Below are positions 1-64,000 of a stretch of 64,000 bases of DNA, in pieces; within the stretch, counting starts at the first letter, position 1; each line of letters opens with the position of its first letter. The translations under genes were made by a program, and so were the position numbers. The stretch is from Bacteroides sp. (GTDB taxonomy: Bacteria > Bacteroidota > Bacteroidia > Bacteroidales > Muribaculaceae). Under the pieces are notes generated by a model, which did not search any database, was not told the origin of the DNA, and saw nothing but the letters and a program-made list of their open reading frames with translations. Location: assembly GCA_014802045.1 (NCBI GenBank), contig JAAVDA010000017.1, positions 10,583 through 74,582 on the forward strand. The letters run 5' to 3'.

Positions 1-477
1 ATGTTTTTTCTCGGCGTGGCTGTGGGATATTTCCTTGTGTTTCCGCTCACGCTCAGATTTCTTGCCGAATACAAAGTGAGCGAAATGGTGCCCAACCAGA
101 TTTCGCTTGACTCGTATATGGACAACTTTCTTGTGCTTATCCTCGTGATGGGTATCATATTCGAGCTGCCTCTTCTGGCATGGATGCTTGGCCGAATGGG
201 CATACTCACGCGTGAGTTTTTCAAGAAATTCAGGCGCCACGCCATAGCCGGACTTCTCGTTCTGGCGGCTGTGGTTACTCCAACAGGCGATCCATTTACG
301 CTGATGGTCGTGTTTCTGCCCATATATGCACTGTGGGAGATGAGTGCATGGCTTGTGCCGGCCCAGCAACCCGACGATGACAACGACGACGATGCCGGTT
401 CAGACCATCCGGACTCTCCTTCCGACGAAGATTTCGACCGCCTTTACATCCCTGCCTACAAGCGTCACACAGACTGA
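1..477 (+). CDS. tatC: Sec-independent protein translocase TatC, C-terminal part (start lies before the window)
   Basis: Translation FLAEYKVSEMVPNQISLDSYMDNFLVLILVMGIIFELPLLAWMLGRMGILT...VVTPTGDPFTLMVVFLPIYALWE matches the TatC family; too short to be complete. Confidence 0.9.
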   Translation: MFFLGVAVGYFLVFPLTLRFLAEYKVSEMVPNQISLDSYMDNFLVLILVMGIIFELPLLAWMLGRMGILTREFFKKFRRHAIAGLLVLAAVVTPTGDPFTLMVVFLPIYALWEMSAWLVPAQQPDDDNDDDAGSDHPDSPSDEDFDRLYIPAYKRHTD

Positions 478-1208
478 CCTTCGAGCCTATGCGTGGCACT
501 GCATTCCGGACAGTCACATTCATCCGAGCAATCATAATGCACCATATGACTGCCCGAATGGCACTCTTTCACCGTGTGGTCTACTATCACATGCCGGCTT
601 GCCATCGAGGCGATAGTGGTCATCTCGTGCGATACAAGTATCACCGTTACATCCTTTGGCAAAGAGGCTATGATATCATATATGCGGTGTTCGAAATGCT
701 TGTCGAGATAGCTCAGAGGCTCATCGAGCACAAGCACATCGGGCTTAGCCACAAGAGCACGCGCCAGAAGAGTGCGCTGAAACTGTCCGCCCGAGAGTTC
801 GCCGATTGGACTTCCTGACTTTTCTTCAAGTCCTACCGCACGCAGCATTTCAGATGTGCGACGTTCCACTTCTGCACGGTCAGCAACCTTTATTCCAAGC
901 AGACCGGAAGCCACAACATCGCGCACAGAGAGAGGAAAACTTGAGTCTGTCATATTCTTCTGCGGAAGATAGCCTATTGACAGACGCTTCACAGGCTGTC
1001 CGCCACTGAAATATTCCACACTCCCCCCAGTGGGTGCAAGAAGCCGCAAGATTATGCGCAGCAATGTTGTTTTTCCTCCGCCGTTAGGCCCGGTCACAGC
1101 AATAAAGTCGCCCTTTCTCACTTCGAGATTCACATCGGAGAGCACCTTTTTGTGCTCGCGAAGCATGCTCACCCCTCGGAGCCTTATCAGCAAATCTTCA
1201 TTTTCCAT
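465..1208 (-). CDS. Metal (Zn/Mn-type) ABC transporter ATP-binding protein with Cys/His-rich C-terminal tail
   Basis: Walker A GPNGGGKTT, signature LSGGQ, Walker B VLVLDEP; next to a ZnuA-like SBP; start taken at MENEDLL. Confidence 0.85.
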   Translation of the reverse strand: MENEDLLIRLRGVSMLREHKKVLSDVNLEVRKGDFIAVTGPNGGGKTTLLRIILRLLAPTGGSVEYFSGGQPVKRLSIGYLPQKNMTDSSFPLSVRDVVASGLLGIKVADRAEVERRTSEMLRAVGLEEKSGSPIGELSGGQFQRTLLARALVAKPDVLVLDEPLSYLDKHFEHRIYDIIASLPKDVTVILVSHEMTTIASMASRHVIVDHTVKECHSGSHMVHYDCSDECDCPECSATHRLEGQSV

Positions 1209-2097
1209 CTGCAATAACATTATCTGACGATGTGTTGAGCAGTGCATCCACAATCACTTCAAGTTCGGCCTGCCATTCGGGCGAGAGAGGATGAATCACC
1301 TGCTTCACCGCTCCTGTGCGTGCTATGATAGGCTCGGCCTTACCTCCGGCATCCATCTGCGGTTGGATAAAAAACACCTTTGCCCGGTGAGAAGCGGCCT
1401 CATCAAGTTTTTTCTGCATCATAGGGAGGGTCATTTCCTTATTTTCCATGCCCATGGCAATCTGGTTTAGGCCATAATCGCGGGCAAAATAGCTGAGTGA
1501 GGGATGCCATACCAGAAAAGACTCCCCCTTCAGCGGAGCAAGTCTTGAGGCAAAAGATTTGTCAAGAGAATCGAGAGAAGCGTCAAGAGCGCGATAGTTT
1601 TTTTCATAATAGTCGGAGCCGGCCGGGTCTATGGTCTGAAGACCTTTAAGCATATTGGCAGCCATGATACGCGCGTTTTTCACGGAAGACCATGTGTGGG
1701 GATCCACTTCACTCATACCGGGATGATGGTGATGTCCGTGGCTGCCCTCTATCAGGTCAATCCCCTCAGAAGTGTCCACAACCAGTAGCGACTCATTGCC
1801 TGCCACTACCTTCTCAATCAGTGAGTTTTCCCAAGGAAGATGCCCCATGCGCATGAATGCGTCGCTTCTGGCTGCATCGCGAATCACAGACAGAGCCGGG
1901 TCAAAGCTCTCAGGATTGGCATCTCCGGCAAGAAAGGTTCTCACCTCTATCCTGTCGCCACCGATGCGCTCCAACAGCCATTTCTGAGGCTCGATACTTA
2001 CGGTAACTACAGGATGGGTATGCTCCGAGTGTTTGCATCCGGCTATAAAAAAAGCGGCAAGAGAGGCCAGAATAAGGAGTAAGAGACTTTTAATCAT
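1198..2097 (-). CDS. ZnuA-like metal ABC transporter substrate-binding lipoprotein
   Basis: Lipobox FIAGC; His-rich loop HGHHHHPG; DPHTWSSVKNARIMAANM motif typical of ZnuA/TroA family. Confidence 0.88.
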   Translation of the reverse strand: MIKSLLLLILASLAAFFIAGCKHSEHTHPVVTVSIEPQKWLLERIGGDRIEVRTFLAGDANPESFDPALSVIRDAARSDAFMRMGHLPWENSLIEKVVAGNESLLVVDTSEGIDLIEGSHGHHHHPGMSEVDPHTWSSVKNARIMAANMLKGLQTIDPAGSDYYEKNYRALDASLDSLDKSFASRLAPLKGESFLVWHPSLSYFARDYGLNQIAMGMENKEMTLPMMQKKLDEAASHRAKVFFIQPQMDAGGKAEPIIARTGAVKQVIHPLSPEWQAELEVIVDALLNTSSDNVIADGK

Positions 2098-3070
2098 TGG
2101 TTGAAGTTATTTCAGATTCATTATTTACCGCACCATACACCCGGGCATGAAGCGTTGACGCCACTTTATTTAGATTAAGATCTGCAGAGGTGGCCATAAG
2201 CATCAAGCTTACGGAAGGTAGACCGGGAGCATAAGGTGGCTGAACATAGCTGAAGTCAGGAAAAGCTATAAATCCACAACGCTTGTAGAAACCGATTCTT
2301 CTTCGCGCAAGCGGGCCATCAGACTCCGGCTCAACCTCAAGCACCACAGGATTTGACTGCTTTTTCACAAACTCCTTGAGAATTCGCGCTCCAACACCTT
2401 TGCCTCTGCAGCTACTGTCTATGGCAAAATGCTCTATATAGGTGAACTCAGGAAAAGCCCAGGCGGTAATAAGTCCGGCAGGGCGCTTACCATAATTCAC
2501 TATGTAAAAACCAAACGGGCCCCCAACGCTATCGGTGAGCCGCATCAACTCATGCCACGGACGGCGCTCCTCTTCAGGAAAAGAGGAGAGATATATTTTT
2601 TTCACACAGTCAATCCGTGAAGAATATCCGGTGGCGCAATCTAACACCACTTCTTCCGGTTCGTGCCGCCACACAGACTGCCATCCGGGCCAGACATACA
2701 CCAACCATGCACCAAACGCAGCTCCGATGGTATCGGCAATGAAATCAAGCCAATCGGCCGAACGTCCCAATTCCATTAAATGCTGAAGAATTTCGACAAT
2801 TCCTCCGAATAAAGAAGAAATAATCATGGCTCCAATCGCTGCTAAAGGCCGGGGGACCATATGGTGCGCCCTGCAGCGGTCAAAGAGAATAGCTCCGGCA
2901 AGAGTGGCGAACATTATGAAATGAACCACCTTGTCACTATGTGGAAACAGGTGGATATGGTCGCTCGGCAACGGATTAGGCACAAGAGTGAAGTAACACA
3001 CCGCAAGAGTCACTGCAAGTGTGAAGAAATATGGAGGAGCTTTGAATATATATTTACGAATTTTGTCCAT
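2090..3070 (-). CDS. VanZ-like membrane domain fused to GNAT N-acetyltransferase domain
   Basis: N-terminal VanZ-like TM region (SDKVVHFIMFATLAGAIL...DWLDFIADTIGAAFGA) followed by GNAT-like IEHFAIDSSCRGKGVGARILKEF. Confidence 0.75.
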   Translation of the reverse strand: MDKIRKYIFKAPPYFFTLAVTLAVCYFTLVPNPLPSDHIHLFPHSDKVVHFIMFATLAGAILFDRCRAHHMVPRPLAAIGAMIISSLFGGIVEILQHLMELGRSADWLDFIADTIGAAFGAWLVYVWPGWQSVWRHEPEEVVLDCATGYSSRIDCVKKIYLSSFPEEERRPWHELMRLTDSVGGPFGFYIVNYGKRPAGLITAWAFPEFTYIEHFAIDSSCRGKGVGARILKEFVKKQSNPVVLEVEPESDGPLARRRIGFYKRCGFIAFPDFSYVQPPYAPGLPSVSLMLMATSADLNLNKVASTLHARVYGAVNNESEITSTND

Positions 3071-3199
3071 TTTCCGGCAAAAATACTTAACTATGTTTCA
3101 ATATGCAACAAAAAGCACCATATAAAACGCTCGGATATTACATTTTTTGACTAATTTTGTGCGAAATATAGCAATCATTCACATACACTTAACGTACTA

Positions 3200-4564
3200 A
3201 TGTCAAAAAAACCACAGTTCGCATCTAAAATCGGACTAATTGCTGCTACTGTAGGCTCAGCCGTAGGGCTCGGCAATGTGTGGAGGTTTCCCGCCGAAGC
3301 GCAGGCCAACGGTGGAGCGGCTTTCCTTATTATATATATCTTATGTGTGTTTCTGCTCGGCGTACCGGTAATGGTGACGGAGTTTGCACTGGGTCGCTCA
3401 GGACGTAGCGACGCAGTTGGCTCTTTCAAAAACCTCGGAGCAAAGAAATTCTGGTGGGGAGTGGGCGGTCTTGCCATTCTGGCAAGCTATATGATTTTAT
3501 GGTTCTATATGGTTGTGGCCGGTTGGACATTCGAATATCTGTGGCAATCGGCCACCGGTGCGCTTTACTCACCTGTAGCAGGTGACAGCGGCGATCTGTC
3601 GGCCCGTTTCGCCATAAAGATGAAAGAGTTTATCACTCAGGGATGGAATCCGCTCATCAACACATATATTATTATAGTGCTCAATATCGCGGTGCTTATC
3701 GGTGGTGTGCAGAAAGGCATCGAACGGCTCTCAAATGTGCTTATGCCGCTGCTATTCCTCATTCTCGTGATTTTCTGCTGCGTATCGCTCTCACTGCCCG
3801 GTGCACCTGAAGGTCTTGAATTCTTCCTGAGTCCCGATTTCTCTAAAATCACCCCCGGGGTGATGCTCAATGCTCTCGGTCAGGCATTCTTCTCATTAAG
3901 TCTCGGCATGGGTATTCTCGTGACTTACTCCTCCTACTTCCCTAAAAACACTCGTCTTACACGTACCGCCGTCACTGTGTCGCTGCTCGACCTGCTTGTG
4001 GCCGTGATGATGGGTATTATAATCTTTCCAGCCGTCACTACATTTCATCTTGAGGGAGAAGGCATGCGAGGTGCCACTCTCGTTTTCATCACCCTCCCTG
4101 AAGTTTTCGCTCAGATGGATTGGACCAGATTCTGGTCATCGCTGTTTTTCCTTCTTCTTACAGTGGCGGCCGTCACCTCTACGATTTCTCTTGCCGAGGT
4201 GATAGTTGCGTTTCTTCAAGACCGTTTCGGGTTTGCACGCCTCAAGGCCGTGTTTACCGCCCTGCTTCCTCTGTTTTTGTTCAGCACCATCTGTTCGCTC
4301 TCGCAAGGACCGCTTGACTACATCCAAATCTTCGGCCGCAATATCTTTGATTTTCTAGACAACCTTGCCACCAACATTTTCCTCCCCGTAGTGGCTCTGC
4401 TGATGTGTGTGTATATGGGATGGTTCGCACCACACAATCTTCTCAAAGACCAGTTGTCAAATTACGGCACCATCTCTACTCGACTTTATAAACCGCTGAT
4501 ATTCATAATCCGCTATATTGCACCCGCGTTAATCGCGCTTGTGCTTATCCCGGCTTTGTTGTAA
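3200..4564 (+). CDS. Sodium:neurotransmitter symporter (SNF) family transporter
   Basis: KIGLIAATVGSAVGLGNVWRFPAEAQANGGAAFLIIY signature; ~12 TM. Confidence 0.92.
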   Translation: MSKKPQFASKIGLIAATVGSAVGLGNVWRFPAEAQANGGAAFLIIYILCVFLLGVPVMVTEFALGRSGRSDAVGSFKNLGAKKFWWGVGGLAILASYMILWFYMVVAGWTFEYLWQSATGALYSPVAGDSGDLSARFAIKMKEFITQGWNPLINTYIIIVLNIAVLIGGVQKGIERLSNVLMPLLFLILVIFCCVSLSLPGAPEGLEFFLSPDFSKITPGVMLNALGQAFFSLSLGMGILVTYSSYFPKNTRLTRTAVTVSLLDLLVAVMMGIIIFPAVTTFHLEGEGMRGATLVFITLPEVFAQMDWTRFWSSLFFLLLTVAAVTSTISLAEVIVAFLQDRFGFARLKAVFTALLPLFLFSTICSLSQGPLDYIQIFGRNIFDFLDNLATNIFLPVVALLMCVYMGWFAPHNLLKDQLSNYGTISTRLYKPLIFIIRYIAPALIALVLIPALL

Positions 4565-4863
4565 TGGCTGTCGATTTCACATCCGGCGAAAGGAGAGGAC
4601 TCATTGCGCTGCTTGCCCTTCTGGCCGCAGTGCTTTGTTTCTGCCTTATCGTGAGGATGTGTGACACATCCGGTCAGCATGAAGCAGTGAAGTTTCAGGC
4701 CGACACATCTAAGGCCGACACGGTCACAACTCAGTCAGACGACACTACCGCCACATATTATTCCATACAATCACGACGAACAGGCAAATCAAAAAACAGA
4801 AAGACGAAAATTCAACGTCCCGACGGACCGCAGCGTAGTTTTCTCGACGAGCCAGTTGAGTGA
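4564..4863 (+). CDS. Small single-TM hypothetical protein between two SNF transporters
   Basis: ORF starts at the last base of the preceding CDS; one N-terminal hydrophobic segment, polar tail. Confidence 0.6.
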   Translation: MAVDFTSGERRGLIALLALLAAVLCFCLIVRMCDTSGQHEAVKFQADTSKADTVTTQSDDTTATYYSIQSRRTGKSKNRKTKIQRPDGPQRSFLDEPVE

Positions 4864-4887
4864 TAGACTAATTCACATCATCTTCAC

Positions 4888-6258
4888 ATGTCCACATCTG
4901 AAAAGAGCAAAAAAACACGCGTACAGTTTGCCACCCGACTCGGTGTTATAGCCACCACTGTAGGTTCAGCCGTTGGCCTCGGCAACATATGGCGTTTCCC
5001 CTATGAAGCCGGCACTCATGGCGGCGGAGCTTTCATGCTCTGCTATATCTTTTTTATCTTTATCATCGGAGTTCCGGTGATATGTGCAGAGTTTCTGATG
5101 GGTAGAGGCACAAGAAGCAATATCTTCGGAGCCTATCGCAAGCTCGCTCCTAAAGGGAAATGGTTTTATGCCGGATATATGGGAATTCTTGCGTCGATAC
5201 TGATTCTGAGTTTCTATTCGGTTGTGGCTGGCTGGACTCTCGAATATTTCGTGCAGTCTGTCAGCGGCTCTCTCGACCTTGCCTCAATGGAAGAATATCA
5301 CGCTCGATTCGATGAGTTTTCCACCGGCAATTGGCGCCCGGTGCTTTGGACTCTTATATTTCTCACTCTCAATTTCCTTATTCTTGTGAGAGGCGTCACC
5401 AAGGGGATAGAGCGAATGAGCAATATACTCATGCCGGTACTTTTCGTAATCCTCCTTATTTTCTGCATCAACTCGCTAACCCTGCCTGGTGCCGGCGAAG
5501 GTCTACGTTTTCTCTTCCACCCTGATTTTTCAAAGATAGATTCAGGAGTGATGCTCGGGGCCATGGGACAGGCATTCTTCTCCCTTAGCCTCGGTCTCGG
5601 ATGTATGACCACCTACGCCTCATATTTTAGCGATTCAACCCGGCTTGCGAAGAGTGCCGTTATCACAGCCTCTCTCGACACCGCTGTGGCATTTCTTGCC
5701 GGAATCGTAATTTTCCCGGCCGTGTTTACCTTCGGATTCTCTCCTGCCGCCGGGCCGACACTGGTGTTTGAAGTGCTTCCCTCCATCTTCCATTCCCTGC
5801 CTCTCGGCGCTGTGTGGTCAAGCCTGTTTTTCTTCCTCCTGCTCCTTGCATCGCTCACCTCCACAATCTCTATGAGTGAGATTTCGATAGCCTTCTTTGT
5901 TGAGGAAAAGAAAATGTCAAGGCGCTCGGCCACTGTGCTCAACACCGGTTTGGCCGCTGTGTTTGGAGTGCTCTGCGCTCTGAGTTTCGGGTGTCTGGGC
6001 GACTTTAAGCTGTTTGGGCTCACGGTGTTCAATCTTTTTGATTATGTCTCTTCAAACATACTGCTCCCTATCGGCGGCATGATTACATCAATATTTGTAG
6101 GATGGTTCGTTGACCGCCGTTTTGTGCGCGACCAACTCACCGATTTCGGATCTTTCCGCCTGAAAATGCTTGGAGTGATAGTGTTCTGCCTTCGCTATGT
6201 GGCCCCGGTATGCATCCTGCTGGTATTTCTCAATTCTATCGGTCTGATCCAGCTCTAA
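4888..6258 (+). CDS. Sodium:neurotransmitter symporter (SNF) family transporter, second paralogue
   Basis: RLGVIATTVGSAVGLGNIWRFPYEAGTHGGGAFMLCY; aligns along its length with 3200..4564. Confidence 0.92.
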   Translation: MSTSEKSKKTRVQFATRLGVIATTVGSAVGLGNIWRFPYEAGTHGGGAFMLCYIFFIFIIGVPVICAEFLMGRGTRSNIFGAYRKLAPKGKWFYAGYMGILASILILSFYSVVAGWTLEYFVQSVSGSLDLASMEEYHARFDEFSTGNWRPVLWTLIFLTLNFLILVRGVTKGIERMSNILMPVLFVILLIFCINSLTLPGAGEGLRFLFHPDFSKIDSGVMLGAMGQAFFSLSLGLGCMTTYASYFSDSTRLAKSAVITASLDTAVAFLAGIVIFPAVFTFGFSPAAGPTLVFEVLPSIFHSLPLGAVWSSLFFFLLLLASLTSTISMSEISIAFFVEEKKMSRRSATVLNTGLAAVFGVLCALSFGCLGDFKLFGLTVFNLFDYVSSNILLPIGGMITSIFVGWFVDRRFVRDQLTDFGSFRLKMLGVIVFCLRYVAPVCILLVFLNSIGLIQL

Positions 6259-6263
6259 GTTTT

Positions 6264-6295
6264 TTTGCTAATCTACCGCATTCTTCCTAACTTCG
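6264..6295 (+). promoter_or_regulatory. Bacteroidetes-type promoter upstream of leader element copy 1 and folP
   Basis: TTTG-N20-TAACTTCG (consensus TTTG-N19/20-TAnnTTTG, one mismatch). Confidence 0.5.
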
Positions 6296-6305
6296 CATAA
6301 AATAA

Positions 6306-6465
6306 GTAAGTCATGAAAATCAGTTTATACTATCTTACGCGCCGTCATAACACTCTTCCGGCTTAATCATCAGTCATGATGGAGCCCCTTTACTCCCTCC
6401 TCGCAAGTACAGATCTTATAAATGACACCATCGTATCATATTATAAACTAATTTACAAGACTTAC
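6306..6465 (+). repeat. Copy 1 of dispersed ~160-nt element with imperfect terminal inverted repeats
   Basis: Ends GTAAGTCATGAAAATCAGTTTATACTAT / reverse complement of right end GTAAGTCTTGTAAATTAGTTTATAATAT; roughly 80% identical by eye to 55177..55335. Confidence 0.8.
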
Positions 6466-6482
6466 ATAAAACTTACCTGATA

Positions 6483-7334
6483 TTGACACCTTTCTCTCTT
6501 AATATCCACGGGAGCCTGCTCGAAATCACCAGGCCGCAGGTAATGGCCATCATAAATGCCACTCCCGACTCTTTTCACTCCCCGTCGCGCCACACTGCGG
6601 CCGGAAGCGTAGGAGCGACTGCCGAACGGTTTATATCCGAGGGGGCCGACATTATAGATGTGGGCGCCTATTCATCGCGTCCGGGAGCCGATGATGTGTC
6701 TGAGCAAGAAGAGATGACCCGGCTGCGCACCGCTTTGAGAGAAATCCGCGCGGTTGATTCGCATATACCTGTGTCTGTCGATACTTTCCGCTCAGCTGTG
6801 GCTCGTATGGCGGTTGAGGAATTCGGAGCCGACATAATCAACGATATTTCCGGTGGAGATATGGATGAGGAGATGTTTGGCACCGTAGCTTCTCTCCATG
6901 TGCCATACGTGCTGATGCACATGCGCGGCACACCCGCCACCATGCAGCATCTCACCGATTATGCCGATGGAGATGTGACCGGAGGAGTGATTTCCGAACT
7001 CTCAGCCAAAATCAGACGTCTCCACCTGCTTGGCGTGAGCGACGTGATTATAGACCCCGGGCTGGGTTTTGCTAAGACTACCTCACAAAACTTCACTCTT
7101 CTGCGCCAGCTTCCACTCCTCACCGAGGCATTCGGACTCCCGATTCTCATCGGCCTATCGAGAAAATCTATGCTCACCCGCACCCTGTCAATCACACCTG
7201 CAGAAGCCCTCGAAGCCACTGTGGCGGCCGATATGATAGCTCTGATGCAAGGAGCCTCCATATTGCGGGTGCATGACCCACTCCCCTGCCGCCAGAGTGT
7301 GGAGCTCTTCACAACTACATTTTCCAACACCTGA
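6483..7334 (+). CDS. folP: Dihydropteroate synthase
   Basis: MAIINATPDSF, DIIDVGAYSSRPGA, DIINDISGG, DPGLGFAKT motifs; TTG start. Confidence 0.93.
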   Translation: MTPFSLNIHGSLLEITRPQVMAIINATPDSFHSPSRHTAAGSVGATAERFISEGADIIDVGAYSSRPGADDVSEQEEMTRLRTALREIRAVDSHIPVSVDTFRSAVARMAVEEFGADIINDISGGDMDEEMFGTVASLHVPYVLMHMRGTPATMQHLTDYADGDVTGGVISELSAKIRRLHLLGVSDVIIDPGLGFAKTTSQNFTLLRQLPLLTEAFGLPILIGLSRKSMLTRTLSITPAEALEATVAADMIALMQGASILRVHDPLPCRQSVELFTTTFSNT

Positions 7335-7344
7335 ATCACTAAAA

Positions 7345-8124
7345 ATGGAATCTTTCGGAATTCGCGACGCTCTTGATATAGCCATCGCAGCTCTGCTACT
7401 TTTCTATCTCTACAGGATAATGAAAGAGTCGGGCACCATAAATATCTTTTTCGGTGTGCTGGCCTTTATTGTCGTATGGGTTTTCGCTTCACAGATTCTT
7501 GAGATGAAGCTCATCGGCACGATTCTCGACAAATTCATGAGCATCGGCCTTCTTGTCCTCGTGGTTCTGTTTCAAGACCAGATAAAACGTTTTCTCGTGG
7601 AACTTGGCGACCACAAGCGATGGCGGTTTCTGAAGAATCTTTTCCATCACTCCCACGGGCGCCACGAGGATTCGTCTCGACAATATGTTCTTCCGGTGGT
7701 CTACGCCTGCATGAACATGGCCAAGACCAAAACAGGAGCCCTGATAGTGATTCAGCAAGACATTAGTCTTGAAAACTACGAGAAATCCGGCGACATCATC
7801 GATGCACTCATCAATTCGCGACTCATCGAAAACATATTTTTCAAAAATTCCCCTCTCCACGACGGAGCCATGATTATAGCACATGACCGAATTAAATCGG
7901 CCGGATGCATTCTGCCTGTAAGCCATGACCGCAATGTGCCGAGAGCTCTCGGTCTGCGCCACCGCTCAGCTCTGGGCATCTCTCAGGCCACAGATGCATT
8001 TGCAATAGTGGTCAGCGAGGAGACAGGTGGAATTTCAGTGGCCCACAGAGGTGTTTTGACCACTCGGCTGTCATCGGCCGACCTCGAACACCGTCTCTCG
8101 GAAGTTTTTCATAACGATAAGTAG
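7345..8124 (+). CDS. cdaA: Diadenylate cyclase (CdaA/YbbP family)
   Basis: N-terminal TM segments followed by DAC domain with LHDGAMII and LGLRHRSALGISQATDA. Confidence 0.92.
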   Translation: MESFGIRDALDIAIAALLLFYLYRIMKESGTINIFFGVLAFIVVWVFASQILEMKLIGTILDKFMSIGLLVLVVLFQDQIKRFLVELGDHKRWRFLKNLFHHSHGRHEDSSRQYVLPVVYACMNMAKTKTGALIVIQQDISLENYEKSGDIIDALINSRLIENIFFKNSPLHDGAMIIAHDRIKSAGCILPVSHDRNVPRALGLRHRSALGISQATDAFAIVVSEETGGISVAHRGVLTTRLSSADLEHRLSEVFHNDK

Positions 8125-8161
8125 TTTTTTTGCACAAAAAAAACATAACTTTGCAATCGCA

Positions 8162-8596
8162 ATGGATCAGAATGTAAAACGCACCATCCTCGACAAACGC
8201 TATCTCCGCATGGCAACCATATGGGCAGAAAATTCCTACTGCACACGCCGTCAGGTGGGAGCCCTTCTTGTCAAGAATCAGATGATAATTTCCGACGGAT
8301 TCAACGGCACCCCCGCCGGATTTGAAAACGTGTGTGAAGACCCCTCGGGAGCCACTAAGCCCTATGTGCTCCATGCCGAGGCCAATGCTATAACAAAAGT
8401 GGCCCGAAGCAACAATTCCAGCGACGGGTCTACCCTCTATGTCACGGCATCTCCCTGCATGGAGTGTGCGAAACTGATTATACAGGCCGGAATAAAAAGG
8501 GTGGTGTTCAACGAACTCTACCGTCTGGCCGACGGAATAGACCTGCTCCGCAGAGCCGGTATAGAAGTGGTGCATATCCCTGAAATTTCAGAATAA
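8162..8596 (+). CDS. dCMP/cytidine deaminase family protein (ComEB-like)
   Basis: HAEANAI and SPCMECAKLIIQAGI zinc-binding motifs. Confidence 0.92.
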   Translation: MDQNVKRTILDKRYLRMATIWAENSYCTRRQVGALLVKNQMIISDGFNGTPAGFENVCEDPSGATKPYVLHAEANAITKVARSNNSSDGSTLYVTASPCMECAKLIIQAGIKRVVFNELYRLADGIDLLRRAGIEVVHIPEISE

Positions 8597-8632
8597 CCTT
8601 GTCAATTGAGTTACCTCAACCTTTAGACTAAA

Positions 8633-10288
8633 ATGAATCCGAATCTTAAACGCGCTGCAGTTTGGATGCCTCTTGTGATTGCAGTCACCTTTGTAGGAGG
8701 ACTTCTTGCAGGCGGATATTTTCTCGGTGGAAGAACCGAGACACCGGTGGAGAAGAAAGTCCATGAAATAATGTCGCTCGTGGCAACAGAGTATGTGGAC
8801 AATGTGAACCCCGACAGTATTCTTGAAGTGAGCATCCCCGACATTCTCGCCAAGCTCGATCCCCACACTGTCTATATCCCGGCCTCAGAACTTGAGCAGA
8901 CCAATCAGGTGCTCGAAGGCTCGTTTGGCGGCATAGGAGTGGTATTCAATATGCTCACCGACACAGCGACGGTGGTTGAAATAGTGTCTGGAGGACCCGC
9001 CGAAAAAGTGGGCATGCTTGCCGGCGACCGCATCGTCACTGTTGATGATTCCATTGTGGCAGGCATAAAACTTGAATCGGAAAAACTCCGCTCACGCCTC
9101 AAAGGCCCGAAAGGCACCTCTGTGAAACTCGGTGTTATGCGTTCCACCGCTCCCGACATGCTCACATTCGAAGTGACCCGTGGCGATATCCCCGTCACAT
9201 CAATCGACGCTGCCTATATGATTACGCCCGAGACCGGTTATGTGAGAGTCAATAAATTTGGACGCTCCACATATATGGAGTTTCTCAATGCTATGGTCAA
9301 TCTCAAATCTGACGGTGCACAGCAGTATATCATAGACCTTCGCGGAAACACCGGCGGATATATGGAGCCCGCTATCCTGATGGCTAATGAGTTTCTCAAG
9401 GGTGGCTCGCCAATTGTGTCTACACGCGGCCGCACACCACAGTCTGAGCGGGCCATCGGGAGCGATGGTTCGGGAGCTTTTCAGAATGAAAAAATAGCCG
9501 TTGTGATTGACGAAGGCTCTGCCAGCGCCAGCGAAATTTTTGCCGGAGCTATACAGGATAATGACAGAGGAATGCTCGTGGGGCGTAGGTCTTTCGGCAA
9601 AGGACTTGTGCAAAATCAGATAGAACTCGGCGACAGCAGTGCTATCCGACTCACCATTGCCCGATATTACACCCCCTCCGGACGATGCATACAGAAAGCC
9701 TATACACCCGGCTCTCCTGAAAGCTACCAGATGGAAATAGCCGACCGCTACATCCATGGCGAAAGTTTCAATGCAGACAGTGTGAAGCTCGACAGGTCGC
9801 AGGTGTTCACCACCCTTGGCGGACGTGAGGTGTATGGCGGAGGAGGCATTATGCCGGATGTCTATGTACCCAATGACACCCTCGGCATCACATCCTACTA
9901 TATGAATGTGTTCAATGCCGGAATGCTCCACAATTTCGCTTTCAATTTCGCTGATACCAACCGAAGCCAGCTCGGAGAGGCCGAAGATGTGGACACACTG
10001 CTGCAGATGCTCCCGGCCGATGATACACTCCTGCAACTTTTTGTAAGCTACGCACAGCAGAAAGCCGGAATCCCTCCCCGCTGGTATTATATAAACATTT
10101 CGCGCAACTTGATTGTTAATCAACTGAAAGCCCTCATCGCAAGCGATATTCTCGGACAGTCGGCTCTTTATGAAGTCAGCAATATGACCGACCCCGTTGT
10201 GATTCGCACGGTTGAGGAAATCAGTAAAAACAACCGGATTTCGCCAGCCACGGAATCTGACGAACAAACAACAATTGACGACGAATGA
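8633..10288 (+). CDS. S41 family C-terminal processing peptidase with PDZ domain
   Basis: Signal/TM N-terminus, PDZ domain (GGIGVVFN...), DLRGNTGGYMEPA, DEGSASASEIFAGAIQDN catalytic region. Confidence 0.93.
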   Translation: MNPNLKRAAVWMPLVIAVTFVGGLLAGGYFLGGRTETPVEKKVHEIMSLVATEYVDNVNPDSILEVSIPDILAKLDPHTVYIPASELEQTNQVLEGSFGGIGVVFNMLTDTATVVEIVSGGPAEKVGMLAGDRIVTVDDSIVAGIKLESEKLRSRLKGPKGTSVKLGVMRSTAPDMLTFEVTRGDIPVTSIDAAYMITPETGYVRVNKFGRSTYMEFLNAMVNLKSDGAQQYIIDLRGNTGGYMEPAILMANEFLKGGSPIVSTRGRTPQSERAIGSDGSGAFQNEKIAVVIDEGSASASEIFAGAIQDNDRGMLVGRRSFGKGLVQNQIELGDSSAIRLTIARYYTPSGRCIQKAYTPGSPESYQMEIADRYIHGESFNADSVKLDRSQVFTTLGGREVYGGGGIMPDVYVPNDTLGITSYYMNVFNAGMLHNFAFNFADTNRSQLGEAEDVDTLLQMLPADDTLLQLFVSYAQQKAGIPPRWYYINISRNLIVNQLKALIASDILGQSALYEVSNMTDPVVIRTVEEISKNNRISPATESDEQTTIDDE

Positions 10289-10839
10289 AAAAAGAAGATA
10301 TCCGACGCAGTGTGAGAGCCAGCAAATGTCTGCTCTCTGAAGCCGACAGAGAGACGGCTGCCGAAAGGGTGTTCAGCCGGCTTGAAGAGCTTGCCGCCTT
10401 CATGATGTCTGATCATATTCTCATGTATCACTCTCTGCCCGACGAATTGTCTACCCGAAGTTTTCTCGGAAAATGGGCCGGAAGAAAGAGATTTTATCTT
10501 CCGCGTGTCAACGGAGTGAATCTTGACATACTCCCCTACGACCGCTCACGTCTGCATCTCGGCAGTTTCCATATAGAGGAACCCGACGGCGATAACACCG
10601 TAAGCGTAGATGATATTGAGATGATTGTAGTGCCGGCTGTGGCCTATGACCGCAAGGGTAATCGCGTGGGGCGTGGTAAAGGTTACTATGACCGCTTGCT
10701 TGCCGATTCAAAGGCTGTAAAAGTCGGAGTGGCCTATGACTTCCAGTTTGTTGACGAAATAGATGCCGAACCCCACGACATACCTGTGGATATAGTCATC
10801 ACACAGTCTCGCACCATTATCTTGCGCAGAAGTCATTGA
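10285..10839 (+). CDS. 5-formyltetrahydrofolate cyclo-ligase
   Basis: IVVPAVAYDRKGNRVGRGKGYYDRLL signature. Confidence 0.9.
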   Translation: MKKEDIRRSVRASKCLLSEADRETAAERVFSRLEELAAFMMSDHILMYHSLPDELSTRSFLGKWAGRKRFYLPRVNGVNLDILPYDRSRLHLGSFHIEEPDGDNTVSVDDIEMIVVPAVAYDRKGNRVGRGKGYYDRLLADSKAVKVGVAYDFQFVDEIDAEPHDIPVDIVITQSRTIILRRSH

Positions 10840-10898
10840 TTTACCGCACACTTGCAGTACCTCTACAGGGAGCTTATTAAGACACAATATAAATTAAT

Positions 10899-10923
10899 GC
10901 CGGATTTTCTTTGAAAATCCGGC
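10899..10923. terminator. Intrinsic terminator hairpin
   Basis: GCCGGATTTTC-TTT-GAAAATCCGGC perfect 11-bp stem followed by TTATTTTA. Confidence 0.75.
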
Positions 10924-10972
10924 TTATTTTATGAAATTTGCACCATAAATAAACCCCGATTGCTGACAGAAT

Positions 10973-13387
10973 ATGAGATTAGACGAGCTGCATACCGGCC
11001 AGAAAGCTACGATTGTCAAGATTTTAGGCCATGGCGCATTCAGAAAGCGCATGATTGAGATGGGATTTGTGAAGGGACATGAAGTGAGGGTGCTTCTTCA
11101 CGCCCCGTTGCGCGATCCAATCAAATATAGTATCATGGGCTATGAAGTGTCTCTACGCCAATCTGAGGCTCATCTTGTGGAGGTTATTCCTCTTGAAGAT
11201 AACAAAGAGATAGTGGCCGAGGAGACCGATAATACTCCGCGCCCCACCCAGCATAATGGCAACACCTCTTCTGCAGCTCTTCACCGCACTATTAATGTAG
11301 CGCTGGTCGGTAATCCCAACTGCGGCAAAACATCACTGTTTAATATAGCCTCAGGAGCCCATGAACACGTGGGCAACTACAGTGGTGTGACTGTCGACGC
11401 AAAAAAAGGTCATTTTGACTACAACGGCTATCGGTTTAACATAGTAGACCTTCCGGGCACATACTCCCTTGCCGCATATTCTCCCGAAGAACTTTATGTG
11501 AGAAAATACTTGCGTGAGGAGACACCTGACGTGATTATCAACGTGGTTGTGGCCTCCAATCTGGAGCGAAATCTTTATCTCACAACTGAGTTGATTGATA
11601 TGGACCGGAGCATGGTGATAGCCCTCAATATGTATGACGAGCTTCAGAAGTCGGGCGACCGACTCGACTACCGTCTGCTCGGCGAGATGATCGGAGTGCC
11701 TATAGTTCCGACCGTTTCCCGCACCGGAGAGGGTATTCATAAGCTCTTCGATACAGTGATTGATGTCTACGAAGGCCGTGATTCGGCGGTGCGCCATATC
11801 CACGTGCCCCTCGGAGAAGATATAGAGAAGGGGCTCAACTCAATCAAAGACCTAATAAAAGCCGATGCCGACCTCGGACATAAATTCTCCCCGCGCTATC
11901 TCGCTATAAAGCTGCTTGAGAATGATGTGGAGGTGGAAAACTCTGTGCGCCACAGCCCAAGTGCCGAATCCATACTCGCCACCCGCGACAGAGAGGTGCA
12001 CCGAATAGAGGGTATGCGCAACGAGGATTTATCATCGGCCATAGCCAATGAAAAATACGGATTTATTGCCGGAGCTCTTGCGGAGACTCTTGAAAAAGGC
12101 AACCGCGACACCAACAGCACAACCCATGTGATCGACGCTTTTGTCACCAACAAACTCTTCGGCTTTCCGATTTTTATTCTCATAATGTTTGCCATCTTCT
12201 GGGCCACATTCGAAATCGGAGCGTATCCAATGGACTGGATAGAGACACTGGTTGGGTGGTTGGCTGGATTTGTCCAGTCTGTGATGCCCGACGGACCGCT
12301 CAAAGACCTTATAGCCGACGGCATAATCGGAGGAGTTGGCGGAGTGATTGTGTTTCTTCCAAACATTCTCATACTCTACTTCTGCATCTCATTTATGGAA
12401 GATTCCGGCTATATGGCTAGAGCTGCATTTATCATGGATAAACTCATGCACCGCATCGGACTCCATGGCAAATCGTTTATTCCTCTGGTGATGGGCTTCG
12501 GATGCAATGTGCCTGCCATCATGTCGGCAAGATCCATAGAAAGCCGTTCGAGCCGAATCATCACGGTGCTTATCAATCCATTCATGTCGTGTACGGCTCG
12601 TCTGCCGGTCTATGTGCTTCTTGTCGGAACCTTTTTCGAAGCCCATGCCGCCTTGGTGTTCCTCGGCCTCTACATACTCGGTATTCTCGTGGCCATGGCT
12701 ACAGCCAGACTCCTCCGCCGCTTCCTTTTCAAAGAAGATGTGACACCCTTCGTAATGGAACTCCCGCCCTACCGCATCCCCACCCTCAAGGCCTCCTTGC
12801 GCCATATGTGGAGCAAAGGAGAGCAATACCTGCGCAAGATGGGAGGAGTGATTCTGGTGGCAAGCATAATCGTTTGGGCGCTTAACTATTTCCCGCTTCA
12901 TGACGAGGATTCAACCGCCGTGAGCGTAGAGACCACCGACGGAGTAGCGATGATAACCGATGATTCTACCATCGATCCATCTTCAGATTCCTATCTTGAG
13001 ATGGCCGGAAAATTCGTCAATCCCATCATGGAGCCTATCGGACTGCACTGGCGCGCAACCGTGGCTGTGCTTGCAGGTGTGCCGGCCAAGGAAATTGTGG
13101 TTTCCACTCTCGGAGTGCTCTACACAGGCGATGAGGAGGCAACCGATGCTTCACTTTCGGCACGCCTCACCGCCATCAATCCCGCCACCGGCACAGCTGA
13201 CTTCAGCTCCGCCTCTGCACTCGCCTTCATGATTTTCATTCTTCTCTACTGTCCTTGCATTGCAACTGTCACAGCGATTGTCAGAGAAACCGGCAAATGG
13301 CAGTATGGGGCCTTTTCGGTGGTCTACAACACCCTCGTGGCATGGGCGCTTGCATTCTGCGCCTACCGCCTGATGCTACTATTCTAA
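10973..13387 (+). CDS. feoB: Ferrous iron transporter FeoB with N-terminal FeoA domain
   Basis: N-terminal FeoA-like SH3 domain (MRLDELHTGQKATIVKILG...), then G1 motif GNPNCGKTS, DLPGTYSL, and FeoB membrane domain. Confidence 0.95.
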   Translation: MRLDELHTGQKATIVKILGHGAFRKRMIEMGFVKGHEVRVLLHAPLRDPIKYSIMGYEVSLRQSEAHLVEVIPLEDNKEIVAEETDNTPRPTQHNGNTSSAALHRTINVALVGNPNCGKTSLFNIASGAHEHVGNYSGVTVDAKKGHFDYNGYRFNIVDLPGTYSLAAYSPEELYVRKYLREETPDVIINVVVASNLERNLYLTTELIDMDRSMVIALNMYDELQKSGDRLDYRLLGEMIGVPIVPTVSRTGEGIHKLFDTVIDVYEGRDSAVRHIHVPLGEDIEKGLNSIKDLIKADADLGHKFSPRYLAIKLLENDVEVENSVRHSPSAESILATRDREVHRIEGMRNEDLSSAIANEKYGFIAGALAETLEKGNRDTNSTTHVIDAFVTNKLFGFPIFILIMFAIFWATFEIGAYPMDWIETLVGWLAGFVQSVMPDGPLKDLIADGIIGGVGGVIVFLPNILILYFCISFMEDSGYMARAAFIMDKLMHRIGLHGKSFIPLVMGFGCNVPAIMSARSIESRSSRIITVLINPFMSCTARLPVYVLLVGTFFEAHAALVFLGLYILGILVAMATARLLRRFLFKEDVTPFVMELPPYRIPTLKASLRHMWSKGEQYLRKMGGVILVASIIVWALNYFPLHDEDSTAVSVETTDGVAMITDDSTIDPSSDSYLEMAGKFVNPIMEPIGLHWRATVAVLAGVPAKEIVVSTLGVLYTGDEEATDASLSARLTAINPATGTADFSSASALAFMIFILLYCPCIATVTAIVRETGKWQYGAFSVVYNTLVAWALAFCAYRLMLLF

Positions 13388-15841
13388 ATCGACAACGGTT
13401 ATACCTGCGCCTCCAAACTGCACATGCTCGTCGCGGTAGGCTCTCACCCCCCTCACGGTGTCAAGATACTGCCGGATAGCCTGACGCAGTGCGCCTGTAC
13501 CGGTGCCGTGTAGTATTCTGACTCTTTCGGCTGAAAACTGTATGGCATCATCGATAAAATAGGTTATGGCCTGGAGAGCCTCATCCACCCTCATGCCTCT
13601 CACATCTATATCGCGGCTGAAATTAAGCTGACGGTCACGCATTGAATCTGAGGTTGATGAGCTAATGAACGAAGCCGACTTGCCCGCTCCCGATGGAATG
13701 GAAGCCTGAGTAGGCTTAAGTCTGTCGAGTTTCACTGAGGTTTTCAGCATGCCAAATGCCACAACCGCATTCTTTCCGTCTATCTCGAGAATCTTGCCCG
13801 GAGTGCCTTCACCGTCAAGCTTCACTATGTCGCCCACCTTAAGCGGTCGGTTACTTTCTGCTTTCGGAGCCTGGGGACGCTCTTTCTTCTTCTTTTTGCC
13901 CGGCACACGCCCGAGAGCAGGATGTCTGTCAGCTTTACCGTTGTCACCGAGGAGTTTCTGCTTCTCCTTTTCGAGATTGCGGCGAGCCTCAAGGGTACGT
14001 TGTCTGTCGGCCTGCGACTCACGAATCTCCTTGATGGTTTTCTCGATTTCAGCATTGGTTCCCTCGATTATTCTCCTTGCTTCGTCGCGGGCATCAGATA
14101 TAATCTCTCTCCTCTTCTCACGCAGCGATTCGGCGTCGGCTTCATACTTGGCCAGCAGTTCCTCAAGTTTCTTCTCCTTCTGTCTTATAGAGGTGCGCTT
14201 ATTGTCCCAGTATTTTCTGTCGCGGGCAATATCAAGAAGATACTTGTCCATATTCACATAGTCGCTCCCCACAATCTCTTCAGCTTCTGAGATTATATGA
14301 GCCGGCAATCCGGTCTTTCGGGCTATTTCGATGGCAAACGAACTTCCCGGATTGCCTATCGACAGCTTGAACAGAGGTTGCATCAGGTGGCGGTCATAGA
14401 GCATCGAACCATTGACAAGCCCTTCCGTATCCTCTGCAAAATGCTTTAGATTCTGGTAGTGGGTGGTAATCACTCCCCACATTCCGGCATCATTGAACTG
14501 ATGGAGTATAGCTTGCGCGATAGCACCACCGATCTGTGGCTCCGTCCCACCGCCAAACTCATCTATAAGCACCAGAGAAGTGCTCCGTCCTTTCGACAGA
14601 AAGAACTTCATATTGCGCAGATGCGAGCTATAGGTACTGAGATCGTCCTCTATCGACTGGTCGTCGCCTATGTCTATGAAAATATCTTCAAACACTCCCA
14701 CATGGGAATTCTCATACACCGGAGGAAGAAGACCACATTGCATCATATACTGCACCACTCCCACAGTCTTCAAACATACTGATTTGCCTCCGGCGTTCGG
14801 ACCCGATATCACCAGGATGCGCTCCTTGGGAGTGAGACGGATATCGAGAGGCACAATCTCACGCCCCTGACGCCTGAGCGACATAAGGAGACCCGGATGG
14901 CAGGCATGATACCACTCCAGCTCCGGACCCTCTGAGAAGTGTGGAAGCACTCCCCCGGTCTCAGACGCATAGCGGGCCTTGGCCCTTATGAAATCGAGTT
15001 CGCCGATTATGCCTACTGAAGCGAGAATCTCTCCGGCATTCGGGCGGAGAGTATCGGCCACCACTGTGAGAATCCGTGCAATCTCCCGACGCTCATCCAT
15101 CTGCAATTCGCGGATACGGTTGTTGATTTCCACAACTTCGGCCGGCTCTATAAATATAGTTTTGCCGGATGCACTTTCGTCATGTACAATCCCCGATATC
15201 CTGCGCTTGTGCATAGGAGCCACCGGAATCACGAGGCGTCCGTCGCGCATGGTCGGAGCAGCATCTGCTTCAAGCACCCCGTCTGCCACCGCTCTTGCCA
15301 TCACTCTTCGCAAGGCTGAGTTTACCGTGCCTGCCATTGACGACAGACTGCGGCGTATTTCAGCCAGTTCAGGCGAAGCATTATCGAGCACATTCCCATA
15401 GCGGTCTATCACCCTGTCTATGGCTGCCGCAGCATGAGGAAACACTGTGAGCATTCTGGCCACAGCGTCAAGACGCGGATAAACAGACGCTCCCTCGTCA
15501 TTGCGATGATTCCGGAAGAACGCCTCCGTATCGGCTATCACAGCGAGCGTGCGCCTGACAGCAACAAGGTCGGCCGCCGGCACAAAGGTGCCCGGCACAC
15601 GGAGCGACTTCAGAATCGGCTCAACGTGGGCCATACCATCGAGCGGAATAGCCTCGTCAGAGGTCACTATACGAAGCATTTCGGCTGTAGATTCCAACTT
15701 CCGGATCACAACCGCCGCCACTGTATCAAAACGCATCTCTGCACACCAATCTTTTCCGGCCTCCGACGAACAGAGCGCACTGATGCGCTCCCGGACCGAA
15801 TCAAAACCAATCTTATGTTCGAACGACTCAGGATAAATCAT
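13379..15841 (-). CDS. Endonuclease MutS2 (Smr domain)
   Basis: MutS ATPase ISGPNAGGKSVCLKTVG, LIDEFGGGTEP; C-terminal Smr DVRGMRVDEAL...RILHGTGTGALR. Confidence 0.94.
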   Translation of the reverse strand: MIYPESFEHKIGFDSVRERISALCSSEAGKDWCAEMRFDTVAAVVIRKLESTAEMLRIVTSDEAIPLDGMAHVEPILKSLRVPGTFVPAADLVAVRRTLAVIADTEAFFRNHRNDEGASVYPRLDAVARMLTVFPHAAAAIDRVIDRYGNVLDNASPELAEIRRSLSSMAGTVNSALRRVMARAVADGVLEADAAPTMRDGRLVIPVAPMHKRRISGIVHDESASGKTIFIEPAEVVEINNRIRELQMDERREIARILTVVADTLRPNAGEILASVGIIGELDFIRAKARYASETGGVLPHFSEGPELEWYHACHPGLLMSLRRQGREIVPLDIRLTPKERILVISGPNAGGKSVCLKTVGVVQYMMQCGLLPPVYENSHVGVFEDIFIDIGDDQSIEDDLSTYSSHLRNMKFFLSKGRSTSLVLIDEFGGGTEPQIGGAIAQAILHQFNDAGMWGVITTHYQNLKHFAEDTEGLVNGSMLYDRHLMQPLFKLSIGNPGSSFAIEIARKTGLPAHIISEAEEIVGSDYVNMDKYLLDIARDRKYWDNKRTSIRQKEKKLEELLAKYEADAESLREKRREIISDARDEARRIIEGTNAEIEKTIKEIRESQADRQRTLEARRNLEKEKQKLLGDNGKADRHPALGRVPGKKKKKERPQAPKAESNRPLKVGDIVKLDGEGTPGKILEIDGKNAVVAFGMLKTSVKLDRLKPTQASIPSGAGKSASFISSSTSDSMRDRQLNFSRDIDVRGMRVDEALQAITYFIDDAIQFSAERVRILHGTGTGALRQAIRQYLDTVRGVRAYRDEHVQFGGAGITVVDLE

Positions 15842-15924
15842 ATTGCAAAAATACAAAAAAAACAATTATTGCACACCGAGTGTTATAAATTCAAAAACAT
15901 AAACACTCTTAAAATCCTACTTTT

Positions 15925-16476
15925 ATGAAAACTTCTCATCTCAACTTCTGGGGCAAATCCAACTATTGGTGGATTATGCTTATTGTCGGCATTCTTATGG
16001 TGCTTTGTGGATTCGCCTATTGGTTCTGGCCTGTGGCCGGATTTGCCATTGCTTCTCAGATTTTCGGCTGGATGCTCGTGCTCGCCGGCATTGTGCAGCT
16101 TTGTGTAGCCGCAGGTCCTGATCATCCGCGCGGATGGGGATGGTGGCTCACCGGAGGTGTTATCGATATGTTTATTGGCTTTATGCTCGTGCGCAGCATC
16201 GTGCTGTCGGAAGCCGTATTCCCCTATTTCATCGCCATCATCTTCCTCTATTGGGGTCTCAGCGCAATAATCAGCGCTGTCAGCCAGCGTGAACGTCACT
16301 ATTGGTGGCTCTACCTCATCAACGGTATTCTCATGATGGTCATAGGCTTCTTCTTCGTAGAGGCCGGATGGGTTCAGGATATGCTGATGACCAGCTTCCT
16401 CACTTCACTCGCATTTATCTACTGGGGCTTCTCCGTAGCCATGCTGAGCTATGATATGCGCCCGGCCAACAGATAA
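15925..16476 (+). CDS. HdeD/DUF308-like membrane protein
   Basis: Repeated TM pairs (WWIMLIVGILMVLCGFAYWFWP...), similar to HdeD family. Confidence 0.75.
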   Translation: MKTSHLNFWGKSNYWWIMLIVGILMVLCGFAYWFWPVAGFAIASQIFGWMLVLAGIVQLCVAAGPDHPRGWGWWLTGGVIDMFIGFMLVRSIVLSEAVFPYFIAIIFLYWGLSAIISAVSQRERHYWWLYLINGILMMVIGFFFVEAGWVQDMLMTSFLTSLAFIYWGFSVAMLSYDMRPANR

Positions 16477-16536
16477 ACTCTTTTGATTCAACGGCAGTTA
16501 TGCCGAAATTACGAATCGCGTAAACCAACCTTTTTT

Positions 16537-16575
16537 CTGCCGGCAATAGGTCTATACGAAACCTATTGCCGGCAG
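16537..16575. terminator. Strong intergenic hairpin, likely terminator
   Basis: CTGCCGGCAATAGGT / ACCTATTGCCGGCAG perfect 15-bp stem, nested within AACCAAC/GTTGGTT outer repeat. Confidence 0.7.
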
Positions 16576-16738
16576 TCCGTTGGTTAAAAAACTCTTTTTT
16601 TAGGTCAGAATGGCTACAATATGACGTATGTTTCAAAAAAATAGCTATTTTTGTATTATGATTGGTAGAGAAGCATTAAACCGATCCCTTTTCCATCAGT
16701 CATATCTCAAGTAAACATCAACTAAAAAAGAGCGTCAC

Positions 16739-17770
16739 ATGAACATCATCACCAGATTTTCTCTTCTTACCCTGCTGATGCTGGGAGGAACCGGGATAGT
16801 GTCGGCACAAGGTTATTATGACGACGACATCTATTTCAATCCTGCGAAAGATAAAGATAAAAACATAGAGCTAGCAAAAAAAGCAGCCTCACAGCGGCCG
16901 GCTCAAACTGTCGTCTATCAGTTTGCAGACTATCCCGCAGCCGACAATTATGAGGTGAGCGGTACCTCCACACGATCGGTAGACGACTACAACCGCCGCG
17001 GTATATTCGCCTACCCCGACACCACAGCTACCGATTCAACATCAAGCGAGGCATTTGCCTATACGCGCCGAATCGAAAAATTCTATAACCCTGATGTGGT
17101 CACTTCCTCCAAAGATTCAGAACTTGCCGGCTACTATTATGCTGAGCCGGCAAATGTCAACATCATCATAAACCAGCCCTATGCAGGCTATTGGGGCTAT
17201 CCCTCATGGAGCGCCTGGTATGGCTCACCCTGGTATTGGGACTCTCCGTGGTATCCCTCATGGGAGCCATCATGGAGTTGGGCATGGTCGCCCTCATGGG
17301 CATGGGGCTGGGGCCCCGCATGGTCGTGGGGTTGGGGACCCGCGTGGGGATGGTCATCGCCCGGATGGGGATGGGGTTGGGGAGCACCCGTTCAACCTTA
17401 TAACCCCCGTCATCCCGGAGCACTTGGCCATCATGGTGTGGCATCACGACCCGGAACCCACAGCGGCTACCGTCCATCCTCAAGCCGTCCCTCCGGCAAC
17501 TATCGCCCGTCTGGCAACCGCTATCCTTCCGGTAATTATCGTCCGTCTGGCAATTACCGTCCTTCCGGCACATCAAACGGTAATCACAACAATTACCGTC
17601 CGGCCAATAACAACAGTAATTCCAACAGCAATTCAAACTACAACTCCTACACCCGCCCCGGACGCAACTCCTCAGGCTCAAGTTCATTTGGCGGAAGCAA
17701 TTCTTCGAGAGGCAGTTTCGGCGGAGGCTCCCGTTCGTCGGGTGGAGGTGGCGGCCGCGGACGTCACTGA
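16739..17770 (+). CDS. Secreted Trp-rich, low-complexity protein
   Basis: Signal peptide (LLTLLMLGGTGIVSAQG); WSWAWSPSWAWGWGPAWSWGWGPAWGW tract, YRPSGN repeats, Ser/Gly/Asn-rich tail; complete ORF upstream of OMP gene. Confidence 0.8.
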   Translation: MNIITRFSLLTLLMLGGTGIVSAQGYYDDDIYFNPAKDKDKNIELAKKAASQRPAQTVVYQFADYPAADNYEVSGTSTRSVDDYNRRGIFAYPDTTATDSTSSEAFAYTRRIEKFYNPDVVTSSKDSELAGYYYAEPANVNIIINQPYAGYWGYPSWSAWYGSPWYWDSPWYPSWEPSWSWAWSPSWAWGWGPAWSWGWGPAWGWSSPGWGWGWGAPVQPYNPRHPGALGHHGVASRPGTHSGYRPSSSRPSGNYRPSGNRYPSGNYRPSGNYRPSGTSNGNHNNYRPANNNSNSNSNSNYNSYTRPGRNSSGSSSFGGSNSSRGSFGGGSRSSGGGGGRGRH

Positions 17771-17810
17771 CCGTGATTATTCAACAACACAAGTAATTTA
17801 GCATTAACAT

Positions 17811-19415
17811 ATGAACAAGACATTTATATCAGCTGCCCTGCTGGCCACACTGTCGCTATCTGTCACCGCGCAGAGCGCGCTCGATGCCTATAGCCTCTCC
17901 CAGTCCGGACTCAGAGGCACTGCACGCTTCATGTCTATGGGAGGAGCCTTCACCGCCCTCGGCGGAGATCTTTCCACCCTCAATCAGAATCCCGGCGGTA
18001 TAGGAGTGTATCGTTCGAGCGAGATTGGCGCCACCCTCGACATCAATGCCCAGAGTGTGAAGTCGCAAGACATGAACCAGAGCATCACACGCAACCAGAC
18101 AAAAGTCAACTGCAACAACTTCGGCTACATCGGTGCGGTATATACCGGAAGCGATGTGATGCCCTACTTCAACTGGGGCGCATCCTACAGCCGTGTGAGT
18201 AGCTTTGATCGCGCCTATAAAGGTCGCATAGGCTCCATGAACGGCTCTCTCTCAAATTATATAGCCGGCTACACCACCGCCGAGATGTGGAATTCCGATG
18301 ACCTTACAGGATATGGTTCGGACTATAATCCTTATTTCGACTCCGATGCTCCGTGGATGAGTATTCTTGCCTATAACGGCTATCTTATCAATCCAGTAGG
18401 GTCAAGCCAGACTTCATACAATGGACTTTGGCAGAACGGCACCACCGGCGAAGCTGCTTTCGACGTGGTTGAGAAGGGCCATGTGGATGAATATTCTATC
18501 AACTTCGGTGGCAATGTGATGAACACCTTGTTCTGGGGCATGGGATTCGGCATCACAGATGTCAACTACACCTCTTCAGTCTACTATGAAGAAGACCTCC
18601 AGAACGCCCGTATACCTCTTTCCGACAATGGCGGACTGACCACCGGAGCCGGCGGATTCGGTCTCGACAGCTGGAAGCGTATCAGCGGCACCGGATTCAA
18701 TTTCAAGTTCGGTGTTATTGTCAAGCCTATCAATGAGCTCCGCATCGGTGTGGCTGTCCACACCCCCACCTACTATAACCTCCGTCAGGAAGGATGGGCA
18801 CAGATAGACTATGGCTACGGCACATCTATCTCCGGCGTGACTCAGACCAACGACGGTTATACCGACTATTTCGAGTGGAAGCTCCGCACCCCGATGCGTC
18901 TCACTGCCGGTGTGGCGGGCGTAATCGGCACAAAAGGAATCCTCAGTGTGGATTATGAATACCGTCCAATGCAGAAGATGAATGTACGCGACCGATATTC
19001 CAATGAATACAAGGATGTGAACGGCGACATAGAGACCTATTATAAGGCTGTCAATATCATACGTGTTGGTGGTGAATACCGCCTGGATCGCAACTGGAGC
19101 CTCAGAGCCGGATATTCAGTGCAGTCTTCTCCCACTACCACCGCCGCCACCGACGGATCTACCAGCGTATATACCTCCGGGCCTGATGACACAGAGACCA
19201 CTCCATCTTATTCTATGGACCGTACCACTCAGTATATCACCTGCGGCATAGGCTATAGATATAAGAATTTCTATGCTGATGCGGCCTACATCCACACCCA
19301 CCGCACAAGCACATTCCATGCCTATACACCAAACTCCTACACCCAGACACCTCCGGCTGTTGACCTCACAGACAACAACAACCGTATTGCTCTCTCTGTA
19401 GGCTTCAAATTCTGA
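17811..19415 (+). CDS. OmpP1/FadL-like outer membrane protein
   Basis: Signal peptide; MGGAFTALGGDLSTLNQNPGGIGVYRSSE typical of OmpP1/FadL/TodX family; C-terminal aromatic GFKF. Confidence 0.85.
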   Translation: MNKTFISAALLATLSLSVTAQSALDAYSLSQSGLRGTARFMSMGGAFTALGGDLSTLNQNPGGIGVYRSSEIGATLDINAQSVKSQDMNQSITRNQTKVNCNNFGYIGAVYTGSDVMPYFNWGASYSRVSSFDRAYKGRIGSMNGSLSNYIAGYTTAEMWNSDDLTGYGSDYNPYFDSDAPWMSILAYNGYLINPVGSSQTSYNGLWQNGTTGEAAFDVVEKGHVDEYSINFGGNVMNTLFWGMGFGITDVNYTSSVYYEEDLQNARIPLSDNGGLTTGAGGFGLDSWKRISGTGFNFKFGVIVKPINELRIGVAVHTPTYYNLRQEGWAQIDYGYGTSISGVTQTNDGYTDYFEWKLRTPMRLTAGVAGVIGTKGILSVDYEYRPMQKMNVRDRYSNEYKDVNGDIETYYKAVNIIRVGGEYRLDRNWSLRAGYSVQSSPTTTAATDGSTSVYTSGPDDTETTPSYSMDRTTQYITCGIGYRYKNFYADAAYIHTHRTSTFHAYTPNSYTQTPPAVDLTDNNNRIALSVGFKF

Positions 19416-19486
19416 AACACTCACACGCTTTATAACTCAACGGTCTGCCTGCAGGGCAGGCCGTTTTAATTTTACATGAAATAGTT

Positions 19487-19525
19487 GTGGGGCTCCTTGC
19501 ATACGGTTAATGCAAGGAGCCCCAC
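19487..19525. terminator. Intrinsic (bidirectional) terminator between convergent genes
   Basis: GTGGGGCTCCTTGCAT-ACGGTTA-ATGCAAGGAGCCCCAC perfect 16-bp stem; a second hairpin ACGGTCTGCC..GGCAGGCCGT lies just before it. Confidence 0.75.
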
Positions 19526-19542
19526 CCATCTTATTTTTCTGC

Positions 19543-22500
19543 CTACAATTTACTCTGCTTATGCAGATTGTCGAGAATCCTACTGCAATCCTTCTGCAAT
19601 TCAGGTTGCAGGATGGCAGCCTCTGTGGCATCGGTCATATTGAGGTCGGCATAGCGGTCTTCGTTCATCACATATTCCTGCACAGTCCGCACAGGCTCCG
19701 GATTTGCAAATTCAGGAGATGCCGTCAGCTTCGAACTTCCGTTACTACCGCTATTGTCTGCACCCGGATTCACACTATCGATAGTCAGACCGCTTTTTCC
19801 GAGAGCATACTCTTCGGGGCGGAAACGATAGAGAGGCCAGTAGCCCGACTCTACGGCTCTGCGCTGCTCCACTATCGAGTGTCCCAACCCCGGCTGGATG
19901 CCATGCATCAGACATGGACAGTAGGCTATCACAATCGCCGGTCCGGGATAACGCTCCGCTTCCATAATCGCATCTATGGCCTGCTGATAGTTGGCACCGA
20001 GAGCTATCGAAGCCACATAGACATTCCCATATGTCATCATCATCCGACCAAGCTCTTTCTTGGCCACCCGCTTTCCGTCTGGTGCATATTTGGCCACAGC
20101 ACTGCGGGGAGTAGCCTTTGACATCTGTCCGCCGGTATTTGAATAACACTCAGTGTCCATAACGAGCACCTTTATCGGCTCTCCGGAGGCCAACACATGG
20201 TCGAGCCCTGCAAAACCTATATCATATGCCCATCCGTCGCCACCAATTGCCCACACGGTTTTCTTTGCAAATTGGTCAGCCCCTGCAAGAAGAGCCGAAT
20301 ATGCCTCCGAAAGAGTCTTCACTCCGTCTAGCACTCTCGCGAGTGACCGTCCGGTCTGCTGCGACAGTTCGGGATCATCTTTTGAGGTGTACCATGCCTC
20401 AAGCGCATCCTTTACATATGTAGGGGTAGTTGGATCATCTATAAGCTCTTTCGCCTGACGGGCCACTCTGTTGCGCTGATGCTCTACAGCCACAAGCATT
20501 CCGTAGCCATATTCGCCATTGTCTTCGAAAAGAGAATTCCCCCATGCAGGTCCGCGGTTGCCATCAGTGGTGCAATATGCATTAGAAGGGAAATTAGCTC
20601 CCCATATCGAGCTGCATCCGGTAGCATTTGCGATTATAAGCCGTTCGCCGAACAGTTGGGTGAGAAGTTTCACATAGGGAGTCTCTCCGCAACCGGCACA
20701 TGCACCTGAAAATTCCAAACCGGGCTTATGAAGCTGAGAGCCTCTCACTGTAGGTCGTGGAAGCAATGCCGGTTTTTGCGACACATTCTCCTGCAGCCAC
20801 TCCACAATCGCCGCCTCACGGTCTACCACCTCATTGATAGGTGTCATTGTCAAGGCATGCCCCGGACAGATAATCGAGCACGACGAACAACCAAGGCAAT
20901 CCTCCGGAAAGTTCTGGATATGAAATTTGTATCCCTCCGGCATTCCGTAGGCATCCTTCATCATAAATCCATCAGGCACCTTCTCACTCTCCTCAGGCGA
21001 CAATACAAACGGACGTATGGCGGCGTGAGGACACACAAGCGAACATTCCATACACTCCACACATTTCTGAGCATCCCAAACCGGCACACGGGTTGCTATG
21101 CGTCTGTGTTCGTAGGCAGTCGTTCCCATTGGCATCACACCATCCGGAGCCAACGCCGAAACCGGTATGGAGTCTCCACGACCCTCTATGCAAGGAGTAT
21201 GAATCTCTTTGATAAATCTCTCCACTGCGCTGTCAGGATATGTGATATTACGCGGATGGGTATCTTGCTGATTTGAAGTCCAGCCTTCAATAGAATCATA
21301 ATCAATCTTTTTCAGCGCACTCAGAGCCAAATCCATCGCCTTGAAGTTGCGATTCACCACCGAACCCATTTCATGTCGATAGGTTGTGGCTATCGAATTT
21401 TTGAATTCCGCAAACGCATCATCGAAATCCACGAGCTTGCTCACCGCAAGCCATACAGTGTCCATTATAGTGTTGATGCGTGGGCCCAGTCCACACTGAG
21501 CTCCAATAGAATCAGCATCTATATTATAGAGCGTAATGTGCTTTTCGGCTATCGCACGGCGCATTTCAAGAGGGAGTTTCGTTGATAGCTGGGTGGCGCT
21601 CCAAGGAGAGTTGAGCACAAAAACGCCCCCCTCACGGAGCTTGCCGACCATATCAAAGCGGTTCACATATGAGGTCTTATGACACCCTACATAGTCGGCA
21701 TTACTGATTCCATATGCCGATGTGACCGGTGCATGACCTATGCGCAACTGAGATATTGTGTAGCCTCCAGACTTCTTAGCCGAATAGTCGAAATAAGCCT
21801 GAGCATATAGCCCAGGGGTATTGCCGAGCAGAGAAGCAAGCATCTTGGTGCCTCCTACGCTTCCGTCGTTGCCTATGCCATAGAAGATAGTCTGATAGGT
21901 AGACTGCGCCACTTTAGTCTCCACATCATCATCCACATCGAGCGACAAGTGTGTCACATCGTCATTTATCCCGACAGTAAACGGATTTTTAGGCGTATCG
22001 TTAGCCATCTCGTCGAATACAGCCTTGACTATCGACGGATTAAATTCCTTGCTTGAGAGTCCATAGCGTCCTCCTATCACTCTCACATTCTTCCTGTCGG
22101 AATTATAAAGAGCCGTCATCACATCCTGACACAATGGCTCGTGCTGCGCACCTGGTTCTTTTGTGCGGTCAAGCACGGCAACTGTGGCTACTGTAGGAGG
22201 GAGCGCTGCCAGAAATTCTTTTGCCGGGAAAGGACGATACAGACGCACAGTTATCACACCTGTCTTATATCCTTTCTCCGAGTTGAGATATCGGGATGTC
22301 TCGGCCGCAACCTCAGCGGCCGACCCTATGATCACAATCACCCTGTCGGCATCAGGAGCTCCGGAGTAGTCCACCAGGTGATATTGCCGTCCTGTCACGG
22401 ATGCTATTTTATCCATAGCCCTCTGCACTATTTCCGGGAAAGCATCATAATAACGGTTGGCAGCCTCACGGTTCTGGAAATAGACATCGGGGTTCTGAGC

Positions 22501-23148
22501 CGAACCGCGCAGGTCGGGATGCTCAGAATTCATTGAACGGTGTCTGAAAGCCTCAACCTTCTCCCAGTCTACGAGCGGCCGAAGCGACTCATAGTCTATC
22601 ATCTCTATAGTGTCGAGCTCCGACGATGTGCGCCATCCGTCAAAGAAGTGCAACACCGGAAGCGAACCCTCTATAGCCGCCAGATGAGCCACCGCTCCAA
22701 GATCCATCGTCTCCTGAACAGAAGCCGATGAAAGCATTGCAAACCCTGTGGCACGACACGCCATCACATCCTGATGATCGCCGAAGATCGACAGAGCATG
22801 AGTGGCAAGCGACCTACACCCCACATGAAACACCACCGGAAGCAGTTCTCCGGCTATCTTATACATGTTGGGAATCATCAGCATAAGTCCTTGTGAGGCT
22901 GTAAAGGTGGTAGACAATGCTCCCGCAGCAGCCGCTCCATGCACAGCACCGGCCGCTCCAAGCTCGCTCTCCATTTCGCGCACTTCAAGAGGCTGACCCA
23001 TAAGATTGAGCCGACCCTCAAGACCCCATCTCAGCGCTATGTCACCCATAGCGGCAATGGGAGTTATCGGATAAACCGTGGCAACATCGCTCAAGGCAAA
23101 AGCTACGTGTGCCGCCGCCGTACATCCGTCAATAATCTGTTTCTTCAT
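19543..23148 (-). CDS. nifJ: Pyruvate:ferredoxin (flavodoxin) oxidoreductase
   Basis: 1201 aa; YPITPIAAMGD, two 4Fe-4S clusters (CVECMECSLVCPH, CLGCSSCSIICPG), TPP domain GGDGWAYDIGF. Confidence 0.95.
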   Translation of the reverse strand: MKKQIIDGCTAAAHVAFALSDVATVYPITPIAAMGDIALRWGLEGRLNLMGQPLEVREMESELGAAGAVHGAAAAGALSTTFTASQGLMLMIPNMYKIAGELLPVVFHVGCRSLATHALSIFGDHQDVMACRATGFAMLSSASVQETMDLGAVAHLAAIEGSLPVLHFFDGWRTSSELDTIEMIDYESLRPLVDWEKVEAFRHRSMNSEHPDLRGSAQNPDVYFQNREAANRYYDAFPEIVQRAMDKIASVTGRQYHLVDYSGAPDADRVIVIIGSAAEVAAETSRYLNSEKGYKTGVITVRLYRPFPAKEFLAALPPTVATVAVLDRTKEPGAQHEPLCQDVMTALYNSDRKNVRVIGGRYGLSSKEFNPSIVKAVFDEMANDTPKNPFTVGINDDVTHLSLDVDDDVETKVAQSTYQTIFYGIGNDGSVGGTKMLASLLGNTPGLYAQAYFDYSAKKSGGYTISQLRIGHAPVTSAYGISNADYVGCHKTSYVNRFDMVGKLREGGVFVLNSPWSATQLSTKLPLEMRRAIAEKHITLYNIDADSIGAQCGLGPRINTIMDTVWLAVSKLVDFDDAFAEFKNSIATTYRHEMGSVVNRNFKAMDLALSALKKIDYDSIEGWTSNQQDTHPRNITYPDSAVERFIKEIHTPCIEGRGDSIPVSALAPDGVMPMGTTAYEHRRIATRVPVWDAQKCVECMECSLVCPHAAIRPFVLSPEESEKVPDGFMMKDAYGMPEGYKFHIQNFPEDCLGCSSCSIICPGHALTMTPINEVVDREAAIVEWLQENVSQKPALLPRPTVRGSQLHKPGLEFSGACAGCGETPYVKLLTQLFGERLIIANATGCSSIWGANFPSNAYCTTDGNRGPAWGNSLFEDNGEYGYGMLVAVEHQRNRVARQAKELIDDPTTPTYVKDALEAWYTSKDDPELSQQTGRSLARVLDGVKTLSEAYSALLAGADQFAKKTVWAIGGDGWAYDIGFAGLDHVLASGEPIKVLVMDTECYSNTGGQMSKATPRSAVAKYAPDGKRVAKKELGRMMMTYGNVYVASIALGANYQQAIDAIMEAERYPGPAIVIAYCPCLMHGIQPGLGHSIVEQRRAVESGYWPLYRFRPEEYALGKSGLTIDSVNPGADNSGSNGSSKLTASPEFANPEPVRTVQEYVMNEDRYADLNMTDATEAAILQPELQKDCSRILDNLHKQSKL

Positions 23149-23390
23149 CAGTTAGGGGGATATAGTGATTATAATGATTTATAACGTGTCCCGCTGCATA
23201 AAAGTTTTTTAGACCCAGTTCCCCAATATTTGTTAACGCTGAGGAACGGGGTCTAAGTCTCAACACTCCAAAAATCTGAAATCTCCCACAAAAGTCTCCC
23301 CACAAAAGCCATTATCACATATTTTTATGCCCTCCTGAGGGCAACGTGTGGGGAATTATTTGTAATTTTGCTGTTCAAATATAATTAAAG

Positions 23391-24599
23391 ATGCCAACAA
23401 CGTCACATCGCGGACAAGTAATGCCCGCATCCCCTATACGCAAACTCGTCCCTCTGGCCAATCAGGCAAAGGCAAGAGGAGTAAAAGTTTATCATCTGAA
23501 TATCGGACAGCCTGATCTCCCTACACCTCAGGAGGGTCTTGACGCACTGAAACATATAGACCGAAAAGTGCTCGAATACAGCCCGTCGGAAGGGCTGCTC
23601 TCGCTACGCCGCAAACTCGCCGACTATTACCACCAGTATAATATCGACGTTGATGTAGACGATATTATTGTGACCACCGGCGGCTCTGAGGCTGTGCTGT
23701 TTGCCTTTATGGCATGCCTTGACACGGGCGACGAGATAATTGTGCCTGAACCGGCTTATGCCAACTACATGGCGTTTGCCATTTCAGCCGGAGCCAAGAT
23801 TGTCACCATACCATCGTCGATTGACGAAGGATTTGCGCTTCCTCCTGTAGAAAAATTTGAAGAGCTGATCACACCTCGCACCAAGGGTATCCTCATATGC
23901 AACCCCAACAATCCCACCGGCTATCTCTATACACGCCGCGAGATGGAGCAGATACGCGACATTGTGAAGCGCCATGACCTCTTCCTGTTCTCCGACGAAG
24001 TTTATCGTGAATTCTGCTACACCGGTGCTCCCTATATCTCAGCCTTCCATCTTCCAGGCATTGAGGAGCAGGTGGTGCTTATCGACTCTGTGTCAAAACG
24101 CTACAGCGAGTGCGGAATACGTATCGGAGCTATCATCACCAAACACAAGGAACTGAAAGCCAATGTGATGAAATTTTGTCAGGCTCGTCTTAGCCCGCCA
24201 TTGCTCGGTCAGATTGTGGCTGAAGCATCTATCGATGCCGACCGCGACTATCTGCTCATGACCTACAATGAATATGTGGAGCGACGCAAGTTTCTGATTG
24301 ATGGTATCAACCGTATTCCGGGATGTTACTCCCCCATTCCTATGGGAGCTTTCTACACCGTGGTCAGTCTTCCGGTTGACGATGCCGACAAGTTCTGCGA
24401 ATGGTGTCTACGTGAGTTTGAATATGAAGGTGCCACAGTTTTCATGGCTCCGGCATCCGGCTTCTACACTACCCCCGGCATGGGACGCAACGAAGTGAGA
24501 ATGGCCTACGTGCTTAATAAGGAAGACCTCGGTCACGCTCTCAAAGTGCTTGCCATGGCTCTCAAGGCTTACCCCGGACGAACACCGGCCGCCGGCTGA
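23391..24599 (+). CDS. PLP-dependent aminotransferase, class I/II
   Basis: GGSEAVLFAF, NPNNPTGYLY, DEVYREF, SVSKRYSECGIRIG motifs. Confidence 0.93.
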   Translation: MPTTSHRGQVMPASPIRKLVPLANQAKARGVKVYHLNIGQPDLPTPQEGLDALKHIDRKVLEYSPSEGLLSLRRKLADYYHQYNIDVDVDDIIVTTGGSEAVLFAFMACLDTGDEIIVPEPAYANYMAFAISAGAKIVTIPSSIDEGFALPPVEKFEELITPRTKGILICNPNNPTGYLYTRREMEQIRDIVKRHDLFLFSDEVYREFCYTGAPYISAFHLPGIEEQVVLIDSVSKRYSECGIRIGAIITKHKELKANVMKFCQARLSPPLLGQIVAEASIDADRDYLLMTYNEYVERRKFLIDGINRIPGCYSPIPMGAFYTVVSLPVDDADKFCEWCLREFEYEGATVFMAPASGFYTTPGMGRNEVRMAYVLNKEDLGHALKVLAMALKAYPGRTPAAG

Positions 24600-24602
24600 C
24601 CG

Positions 24603-25874
24603 ATGGCCATCTCTGCCAAGCATCATATCCCGGTTGAATGGTTTCTTGCCCGGAGGCTTCGGATGAAACCCGCCGGTGGCAGTGCTTCGCCTGGCGTCAT
24701 TGTAGCCGTGGCGGGGATAGCCTTGTCCTTTATCGTAATGCTTGCATCCATAGCGATTGTGACCGGTTTCAAGCGTGAAATCACCCGGCGGGTAATAGGT
24801 TTCGAGCAGCAGATCACGATTTCACCAGATGCAAGTTATGGTCCTGAAAGAGTGAACGGAGGCCTACGTCTCACCGATTCTTTATCGAGCGTTATCACCT
24901 CTGTGGTGCCATCGGCCGAACTGGCGCTCGTTCTCGACCAGCCTGCAGTGCTCAAGACCGACTCCGATTTTCAGGGCATAGTCTTGCGCGGCTACTCTTC
25001 AGGAGCCGCCGATTCGGCTTTCATAGCCTCGAATCTAATAGAAGGTTCTATGCTTTCTGCTATAGATTCTGTCAATCCGCTTGTCATCTCCTCGCAGACC
25101 GCATCCGCTCTGCAGATTGGAATGGGCCACCGTCTTTATGCCCACTTTTTCGTGGGCGACAATCTGCTCACCCGACGCCTCACTGTGACCGGAATCTACG
25201 ACACTCATTTCTCTGAATATGACCGCATCAGGGCTTTCACATCTCTCCCTCTCCTCCAGAACCTGAACAAGGTGGACTCTCTCACCGGCACTGCGGTAGC
25301 AATCAACGGTCTTCGGCCCGAGGAAATAGAAGATGCCACAATCGACCTCCGGGTTGCGCTCTCCGAATATGGCACATCTCTCCCCACCCCTGAGTTTTTC
25401 AGGATTGACAATGTGTATGCCACAGGTGCATTATATTTCAACTGGCTTGAACTCCTCGACACCAATGTGATTGTGATTCTAATCCTCATGGCATGTGTGT
25501 CGGGATTCACTCTCATCTCAAGCCTACTGATAATAATTCTTGAGCGTGTCCGCACCATCGGACTCCTTAAAGCCCTTGGTGCCACAGACATGCTTATCAG
25601 ACGCGTGTTTATCCTCATGGCAGGCAGAATTGTCGGCCTCGGACTCATCGTCGGCAATATTGTTGGATTGACAGTGCTCCTTCTCCAGCAGTCTCTCCAC
25701 ATCATCCCTCTCGACCCCGAATCCTACTATCTCAACTTTGTGCCGGTCCACCTCACGCTTCCGCTCGTAATTATGCTCAACGTGGCCGTGGCACTAATCT
25801 CTTTCCTTCTGCTCATTCTTCCGTCTCACATGATTTCAACCCTTTCTCCATCCGAAACTATGAGATATGAATGA
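24603..25874 (+). CDS. LolE/FtsX-type ABC transporter permease
   Basis: N-terminal TM plus periplasmic domain plus FtsX TMs (LISSLLIIILERVRTIGLLKALGATD). Confidence 0.9.
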   Translation: MAISAKHHIPVEWFLARRLRMKPAGGSASPGVIVAVAGIALSFIVMLASIAIVTGFKREITRRVIGFEQQITISPDASYGPERVNGGLRLTDSLSSVITSVVPSAELALVLDQPAVLKTDSDFQGIVLRGYSSGAADSAFIASNLIEGSMLSAIDSVNPLVISSQTASALQIGMGHRLYAHFFVGDNLLTRRLTVTGIYDTHFSEYDRIRAFTSLPLLQNLNKVDSLTGTAVAINGLRPEEIEDATIDLRVALSEYGTSLPTPEFFRIDNVYATGALYFNWLELLDTNVIVILILMACVSGFTLISSLLIIILERVRTIGLLKALGATDMLIRRVFILMAGRIVGLGLIVGNIVGLTVLLLQQSLHIIPLDPESYYLNFVPVHLTLPLVIMLNVAVALISFLLLILPSHMISTLSPSETMRYE

Positions 25875-25947
25875 TTCACCGACCTTTTTGGCATACTATT
25901 TGTTAGATATATTGTAAAATCATAAATTCATCCCGACTTATCCCAAT

Positions 25948-26307
25948 ATGACAGGAAAAGCTGACATTGTGAAATTAGTGACAGAAAGCATTCAAGACCG
26001 CAAAGGACGTCACATCACCCATATCGATCTCTCAGACATCGAATCGGCCGCCGCATCCAACTTCATCATCTGCGAAGGCACATCAACCATGCAGGTTTCA
26101 GCTATAGCCGACAACGTTCGCGAGCATCTGCTTGAAGAGGCCGGCATAAAGCCCTATAACTATGACGGATATCAGAATTCCCAGTGGATTGTGATAGACT
26201 ACGGCGATACGCTTGTCCATGTGTTTATTCCCGAGATGCGCGAGCGCTATAACCTGGAGGAGCTCTGGAGCGATGCGCCCCTCACAGAGATACCTGATCT
26301 TGACTGA
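25948..26307 (+). CDS. rsfS: Ribosome silencing factor RsfS
   Basis: DLSDIESAAASNFIICEGTSTMQVSAIADNV...WIVIDYGDTLVHVFIPEMRERYNLEELWSDA. Confidence 0.95.
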   Translation: MTGKADIVKLVTESIQDRKGRHITHIDLSDIESAAASNFIICEGTSTMQVSAIADNVREHLLEEAGIKPYNYDGYQNSQWIVIDYGDTLVHVFIPEMRERYNLEELWSDAPLTEIPDLD

Positions 26308-26338
26308 CCAACTTTAATCCCCCACTTTTTTTCAAAAA

Positions 26339-28456
26339 ATGCAACAACCCAACAAGCCTAAGAAACCTCTGATAAGGTTCAACATGTACTGGATGTATGC
26401 CATCGTGATTATCTTTCTCGTGGGCATCCTCTATTTTGACGATAATTCCATGACCCGGGAAGTCTCTTATTCAAAATTCGAGACTTATGTGGCCGATCGT
26501 GGTGTGTCTAAGATTATTGTCTACTCCAATAAGAATGAAGCCGAAGCCTTCCTTACCGACTCGATGGCAAAGGTTGTGTTTCCTAATGTCTACGATTCAA
26601 AATCTGGAGTTACTGCCAAGATACTCACCGATATTCCTTCTGCCGACAAGTTGCAGGACAAGATTGACCAGTGGCAGGAAGAGGGAGTGTTTACCGGTGA
26701 AGTCAAGTTTGAGAAAAGTTCCGATTTCGGAGCCATGCTCTGGACTTTCGGCCCGGTGGTGCTCCTTATTGTATTCTGGTTTGTGATGATGCGCCGTATG
26801 TCTGGCAAAGATGGCGGCGGCCCGGGCGGAGTGTTTAATGTAGGCAAATCAAAAGCTAAGATATTCGATAAAGATGGTCCGGTTCAGGTCACCTTCAAAG
26901 ACGTGGCCGGACTCTCCGAGGCAAAGACCGAGATAGAGGAGATTGTTGAATTCCTTAAGAATCCGCAGCGCTACACCAATCTTGGCGGAAAGATACCCAA
27001 GGGAGCCCTCCTTGTGGGCCCTCCCGGAACCGGTAAGACCCTCCTTGCCAAAGCTGTGGCCGGCGAAGCCAATGTTCCCTTCTTCTCCATGTCGGGTTCA
27101 GACTTCGTTGAGATGTTTGTTGGTGTGGGAGCATCCCGAGTGCGCGACCTCTTCCGTCAGGCCAAGGAGAAAGCACCCTGCATAGTATTCATCGACGAGA
27201 TTGATGCTGTGGGCAGAGCGCGCGGACGCAATCCGAATATGGGCGCCAACGATGAGCGCGAAAACACCCTCAACCAGCTCCTCACAGAGATGGATGGCTT
27301 CGGCACAAACAGCGGTGTCATAATCCTCGCTGCCACCAACCGTGCCGATATTCTCGATAAGGCTCTTCTGCGTGCCGGCCGTTTCGACCGCCAGATTTAT
27401 GTGGATCTCCCCGACCTCAACGACCGTGTGGCTATTTTCAATGTGCATCTACGCAAAATCAAGACCGACGATAGCGTCGACGTAGAACTCCTTGCCCGCC
27501 AGACACCGGGATTTTCCGGTGCTGATATAGCCAATGTGTGCAACGAAGCTGCTCTAATCGCCGCCCGTCACAACAAGCCCACTGTTGGCCGTCAGGACTT
27601 CATCGATGCCGTAGACCGTATAATCGGCGGACTTGAGAAACGCTCGAAAATAACCACCGACGAAGAGAAGCGCTCCATAGCCATTCATGAGGCCGGCCAC
27701 GCCACAATCTCATGGCATCTCAGATATGCCAACCCACTTATAAAAGTCACCATCGTGCCGCGTGGCAAGGCTCTCGGAGCCGCATGGTATCTCCCCGAAG
27801 AGCGCCAGATCACCCCCTCGCAGGCTATTCTCGATGAAATGTGCTCCACCCTCGGCGGACGTGCCGCTGAAGAGCTATTCCTCGGCCGCATATCCACCGG
27901 TGCCGCCAACGACCTTGAGCGTGTGACCAAGCAAGCTTATGCAATGGTGGTCTACTATGGTATGAGCGACAAACTTCCCAACCTCTGCTATTACGACTCT
28001 ACCGGTCAGGACTACGGTTTCTCAAAACCATATAGCGACGAGCGTGCCCGACTCATCGACGAAGAAGTGTCGCGCATCATCAATGAGCAATACGAACGCG
28101 CTAAGCAAATCCTCCGTGAGCATGCCGAAGGTCACGCCGAGCTGGCACAGACCCTCATCACCCGCGAGGTTATCTTCACGGAAGATGTTGAAAAAATCTT
28201 CGGCAAACGCCCCTGGGCATCGCGCACCGAAGAGATTCTTGCAGCAAAAGAGGCTGCGGCGCCAAAATCTATCGAGATAGAGGCTCAAGATGTAACTCCG
28301 GTGGCTGAAGCCGATGACAAATCTTCTTCCGGCTCTGATGCCGGCGAAACTGAGACTGAATCAAAGGGCAGTCCTTCACAGGAATCACCAATACTCCCAC
28401 CCCCTTTCAAAGGTCTGCCACCGGCCGATTCTACCGACAAAACCGACGAAAAATAA
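26339..28456 (+). CDS. ftsH: ATP-dependent zinc metalloprotease FtsH
   Basis: [21 protein letters not shown] region, HEAGH zinc motif. Confidence 0.97.
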
Positions 28457-28474
28457 TCTTTCCGACAAATATTA

Positions 28475-28510
28475 CATGAAAAAAGCCGATTTTAGTCGGC
28501 TTTTTTCATG
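28475..28510. terminator. Intrinsic terminator hairpin after ftsH
   Basis: CATGAAAAAAGCCGA-TTTTAG-TCGGCTTTTTTCATG perfect 15-bp stem with A/T-tract. Confidence 0.85.
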
Positions 28511-28531
28511 TAACTTTGCAGTCTCGAATAT

Positions 28532-29746
28532 ATGAGACCTATTGTCCGACTGATAGCAGCGCTTATTTTCGCAGCCGTTCCTATGGCCATGGGAGCGCAG
28601 GAAGTCGCGGCCCACTCTCTCGCCCCGGCATCATCCGGTTCAGAGTTCATAGATTCCATCCCCCTCTTCAACCGTTCTCCTAAATGGCTCAAAAGCTATC
28701 TGAATTCATTTATGAGGGGAAATATCGACCGCACGAGAGAAAAACGTTTCGACCTCAGTTTCGGCCTTTCTCCATCCTACACCCGCGAAGCATCCTTCGG
28801 CATAGGAGCCCTCTGCACCGGACTCTACCGCATGGACCGCAACGACACCCTTCCCAATCCCTCCGATATATTCATCTGCCTCAACGCCTCTCTCAATGGC
28901 TTCTTTGTGTTTACCCTCAAAGGCAACCATCTCTTTCCCGACAATCGCTCGCGTATCTCCTATAAGTTTGAGATGTATCGCAAAGACCTCGATTTCTGGG
29001 GCATAAACTCTGAGGCTACTGCAAATAATCCCAAGTCGCGCTATGACCGCCGCCAGATTGACCTCCAGATAGAATATGCCTATCGCATAAGCCATAATCT
29101 CTATGTGGGAGCCCACCTGCGCAACGACTATACCGATGCCCGCCGAATGGCCAATCCTGACTATCTTCTCGGCGAACGGCCACAATATTATGTCACCGGT
29201 GTCGGCGCTTCCGTAGAGATTGACTCGCGGGATAATATCCTCACCCCCACCCGAGGAGTCCACCTCTCCTATATGGTCATGTTGTTCCCTAAGTTTCTGG
29301 GAAACGCTCCTTCATTCTTCAATAGCCATAGAATCATAGCCAATGCCTACAGACAACTCTGGAAAGGGTCCACACTCGCTTTTGACTTCTATGCCAAATT
29401 CAATAGCTCCAAATCTCCATGGACCATGCGCGAGATGGTGGCCTCCGACGGCATCCGTATGCGAGGCTACTATATGGGATCCTATATAGACAATTCTCAA
29501 GTGGCTCTCCAGACAGAGCTTCGGCAGCACATCTGGAATCGTATCGGCGCTACTGCGTGGATTGGCGGAGCCACCGTATTCTCGTCGCTCAAAGACCTTC
29601 GCCACAAAGAAATCCGCCCGGAGTGGTTGCCCAACTGGGGTCTCGGACTCAGATTTGAATTCAAGCACAACGTCAACGCCCGCATAGATTTCGGCATGGG
29701 GCGCCACACAAAGGGATTTGTTTTTGCCGTAGGCGAAGCCTTCTGA
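28532..29746 (+). CDS. BamA/TamA-family outer membrane protein (Omp85 barrel)
   Basis: Signal peptide; VEIDSRDNILTPTRGVHLSYMVMLFPKF and IRMRGYYMGSYIDNSQVALQTELRQHIW barrel motifs. Confidence 0.82.
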   Translation: MRPIVRLIAALIFAAVPMAMGAQEVAAHSLAPASSGSEFIDSIPLFNRSPKWLKSYLNSFMRGNIDRTREKRFDLSFGLSPSYTREASFGIGALCTGLYRMDRNDTLPNPSDIFICLNASLNGFFVFTLKGNHLFPDNRSRISYKFEMYRKDLDFWGINSEATANNPKSRYDRRQIDLQIEYAYRISHNLYVGAHLRNDYTDARRMANPDYLLGERPQYYVTGVGASVEIDSRDNILTPTRGVHLSYMVMLFPKFLGNAPSFFNSHRIIANAYRQLWKGSTLAFDFYAKFNSSKSPWTMREMVASDGIRMRGYYMGSYIDNSQVALQTELRQHIWNRIGATAWIGGATVFSSLKDLRHKEIRPEWLPNWGLGLRFEFKHNVNARIDFGMGRHTKGFVFAVGEAF

Positions 29747-29756
29747 CTTCTCCCGT

Positions 29757-30191
29757 TCAGTCCATCTTGATTTCTGTCTCGCTCATCTCGGCATACTCAT
29801 TCCAATCTGGATCGTTCTCCGAGTAGATGTTCAGCGGAAGCACCGGATAATCAGCAAGAGCCTCATTCAGTTTCTTCCCGAAAATATTGGTCGAAAGAGT
29901 ATAAAACACCCAGTTACGCTCACCCGCACCGGTATATATCCCGGTCAGCACAGCTACAGGGTCTTTCTTAAACGCCTCTTCAAGTGCCTCCTGCACCTGC
30001 TCCATCAATTCTGAGGTTTGTTTGTCGGGCATCCCGTCGGCAGTGCTTTCGTATGGCCACGTCACTTCCACTCTTATTGAAAAGCGCGGATTAGATCTGA
30101 ATCGGTTCACATCCTTGCGACCCGTAACCATTATAAGTCGTCCATCCTCTGCCTGAGCCGGAGCCGTCCACCATTCTGTCTCTTTAGCCAT
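29757..30191 (-). CDS. DUF695-like protein
   Basis: Resemblance to DUF695 (WWTAPAQAEDGRLIMVTGRKDVNRFRSNPRFSIRVEVTWPYE...). Confidence 0.7.
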   Translation of the reverse strand: MAKETEWWTAPAQAEDGRLIMVTGRKDVNRFRSNPRFSIRVEVTWPYESTADGMPDKQTSELMEQVQEALEEAFKKDPVAVLTGIYTGAGERNWVFYTLSTNIFGKKLNEALADYPVLPLNIYSENDPDWNEYAEMSETEIKMD

Positions 30192-30193
30192 AA

Positions 30194-30380
30194 CTAAATC
30201 GTGTAAAATAGTTTATAAATTAGTTTATATTGAGATTCTTTATTGAATTTCGCAAGATTTGCATTTGATCTCACGGAATATCTGGATTACTTAATGACAA
30301 ATGAGTGAGTCCGAATATTGTCATAAATCCGCTTATCCCTATTTATCAATCACAAAGGTATATAAAATTACGTGGGTGTC
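30194..30380 (-). repeat. Degenerate copy 3 of the ~160-nt leader-like element (minus strand)
   Basis: Reverse complement contains TTCGGACTcACTCATtTGTCATTA and AATATAAACTAATTT...CACGATTTAG-TT-ATG matching 55177..55335; left end is diverged. Confidence 0.55.
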
Positions 30381-30400
30381 CATAACTTTAAGCCGATTAT

Positions 30401-30432
30401 TTTGGCAAATCGGCAGACTATCGCTAAATTTG
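30401..30432 (+). promoter_or_regulatory. Bacteroidetes-type promoter for DUF3127 gene
   Basis: TTTG-N20-TAAATTTG, both boxes exact matches to consensus. Confidence 0.65.
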
Positions 30433-30521
30433 CATACTCCAAGCGGCTATGCAGCCGCTCCCCCCAACATCCGTGCATTTCATTTCTGCAGACGGAATAA
30501 AAACATAAACTTACCGATATA

Positions 30522-30893
30522 ATGGAAATCAAAGGAAAAATCATTGTTGCTCTCCCCGAGATGAGCGGTACTTCGCAGGCGGGAAGAGCCTGGAAAAAGC
30601 GCGAATATGTGCTTGAAACACAAGACACAATTCCCCGCAAAGTCCACTTCGACTTCTTTGGCGACCGTGCTGACCAGTATCCCCTCAATGTTGGCGACGA
30701 CATCACTCTCAGCTTCGATATAGAAAGCCGCGAGTACAACGGACGATGGTTCACAAGCATCCGCGGTTGGAAAGCCGAGAAAAACAACACTGCTCCCCAG
30801 GGTGGAGGATATATGCCGACCGAACCCGGATTCCCCCCTGCGCCTGTCAGCGACTTCCCTGCTGCCGGTCCGAGCGACGACCTCCCCTTCTGA
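30522..30893 (+). CDS. DUF3127 domain protein (OB-like)
   Basis: MEIKGKIIVALPEMSGTSQAGRAWKKREYVLETQDTIPRKVHFDFFGDRADQ... DDLPF C-terminus. Confidence 0.88.
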   Translation: MEIKGKIIVALPEMSGTSQAGRAWKKREYVLETQDTIPRKVHFDFFGDRADQYPLNVGDDITLSFDIESREYNGRWFTSIRGWKAEKNNTAPQGGGYMPTEPGFPPAPVSDFPAAGPSDDLPF

Positions 30894-31019
30894 CCTGTCC
30901 TAACCACCAGGCCGACAATACACACTTAAGGAACTTACACACATCTGCTGCATGTATGCAAGTTCCTTTCTGCTTTTTTTACAACTCAAACACTAATCAA
31001 ACCCACACCTTAAACCACA

Positions 31020-32354
31020 ATGAAAAAAACAGTCACCGCACTATGCGCGGCTGCCATAATGGCATCGCCCTCCGCGCTGATAGCCGATGAAAACATTCCG
31101 GCCACTTATACCCCTACACCGGAAATCATGCAGGCCCGTCAGGAATTTGCAGACAATGGCTTCGGAATTTTCCTTCACTGGGGCATCTACTCCATGTTTG
31201 CGCAGGGAGAATGGTACCTTAATCACGATAATATCACCGCCGAAGAATATGCCAAAGCAGCCCGTGGGTTCTATCCCGCCGACTTCAATGCCGCCGAATG
31301 GGTAAAAGCCATTAAAGACTCAGGAGCCAAATACATCACCTTCACCACCCGCCACCACGACGGATTCTCGATGTTTGACACCGACCAGAGCGACTACAAC
31401 ATTGTCGACGGCACACCGTTCAAGCGCGACATCCTCAAAGAGCTTGCCGACGAATGCCACAAGCAGGGCATAAAACTCCATCTATACTATTCCCACATCG
31501 ACTGGACACGTGAAGATTACCCCTCCGGACGCACCGGACTCAACACCGGACGCGACACAACCAAGCGCGACTGGCCCCACTACTATGAGTTCATGAACAA
31601 ACAGCTCACCGAACTCCTCACCAACTACGGTGAGATAGGAGCCATATGGTTTGACGGATGGTGGGACCACGATGAAGATTCTGTGCCTTTCAACTGGCAG
31701 CTCCCCGAGCAGTATGCTCTTATCCACAGTCTCCAGCCATCATGTCTGGTTGGCAACAATCACCATCAGACTCCATTTGCCGGAGAAGATATCCAGATTT
31801 TCGAGCGCGACCTCCCCGGAGAGAACACCGCCGGACTTTCAGGCCAGGCTATTTCACGCCTCCCCCTCGAAACTTGTCAGACCATGAACGGCATGTGGGG
31901 CTATAAAATCAAAGATCAGGATTATAAATCGCCCACCGAACTCATCCACTATCTTGTAAAAGCCGCTGGCATGGGTGCCAACCTCCTCCTCAACATTGGC
32001 CCGCAGCCTAATGGCGAACTTCCTGCTGCCGCCCTCGAACGACTCAAAGAGATCGGCCAGTGGATGAACAAGTATGGCGAGACATTCTATGCCACTACAG
32101 CCGGCGATTTCGAAGCACAGCCCTGGGGCACTTCAACCCGCAAAGGCAATAAGCTCTATCTCCACGTACTCACGCCCGACGGACCCGAAATCACTGTTCC
32201 CACTACAGCAAAAATAAAGAAAGCCACCACATTTGATGGTGGTGATCCGGTGAAATTCAGCAAACTCAAGGAGGGTGGTGTAACTATCACACTTCCAGAA
32301 ATTCCTGAAGGTACAGCTGATTTCATTATCGAACTCGAAACCTCTGGCAAATGA
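31020..32354 (+). CDS. Alpha-L-fucosidase (GH29)
   Basis: FGIFLHWGIYSMFAQGEWY, YITFTTRHHDGFSMFDT, IGAIWFDGWWDHD. Confidence 0.94.
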   Translation: MKKTVTALCAAAIMASPSALIADENIPATYTPTPEIMQARQEFADNGFGIFLHWGIYSMFAQGEWYLNHDNITAEEYAKAARGFYPADFNAAEWVKAIKDSGAKYITFTTRHHDGFSMFDTDQSDYNIVDGTPFKRDILKELADECHKQGIKLHLYYSHIDWTREDYPSGRTGLNTGRDTTKRDWPHYYEFMNKQLTELLTNYGEIGAIWFDGWWDHDEDSVPFNWQLPEQYALIHSLQPSCLVGNNHHQTPFAGEDIQIFERDLPGENTAGLSGQAISRLPLETCQTMNGMWGYKIKDQDYKSPTELIHYLVKAAGMGANLLLNIGPQPNGELPAAALERLKEIGQWMNKYGETFYATTAGDFEAQPWGTSTRKGNKLYLHVLTPDGPEITVPTTAKIKKATTFDGGDPVKFSKLKEGGVTITLPEIPEGTADFIIELETSGK

Positions 32355-33109
32355 GCACAACTAAGCAGCAACCGCTCCTCGAAGTCTGCGCCGGCGATCT
32401 TGAAAGCGTCCGCGCAGCTGCCGAGGGAGGAGCCGCACGAGTTGAACTCTGCTCGGCTCTTGGAGAGGGCGGTGTCACCCCCTCTATCGGATTTCTAAGG
32501 CAGGCACTCCTTGTGCCGGGCCTGAGAGTACATGTTCTCATCCGCCCGCGTGGAGGCGACTTCCTCTATACTCCCGAAGAAGTCAACGCCATGGTGGCCG
32601 ATATCGAAGCCTGTCGTGAGGCCGGAGCCCACGGCGTGGTTATCGGGGCGCTCACTCCCGACGGCGACATAGACCTTCCGTCGTGCAGACGCATGATTGA
32701 GGCCGCCGGAGAGATGAGTGTCACTTTCCATCGCGCCTTTGATCTTTGCCGCAACCCGGAAGAAGCCCTCGATACTATCATCGAGCTGGGATGCGACCGC
32801 CTCCTCACATCTGGCCAGGCAGCAACCGCCCTCGAAGGCACTTCCCTCCTTCGCCGGCTTCACGACCGGGCTGCCGGACGCCTCGTCATTCTTGCCGGCG
32901 GAGGCGTAACCCCAGATAATGCTGCCGATATCCTCATAGGCTCCGGCACAAATGAGGTGCATGCCTCTGCAAGAGCCGGTGTGACAAGCCCGATGCGCTA
33001 CCGCAAGGACGGCGTGGCCATGGGTGCCCCCGGTAGCGACGAATACTCCCGTAAAGTCACCTCTCCCGCCATCGTGGCCAAGATAGTAGAAAATATAACC
33101 GCTTTATGA
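32351..33109 (+). CDS. cutC: CutC family protein
   Basis: LEVCAGDLESVRAAAEGGAARVELCSALGEGGVTPS, VHVLIRPRGGDFLYT, VTFHRAFD. Confidence 0.95.
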   Translation: MSTTKQQPLLEVCAGDLESVRAAAEGGAARVELCSALGEGGVTPSIGFLRQALLVPGLRVHVLIRPRGGDFLYTPEEVNAMVADIEACREAGAHGVVIGALTPDGDIDLPSCRRMIEAAGEMSVTFHRAFDLCRNPEEALDTIIELGCDRLLTSGQAATALEGTSLLRRLHDRAAGRLVILAGGGVTPDNAADILIGSGTNEVHASARAGVTSPMRYRKDGVAMGAPGSDEYSRKVTSPAIVAKIVENITAL

Positions 33110-35727
33110 ACAGACATATTCTCTCTGCGGCAATAGCGTCGATGCTCTCATTCGGAGCTTTCGCACAGATTGCCACCCCTACGGTCGAAGCAGACTTCCG
33201 TAAACGTCAGGCAGATGTTGCGCACCCTGAATACTTTGCAGTGTTCAACCGCACTGACCTCACTCCCGAGCAGCGCGACGCCCTCAAGGTGCTCTACGCT
33301 TATATGCCGCTCCCCGATCTCGCCGACAATTCCGGCGACTATTTCCTCACCAATGTGGACTATGCCCTAAAGGCTCGCTCCGAGATGCCATGGGGAGCCA
33401 CTGTGCCTGACCGCGAATGGCGCCACTTTGTCCTTCCGGTCCGAATAAACAACGAAGCTCTCGATGCCCATCGTCCGGCCTTCTATGAAGAACTAAAAGA
33501 CCGTGTGAAAGGCCTGTCTATGAAAGACGCCATTCTTGAAATCAACCACTGGTGTCATGAAAAAGCCACTTATCAGCCATCCGATAGCCGAACCCACTCC
33601 CCTCTTGCCACTGTTTCATCGGCCATAGGCCGTTGCGGCGAGGAATCTACATTCACTGTAGGTGCTCTCCGCGCCATGGGCATTCCCGCACGCCAGATTT
33701 ATACCCCCCGTTGGGCTCACACAGACGACAACCACGCATGGGTGGAAGCCTGGGCCGACGGAAAATGGTATTTCCTCGGTGCCTGCGAGCCTGAGCCGGT
33801 GCTCAATCTCGGATGGTTCAATGCCCCTGCATCACGAGGCATGATGATGAACACCCGTGTGTTTGGCAACTACGACGGTCCTGAAGAAGTGCTCTCGCGC
33901 CCCGACGGATACACCGATATCAATGTCACCGTCAACTATGCTCCAGTCGACACTATCCATGTCAATGTAATCGGTATTGACGGTAAGCCCGCTTCTGATG
34001 TAGATGTTTCTTACCGTCTCTACAACTACAGCGAATTCTACCCCATCGTCACCAAGAAAACCGATGCTTCCGGACACTCGTCACTGAGCACCGGTCTCGG
34101 CGATATCCTCGTCTGGGCCTCCGACGGCACCAACTTCGGTTTCGCAAAAGGCTCTGTGGGTAAAGACCGCGAAGTAACTGTGACAATTGACCGCACTCCG
34201 GCCTATACCGGCACTGTAGAGCTCGACATTATCCCCCCCGTGCCAGGCAATAACTCTGTGGAAGTCACTCCCGAGATGGCAGCAGCAAATGAGGCCCGCA
34301 AAATCTACGAAGACTCTCTCCGCGGAGCCTATACTTCCACATTCGTCACTCCTGAGCAAGCCGCTGTGATGGCCGCTGAGCTTGGTCTCGATCCCACCCG
34401 CCTTGCGCGTGTGATGACCGACGCACGAGGCAACCACGGCGTTCTCGCCGAATTTCTCGCCTCCACACCGATAGCCGACCGTGACCGTGCTCTCCGTCTG
34501 CTCGAATCGCTCTCTGTGAAAGACCGCAGCGATGTGCCTCTGTCCATTCTCACAGACCATATGCTCACACCGGCCTCCGTGCCTGCCGAAATGGATGCCT
34601 ATATCCTTTCGCCCCGCATCGACGACGAAGCCCTCACACCCTTCCGCTCCTACTTCATGGCGGCAATCCCCGCTTCAGACGCCGAAGCTTACCGCGCCAA
34701 TCCCTCTCATCTCGTGGCAAAAGTGGCCAAAGACATACAGATTATTCCCGACTGGTATCCCGGCAATGTGCGCATGAGTCCGATTGCAGTCGATGCAGCT
34801 AAAGTGACTAATGCCGCCTCGCGCGACATCTACTTCGTGGCTGCTGCGCGAAGCATCGGCATCCCTGCACGCATCGACCCTGTCACAGGAAAGACCCAGT
34901 GGGCCGATGCATCAGGCGAATGGATCGATGCCGTGTTCGACGCCTCTGCGGCCAACTCCGTCTCTGCTCCCACAGGAACCGTCACGCTCGATTTCACCAC
35001 AACCGGACGCATCGACGACCCGAAATACTACACTCAGTTCTCACTATCAAAGATTGTCGACGGTAAGCCTCAGCAGATGGGTTATCCCGAAGATGGCACA
35101 TGGAGCTCCATCTTCCGCGACGGCACCACTCTCGATGCCGGACAATATATGCTTGTCAGCGGTCAGCGCATGGCCGACGGAGGAGTGCTCGCACGCGCCA
35201 CATTCTTCACTGTAGAGCCTGAATCGGCCCAGCATATTCCTCTCGTGCTCCGTCAGGATGAAAAGGGTGTGCAGGTGATTGGTAGCTTCAACGCCGAGAA
35301 CCTCTACACCGACCTCGCTACCGGCACAGAGAAGTCACTCCTCTCCACCACAGGCCGCGGCTACTATATCGTAGGCCTGCTCACACCCAACCATGAGCCC
35401 ACCAACCATGCCCTCCGCGATATCGCCGCCCTCAACCCCGAGTTTGAGAAATGGGGACGCAGTATGGTGCTCCTCTTCAAAGACGAGCAGGATGCCGCAC
35501 GCTTCGACGCCTCTCTGCTTCCGTCACTCCCCTCCACTGCCGTCTACGGCATTGACGACGACGGAAAAATCGCTGCCGAGATAATCGAATCGCTCCACCT
35601 TCCCTCCGGCGACCGTCCAATCTTCATTATCACCGACACATTCAACCGCATCGTCTTCGTGTCGCAGGGCTACACCATAGGCCTCGGTGACCAGCTCATC
35701 GACACCATCCATCAGCTTAAGGAATAA
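33106..35727 (+). CDS. Secreted transglutaminase-like domain protein
   Basis: Signal peptide; SAIGRCGEESTFTVGALRAMGIPARQIYTPRWAHTDDNHAWVEAWADGKWYFLGACEP (Cys-His-Asp transglutaminase core). Confidence 0.88.
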   Translation: MNRHILSAAIASMLSFGAFAQIATPTVEADFRKRQADVAHPEYFAVFNRTDLTPEQRDALKVLYAYMPLPDLADNSGDYFLTNVDYALKARSEMPWGATVPDREWRHFVLPVRINNEALDAHRPAFYEELKDRVKGLSMKDAILEINHWCHEKATYQPSDSRTHSPLATVSSAIGRCGEESTFTVGALRAMGIPARQIYTPRWAHTDDNHAWVEAWADGKWYFLGACEPEPVLNLGWFNAPASRGMMMNTRVFGNYDGPEEVLSRPDGYTDINVTVNYAPVDTIHVNVIGIDGKPASDVDVSYRLYNYSEFYPIVTKKTDASGHSSLSTGLGDILVWASDGTNFGFAKGSVGKDREVTVTIDRTPAYTGTVELDIIPPVPGNNSVEVTPEMAAANEARKIYEDSLRGAYTSTFVTPEQAAVMAAELGLDPTRLARVMTDARGNHGVLAEFLASTPIADRDRALRLLESLSVKDRSDVPLSILTDHMLTPASVPAEMDAYILSPRIDDEALTPFRSYFMAAIPASDAEAYRANPSHLVAKVAKDIQIIPDWYPGNVRMSPIAVDAAKVTNAASRDIYFVAAARSIGIPARIDPVTGKTQWADASGEWIDAVFDASAANSVSAPTGTVTLDFTTTGRIDDPKYYTQFSLSKIVDGKPQQMGYPEDGTWSSIFRDGTTLDAGQYMLVSGQRMADGGVLARATFFTVEPESAQHIPLVLRQDEKGVQVIGSFNAENLYTDLATGTEKSLLSTTGRGYYIVGLLTPNHEPTNHALRDIAALNPEFEKWGRSMVLLFKDEQDAARFDASLLPSLPSTAVYGIDDDGKIAAEIIESLHLPSGDRPIFIITDTFNRIVFVSQGYTIGLGDQLIDTIHQLKE

Positions 35728-35739
35728 TCCCCCTATAGA

Positions 35740-35789
35740 TAAACTGAATGAGGCTGCAGTAACTATCTAATGTAGCCTTATTCAGTTTA
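35740..35789. terminator. Intrinsic terminator hairpin
   Basis: TAAACTGAATGAGGCT ... AGCCTTATTCAGTTTA 16-bp stem with one G.T wobble, followed by a T-run. Confidence 0.75.
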
Positions 35790-35893
35790 TAATTAATTCT
35801 TTTTTTATATATTTAATATATCTAATTGAGATGTATTGTCTTTAGTTACTATATTTGTAAAAAAAATTAATCACACAAATAATTATAAGAACT

Positions 35894-38008
35894 ATGCATC
35901 CAATTATTAAACTAATTAAGTCAAATGATAAATTTACTATTATTGATGTATTTGGTAATGTCATTGTAAATAATATTATTGAGGCCAAAGAAGGGACTTG
36001 CTTTTGGAGAAATCCTAATATTCAACTTATTACAACCAACCATGAGTATTCCGAAATAAATATATTCGGTTTCTTTTTTAATAAATTTCATTATTCTGAA
36101 TATAAATTTGTATCTAAAATTGCTATTGATTTTGAAATATATAAATTTTCACATAAAACGAGTAAAAAATATAGTATTGGCACATATAGGAATCATACTG
36201 ATTATATCTATGACGAGATTATTCCTCTTGATAGTAATAATTTTTCAGGAATTGATATTATAAAAGTTCGGATTGGTAAAAAGTATTCTTTACTCCGATT
36301 TCCTATAAATAAATATATTGAATCAAAACAATATGATTATATTTTTACACCAATACAACCACTAAATGAATTCATTGTACTAAAAAGTGGGAAATTTGGC
36401 CTCATTGATGCTTTTACGTTTGAAGAAATTATCACACCACGATTCAATAGTATTGATTTGCTCTGCAATTTTTCTGGATATAATAAAGCTAAACATACTT
36501 TTGATATTTTTCAAACTGATAAAACTATAAAGATTGAAAGAACTGTAGACAAAAAACATTATCGTTCATATTTTATAGATAAAAGTAAACAGAATAAGAC
36601 CCAGTGGGGGGGATGCGACATATCTATATATGATTATCGATTTGATATAACCTATGTTCAGTCCCTTTCTAGTCCCTATTCTAATGATAGGATACCTATT
36701 AATTTGTATGGCTATTTTTATAATCTTTTTGACTGTAGAAAGTATGATGTTGTTATAAATATGATTGGGAAATACTATATTACCAAAAAAAATAGTAAGT
36801 TTGGGTTAATTGACGATGAGTTTAAGGAGTATCTTTCTTTAGAATACTCAAAGATTGAATTAGTATCTCTTCGAAATATAGAGAAACAACCAATATTTGT
36901 TGTATCCCATAAAAAAGGAGTATTTCTTTTTAATCCTGAGACAGGGCTAAGAACAAAAGAATTCGAAGGATTATATGACTGCACGTTACGTTATCATTTT
37001 AATGATTTTATCGTTTTTAAGGAAAAGGGGAAATTTGGTAAAATGTCTCCCAATGGAAATATTTTACTACCTGCAATTTTTTCTATACCTACAGAAGACC
37101 CCACTAGTAACGTTTTTGGAGAAATATCTTTTCAAGAATATTTTCACAAAAGGAAACATATATTTTATGTTACTGATAATAAATTTTATGGGGAAGTATC
37201 ACTAACAGATTATGATTTATGTCTTAAAGTAGGATATTCATTTCGCTATTTTTATATCATAAAGAAAGATGGGAAATATGGCCTTTTGAATAAATCTTTA
37301 AAAGAAATTATTCCGCCTATCTTCGATGATATCATTGATTCTGATAGCCAAGAGATCTCAATATTTAGTTCTGATGGTTATCATTGGGAAGAAGAATATG
37401 CCCGTCATCAAATTTTAATAGGATGTATTAATAATACATTTAATATTTATTATTTATCTGGAATGAATCCTGGTCAAACGATAAGAGAACTTATAACTGG
37501 ATGTACAAAAATAGAATTTGTTGCAGATAAATCTTATTATAGGTCCAACAATATCCGTAATAAAATGTTTATTCATTTTGTCAAAGGTGATATAAACGGG
37601 TATGTAAATTATGATGGAGAAGTGTTAAGTCTAAATCCAACAGATTCTATATCACCTGTTAATTGCAAATTTAATGGCGAAATATATTACATTATTAAAC
37701 AAAATAATAAGGTTAGACTAGCAGACTCCAGACTAAGGTTGCTTTTACCTTGTGCATATGATGATATTATTCAAATCTTTGAAGATAGAGTAATTGTTCT
37801 TGTTGATAATGATAGAAAGACTATCCCTCTCCGTAATAGTAATGATAAAATAAATTCATCAAATATAGAGTTTGATGATGAGTATGAGACAGAATCTACC
37901 TATGATCTTTACGCTGGGTCTTATGCCCAAGATATAATGGATTATTCAGATGAAGATATTGATGATATTTTTGATGGTGAACCGGACGCTTATTGGAACA
38001 TAGATTAA
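35894..38008 (+). CDS. WG-repeat-like protein in AT-rich island
   Basis: Recurring KxGKFGLIDxxxxEEIITPRFNSI / KKDGKYGLLNKSLKEIIPPIFDDI units; no signal peptide. Confidence 0.75.
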   Translation: MHPIIKLIKSNDKFTIIDVFGNVIVNNIIEAKEGTCFWRNPNIQLITTNHEYSEINIFGFFFNKFHYSEYKFVSKIAIDFEIYKFSHKTSKKYSIGTYRNHTDYIYDEIIPLDSNNFSGIDIIKVRIGKKYSLLRFPINKYIESKQYDYIFTPIQPLNEFIVLKSGKFGLIDAFTFEEIITPRFNSIDLLCNFSGYNKAKHTFDIFQTDKTIKIERTVDKKHYRSYFIDKSKQNKTQWGGCDISIYDYRFDITYVQSLSSPYSNDRIPINLYGYFYNLFDCRKYDVVINMIGKYYITKKNSKFGLIDDEFKEYLSLEYSKIELVSLRNIEKQPIFVVSHKKGVFLFNPETGLRTKEFEGLYDCTLRYHFNDFIVFKEKGKFGKMSPNGNILLPAIFSIPTEDPTSNVFGEISFQEYFHKRKHIFYVTDNKFYGEVSLTDYDLCLKVGYSFRYFYIIKKDGKYGLLNKSLKEIIPPIFDDIIDSDSQEISIFSSDGYHWEEEYARHQILIGCINNTFNIYYLSGMNPGQTIRELITGCTKIEFVADKSYYRSNNIRNKMFIHFVKGDINGYVNYDGEVLSLNPTDSISPVNCKFNGEIYYIIKQNNKVRLADSRLRLLLPCAYDDIIQIFEDRVIVLVDNDRKTIPLRNSNDKINSSNIEFDDEYETESTYDLYAGSYAQDIMDYSDEDIDDIFDGEPDAYWNID

Positions 38009-38015
38009 TTATACT

Positions 38016-38630
38016 ATGATTACTGTTGTCAATTCTTTCCCTATTAGAAAAACTAGAAGAACTGAGATATTAATTAATATAAATCAACCTATCAATAATA
38101 TCTTTTACTATCTCTCTCCATTTTATAAATACTATAATATTCCAGTAATTAATACTCCTAAAATAAAAGAGGAAAGTGTATATCGTATTTGGAGTCTATT
38201 ATTATATAATTACAATTATAATCGTAATATAAAAGATATCAGATTCAAAAAAGGCCTATATATAAATGACTATTATACGTATTCTTCCGCTATAAAAAAT
38301 ATATTTATACCAACATATTGTTGGTTATTAGAAAATAATGCTTATAAATTAGTGGAATATTTAAGGTCACAAATGAAAAGTAAAGATATTTTTATACTAA
38401 ATGATAAGTCTAATGTAAATTATAAAACTATACCGATGCCTTCCTGTGCATATTTACTTAAAGCGTATATAGAAAGTAGGAAACCATATCAAAATGCAAT
38501 TACAGAAATTTATGAATTATCTTATTATGTAGGTCGAAAAGAGATAAGTATTAAACACAAAAAATATATTCCAAACAAAATTGCATATATATATACCAAC
38601 CCACAATATACCTTAGATTTTAATGATTAA
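38016..38630 (+). CDS. Hypothetical protein co-directional with WG-repeat gene
   Basis: 204-aa ORF 7 nt downstream, same AT-rich composition; no family recognised. Confidence 0.6.
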   Translation: MITVVNSFPIRKTRRTEILININQPINNIFYYLSPFYKYYNIPVINTPKIKEESVYRIWSLLLYNYNYNRNIKDIRFKKGLYINDYYTYSSAIKNIFIPTYCWLLENNAYKLVEYLRSQMKSKDIFILNDKSNVNYKTIPMPSCAYLLKAYIESRKPYQNAITEIYELSYYVGRKEISIKHKKYIPNKIAYIYTNPQYTLDFND

Positions 38631-38668
38631 TCTATATTTTTCAATATTCCTATATGTGTGAATTAAAT

Positions 38669-38695
38669 GGGTGTTTTTCGCTCTGGGAAACACTC
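38669..38695. terminator. Possible terminator hairpin after the AT-rich island genes
   Basis: GGGTGTTT ... AAACACTC with one G.T wobble. Confidence 0.4.
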
Positions 38696-39062
38696 ATCCT
38701 TTATTCTATTGTTCACTCGCGGTGGATTCTTCGTTGTTAATATCCCTTATAAGCATATATCCTCCATAACGTTCTAATATGGAAATAAAACCAACACCAT
38801 TGATAGTTTCAATCCATTTTAGGAAACAATGTAACGGCCTTTATGCTAACCGCTTTTTAACCGGCTCTAATTCGATGGTATTGAAATCTATACTCTATTG
38901 ACTTTCCCAAACGTCAAAAACTTCATCATATTGCGATTACGCACCCAACCATTTATGAAAATATCCATATTTAGCTAGCCAATGTGATTGTTGTGGAAAA
39001 TTCATGATACTTTTTTGTACGATTTTCATCATCTCTGTTTCCGATAAGATGGTAATTTTTTA

Positions 39063-42000
39063 GTGAATATAGTAATCATCTTTATGAAATCCACCCGGTT
39101 CAGATATATCTCCGGCCTTATCGTTAGCGCCATGCTATCGTCGGCTGCATCGGCTCAGATTGTGAGCCACGAACGTCTGCTTTCATTCGAGGGCAACGAA
39201 ATTCCCCCCTTCATCACGGCTCATTCATCGCATCTGAGTCTCACCACCGACCATTTCAAGGACGGAGTGCAATCCCTCAGATGGCAGTTTGCGTCCGAAG
39301 GAAGCCTCTCCATCAAAAAAGATTTGCATTTCGAACCTAAAGATTCCACCGACACCTATCTTTCGGGATTCGTCGTGTGGATTCACAACACCATTCCGAT
39401 TGACCGGCCTCTCACATTCCGGTTCTTGAAAAACGGCACGGTCTGTTAGTACTTCAATATGAACCTCGACTTCACCGGATGGCGCACAGTATGGGTGTGC
39501 TACGAACGCGATATGCTTGGCTCACCTGAGACCGGCATGGACGAGATTTCCATCATTGCGCCCCCGGTAGAGGGCGAAATCTGTATTGACCATCTGCTCA
39601 CAGCCGCTAAGATGGACCACCGGCATCATACAGCCGACAATCAGGTGCCATTTGTCAACTCCGCCACAACAAGCCATTGGCTGCTGCTCTATCCCTATTC
39701 CACCATTCAGCCGGATATAGCTCCCGAACAGACAGTCACCCCTGAACAGAAAAAAGACATTGCCCTGCTCGAATCCCGCTTCCGCGACCAGATCTATACT
39801 CCCGGAGAACTGACCGACTCCACGATGCGCCAGCTCCGTCGCTTGTATGAACACTACGGCATCACCTATAGCGATAAAGGAGAGGTCAAAGGTCTGCCTA
39901 TATTTTTCCAGAGGTCGGTAGAAGCATACGAACGGATTATACCCGACTACAATATCGACATCTTCAACCGCAATGGCATGGAGCTGAAAGACTACTTCAA
40001 TCTCATGAACCGCATAGCCATAGCCTACAATGATGCCACGCGCAGCGAAGACCGCCAGGAACTGAAAAGGATGTTCCTATCCATGTATGACCATATGACC
40101 GACCAGGGTGTTAACTTCGGAAGCTGTCTGGGCAATTTCATCCACTATGGCTATAGCTTCCGCGGATATTACCCAGCCTGTTTCCTGATGAAAGACGTGC
40201 TTAGAGAGGCCGGCAAACTGAATGAGGCGGAAAAAGCCATGCGATGGTATGCCATTGCCAACGAGGTCTTCATAAAGCCCACCGAAAATGGCATGGATAT
40301 GGATGCTTTCAATACCGTGACCACCGGACGAATCGCCAGCATACTCATGATGGAGGATAGCCCTGAAAAAGTGCAGTATCTCAAATCATTCTCGCGGTGG
40401 ATTGACAATGGTTGTCTGCCTGCCGACGGTCTGAGTGGCGCGTTCAAGTCTGACGGAGCCGCATTTCATCACCGCAACCACTATCCGGCCTACGCTATCG
40501 GTGGACTCAATGGCGCCACTAAAATGATTCATCTGCTGAGCAATACCTCTTTCGCCGTTTCCGAAGCCGCCCACAGCACTATAAAGAATGTCTTGCTGGC
40601 CATGCGGTTCTACTGCAACAAAGCCGATTTCCCATTGGCCATGTCCGGCCGCCATCCCGACGGCAAGGGGGCTCTTGTGCCCATGCACTATGCCACCATG
40701 GCTCTTGCGGGCACTCCCGACCGCTCGCAGCCAATAGACCACGAGATGGGAAATGCCTATCTCCGGCTTGTATCAGACCACAAGACTCATCGCGACGACA
40801 ATCCCGAATATATTCCTTTCGTTGCGTCAGCCCACGAACAGGACATGATTGAAAGACTGAGAGCCGAACATTGCATTGCCGAGCCCGACCCCGCAGGCAA
40901 CTGGAATTTAGGCTATGGATGTGCCAATGTGCAGCGCCGTAAGAACTGGTCGGCTGTGGCCCGCGGTCATTCCCGCTATCTCTGGGCCGCGGAGCATTAT
41001 AGAGGTGAGAATCTTTTCGGACGCTATCTTGCCCACGGGTCACTCCAGATAATGACAGCCCGCGACACGGGCGCCAATGTGTCGGCCGCTACAGGAGGCT
41101 GGACTGAAGCCGGATTCGACTGGGGACGCATTCCGGGCGCCACGGCTATTCACCTACCGCTTGATAAGCTCAAGGCCAATGTGCTCAATGTCGACACCTA
41201 TTCCGGCTACGAAGAGATGCTATTCTCCGATGAGACTTTTGCCGGCGGCATTTCGCAGGAACACAATAACGGCGCGTTCGGAATGAAACTCCACGAACAC
41301 GACAAATACAATGGTTCTCATCGCGCCCGCAAATCTTACCATTTTCTCGATGACAAAATCATCTGTCTGGGTAGTGATATCGAAAATCTGAACACAGATT
41401 TCAATACCGAAACAACCGTATTTCAGCTTGCCCTCCTCGATGACCGCGACACAACCTACTGGAACTCCCCGACGATAGGAGAAAACTATCTTCTCGACCA
41501 CCTCAATACCGGATATTATCTCCCCTCTCTGCCCGGAATGGACACAGCCGAATTCACCCACAACCCCGATCAGCAGTCAATATCCAATGAGGGAGTCCCG
41601 ACTGCGGGCAACTGGGTCTCGCTGACCATCAACCATGGCCGTGCGCCAAAGGGCCGAGCCTACAGCTACGCCATCATTCCGTAGACCGATAAAGAAACAA
41701 TGGAGAGGTTTGCCGCCTCTCCTACCTACAAAGTATTGCAGCAAGACCGCAACGCCCACATTGTCCGCGACACCGAAAGCGGTCTTACATCCTATGTATT
41801 GTTCGAGACTCCCCGCCATCTTCCCGACGGCCTTATCGAGCATGCCGACACTGCATGCCTGATTATGGTGCGTCCGGTTAATGAAAATGAAGCCATTGTC
41901 ACGGTGGCCAATCCCGACCTCGCGCTCTACCGAGGTTCCGCCGACGAGATATTCGATACCGACGGCCACAGGATAGAACGCAGCATCTACTCCCGTCCCT

Positions 42001-42167
42001 GGATTTCCGACAGGAGTCAGGAAATACCTGTCTGTGTGACCATAAAGAGCGAATGGAACATCAGCGGCAATCCCGCCTGCAAAATCATTTCACGCGATAA
42101 GAATTCCACAGTGGTGCAGTTCACCTGCAAAGATGCGGCAAGTTTCGATGTCGTGCTCACAAAATAG
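39063..42167 (+). pseudogene. PL8-like chondroitin/hyaluronate lyase interrupted by two in-frame TAG codons (39447-39449 and 41682-41684)
   Basis: ORFs 39063..39449, 39459..41684 and 41700..42167 are in the same frame and together cover a PL8-type lyase ([48 protein letters not shown]); no frameshift. Confidence 0.75.
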
Positions 42168-42225
42168 CTTTCATCTGCCTGACACTTTTCCGTCCGAGTT
42201 TGTTATATTTGCAGACTGAAACTAT

Positions 42226-43014
42226 ATGACTATGCTCCGACATCAGGAAATGACCCGATATATTGAGCCTCTTCGCGAAGGAGGCTCCTTGCCGCTATTG
42301 GCCGAAGCCGACGACGGTTTCTGCTATGTGGCTAAGCTTAAGGGCGCCGGCCATGGCCCTAAAGCTCTTGTGGCCGAGATGATCGGAGGCGAGATTGCAA
42401 GAACGGCAGGCCTGAGAGTGCCCGAACTGGTTTTTCTCACTCTCGGAGAAGAATTCGGACGCACCGAACCCGATGAGGAAGTGCAGGATTTGCTGAAAGC
42501 GAGCCAAGGACTCAATCTCGGCATGCACTTTCTTCAGGGCGCACTAACTCTTGACCCCTACGTCAATCCTGTCGATGCCGCATTAGCTTCAGACATAGTG
42601 TGGCTCGATGCATTTCTTACCAATGTGGACCGCACGGTGCGCAACACCAATCTCCTCCTTTGGCACGGTAGGGAAACCTGGCTCATAGATCACGGTGCCT
42701 CACTCTTCTTCCATCACTCCTGGAGCGATCCGGAGCTGGCTGCACGCTCACCGTTCCCCTACATCAAAGATCACGCTCTGCTTCATAAGGCCTCCCGACT
42801 TGAAGAGTCGGCCGAAAAGATGCTGTCGCTCATCACTCCCGCCAAGATTCAGGAGATAGTGGCGGGTGTGCCCGACAGTTGGCTCATACGCGACGATATC
42901 ACCGCCACCCCCGAAGAGATGCGTGAGGTCTACACCCGTTTTCTCACCTCCCGGCTTGAATCTTCACCCTTGTTTACCAAAACCGCAGTAGATGCCCGAA
43001 AAGCTATTATATGA
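42226..43014 (+). CDS. HipA-like kinase family protein
   Basis: LKGAGHGPKALVAEMIGGEIARTAGLRVPELVFL...DIVWLDAFLTNVDRTVRNTNLLLWHGRETWLIDHGASLFFHHSW (HipA_C-like). Confidence 0.75.
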   Translation: MTMLRHQEMTRYIEPLREGGSLPLLAEADDGFCYVAKLKGAGHGPKALVAEMIGGEIARTAGLRVPELVFLTLGEEFGRTEPDEEVQDLLKASQGLNLGMHFLQGALTLDPYVNPVDAALASDIVWLDAFLTNVDRTVRNTNLLLWHGRETWLIDHGASLFFHHSWSDPELAARSPFPYIKDHALLHKASRLEESAEKMLSLITPAKIQEIVAGVPDSWLIRDDITATPEEMREVYTRFLTSRLESSPLFTKTAVDARKAII

Positions 43015-43375
43015 ATATGCCCTGATACGCATTCTCCCATCGGTGGAGCGGGGCGAATTTGTCAACGTCGGCTTAGCCATGATGTGCAAGCGCTCCCGAT
43101 GGCTCAAGGTAGAGATTGCGGTCAACGAAGCCCGTCTCAGAGCGATAGCCGGTTCAGTCGACACGTCGGCTATGGTTGCGCAGCTCGCATCTTTTAGTCT
43201 TGTTGCATCAGGCTGCCGCAACGGAGGCCCGATTGCGCAGCTTCCGGTTGAGGAACGCTTCAGATGGCTCACAGCTGTGCGCAGCGCATCGTTGCGCACC
43301 TCACGTCCGCATCCCGGACTCACCACAGACCTTGAAGCCACATTCTCGCGACTTATGGAGCAGCTCGTACTCTGA
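42992..43375 (+). CDS. DUF3037 domain protein
   Basis: LYEYALIRILPSVERGEFVNVGLAMMCKRSRWL is DUF3037-like; start overlaps the kinase ORF. Confidence 0.8.
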   Translation: MPEKLLYEYALIRILPSVERGEFVNVGLAMMCKRSRWLKVEIAVNEARLRAIAGSVDTSAMVAQLASFSLVASGCRNGGPIAQLPVEERFRWLTAVRSASLRTSRPHPGLTTDLEATFSRLMEQLVL

Positions 43376-43509
43376 TATCTCGATTCGCTGCTCCCTTTTT
43401 CCATTTTTTTATGTCCCACTTTTCGAGAGAATGCCATGATTTGGCATTCTCTTACTCTATCTTTGCATCGTAGTTCTGATACATCTCATATACTACGATC
43501 AACACACCC

Positions 43510-43543
43510 AGAGCCGGTTTAACAAGAAAGGTTAACCGGCTCT
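43510..43543. terminator. Intrinsic terminator hairpin between convergent genes
   Basis: AGAGCCGGTT ... AACCGGCTCT 10-bp stem overlapping the stop codon of 43542..44747. Confidence 0.65.
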
Positions 43544-44747
43544 AACCGTTTATATGAAGAGCCTCCTTGAAACGCTCCACTGTGGCCTTGTCGCCGGTAT
43601 ATTTACCTTTGTCCTCGCTCAGCTTACAGGTGGAATTGTAGAAGTTCCATGTCTCGGTAATTTTCACAGCAGTGAGCTTTATCACGATATTCATGGGCTT
43701 CAATCCGGGGAAATTGTTGGTGAAATGAGTCCCAATACCGAAAGAGGGTATGCACAGCCCCTTGGCAAACTTCTGGATTTCGATAGCTGAATCTGTAGAG
43801 AGGGCGTTGCTAAACACCACCTGCTTCGTAGAGGGGTCTATACCGAGCGACCTGTATTTGGCGGCTATCTTCAGAAGTTGTTCATGATTCTCTCCGCTGT
43901 CCACCCTCAGCCCCTTAAACATATTTGCATAATCCTCCGAAAAGTTGAGACTGAAGATGTTCCATCCGTAGGTGTCATAGAGAAATGTGCCGAGAGCTCC
44001 GCGATAAGTGGCAGACCACGCCTTCATGGCCAGATGATTGGCCATCTGCGGACCAAACATTCCGGCTATGGCCGCAATAAATTCGTGGGCCATGGTGCCT
44101 ATAGGTTTCACATCATATTTCATGGCAAACCACACATTGCTCGTGCCCACGAAGCATCCCTCACCCTTATGTTCTTTCTCATAAGCAGCCATTGAACGCA
44201 CCACTGTATCTTGAGCCGCATATGAGGCACGCCGACGCGTGCCCATGTCGCTAAACGCACATCCGGCATCTTTAAGTCTGCGAGCCTTTTCAGTAGAACG
44301 TTCGCCACACTCCTTTATATCTATCTTATCGGTCTGGCCTGTCATCTCATAATAGAGTTCAGAGATAATAGCCAGAACTTTCACTTCAAGAAGAATCGTG
44401 TCTGACCAATTGCCCTCAAACTCCACCTCCAGATGTCCCTCATCATCCTGGCGGGCTTTCACCCAACGACGGTCATAGCGATAACCTTTCAGGAAATTGT
44501 AAAACCAGAACGGGATGTAGGGACACCTACGCTTCATGAAGTCTATCTCCTCATCGGTAATCACCACATTCTCCAGCAGTGCGGCCTGCTCTTCAAGCGC
44601 TTCGGCAAATCCGGGAGGATAGACAGTGTTGTCGCGATCGGTAAAGGTGTATTTCACCCGTGCACGCGGAAAATTGTCTATAACCGCACAACACATCGTC
44701 ATCTTATATAGATCATCGTCCGTAAAATGATTTATTATTTGTCTCAT
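43542..44747 (-). CDS. pncB: Nicotinate phosphoribosyltransferase
   Basis: INHFTDDDLYKMTMCCAVIDNFP, VKPIGTMAHEFI, RVDSGENHEQLLKIA, FGIGTHFTN. Confidence 0.95.
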   Translation of the reverse strand: MRQIINHFTDDDLYKMTMCCAVIDNFPRARVKYTFTDRDNTVYPPGFAEALEEQAALLENVVITDEEIDFMKRRCPYIPFWFYNFLKGYRYDRRWVKARQDDEGHLEVEFEGNWSDTILLEVKVLAIISELYYEMTGQTDKIDIKECGERSTEKARRLKDAGCAFSDMGTRRRASYAAQDTVVRSMAAYEKEHKGEGCFVGTSNVWFAMKYDVKPIGTMAHEFIAAIAGMFGPQMANHLAMKAWSATYRGALGTFLYDTYGWNIFSLNFSEDYANMFKGLRVDSGENHEQLLKIAAKYRSLGIDPSTKQVVFSNALSTDSAIEIQKFAKGLCIPSFGIGTHFTNNFPGLKPMNIVIKLTAVKITETWNFYNSTCKLSEDKGKYTGDKATVERFKEALHING

Positions 44748-44759
44748 TTTGCAATCCCT

Positions 44760-45959
44760 TTATTCGTTGATATTATTGTCTTTCATAAATTTTTCAAGGG
44801 CTTTACCGCCGTCAATCGAAGGTGAAAACCGGGTCAGAACCCTGAATTTCATCTCCGGAAATGCCGCGATTCCGTCGGCAAGAGTAGCCCGTACGCACAC
44901 ATCTCCGGCGAGTCCGCACACATCCACCTCCGTAGCATCGGTCCGTTTCAATATGCGCCCCAGCATCGCCCGGTGTGACTCCGATTCAAGAGCTGAGTAT
45001 TCATCACGGTCAGGACGCTCCCCTTTGTGAATCACATATACGTGGGCTATCGACTCGTGAGCCGCCTCAAGCACCGGAGACCAGAAAGCAGCTCCAGGGC
45101 TGTCGGCCACACAGTGACGGGGCCATTCCCCTCCCCAGTCGCGGAAAGAGATATGCCCGTAGGGGTGACGGTCGGCAGTAAGTATAATCGCTACATAGCG
45201 CCACGGATTCTCACGGATATAGTCTGCCAGCGAGTCCATGGCATCAACCGCCCCGCCCACAGCAAGCGAACCGGTAATGAAATCCACTTGAGGATCCACA
45301 ATCAGAAGCACTCTCCTCTCTTCGCTCATAGCAGCCTTTATGGCCTTCACCCTCTCTCCCATCTCTGCAAGCAATTTGCTGTCCATGGTCTGCTCCACGA
45401 GAGCCCTGGCACTGTCAATCATCTTTTTTGACGACTCAGTGCGCAGATAATTCGGGTCGAGTCCGTCATCTCCCAGTCTGAAGCGGTCGAGAGCATCGGC
45501 ATCCTTAAATATCGCATATAATTTTTTCACTCTCGCGGCATCCGTGGGATACTGTTTACCGATAGCTTCTATCCCTTGATTGTCGGGCATATCGTGATAG
45601 CGCATTATCATGCCCGCGGCCGAATGATAGGGTATCTCGGGATGAGATTTACAATAATCTTCGTAGTAGACAGCCGCCCTTGCTCCATGACCGGCATCGA
45701 TATAGTCGTCAAATCTCCTGGTGTCGTGAAACACCGAAGCCAGAGCCAGTATCTCGGCGGCCTCCTTATCTCCGGGCAATTCACTGTGGGCTATCGTCAG
45801 CGCATGAAGCAACACCCTCTCGCAATGGGGCATCGCATGCACCGGACTCTCAGGCATCGTGAACCTCACACCGGCATAGAGCAGCGGGAGATATGTCTCG
45901 AACATTTGTCTCACATTCTCAGCACGTGAGGTGATGATTTCTTCAGGTATCACTGGCAT
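44760..45959 (-). CDS. HD-domain phosphohydrolase fused to nicotinamidase/isochorismatase-like domain
   Basis: N-terminal HCERVLLHALTIAH...ASVFHDTRRFDD HD motif; C-terminal LLIVDPQVDFITGSLAVGGAVDAMD and VDVCGLAGDVCVRATLADG nicotinamidase motif; directly upstream of pncB. Confidence 0.85.
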   Translation of the reverse strand: MPVIPEEIITSRAENVRQMFETYLPLLYAGVRFTMPESPVHAMPHCERVLLHALTIAHSELPGDKEAAEILALASVFHDTRRFDDYIDAGHGARAAVYYEDYCKSHPEIPYHSAAGMIMRYHDMPDNQGIEAIGKQYPTDAARVKKLYAIFKDADALDRFRLGDDGLDPNYLRTESSKKMIDSARALVEQTMDSKLLAEMGERVKAIKAAMSEERRVLLIVDPQVDFITGSLAVGGAVDAMDSLADYIRENPWRYVAIILTADRHPYGHISFRDWGGEWPRHCVADSPGAAFWSPVLEAAHESIAHVYVIHKGERPDRDEYSALESESHRAMLGRILKRTDATEVDVCGLAGDVCVRATLADGIAAFPEMKFRVLTRFSPSIDGGKALEKFMKDNNINE

Positions 45960-46052
45960 TGTTCTTGTCTTTAGATTTTCAGAATTCTGAGGGCATCAGA
46001 GACCGATGCAAACAGTCAGTTTCAATTACAACTTCTCGAGTCCACATGATGT

Positions 46053-47060
46053 TCAGGGATTATATGCAGCCATGCGCAGAGTCTCAGCCGAGTTATAGAA
46101 GGTGGGTGAGAGAAGGTCGGGGAGCTTCGCATCAGGATTGTTTTTCATATAGCTTTCAACTATGCGCATGGCTGTATATGCCACAGCTCTTCCCGGACAG
46201 CCCGGATAGATGCGGTCAGAACTCTGCGCATACATGAAGAGTCGGCTGTTAACACTAACATCTGTGGAGAAGAGCAACCCCTTCTCGGCAAGCGAGCGCC
46301 ATATTTCTCTCTCCTCACTTATCATTTTTTCAGTGGCCGCGCTGTCGGTGCCGAGGAGAGCCTTCACGCTCTTGGAGGGGAGAGCCCTCTTCACCGCAGC
46401 GGTTACGGCGCCGTCGTAGAGCATACGGCTGAGCAGGGTGGCCTCTCCACCATGCGATTCAAAAGGATAGCGACTCATCACCAGAGCGCTCACAGCCTCA
46501 ACGGCCATACGCTCCGGAGTCTTCCTGCTACGCTCTGCTCCAAAAGCCTCATATCCTTCGAAGTCTGCACCAAGATAATGATTGAGCCCGAGGAGCATCA
46601 CACTGTCGACAGTCATTACCGATTGACGGTAGGGGGTCACTATGCCATAAACCTGACTCGGAAACTTCAACTCCGGCAGCTCTTCCGAGAGAATCTGACG
46701 GGCTTCTCCCAAATCCTGCTCCTGAATGTCGAGCTGATTAAATTTAAGCTCTACTTCAGGAGCAAACACTTCTGAAAATTCTGTAGCGCCATACTGCCTC
46801 AGGAATTCAGCCTCACTCTGAGCCGTATCTGCTCCTGTCACAGCCATAAGAGCCCGAATGCCGCCGCTCATCTTCCCTACCTCCTCATCGCCAATGCGCC
46901 CCCGGGCGGCATCGTGAGCCAGCAGGTCAAGCCGGTTTATCTCCATTCTGGGGCGCCCGCCGCATCCGGACAGAAAAGCCACAGAAACAATCAAACATAT
47001 TCTTATTATTAATTTATGGCACATACTTAACTGCAAAAATATAAAAAATTCGGCTACCAC
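46053..47060 (-). CDS. GldB-like lipoprotein (true start probably at an internal Met, MCHKLIIRICLIVSVAFLSGCGG)
   Basis: Lipobox FLSGCGG; GLNHYLGADFEGYEAF and VESYMKNNPDAKLPDLL resemble gliding-motility lipoprotein GldB. Confidence 0.6.
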   Translation of the reverse strand: MVAEFFIFLQLSMCHKLIIRICLIVSVAFLSGCGGRPRMEINRLDLLAHDAARGRIGDEEVGKMSGGIRALMAVTGADTAQSEAEFLRQYGATEFSEVFAPEVELKFNQLDIQEQDLGEARQILSEELPELKFPSQVYGIVTPYRQSVMTVDSVMLLGLNHYLGADFEGYEAFGAERSRKTPERMAVEAVSALVMSRYPFESHGGEATLLSRMLYDGAVTAAVKRALPSKSVKALLGTDSAATEKMISEEREIWRSLAEKGLLFSTDVSVNSRLFMYAQSSDRIYPGCPGRAVAYTAMRIVESYMKNNPDAKLPDLLSPTFYNSAETLRMAAYNP

Positions 47061-47142
47061 GCCTCACATCACGGAATTAATTCGTATATTTGTCCGCATT
47101 GTAATAACCTCACCTCTTTAACCAACCTTAGCTCAACCATAT

Positions 47143-48273
47143 ATGTACAGTTACGACAAGCGAGTTGTTATAACTCTCGATGCCGGAGGTACCAACCTTG
47201 TGTTTGGTGCCATGCAGGCCAATAAATTTATCTGCGAACCCATCACTCTCCCCTCCAACGCCCACGATCTCGACCTCTGCCTCGCCACCATGGTCGATGG
47301 CTTCACACGCATAATAAATTCTCTCGATGTAAAACCGGTGGCAATCAGTTTCGCTTTCCCCGGTCCGGCCGATTATCCGAACGGCATTATCGGAGGCTAC
47401 CTGCCCAACTTCCCCTCATTCCGCGACGGTGTGGCTCTCGGCCCCATGCTGTCTGAGAAATTCGGACTGCCGGTGTTCATAAACAACGACGGCGATCTCT
47501 TTGCCTATGGCGAAGCTATCGGAGGCGCTCTTCCCGAGGTGAACGAGCGTCTTGAGAAGGCCGGAAGCGCGAAGAGGTTTCACAACCTGCTGGGCTACAC
47601 ATTCGGAACCGGATTCGGTATCGGCATGGTGGTAGACAATCGCCTGAACCGTGGCGACAATTCGTGCGTGGAGACCTTCTGCCTCCGCCATAAGCTCAAT
47701 CCTGAGATATTTGTGGAAGAGGGTGTGGCCATCCGCGCCATCAAGAGAGTTTACGCCGAGGAGTCGGGTATCGACGACCCCACTCTGCAGCCCAAAGATA
47801 TCTGCGAGATTGCCGAAGGGATGCGTCCCGGCAATCCAGAGGCCGCCCGCAAGGCTTTCGAGACTTTCGGCGAAGTGGCGGGCGACGCCATGGCCACCGC
47901 CGTGCAGCTCACAGACGGTCTTATCGTGATAGGTGGCGGCCTCACAGGCGCACGCAAATATTTCATGCCTGCACTCCTCAAGGAGCTCCGCGGCACACTG
48001 CGCTCGCTATCGGGCGATGTGGTCAACAGAGTGCAGATGCAGGTGTTTGACCTCGATAATCCTGAAGAGTTCGACCGTTTTGCCAAAGGGGATGCCCGCA
48101 CCATCAAGGTCTACGGCACCGACCGCACGGTGGTCTATGACCCCATGAAACGAATCGGAGTCACCATTTCCAAGCTCGGCGCCAGCCGTGCCATCTCTAT
48201 CGGCGCCTACTCTTTTGCGCTTGCCCAGATAGATGCCTCAAACCCTGTTCAAGAAATCACCGTCAGCGAATGA
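47143..48273 (+). CDS. ROK family sugar kinase
   Basis: VITLDAGGTNLVFGAM, ISFAFPGPADY, NNDGDLFAYGEA, LLGYTFGTGFGIG, VIGGGLTGA. Confidence 0.9.
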   Translation: MYSYDKRVVITLDAGGTNLVFGAMQANKFICEPITLPSNAHDLDLCLATMVDGFTRIINSLDVKPVAISFAFPGPADYPNGIIGGYLPNFPSFRDGVALGPMLSEKFGLPVFINNDGDLFAYGEAIGGALPEVNERLEKAGSAKRFHNLLGYTFGTGFGIGMVVDNRLNRGDNSCVETFCLRHKLNPEIFVEEGVAIRAIKRVYAEESGIDDPTLQPKDICEIAEGMRPGNPEAARKAFETFGEVAGDAMATAVQLTDGLIVIGGGLTGARKYFMPALLKELRGTLRSLSGDVVNRVQMQVFDLDNPEEFDRFAKGDARTIKVYGTDRTVVYDPMKRIGVTISKLGASRAISIGAYSFALAQIDASNPVQEITVSE

Positions 48274-49232
48274 TAGATAAGAAAAATCTGCGCATAGTTT
48301 TTTTCGGCACTCCCGATTTTGCTGTTGAGAGCCTCGCACGCCTCATTGACGAGGGCTTCGATGTGGCTGCCGTGGTGACTATGCCCGACAAACCGGCCGG
48401 ACGCGGCCACAAGATGTTTCAGTCGCCGGTGAAGCTTTTCGCACTGGCCCACGATATTCCGGTGTTACAGCCGGTGAAGCTGAAGGACGAAGAGTTTCTT
48501 TCGCAGCTCAGCGCCATCGGCTCACAGCTCTTTATCGTGATAGCCTTCAGGATGCTCCCGGCCGCAGTGTGGCAGATGCCACCGCTGGGCACATTCAATC
48601 TCCACGCCTCACTTCTGCCCCGATACCGTGGCGCCGCTCCAATCAACTGGGCCATAATAAACGGCGATACATCGACCGGAGTGACCACTTTCTTTCTAAA
48701 ACAGGAGATAGACACCGGCGACATCATAGACCGCGAAGAGATTGCCATAGAGCCTGAGGATAATGTGGGGTCGCTTCATGACAAGCTGATGCACCTCGGT
48801 GCGGACCTCACATTGCGAACCGTCAAGGCTATCTGCGACGGAAGTCTCCACACCATACCGCAGGGAAGCATCACCGAGACTCCCACTCCGGCGCCAAAGA
48901 TTTTCCGCGACACCTGCCGCATAGACTGGGAGATGCCTGTGCGCAATGTCCACAACCTCGTGCGCGGACTCTCTCCCTATCCCGCCGCCTGGACTGAAAT
49001 CGTGTCTGACTCTGCCGAGCCTCTTCCAGTAAAGATATTCGAGACAGAGATTGTGGATGCCACCTCCGCCGGACAGCCAGGTGAGATTACAATCACCCCC
49101 GAGGGCACAATGATTGTGGGCTGCAGCGAGGGGGCTCTCCGCATATTAAGCCTTCAGCCTCAAAACAAGCGACGCATGCCAGCATCGGAATTTCTGCGCG
49201 GCATGCGGCTCGTGAATCCGCGCATGCGGTAG
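48270..49232 (+). CDS. fmt: Methionyl-tRNA formyltransferase
   Basis: RIVFFGTPDFAVESLARL, FNLHASLLPRYRGAAPINWAIINGDTSTGVT. Confidence 0.97.
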   Translation: MIDKKNLRIVFFGTPDFAVESLARLIDEGFDVAAVVTMPDKPAGRGHKMFQSPVKLFALAHDIPVLQPVKLKDEEFLSQLSAIGSQLFIVIAFRMLPAAVWQMPPLGTFNLHASLLPRYRGAAPINWAIINGDTSTGVTTFFLKQEIDTGDIIDREEIAIEPEDNVGSLHDKLMHLGADLTLRTVKAICDGSLHTIPQGSITETPTPAPKIFRDTCRIDWEMPVRNVHNLVRGLSPYPAAWTEIVSDSAEPLPVKIFETEIVDATSAGQPGEITITPEGTMIVGCSEGALRILSLQPQNKRRMPASEFLRGMRLVNPRMR

Positions 49233-49253
49233 CACAACATATTATAAAATAAA

Positions 49254-49291
49254 AATCAGGCGGCAGGAACTTCGATTCCTGCCGCCTGATT
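49254..49291. terminator. Intrinsic terminator hairpin (bidirectional)
   Basis: AATCAGGCGGCAGGAA / TTCCTGCCGCCTGATT perfect 16-bp stem. Confidence 0.85.
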
Positions 49292-49299
49292 GCATTTTC

Positions 49300-50625
49300 T
49301 CAGAAGCTGAACTGGATGACAGCTCCGGCTCTGCGGGCCCATCGGTGCTCACCGCTGAAGTTGCTTCGCTTGCCAAGGTCGAGTTCTGCTCCGGCCATTA
49401 TGCGGGGAGTAAGATACCAGAAAGCATTGATTGCCGCATACAGACCATACTTATAGTCGGAAGGAGATACCTGATGCGAGGGCAGATAGCGGGTCTGGGA
49501 GAATGTGCCCGACATGAAAACCGACGGAGAGAAATTGTATTGCACTCCGGCATTCCATCCGAACGAGGTCGGAGCATAGAGCTGTCCCGGACGGTCGGGG
49601 TCGGCCACAAGGTCGTAGGCTCCGATGAGCATATCTCCGCCAAGACCTGCATATCCCTGTCCGGTATTAGCAGTGAAATAGGTGGTGATATGGCGGGAGG
49701 GACGAGCCACGGAACTGAGCTGCAATCCCCAGCCTACTTTGTTGATTGTCTTACCGGTCTGCAGGTTGCAGTAGGGAAGGGTTCTCACGACTCCGGCCAG
49801 CCTGACATGCTGCTGACCTCCGTCCCATTCATACTGTCCGAGTGCGACAAAATCGGGAAGCCACTGATTGGCCTTCTTAGTCAGTGACCCGTCGCCCTCC
49901 ACACGGTCGGATGGAGTTTCAACCGAAGCTCCCATTGTCCAATGGCCTTTCCATGTGTGCATCCATCGAACAAGCACGTCGGTGGCCGACATTTTGTTGT
50001 TAGGGCCGGCGGCATCCACGGTAGGAGCAATTGCGGCAGGGTCGCTGAAAGTGGACGATGCATAGCCCACAGTCCAGTCGTTGATAGTGGCATAAGCTTT
50101 CTTGAGCGTGAAATCACGGTCTGAATAGCCACTGAAATTCGCTTCGATATAGAGCTGATAGTTGCCCAGCATCTTGTTGCGGCCAATCACACGGAAATAG
50201 AGACAAGTGCCTGCGGGAGTGGTTCCCAGCTTACGCCGGGTGGCAGGGTCATTGACACCGACCGGTATCATGTAGGGCACAAAACCGTTGGTAGGCATAG
50301 AGCCACCCCAATCATACCATCCGCGCATCCTCACGGCGCCGCCTATACCCATGGCAAGCTGCGAATCCCGGCTCATGAACAGGAAATAGGGTGCGGCAGG
50401 ATCCTGAAAATGCCTGAACTGGTCATAGTAAAATGCATCGACGATGCGACGTATGGAGTCGGCATTGTCTACGTTCGTATGCTTGTCAAGCGCCACCACA
50501 CGGTGAGACATCTTCAGCGAATCCCGCTGAATCTGCTCCATGCTCTGACCATCGGCTGTATGGAAGCCGCACGCTATGGCTGCTCCACACAGCCACATCT
50601 TCAACATTCCGTTAATAAATCTCAT
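49300..50625 (-). CDS. DcaP-like outer membrane porin
   Basis: Signal peptide; coiled N-terminal segment then barrel (LAMGIGGAVRMRGWYDWGGSMP...), C-terminal VIQFSF. Confidence 0.72.
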   Translation of the reverse strand: MRFINGMLKMWLCGAAIACGFHTADGQSMEQIQRDSLKMSHRVVALDKHTNVDNADSIRRIVDAFYYDQFRHFQDPAAPYFLFMSRDSQLAMGIGGAVRMRGWYDWGGSMPTNGFVPYMIPVGVNDPATRRKLGTTPAGTCLYFRVIGRNKMLGNYQLYIEANFSGYSDRDFTLKKAYATINDWTVGYASSTFSDPAAIAPTVDAAGPNNKMSATDVLVRWMHTWKGHWTMGASVETPSDRVEGDGSLTKKANQWLPDFVALGQYEWDGGQQHVRLAGVVRTLPYCNLQTGKTINKVGWGLQLSSVARPSRHITTYFTANTGQGYAGLGGDMLIGAYDLVADPDRPGQLYAPTSFGWNAGVQYNFSPSVFMSGTFSQTRYLPSHQVSPSDYKYGLYAAINAFWYLTPRIMAGAELDLGKRSNFSGEHRWARRAGAVIQFSF

Positions 50626-50638
50626 ATTTCTTGTTTTA

Positions 50639-51955
50639 TTATTTCGTGTTAAAAGTGATCTTCACCATCTTGCCCCCCGGCTCTTCCACTGGATAAAGAC
50701 GGCTGTGGCGCAGGCCAGCAACCCAGAGGATGTCGTCGCCTTTCACCAGCAGAGGGATTCTTCCTTTCATGTCTACTGCAATCTTCGCGTCAGAAAAAAT
50801 ATCGCTCAGCTTGCGGCTACCCTTCATGCCGAACGGTCTGAGCCTGTCGGCCTGACGCCAGTAGCGCCACCGGAGCGGTTGGCCATGAAGCACTTCGGGC
50901 GAAAAATAGGCCACCAAGGCCGACGGCACTATCTCCTCACCTTCAACTATCTCGACTGAAAACGGGCCGAGACGACCATCACTGCTTCCGGTGTCGTTCC
51001 GTGGCTGCTGATCATCATAGCGGCGGAGCACATCACGGTCAAGCAGCCACATTTCTCCGGCGACTTCAAAGAGACGTCCCGACTGAGAGTTGGAGACAGC
51101 CGAGACGGCGTCGTCTGTCTGCTGCCGCGAGAATCCGAGGGGCGAAAGGAGCTCATAAAGCACAAAGGGAGCCGACCCGCTCTCATCGACAAGGCGCCTG
51201 ATGAAAATCTCACCGTGGGCACCAACATATTTGGTGCGGTAAGAGGCAAGCGCTTCGCGGATGAAATCGTTGGCCTCCTGAAGATGAGTCATTGTCAGGG
51301 ATATGCCGCGGTGGGCATGCGGGAATTGCTCGCGGAGTGCCGGCATCACAACGTTGCGGATGCGGTTGCGAGTGTAGTCGTTGGTAAGATTGGAACTGTC
51401 TGTGACGTAACTTAGACCCACCGCGTCGAGATAGTCAAGAATGTCGCGCCGGTCCACTCCGAGCAGCGGGCGCACCACGGCCACGGGCTGCATCACCTCG
51501 GTGCCCATGCCGCAGAGTCCGTCTATGCCGGTGCCACGCATAAGGTTGAGCATGAAAGTTTCCTGATTGTCGTCGCGGTGGTGGGCCACAGCCACAGCTT
51601 TGGCCCGATGCTTCTTAATGAGTCGGGCAAACCAAGCATAGCGCAGCTCGCGGCAAGCCATTTCCACCGAGCCTCCGTGGGTGGCTCTCCATGCCGCTAC
51701 GTCGACCCGCGTCATCTCTATCTCAACGCCGAGACGTGAGGCAACCGAGGCTGCAAAACGAGCATCGCGCTCGCTCTCCTCTCCGCGCAGACCGAAGTTG
51801 CAGTGGGCCGCCACGCAGTGAAAACCCGCGGCACGCATAGCCGCCAGCAGAGCAACCGAATCGGCTCCGCCACTGAGCCCGACTATGAAACGCTCATCTG
51901 CCTCCATGCTCAAAGCGCTCCTCACTGCGGAATTTATATGACGCACTACATCCAT
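50639..51955 (-). CDS. tilS: tRNA(Ile)-lysidine synthase
   Basis: VGLSGGADSVALL PP-loop, HHRDDNQETFMLNLMRGTGIDGLCGM. Confidence 0.96.
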   Translation of the reverse strand: MDVVRHINSAVRSALSMEADERFIVGLSGGADSVALLAAMRAAGFHCVAAHCNFGLRGEESERDARFAASVASRLGVEIEMTRVDVAAWRATHGGSVEMACRELRYAWFARLIKKHRAKAVAVAHHRDDNQETFMLNLMRGTGIDGLCGMGTEVMQPVAVVRPLLGVDRRDILDYLDAVGLSYVTDSSNLTNDYTRNRIRNVVMPALREQFPHAHRGISLTMTHLQEANDFIREALASYRTKYVGAHGEIFIRRLVDESGSAPFVLYELLSPLGFSRQQTDDAVSAVSNSQSGRLFEVAGEMWLLDRDVLRRYDDQQPRNDTGSSDGRLGPFSVEIVEGEEIVPSALVAYFSPEVLHGQPLRWRYWRQADRLRPFGMKGSRKLSDIFSDAKIAVDMKGRIPLLVKGDDILWVAGLRHSRLYPVEEPGGKMVKITFNTK

Positions 51956-52031
51956 CTCTTCAAAAACTTTCCACAAAGGTAGATAAAAAACACTATTTTT
52001 ATTTAATTTTGCGAGTAATTTACAGTTTCAT

Positions 52032-52571
52032 ATGATCAACGAAATACTTGAACACAACCGTAAGTTTGTGGAGGAGCGCGGCTATGAGCGATTTCTCACC
52101 GACAAATATCCCAACAAGCGTATTGCAATAGTAACCTGTATGGATACCCGTCTGGTCGAACTCCTGCCGGCCGCCCTGGGTTTCAGAAACGGCGATGTAA
52201 AGATTATCAAGAATGCCGGTGGCACCATAACCAATCCATTCGACAGCACTATGCGCAGTCTGCTTGTGGCTGTCTACGAGCTTGGAGTGAACGAAATAAT
52301 GATTATAGGCCACACATCATGCGGTGTGCAGGGTATGGACAGCCGCGAGATGCTCCATCTGATGAAGGAGAGGGGCATACCGGAGAGCAATATCAATCTG
52401 ATGAAGCATTGCGGCATAGACCTCGACAGTTGGCTTCACGGATTTGACAGCACTTCCGACGCTATTGTGGAGACGGTGGATCTTGTGCGGAATCATCCTC
52501 TGATGGCTAAAGATGTGGTGGTGAAGGGCTATATTATGGATTCTGTGAGTGGTCAGCTCACTCCCCTCTAA
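52032..52571 (+). CDS. Beta-type carbonic anhydrase
   Basis: IVTCMDTRLVELLP, NAGGTI, IGHTSCGVQGMD. Confidence 0.93.
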   Translation: MINEILEHNRKFVEERGYERFLTDKYPNKRIAIVTCMDTRLVELLPAALGFRNGDVKIIKNAGGTITNPFDSTMRSLLVAVYELGVNEIMIIGHTSCGVQGMDSREMLHLMKERGIPESNINLMKHCGIDLDSWLHGFDSTSDAIVETVDLVRNHPLMAKDVVVKGYIMDSVSGQLTPL

Positions 52572-52833
52572 CAGGATTGCATAGTGCAAAAGAGAAAAAA
52601 GCCCTTGCCTTGTGGTGGATTGCACGCACATGGCAAGGGCTTGAGGTTTCGCGGCCTTCCGCGACATGAGACGATATATGGTCCGACAATTTGACAAACC
52701 GACAACGCATATATGCATGATGATGGTGAGGTCCGGGAAGGCGGCGCACGACGATCGGTGCTGAGACAGGGTTGCCATGATTCCCCTATCATGGCGGTGG
52801 TGTCTACCGGAAGGCGCTGACCCGCGGGGTATC

Positions 52834-52953
52834 TAAAATGAAAAATGAAAAATGAGAAATGGGAAATGAGAAATGGGAAATGATGGTCGCATTTTCGAAG
52901 CTCCACCTGCTTCGATGCTCCATGCCCCACATTCTGGTCCGCCGCATGTGGGG
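52834..52953. repeat. Repeat R1 copy A: [AAATGRG]n microsatellite, GGTCGCAT..CGAAGCTCC, hairpin CCCCACAT..ATGTGGGG
   Basis: Heptad-like AAATGAG/AAATGGG run then hairpin 52925..52953; same architecture as 53194..53314. Confidence 0.8.
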
Positions 52954-53193
52954 ATTTCGACCAATTTTTTCCCAGCATTTCTCTGGTTCCCGTTTAGATT
53001 ATTCCTCGGGGGGATGGAAGTATGTCAATGTTCGCTTCGGAAGATCGCTGCCTGTTCCGCGGGCGGGTTGTCGCCGTTGAATACGAGTCCGTCCTACCAA
53101 CATGCGTTTCCACAACTCTTTGTGGTGCGTTTCCGGAGGCAAAGTTAGGGGTGGGGAGGGGGTGAAAAGCTGCTAATTTGCCCGTTCTTTTGA

Positions 53194-53314
53194 AAAAAAT
53201 GAGAAATGAGAAATGAGAAATGAAAAATGAAGGATGGGAGATGACGGTCGCATCTCCGAAGCTCCGTTTGTTTCGCCGTTCTATGCCCCACATTCCGCTT
53301 CGCTACATGTGGGG
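53194..53314. repeat. Repeat R1 copy B
   Basis: AAATGAG run, GACGGTCGCAT..CGAAGCTCCG, hairpin CCCCACATTCCGCTTCGCTACATGTGGGG 53286..53314. Confidence 0.8.
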
Positions 53315-53355
53315 TTTTCAACAATTTACGCTTCTCCGAAGCGTATCCGCATATT

Positions 53356-53410
53356 GCGGGTCTGGGGCGGTGGCGCTCTGTCGGCTGGCTTATCTGGCCG
53401 CTTCGCGGTC
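53356..53410. repeat. Repeat R2 copy A (55 bp)
   Basis: GCGGGTCTGGGGCGGTGGCGCTCTGTCGGCTGGCTTATCTGGCCGcTTCGCGGTCG. Confidence 0.85.
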
Positions 53411-53493
53411 GGCTTAGGGCATGTGGAGCTACATTTTATAAATCGGCACGATGCGTCTCCTCCGGGACGCTTCCTCTATTCTCCTTTCTTTTC

Positions 53494-53513
53494 TCTCCGG
53501 GCTGAAGCCCGGA
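53494..53513. repeat. Short perfect inverted repeat
   Basis: CTCCGGGCT-GA-AGCCCGGAG, 9-bp stem. Confidence 0.6.
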
Positions 53514-53764
53514 GTTACCCACAAATCCGTCCTCTCCGGGGACGGCATTCCATCAACGTATTCCCATCCTACGCTGAACGATTCGCTGACTCTATATTTC
53601 CTCGCGCGCATCGAGCGCGCTGCGGGAAATGGGGGTGGCTAATGTGGCCCTGTGGTTTCGCTGAAGCTCAACCCACAGGCTATTGTATCGCGACCCGCTC
53701 GCCGCGGGTCTAAGTAATGGCCCTCTCTCAACTGGCTTAGCTAGCCGGTTCGTGGTCGTTCGCA

Positions 53765-53820
53765 GCGGGTCTGGGGCGGTGGCGCTCTGTCGGCTGGCTT
53801 ATCTGGCCGATTCGCGGTCG
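53765..53820. repeat. Repeat R2 copy B
   Basis: GCGGGTCTGGGGCGGTGGCGCTCTGTCGGCTGGCTTATCTGGCCGaTTCGCGGTCG; one mismatch to copy A; a degenerate partial copy precedes it (~53731-53764). Confidence 0.85.
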
Positions 53821-53899
53821 TTCGCCGCGGGTCTCATGGGAGGATTGTTTTGCGGTGTGGGGAAAAGTGCGTACATTTGTTACGAAATAAGTATCAGAC

Positions 53900-54367
53900 A
53901 TGAGCAGAATCGATTTGACAAGACTTCGTAAGAGGGTCGGGATGAGCCAGCGTGAACTCGCGTCTCTCCTGCAGGTGAGACCCAGTTTTCTCTCTGCCAT
54001 AGAGAATGGGCGTAGCCGTCTGCCGGAGGAGAAGCTCGAAAAAATAAAGTGTATTTTTGAAGTTGATAATCTGGATGATTATCTTGTGGATGAGTCGGCT
54101 GATATTGTCGTGCCTCCTCACACCCATGCTTCAGATGCATCTGACACCATCACTCTATTGCTCAATCATTTCCATGACCTGGCCCATCAGAGAGAAAAGG
54201 GGCTCTCGCATCAGGACAACGAGAGCGCGGAACGAATAGATTTTCTCACACGAAGAAATGACAGATTGTCTGAACGGGTGGACAATCTGCGCGATGAGGT
54301 GGATAATCTCCGTAAGGAGAATCTGCGGCTTAAGGAGCTGCTTATGAAGAACGGTGTGGAATATTAG
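53900..54367 (+). CDS. XRE-family HTH regulator with C-terminal coiled coil
   Basis: LRKRVGMSQRELASLLQVRPSFLSAIENGRSRLP HTH; RLSERVDNLRDEVDNLRKENLRLKELL heptads. Confidence 0.88.
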   Translation: MSRIDLTRLRKRVGMSQRELASLLQVRPSFLSAIENGRSRLPEEKLEKIKCIFEVDNLDDYLVDESADIVVPPHTHASDASDTITLLLNHFHDLAHQREKGLSHQDNESAERIDFLTRRNDRLSERVDNLRDEVDNLRKENLRLKELLMKNGVEY

Positions 54368-54433
54368 ACCTTAAATATTTGCTAACACTGAGGCGGTCTT
54401 GCGAATACGGTTGGCAATAGCAGGGCGGGAGGA

Positions 54434-55042
54434 TTATTCTTCAGGGAGGCGCACCTCTATTATATATTCATCTTCGGAGGAGGCAACTACATTGGCCTGA
54501 AATCCCCAGCCATGAAGCATGGCCGCAAGCATGGGTGCGGACGGAAGAATGTCGCTCGCAGCTTTACGGTCGCGGTGGATGCTGTTGATGAATTTTTCGG
54601 AGGAGGGAAATGCTATCACTATCACTCCCCCGGACTTGACATTCATCTTGAAAAGGCGGCGCAGGGTGTGGGCCGGCGAATGAAGATGGGGATAGACACA
54701 ATAGAGCATCACAAGGTCATAGTGGCCGGGGATATGATCTTTTTCAAAGTCGAGACGAAGAAATTCGACATTCTGGAGGGAGCCGAATTTATCTTTTGCC
54801 ACCGCCAGCATACCCTCTGAAAAATCTACCGCTGTGATATGGCCGCCGGGACCTACCATTTCACTAAAATAGGGCAGAAGCACTCCGGTGCCTGTGCCGA
54901 GATCGAGCACATTCATGCCGGAGCGAATGGTAATGCGGGAGAGAATAGCGCGCACACGTGGAGGGGTAGACCGAACTTCATCAGCATCCCACCGGGGGGC
55001 AAGACTGTCAAAAAATTCTATTTCGGATAGGGGCATAAACAA
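54434..55042 (-). CDS. Class I SAM-dependent methyltransferase
   Basis: VLDLGTGTGVLLPYFSEMVGPGGHITAVDFSEGMLAVAK. Confidence 0.9.
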   Translation of the reverse strand: MFMPLSEIEFFDSLAPRWDADEVRSTPPRVRAILSRITIRSGMNVLDLGTGTGVLLPYFSEMVGPGGHITAVDFSEGMLAVAKDKFGSLQNVEFLRLDFEKDHIPGHYDLVMLYCVYPHLHSPAHTLRRLFKMNVKSGGVIVIAFPSSEKFINSIHRDRKAASDILPSAPMLAAMLHGWGFQANVVASSEDEYIIEVRLPEE

Positions 55043-55114
55043 AACCTCTGGTTATATTTAGCAAATATTTCCGCAAAATTAAGCAAAATACACTGAATTC
55101 TCAACACATATTAT

Positions 55115-55122
55115 TAACTTTG
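55115..55122 (+). promoter_or_regulatory. Putative -7 box upstream of leader element copy 2
   Basis: TAACTTTG matches TAnnTTTG; no clear -33 TTTG. Confidence 0.35.
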
Positions 55123-55176
55123 CACCACGTTTCAAACAATTTAATAAGTCTAATAAGGATAAGTGATGAGTAATGA

Positions 55177-55335
55177 GTAAGCCATGAAAATTAGTTTATA
55201 CTATCCTACGCGCTGTCATAATAATCTTCGGACTTACTCATCTGTCATTATGCCCCCCATAACTCCAACCTCGTAAATCCAAATCTTATAAACGACACCA
55301 TCATATCATAATATAAACTAATTTCCACGACTTAC
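55177..55335 (+). repeat. Copy 2 of dispersed ~160-nt element with terminal inverted repeats
   Basis: Left GTAAGCCATGAAAATTAGTTTATACTAT, right (reverse complement) GTAAGTCGTGGAAATTAGTTTATATTAT; ends 2 nt before the ATG at 55338. Confidence 0.82.
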
Positions 55336-55337
55336 TT

Positions 55338-57230
55338 ATGAAATTGCTTCCCTCTTATGTTTTTCTACCGCTTACACTGATGGCTACAAGCGGATATGCG
55401 GCAACTGCTGATGAATCTGCCGAGTTTCCGGACACGGTGAGTCTCAGCGAGGTGGTGGTCACCGCTCCGCTAAAAACGAATCCCGACCTGATACCTCTCA
55501 ATGTGACTCAGGTCACAGCCTCACAGATAGAGAATTCCGGCGAGACATCTCTGCTACCGGTGCTCGTGTCGAAGGTTGCCGGTCTGTTTGTGACCGAACG
55601 CGGTTTTGCGGGCTACGGGGTGTCGGGTGGCAGCGCGGGCACCGTGAACATACGCGGTGTGGGGCAAGGCAACAAAGTGCTCTTCATGATTGACGGTCAG
55701 CCACAATGGGCCGGAGTGTTCGGCCACAGTCTGGCCGACACATATGTGGCCAACGGAGTGGAAAGGGTTGAGGTGGTGAAGGGTCCGTCTTCGCTGCTCT
55801 ACGGCTCGAATGCCATGGGCGGCTCAATCAATATAGTGACGCAGACTCAGACGCAGGAGGGACTCACAGGGAGAGCAAGAGCGATGTTCGGGTCGTTCAG
55901 CACCCAGAAATTCGCCCTATCGTCGGGCTATAAGAGAGGAAAACTCTCGGCCACTCTCTCCGGCCAACTCGACCGCAGCAACGGCAACCGTGCCGGAAGC
56001 GCTTTCTGGCTTGCCAACGAATTCGCACAAATAAAATATGCAGCGTCTCACAGATGGAACATAGCCGGAATGCTCGACATGACTCAGAGCCATGCCAACA
56101 ATCCGGGCACACGGCAAGATCCGCTTGAAAATATGTGGACGGATATTTTCCGCGGCACCGGCGGGCTGTATGTGAAAAACGCTTATGAGAAGATGGATGG
56201 CGGTGTGCAGACCTATATAAACTGGGGGCGCCATAAAGTTGATGACGGCAACACTCCCGGCGAGACTCCACGCGACTACCTGTTTAATTCCACAGACTAC
56301 AACATGGGTATCACAGCCTATGAGTCGTTCTATCTGTGGCAAGCCAACACTCTGTCGGCGGGAATAGATTTCCAGCATTGGGGAGGGCGCATCTGGAACA
56401 CCGACAAGGAGAATCAGGCAATGAGGTCGGGAGAGTCATCACACCATGTGAACGAGATTGCCGGATATGCCATGATGCAGCAGGGATTAGCCAACGACAT
56501 AGTGAATATAAACGGCGGAGTGCGGCTGCAACACGGCTCGACCTACGGAAATGTGTGGGTGCCTCAGGCGGGGTTTATCGTAAAGCCGGGAGCCGGCTCG
56601 CAGATTAAAGCTTCGTTCAGCAAGGGCTTCCGCTCTCCCAACATTCGCGAGCTTTATCTCTATCCTCCGGCCAATCCCGACCTAAAGCCGGAATATATGC
56701 TCAACTATGAGGTGGGCTACCGGCAGCATCTGGCTGACTACAGAGTGATGCTTGGAGCAGCAGTTTACTATATCGACGGACGCAATATGATTCAGACTGT
56801 GATGACCGACGGGAGGCCCCGAAACGTGAATACCGGAAAATTCCGCAACAAGGGTTTTGAACTCGAAGCAGCCTGGCAGATAGTTCAGTCGCTTCGGGCA
56901 AGCGCCTCATGGTCATATCTCCACACGGATTCAGAGAACCTCTATTCTCCGAAAAATAAATTAAATGCCGAGCTTACGTATTCTCACAAAGGGGTCAGCA
57001 TCACGGCTGAAAACACCTCGATCTGGAGCATGAAAAACGGCAATCCGGAAGGAACGGGAGTGAGCTACTCGCTGCTGAATCTCCGTGCTGCATATACGCT
57101 GTCGGCTCCGACCGTGCCGGTGACTCTATCGGTGAAGGTGGACAACCTCACCAATAAGCACTATGAGATAATCTACGGCTGCCCTATGCCCGGAACAACG
57201 ATAATGGGCGGGGTGGAATTCAAATTTTAG
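55338..57230 (+). CDS. TonB-dependent outer membrane receptor
   Basis: Plug domain (GTVNIRGVGQGNKVLFMIDGQPQW...VERVEVVKGPSSLLYGSNAMGGSINIVT) and TonB-dependent barrel. Confidence 0.95.
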   Translation: MKLLPSYVFLPLTLMATSGYAATADESAEFPDTVSLSEVVVTAPLKTNPDLIPLNVTQVTASQIENSGETSLLPVLVSKVAGLFVTERGFAGYGVSGGSAGTVNIRGVGQGNKVLFMIDGQPQWAGVFGHSLADTYVANGVERVEVVKGPSSLLYGSNAMGGSINIVTQTQTQEGLTGRARAMFGSFSTQKFALSSGYKRGKLSATLSGQLDRSNGNRAGSAFWLANEFAQIKYAASHRWNIAGMLDMTQSHANNPGTRQDPLENMWTDIFRGTGGLYVKNAYEKMDGGVQTYINWGRHKVDDGNTPGETPRDYLFNSTDYNMGITAYESFYLWQANTLSAGIDFQHWGGRIWNTDKENQAMRSGESSHHVNEIAGYAMMQQGLANDIVNINGGVRLQHGSTYGNVWVPQAGFIVKPGAGSQIKASFSKGFRSPNIRELYLYPPANPDLKPEYMLNYEVGYRQHLADYRVMLGAAVYYIDGRNMIQTVMTDGRPRNVNTGKFRNKGFELEAAWQIVQSLRASASWSYLHTDSENLYSPKNKLNAELTYSHKGVSITAENTSIWSMKNGNPEGTGVSYSLLNLRAAYTLSAPTVPVTLSVKVDNLTNKHYEIIYGCPMPGTTIMGGVEFKF

Positions 57231-57248
57231 AGACCCGTCAAGACTTCT

Positions 57249-58478
57249 TCACGAAAGGAGAAGCTGGGCATCGCCATAGCTCAGAAAACGGTAGGAGCGG
57301 TGAAGAGCTTCGTCGTACATCCGGCGCCAGTCGCCTCCGGTGAATGCCGAGACAAGAAGAAGGAGGGTGGAGCGTGGCTGATGGAAATTAGTGACCATGC
57401 CCCTGACTATACGGAAACGATAGCCCGGCGCAATGATGATGCGGGTGGATGCCACAAGACGGTCGGATTTTCCGGCATCAAGACGGGAAAGAAGAGCCTG
57501 CAGGGCATCGGCCACTGAAAGCTCCGGATGGTCGGGAGAATATGGATACCATTGAGGGAGTTCGGTGAGAGGGAGTCCCTGAGCCGCCATGCAGCCGAGA
57601 TGGTAGAGGCTTTCGAGGGTACGCACGGAGGTGGTGCCGACCGCCACGACTCTTCTATCGGTTGACGCCAGCTCAGAGATGAGAGAACGGTCTACGACAA
57701 TAAGCTCACTGTGCATCTCGTGGTGGCCGATAGTGTCGGATTTCACCGGCTGAAATGTGCCGGCCCCCACATGAAGGGTCACCTCCCTGCGGGGTATTCC
57801 CGCTTGTGAAACGGCATCAAGGAGTGAGGGGGTGAAATGGAGTCCGGCTGTAGGAGCGGCCACGGAGCCTTCTATGCGGGAATAGACTGTCTGATAATCA
57901 GATGAGTCTGAAGACTCCGTGTTGCGTCCGAGATATGGAGGAATCGGTATTTCGCCGGCGGCGGAAATAATCTGTGAGAATGTGACCTGCCGGGGAGCAG
58001 TCCATGAAAACCGCACGGTAGAGGCGTTGCCTGAGCGGCCGGTGCGGTCTGCGCGGAGCTCCACTTCCATTCCGTCGACCACTATGGGGAGAGAAAGCGT
58101 GAGCCCGTCGGTCCAGCGCTTACTGTTGCCTACAAAGCAGGTCCATTCGCATCCGTCGGTGGAGGCAAAAGAACGCTCATAGTCGGCGGGGGCTATGGGC
58201 TCCAGACAAAACACCTCAATCCGCGCTCCGGAACGGTCATCTCCTTTACGGAAACGGAGACGAGCGTTGATTACCCTGGTGTTGTTGGCCACAAGGATGG
58301 AGTCGGAGGGAAGAAGAGAAGGGAGAGAGTCAAACCGGGAATGCTCGATAGTGCCGTCGGGGCGGCGCACCATGAGCAGACAGCGGTCGCGATCAGCAAG
58401 AGGATGGCGGGCTATGCGGTGGTCGGGCAGAGGATAGTCGAAATCGTCGATAGAAATGGAAGTGGTGTCGGTGATCAT
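57249..58478 (-). CDS. queA: S-adenosylmethionine:tRNA ribosyltransferase-isomerase
   Basis: FDYPLPDHRIARHPLADRDRCLLM, AAPTAGLHFTPSLLD, TNFHQPRSTLLLLVSAF. Confidence 0.95.
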   Translation of the reverse strand: MITDTTSISIDDFDYPLPDHRIARHPLADRDRCLLMVRRPDGTIEHSRFDSLPSLLPSDSILVANNTRVINARLRFRKGDDRSGARIEVFCLEPIAPADYERSFASTDGCEWTCFVGNSKRWTDGLTLSLPIVVDGMEVELRADRTGRSGNASTVRFSWTAPRQVTFSQIISAAGEIPIPPYLGRNTESSDSSDYQTVYSRIEGSVAAPTAGLHFTPSLLDAVSQAGIPRREVTLHVGAGTFQPVKSDTIGHHEMHSELIVVDRSLISELASTDRRVVAVGTTSVRTLESLYHLGCMAAQGLPLTELPQWYPYSPDHPELSVADALQALLSRLDAGKSDRLVASTRIIIAPGYRFRIVRGMVTNFHQPRSTLLLLVSAFTGGDWRRMYDEALHRSYRFLSYGDAQLLLS

Positions 58479-58560
58479 GTGGGGGTATTGTAAAATCACT
58501 AAACTTACGTTATGATATTTGCCTGCAAAGTTACTACCTTTGCACGAAATTAACTCAAAG

Positions 58561-58839
58561 ATGTTTGAAATACTACTCATACTTGCCGCCGGAATAGCGA
58601 TAGGACGGATAGGGGCGAAGCTGACTATAACGGCCCGGATAGGCGGAGCGGTGAAATGGACGGTGTGTGGTCTGGTGGGGGTGCTTGGCTATAGCATCGG
58701 GGCCGACAGCACTCTTGCCGCAGAGCTGCCGGAAATCGGACTGACCGGAATAGTGCTGGCACTCGCGGGCACAGCCGGAAGCATTGCCGGAGCAATGATA
58801 CTTATGCGAGCTACAAGCCGGAAAGGAGGCGGGAAATGA
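58561..58839 (+). CDS. LysO-family exporter, N-terminal portion as a separate ORF
   Basis: Three-TM ORF directly upstream of (and overlapping) the LysO-like ORF; start at ATG 58561. Confidence 0.7.
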   Translation: MFEILLILAAGIAIGRIGAKLTITARIGGAVKWTVCGLVGVLGYSIGADSTLAAELPEIGLTGIVLALAGTAGSIAGAMILMRATSRKGGGK

Positions 58840-59459
58840 AGGGAAGTCTGATTGTGGCGGGATGTTTCGCCGGAGGATTTATCGCGGGGAGACTTGCTGA
58901 ATACTCCCCCGAGTGGCTTCACACCGCATCGCTATGGCTCCTCTATCTGCTTATGCTGCAGGTGGGGCTGGGAATAGGGAGCGACCCTAAGGTGAAAGAG
59001 ATGCTGCGGACGCTCACTCCGGTGAGCCTGCTCCTGCCGCTTACAACCGTGGCGGGCGCTCTGATACTCACCTACCCCGTGGCCTTTATGCTTAAAGCTG
59101 TGTGTGTGACCGATTCGCTGGCCATAAACAGTGTGTGTGGCTACTATTCGCTGTCGTCTATCATGCTGTCGCAGCTCAAGGAGCCTCTGGTGGGCGCCAC
59201 TCTTGCCGCAAAGATCGGAGCGGTGGCTCTGCTGGCCAATGTGGTGCGTGAACTTATAGCACTCACGGGCGCACCGCTCATAGCACGCCACTGCGGCAAA
59301 GAGGCTGTGATTGCTGCAGCGGGGGTTACGTCGGTAGACGTGTGTCTGCCGGCCATAAGGCGATGGTGCGGAGAGCGCTATGTGGGGCTCGCACTCGTGC
59401 ACGGCACGGTGATAGACATCGCTTCGCCCTTTATGCTCACCCTGTTTGCCTCGCTATAA
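58836..59459 (+). CDS. LysO-family (DUF340) exporter, C-terminal portion
   Basis: LLYLLMLQVGLGIGSD, SLAINSVCGYYSLSSIMLSQL, GVTSVDVCLPAIRRWCG. Confidence 0.8.
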   Translation: MKGSLIVAGCFAGGFIAGRLAEYSPEWLHTASLWLLYLLMLQVGLGIGSDPKVKEMLRTLTPVSLLLPLTTVAGALILTYPVAFMLKAVCVTDSLAINSVCGYYSLSSIMLSQLKEPLVGATLAAKIGAVALLANVVRELIALTGAPLIARHCGKEAVIAAAGVTSVDVCLPAIRRWCGERYVGLALVHGTVIDIASPFMLTLFASL

Positions 59460-59503
59460 AATCATAATTATACCTAAATAAATAGGCAAGAGATAGGAGC
59501 GGG

Positions 59504-59534
59504 TTTGGAGTGATAGGATAAAGGGGTAACTTTG
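59504..59534 (+). promoter_or_regulatory. Bacteroidetes-type promoter
   Basis: TTTG-N19-TAACTTTG upstream of 59555. Confidence 0.6.
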
Positions 59535-59554
59535 CGGGCAAAAGCGCTGTAAAA

Positions 59555-60886
59555 ATGACCTCAAAAGCAGTAACCCTCATATTCGCGGCATTGTATGCGT
59601 CGGTAATGGCGGCGCAGACAAATCATGCGGTGGTGGCGGACGCCGAATCGCGATCTCCCCTGCCGGGAGCGTCAATATTCGACAGGAACGGCAATCTGGT
59701 GGGGGTGAGCAATAAAAACGGACGAACTCCGCATATCGCCGAGGACCGGCTGCCTGTGACTGTACGCTATATTGGATATGGCGAAAAGCAGGTGCGGAAT
59801 CTTGACTCAGACACCATATTCCTGAAAGAGAGCAGCAGGGAGCTGCCTGAAGTGGTGGTGGAGTCACGACAGCATAAGGTGATGCATATGCTTGGATATG
59901 TGAGGGAGTATTCTACACTGACCACATATAACGATACCGTTTTCCTATTTCGGGAGAAGATGGTGGATTATATGGTCAATCCCGACCCGAAGGTGAAATT
60001 CAGGGGGTGGACCAATCCGAGGATACTGAAAAGCAAGTCATATTACCGGTTTACAAACTCTCAGGGGCTTGACAGTGTGAGCGACGAGAGCAATTATCAT
60101 TTCTCATGGTCAGACTGGGTAGGACTGGGAGGCTACATATCAATACCCGAGAGTCTTCGGAAAAAAAGACAGTCCACCGACACTCTGCGGGGAAAATATA
60201 GCCCCACGGAGATTTGGGTGAGGAATGGCGACAAGGTGACACTGAATATCAATGTGCTGGCCGACACGGCAAGTCGCCGGTGGGTGCCCAATCTATCGGC
60301 CTTCTTCCGCAAAGAGATGGATTTCGAGAACTTCAGGGTGAGATATAACTACGATAATGTGACCGGAACAAAGCTTTCGCCAATGGATGTGACGAGCTAT
60401 TCGTGCAACATCGAATCAAACGGCAGAGGGCATGAGATGTTTATGTTTAACCGTGTGGACGAGAAGGTGTTTGTGAGCACCTATGCAGAGACCTACATTC
60501 TCGACAAGGAGTATATCACTCTGCCCGAGGCAAGGAAATGGGAGAAATTGGCCGTAGGCTCCGGCGTCATGGAAATTTACGAACCGGACGATGCACCTCC
60601 GCTTCAGGCATCTATAGCGGAACTTATCGACCGGGTGAACAATGTGGACAAGGAGCAGGTGAAGCTCGCTCAGAAACAAGACATGAGCCTCGTGAGGGAG
60701 GTCGTGAAACATCATTTCGGCCACAGACTGCTTCAGCTTCTGAAAGCTACCACAGGCATAAGCTCCATCAAGGCAAAAAGGAATGAGAAGAAGTACTGGC
60801 GGAAATTTCGGAAGGAGCGTATACGAAAAAATAACGAGCGATATAGAAGGGAGCTTGGCACGGATTCAATAGCCGCCGACAAGTGA
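59555..60886 (+). CDS. Secreted protein with N-terminal carboxypeptidase-regulatory-like (CarboxypepD_reg) domain
   Basis: Signal peptide; VVADAESRSPLPGASIFDRNGNLVGVSNKNGRTPH...VTVRYIGYGEKQV. Confidence 0.78.
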   Translation: MTSKAVTLIFAALYASVMAAQTNHAVVADAESRSPLPGASIFDRNGNLVGVSNKNGRTPHIAEDRLPVTVRYIGYGEKQVRNLDSDTIFLKESSRELPEVVVESRQHKVMHMLGYVREYSTLTTYNDTVFLFREKMVDYMVNPDPKVKFRGWTNPRILKSKSYYRFTNSQGLDSVSDESNYHFSWSDWVGLGGYISIPESLRKKRQSTDTLRGKYSPTEIWVRNGDKVTLNINVLADTASRRWVPNLSAFFRKEMDFENFRVRYNYDNVTGTKLSPMDVTSYSCNIESNGRGHEMFMFNRVDEKVFVSTYAETYILDKEYITLPEARKWEKLAVGSGVMEIYEPDDAPPLQASIAELIDRVNNVDKEQVKLAQKQDMSLVREVVKHHFGHRLLQLLKATTGISSIKAKRNEKKYWRKFRKERIRKNNERYRRELGTDSIAADK

Positions 60887-61014
60887 GGGTGGACTCCCCA
60901 CGGGGATAAACAGGAAGTGCTGAGGCTTCAATCGCAGTAGTATACTGATATAAATCGGCCGCGCCTGAGATGGACGCGGCCGATTCTTATTGTTCGTATG
61001 CGGAAAATTATGGA

Positions 61015-63153
61015 TTACTCGGCTTCGAGGAGCTCAAGCATCTTGATAGCGCTCTCGGGGATACGGGTACCGGGGCCGAAGATGGCTGCAACACCGGCTT
61101 TGTAGAGGAAGTCGTAGTCCTGGGCGGGGATCACACCGCCGGCAGTAACGAGGATATCCTCACGGCCGAGCTTCTTGAGCTCTTCGATAACCTGGGGAAC
61201 GAGGGTCTTATGACCGGCTGCGAGTGAGCTTACGCCGAGGATGTGGACGTCGTTTTCCACAGCCTGACGGGCAGCTTCGGCCGGAGTCTGAAAGAGGGGA
61301 CCCATGTCTACGTCGAATCCGCAGTCGGCATAGCCGGTGGCTACAACCTTTGCGCCGCGGTCGTGACCGTCCTGGCCCATCTTGGCAATCATGATACGGG
61401 GCTGACGACCTTCGCGCTTGGCGAAGTCTTCACACATCTTCTGAGCCTTGACAAAGTCAGGGTCTTGCTTGGTTTCGTTGCTATACACGCCTGAAATGGT
61501 TCTGATAACTGCTTTATAGCGTCCGACAACTTCTTCGCACGCATCTGAAATCTCGCCGAGGGTGGCGCGGAGTCCGGCAGCCTTGACAGCGAGGTCGAGG
61601 AGGTTGCCCTGCTTGGTGCGCACACACTCTGTGATGGCTTCGAGAGCCTCTTTCACCTTGGCTTCGTCGCGATGAGCCTTCACGTCGTTAAGACGCTCGA
61701 TCTGCTCCTTGCGCACCTCGGTGTTGTCGATTTCGAGAATGTCGATGGGGTCTTCGTGGTCAAGACGATACTTGTTGATACCCACAATGGTCTGACGTCC
61801 GGAGTCGATGCGGGCCTGAGTGCGGGCTGCAGCCTCCTCGATACGGAGCTTGGGCAGACCGGTCTCGATAGCCTTGGCCATGCCGCCAAGCTTTTCGATC
61901 TCCTGGATGTGTTCCCATGCGCGATGGGCTATCTCATTGGTGAGCGACTCAACATAGTAGCTGCCGGCCCAGGGGTCAACCTGCTTGGTGACCATGGTCT
62001 CCTCCTGAATGTAGATCTGCGTGTTGCGGGCAATACGTGCGGAGAAGTCGGTGGGGAGGGCGATGGCTTCGTCGAGAGCGTTGGTGTGGAGCGACTGTGT
62101 GTGGCCGAGAGCGGCGCCCATAGCCTCGATACATGTGCGGCCCACATTGTTGAAGGGGTCTTGCTCCGTGAGGCTCCAGCCTGAGGTCTGGGAGTGGGTG
62201 CGGAGGGCGAGAGATTTGGGGTTCTTGGGGTTGAACTGCTTTACGATCTTGGCCCAGAGCATGCGGGCGGCACGCATCTTGGCAATCTCCATGAAGAAGT
62301 TCATGCCGATAGCCCAGAAGAAAGAGAGGCGGGGAGCGAATGCATCGATGTCCATGCCGGCATTTACACCTGCGCGGAGGTATTCAAGACCGTCGGCGAG
62401 GGTATAGGCGAGCTCGATGTCGCAGGTGGCACCGGCTTCCTGCATGTGGTAGCCGGAGATTGAGATGGAGTTGAACTTCGGCATATTCTGAGAAGTATAC
62501 TCGAATATGTCGGCGATGATGCGCATGGAGAATTCCGGAGGATATATATAGGTGTTGCGCACCATGAATTCCTTGAGGATGTCGTTCTGGATGGTTCCAG
62601 CCATTTCTTCGAGCTTTGCGCCCTGTTCGAGTCCGGCATTGATATAGAAGGCGAGCACGGGGAGCACAGCGCCGTTCATGGTCATGGAGACAGACATCTT
62701 GTTGAGGGGTATACCGTCGAAGAGCACCTTCATGTCGTCGAGCGAGCAGATGCTCACACCGGCTTTGCCGACGTCGCCCACCACGCGTTCGTGGTCAGCG
62801 TCATATCCACGGTGTGTGGCAAGGTCGAAGGCCACCGAAAGACCCTTCTGACCGGCGGCAAGGTTGCGGCGGTAGAAAGCGTTTGATTCTGCGGCAGTGG
62901 AGAATCCGGCATACTGACGGATGGTCCAGGGACGGAGGGGATACATGGCGCTATAAGGGCCACGGAGGAAGGGAGGCAAACCGGACACATAGTTGAGGTG
63001 TTCCATTCCCTCGAGATCGGTCTTGGTGTAGACAGGCTTCACGGGAATGAGCTCGGGTGTGATCCATTCTTCACCCGCAGCGACAGCAGGAGCAGCCTGA
63101 TGGGCGGCAAATGCGTCTTTAGTGATGTCGATATTCTTAAAATTTGGTCTCAT
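61015..63153 (-). CDS. Methylmalonyl-CoA mutase large subunit
   Basis: [24 protein letters not shown]12-binding [37 protein letters not shown]. Confidence 0.97.
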
Positions 63154-63186
63154 TTCGAGTAAAAAATAGGGTAAAGAGTGGATGAT

Positions 63187-64000
63187 TTACTTTTTAAGCA
63201 GACGGGCATTGAATCCGCGGAGAGTGTCGAGCACATTGGAGCGCACATTGACGAAATGCTCAATACCGATAGCCTTGAGGTCGTCGGAGCAAGCGGGAGC
63301 ACCGGCCACAACAAACTCAGCACGGCCGTCGAGAGCCTTGAACGCTGCGGGAGCAAGCTCGGCATATTCGTCGTCGCTTGAGCAGAGCACCACTACGTCG
63401 GCACCCTTTTCCATGGCAGCCTCCACACCCTGTTCTACGGTGTCGAAGCCGAGATTGTCGATAATCTCATAGCCGGCACAGCCGAAGAAGTTGGTGGAGA
63501 ACTGGGCGCGTGCAAGACGCATGGCAAGGTTGCCGATAGTGAGCATGAACACTTTGGGGCGACGGCCTGATGCCTCGGTTTCGAGACGGAGAGCCTCGAA
63601 ATCGCTTGCGGCACGAGATGTGGGGAGAGCGGCCTCAGCGTTGTCGTCGTCGCCGTGAGAGCAGCCGCAGGAGCAGCCTGTGGTCTGAATTTTGGCTGCG
63701 GCAGTCTCGTTTATGTTAGGATATTGGTTGGTGCCGAGAAGGATTTCCTTGCGACGGGCCACGTCGGTGTGGCGTTTTTCGCTTGTGGCGCGGACAGCCT
63801 TCTGAACCTCGCCATCGTTAACGCAAGCAAGGAATCCGCCCTTGTCTTCCACCTCGATGAAGAGTTTCCATGCCTCGTTGGCAATAGACACAGTGAGGGT
63901 CTCCACATAATAAGAACCACCTGCGGGGTCTACCACCTTGTCGAGATGGCTCTCTTCCTTGAGAAGGAACTGCTGATTGCGGGCAATGCGCTCAGAGAAG
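63187..64000 (-). CDS. Methylmalonyl-CoA mutase small subunit, partial (N-terminus beyond window)
   Basis: Frame stays open upstream of the listed GTG to the window end (FSERIARNQQFLLKEESHLDKVVDPAGGSYYVETLT). Confidence 0.93.
   Translation of the reverse strand, partial: FSERIARNQQFLLKEESHLDKVVDPAGGSYYVETLTVSIANEAWKLFIEVEDKGGFLACVNDGEVQKAVRATSEKRHTDVARRKEILLGTNQYPNINETAAAKIQTTGCSCGCSHGDDDNAEAALPTSRAASDFEALRLETEASGRRPKVFMLTIGNLAMRLARAQFSTNFFGCAGYEIIDNLGFDTVEQGVEAAMEKGADVVVLCSSDDEYAELAPAAFKALDGRAEFVVAGAPACSDDLKAIGIEHFVNVRSNVLDTLRGFNARLLKK

Follow-up and report, generated by a model that had tools for sequence, protein, structure and literature searches.

The interiors of MITEs are usually seen as junk between terminal repeats. 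REP/RAYT elements are built as a hairpin with a purine motif at its foot, and they occur between genes in high copy number. RUP, the repeat unit of pneumococcus, is a small non-autonomous element that inserts at TA and whose terminal inverted repeats (TIRs) match those of IS630-Spn1, a member of the IS630 family by which its mobilisation has been proposed (PMC2229807). According to the same source, the Correia/NEMIS elements of Neisseria are ~107–155 bp long, with TIRs of about 24 bp and a terminal TA, and are transcribed as long stem-loops, for which a role via RNase III on host mRNAs has been proposed; ERIC of the enterobacteria is an intergenic foldback, also with a terminal TA, that is co-transcribed with genes and on whose orientation mRNA stability depends (PMC2229807). 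Within the Bacteroidales, Porphyromonas gingivalis carries intergenic MITEs, BrickBuilt among them (PMC10969869).

The element that we describe here, from a window of 64,000 nucleotides (the whole stretch of DNA analysed), is ordinary in kind, being an IS630-type MITE that lies in leaders. In this case, however, conservation of the interior structure is confined to one strand, elements with different ends have it in common, and this conserved hairpin, found inside many MITE families, is apparently undescribed so far. The element resembles RUP in its IS630-matched TIRs and its insertion at TA, but differs from it in sequence, in host phylum and in length (107 nt for RUP, ~164 nt here), and the available text on RUP does not mention a strand-specific tandem-G·A core. 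It shares size, TIRs and terminal TA with Correia/NEMIS, although the sequences are unrelated and the inserted copies studied here show no G·U preference. It is likewise unrelated in sequence to ERIC, which has shorter TIRs, and in contrast to the orientation effects of ERIC its own orientation is unbiased. BrickBuilt differs in carrying a minisatellite. The hairpin with a purine motif at its foot, the high copy number and the intergenic position recall REP/RAYT elements, but the elements here are bounded by TIRs and flanked by duplications of TA or TNA, as is typical of DDE-type transposition.

Copy 1 of the MITE (55175–55337, plus strand, ~164 nt; nhmmer 143.6 bits, E=1.2e-42) lies directly upstream of a TonB-dependent receptor gene (55338–57230, plus strand; PF00593, PF07715), and copy 2 (6304–6467, plus strand; 144.3 bits, E=7.4e-43) lies upstream of folP, the dihydropteroate synthase gene (6483–7334, plus strand; PF00809, 1.7e-69). 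The two copies, 163–164 nt long, are 83% identical from end to end (E=1.5e-41) and have inverted arms of 28–32 nt that are about 80–87% complementary, which bears out the ~160-nt repeat with terminal inverted repeats of ~28 nt that an earlier note had recognised in this DNA. In copy 1 the arms span 55173–55204 and 55308–55339 (32 nt, 84% complementary). Its left TIR (55175–55200, plus strand) reads AGTAAGCCATGAAAATTAGTTTATA, with the outer TA mutated to TG, and its right TIR (55312–55336, plus strand) is followed by the target-site TA at 55337–55338. Inspection of the sequence around copy 2 revealed a TA/TA target-site duplication at 6303–6304 and 6467–6468, with AGTAAG at 6305. TIR-like 13-mers occur seven times in the window, against 0.83 expected. 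Using an nhmmer profile built from ten relatives, we also detected a decayed copy 3 on the minus strand (30194–30332, right limit approximate; 26.2 bits, E=1.4e-6, model positions 36–152), downstream of which lies a DUF695 gene (29757–30191, minus strand; PF05117, 3.9e-31). The third copy that had been proposed at 30194–30380 is therefore significant as far as about 30332, but its left arm out to 30380 is unrecognisable. Three copies are indeed present in the window; as a count this is too low, because the genome from which the window comes (G000, 2.2 Mb, 75.7% complete) contains five further degenerate or truncated pieces outside it.

Related elements are widespread in the family. The terminal repeat AAGTAAGTCRTGWAAATTAGTTTATA was present in 60 of 397 same-family genomes, compared with ~0 matches for a reversed control pattern, and several genera contain elements whose length is exactly 164 nt and whose interiors are homologous. 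One Muribaculaceae relative, G064, contains about 30 copies, most of them 90–100% identical. Nearly all copies are flanked by TA at both ends; in copy 1 the right TA is intact and the left has become TG. A ~50-nt mini-element in another genome (G003:C9, L030:1500-1551) consists of scarcely more than two terminal repeats placed back to back. TA is the target duplication of IS630/Tc1-mariner elements, and in the genome G147 a 1.1-kb IS lies between matching TIRs, with a transposase that matches PF13358 (DDE_3; 6e-30) and NF033545 (the NCBI IS630 transposase family; 3e-31). A further IS630 transposase gene is found in G119, where a matching TIR stands at several contig ends. A transposase with matching TIRs had been named beforehand as evidence against reading the element as a leader RNA, and in these related genomes it is present. 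Searches for the IS630 transposase found none in G000 (75.7% complete) and detected none in G064 (99% complete), in which the ~30 MITE copies are young and near-identical. Two other candidates were discarded, namely the longest open reading frame of L068 on the strand first listed, since the IS is reversed at this locus, and L047, which has a glycosyltransferase between TIR-like ends. In both G147:C11 (L056:406-1526) and G119:C78 (L352) the transposase profile was matched in two overlapping frames (profile positions 2–108 and 43/97–297), which suggests that the gene may be expressed by programmed frameshifting rather than being decayed.

From the distribution of the TIRs, the multicopy 164-nt elements, the TA flanks and the TIR-matched IS of G147 and G119, the element is very probably an IS630-type MITE with a conserved foldback as its interior, copies 1 and 2 of which have landed in 5' UTRs. 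It is 164 nt long and free of transposase, its multiple copies are dispersed and flanked by a TA duplication, its TIRs match an IS of the IS630 family, and empty sites are found. On the basis of these sequence comparisons, an IS630-family transposase would recognise the terminal repeats AGTAAGTCRTGWAAATTAGTTTATA and mobilise the MITE in trans, with TA dinucleotides as the likely insertion target.

A comparison of diverged subfamilies revealed a conserved central part, at a fixed offset of 67–69 nt from the end. It consists of a core of ~50 nt on the purine strand, in which an apical 7-bp stem is carried by a lower helix made up alternately of tandem G·A pairs and covarying Watson–Crick pairs. 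The core occupies 55229–55281 in copy 1 (minus strand, antisense to the gene; cmsearch with model R2, 45.6 bits) and 6358–6411 in copy 2 (minus strand; 43.3 bits); in copy 3 the R2 covariance model detected none. G·A or A·G is found at positions 1–2, 5–6 and 8–9 in 26–33 of 36 sequences, and the Watson–Crick pairs beside these fixed positions take up to four types. When the 13 Watson–Crick pairs of the core were followed through 35 sequences, 90.5% of cells were formed, 12 of the 13 pairs had changed on both sides, and 132 cells were compensatory. The covariation score in this set was 0.778, compared with 0.249 for shuffled sequences, and slid structures reached no more than 0.154; an earlier set of 20 sequences gave the same picture. 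On the strand that is sense relative to the downstream genes, the G·A pairs of the core would read as T·C mismatches. Rfam gave no matches in the window at the gathering score and, for nine loci of the element, nothing relevant at E<=1, so that the initial impression that no named riboswitch family fits is correct as far as Rfam is concerned; a literature search for the core found no paper. A hammerhead or kink-turn interpretation of the CUGA and GAAGGAG motifs was rejected by eye, since the core residues that these motifs need, or the 3-nt bulge, are missing from the expected positions.

The positions of the copies relative to genes had led the earlier note to propose a new leader RNA or translational switch, in which the terminal repeats pair in the mRNA, fold the ribosome-docking region and regulate the downstream gene in cis. 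The distances of 2, 17 and 2 nt to the start codons are correct (ATG at 55338; TTG of folP at 6483, a start backed by orthologs; DUF695 ATG at 30191), and in copy 1 the A of the target-site TA doubles as the A of the receptor ATG. Each of the five additional pieces in this genome is also located upstream of a start codon, most at no more than about 25 nt, and all orientable copies point in the direction of the gene; one piece (C6:9538) measures 26 nt, too short for its orientation to be determined. The promoter −7 motif of Bacteroides is TAnnTTTG (PMC4747536, PMC7366714), and native −7 boxes precede copy 1 (TAACTTTG, 55115–55122, plus strand; the empty ortholog L118 has the corresponding TACATTTG) and copy 2 (TAACTTCG, 6288–6295, plus strand; the folP ortholog L146 has the similar TAATTTCG), placing both intact copies within the 5' UTR, between promoter and start codon. 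Shuffled versions of copy 1 fold less well than its actual sense strand (z=−4.9).

Comparison with other genomes, however, argues strongly against such a switch. In sister species the sites are empty: the ortholog of the TonB receptor gene in G024, which has the same upstream methyltransferase gene, is preceded by a plain short leader free of the element, all folP orthologs retrieved are without it, and the genes downstream of the copies are unrelated (TonB receptor, folP, DUF695 and others). Among 119 distinct core-bearing copies from many genomes, codirectional contexts comprised 32 sense and 22 antisense cases (p=0.22); another 32 contexts were divergent and 12 convergent. In G064, 9 of 19 copies were within 30 nt of a gene start (expected fraction 0.113) and 10 of 19 were equally close to a stop (expected 0.11), these expectations being rough because the null still contains DNA that a simple gene caller left without annotation. 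We therefore rejected fixed orientation or start-codon targeting as a property of the element: the rule that it always abuts a start codon and points the same way as the gene applies to the orientable copies of the window's genome and breaks down in the family, where copies occur in both orientations and near gene starts and ends alike. The bias in this one genome probably reflects a few old insertions that were least harmful or were retained as leaders. The folding of the two strands is also at odds with a leader function. In 30 of 30 elements the purine strand, antisense to the genes in the window, folded better than the other (mean −63.8 versus −45.8 kcal/mol), and for copy 1 the values were −75.3 and −27.5; the conserved G·A pairs, as noted above, would be T·C mismatches on the sense strand. 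The conserved structure is thus antisense to the genes. We regard a cis-acting leader RNA as very unlikely. Donation of a promoter by the element was rejected as well, since the native −7 boxes are upstream of copies 1 and 2 and TAnnTTTG is not conserved inside the element. What holds up is the other suggestion made at the outset, that of a mobile module inserting as a leader, given the TA sites, the empty orthologous sites and the IS630 partner. Copies 1 and 2 would have entered the interval between native promoter and start codon, become part of the 5' UTR by accident and then been retained.

Because the strand was picked from the core, counting G·U and A·C outside it provides an independent check on the strand that matters. 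In 34 representatives, transitions between the two arms outside the core left 113 G·U pairs on the purine strand as against 44 of A·C, with 27 representatives leaning to G·U, three to A·C and four tied; the representatives are related to each other, such that p-values overstate their independence. The young copies of G064 (n=27) gave a different result, with 18 departures from the consensus to G·U and 18 to A·C, in a test that comprises only 36 informative changes and includes variants shared between copies. In these copies G·A was still above T·C (27 versus 6, p=3e-4).

Template switching makes compensatory changes without selection. It is conceivable, then, that the core has no function, its palindromes having stayed paired by quasi-palindrome template switching and its conservation reflecting recent common descent and spread, and the whole element is indeed a foldback that matches its own reverse complement at about 74% identity. 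The same process should nevertheless have removed the G·A mismatches as well; these persist at fixed positions, and it does not account for an excess of G·U over A·C that exists between subfamilies and is unseen in young copies. We consider this explanation unlikely. A second possibility is that the MITE encodes a trans-acting structured RNA, read from the purine strand, whose binding partner would be a host protein, the transposase or mRNAs. The preference of this strand for G·U over A·C, the RNA-like covariation and the insertion irrespective of orientation would all fit. On the other hand, a TAnnTTTG promoter on the purine strand is not conserved (1 of 30 elements), and under a trans function one would hardly expect each propagating lineage to stay intact where there are many copies; this explanation, too, seems rather unlikely.

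Since the G·U excess is found between subfamilies and there is none in young inserted copies, selection seems to act on the propagating lineages, and hence a cis function of the element is favoured. The pattern speaks for selection on how well the element spreads itself, not on how host genes are regulated. As no purine-strand promoter is conserved and a trans RNA need not keep every lineage intact, we lean towards folded single-stranded DNA, RNA being the strongest competing possibility. We infer that the hairpin works in cis as a single strand folded on itself, most probably as ssDNA during replication and less probably as RNA, and that it may aid propagation whichever transposase supplies the ends. 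That the core is an aid to propagation in cis, and not a host regulatory leader, is thus put forward tentatively, as a reading that could well prove wrong.

The core recurs in MITEs whose terminal repeats are of six or more distinct kinds. The core covariance model matched in G040, in G054 and at four more places in G000, inside elements with other ends. These ends include GAAGTGATTTAAACTTTT, GAAACTGTTTAAATTTAT and GAGTATGTTTACTTTTAAA, flanked by TTA or TAA, as well as GAAGTCATCTTGACTTTT (flank TCA), GAGGGTGTTTAATAA, AGTAACCGTTAAAAAATAAG and others, and the differences in ends and target duplications suggest that different transposases may move the core-bearing elements. The IS630 IS loci themselves lack the core. 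With a larger core model, matches were obtained in 146 of 247 Muribaculaceae genomes and in 20 of 30 genera, and the window's own genome was found to contain ten cores. A phylum scan of 398 genomes with a strict-filter covariance model matched only this genome and one other Bacteroidales genome. The exact DNA pattern of the core, by comparison, was found in at least 120 stretches of named genomes, nearly all from Bacteroidales among the matches listed, which include Prevotella (Prevotella falsenii DSM 22864), Alloprevotella (Alloprevotella sp. Lung230), an Alistipes record and Paludibacteraceae. This pattern scan led us to reject the confinement to one family that the order and phylum scans with covariance models had suggested. 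A search of viral contigs for the core gave no match.

Recurrence in different TIR contexts might also be expected if the core were itself a small mobile unit of the REP type, moved into different MITEs by a RAYT (Y1/HUH) transposase. The GGAG directly 5' of the core hairpin presumably resembles the REP tetranucleotide, a likeness that we treat as a lead only. Homology, however, extends past the core through the outer stems, IS630-type elements keep a constant distance of 67–69 nt between TIR and core, and almost all inspected cores are situated within terminal repeats, all of which makes an independently moving unit very unlikely. A bolder reading, less likely than not, is a portable, strand-specific G·A hairpin common to MITEs of different transposases across the Bacteroidales, which would serve in cis the mobilisation or survival of small foldback elements in general, as a transposase-independent 'cargo' under selection for propagation and of a kind undescribed so far. 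If confirmed, bacterial MITEs would carry a selectable non-coding part, there would be a testable reason for the success of some MITE families in Bacteroidales, and the core could be used as an annotation marker for many unrecognised elements in gut genomes. A caution also follows for the annotation of regulatory RNAs, in that 5' UTRs derived from such elements may mimic new riboswitches.

Several individual occurrences of the core were recorded. The pattern was matched exactly in a Nannocystineae MAG record (L235, SLNH01000143.1), a myxobacterial bin in which MITE ends are not visible, and this is either a chance match or contamination. In G000 the core is also part of another repeat, which starts with agaccccgttccccaatatttgttaac and has no obvious short TIRs (C11:30361-30414, C22:7098-7151 and C22:23556-23609, in L165, L168 and L174, respectively); L211 is similar. 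Two elements of G040 (L181:1504-1716 and L185:1345-1557) contain two cores each, in opposite orientation and about 100 nt apart, and four such opposite-orientation pairs are listed for this genome. Finally, in G990 (L218–L231), from another Bacteroidales family, a ~192-nt MITE is present in twelve copies; its ends are GAAACTGTTTTGAATTTAT, its target duplication is TNA, and it carries a shorter version of the same G·A core.
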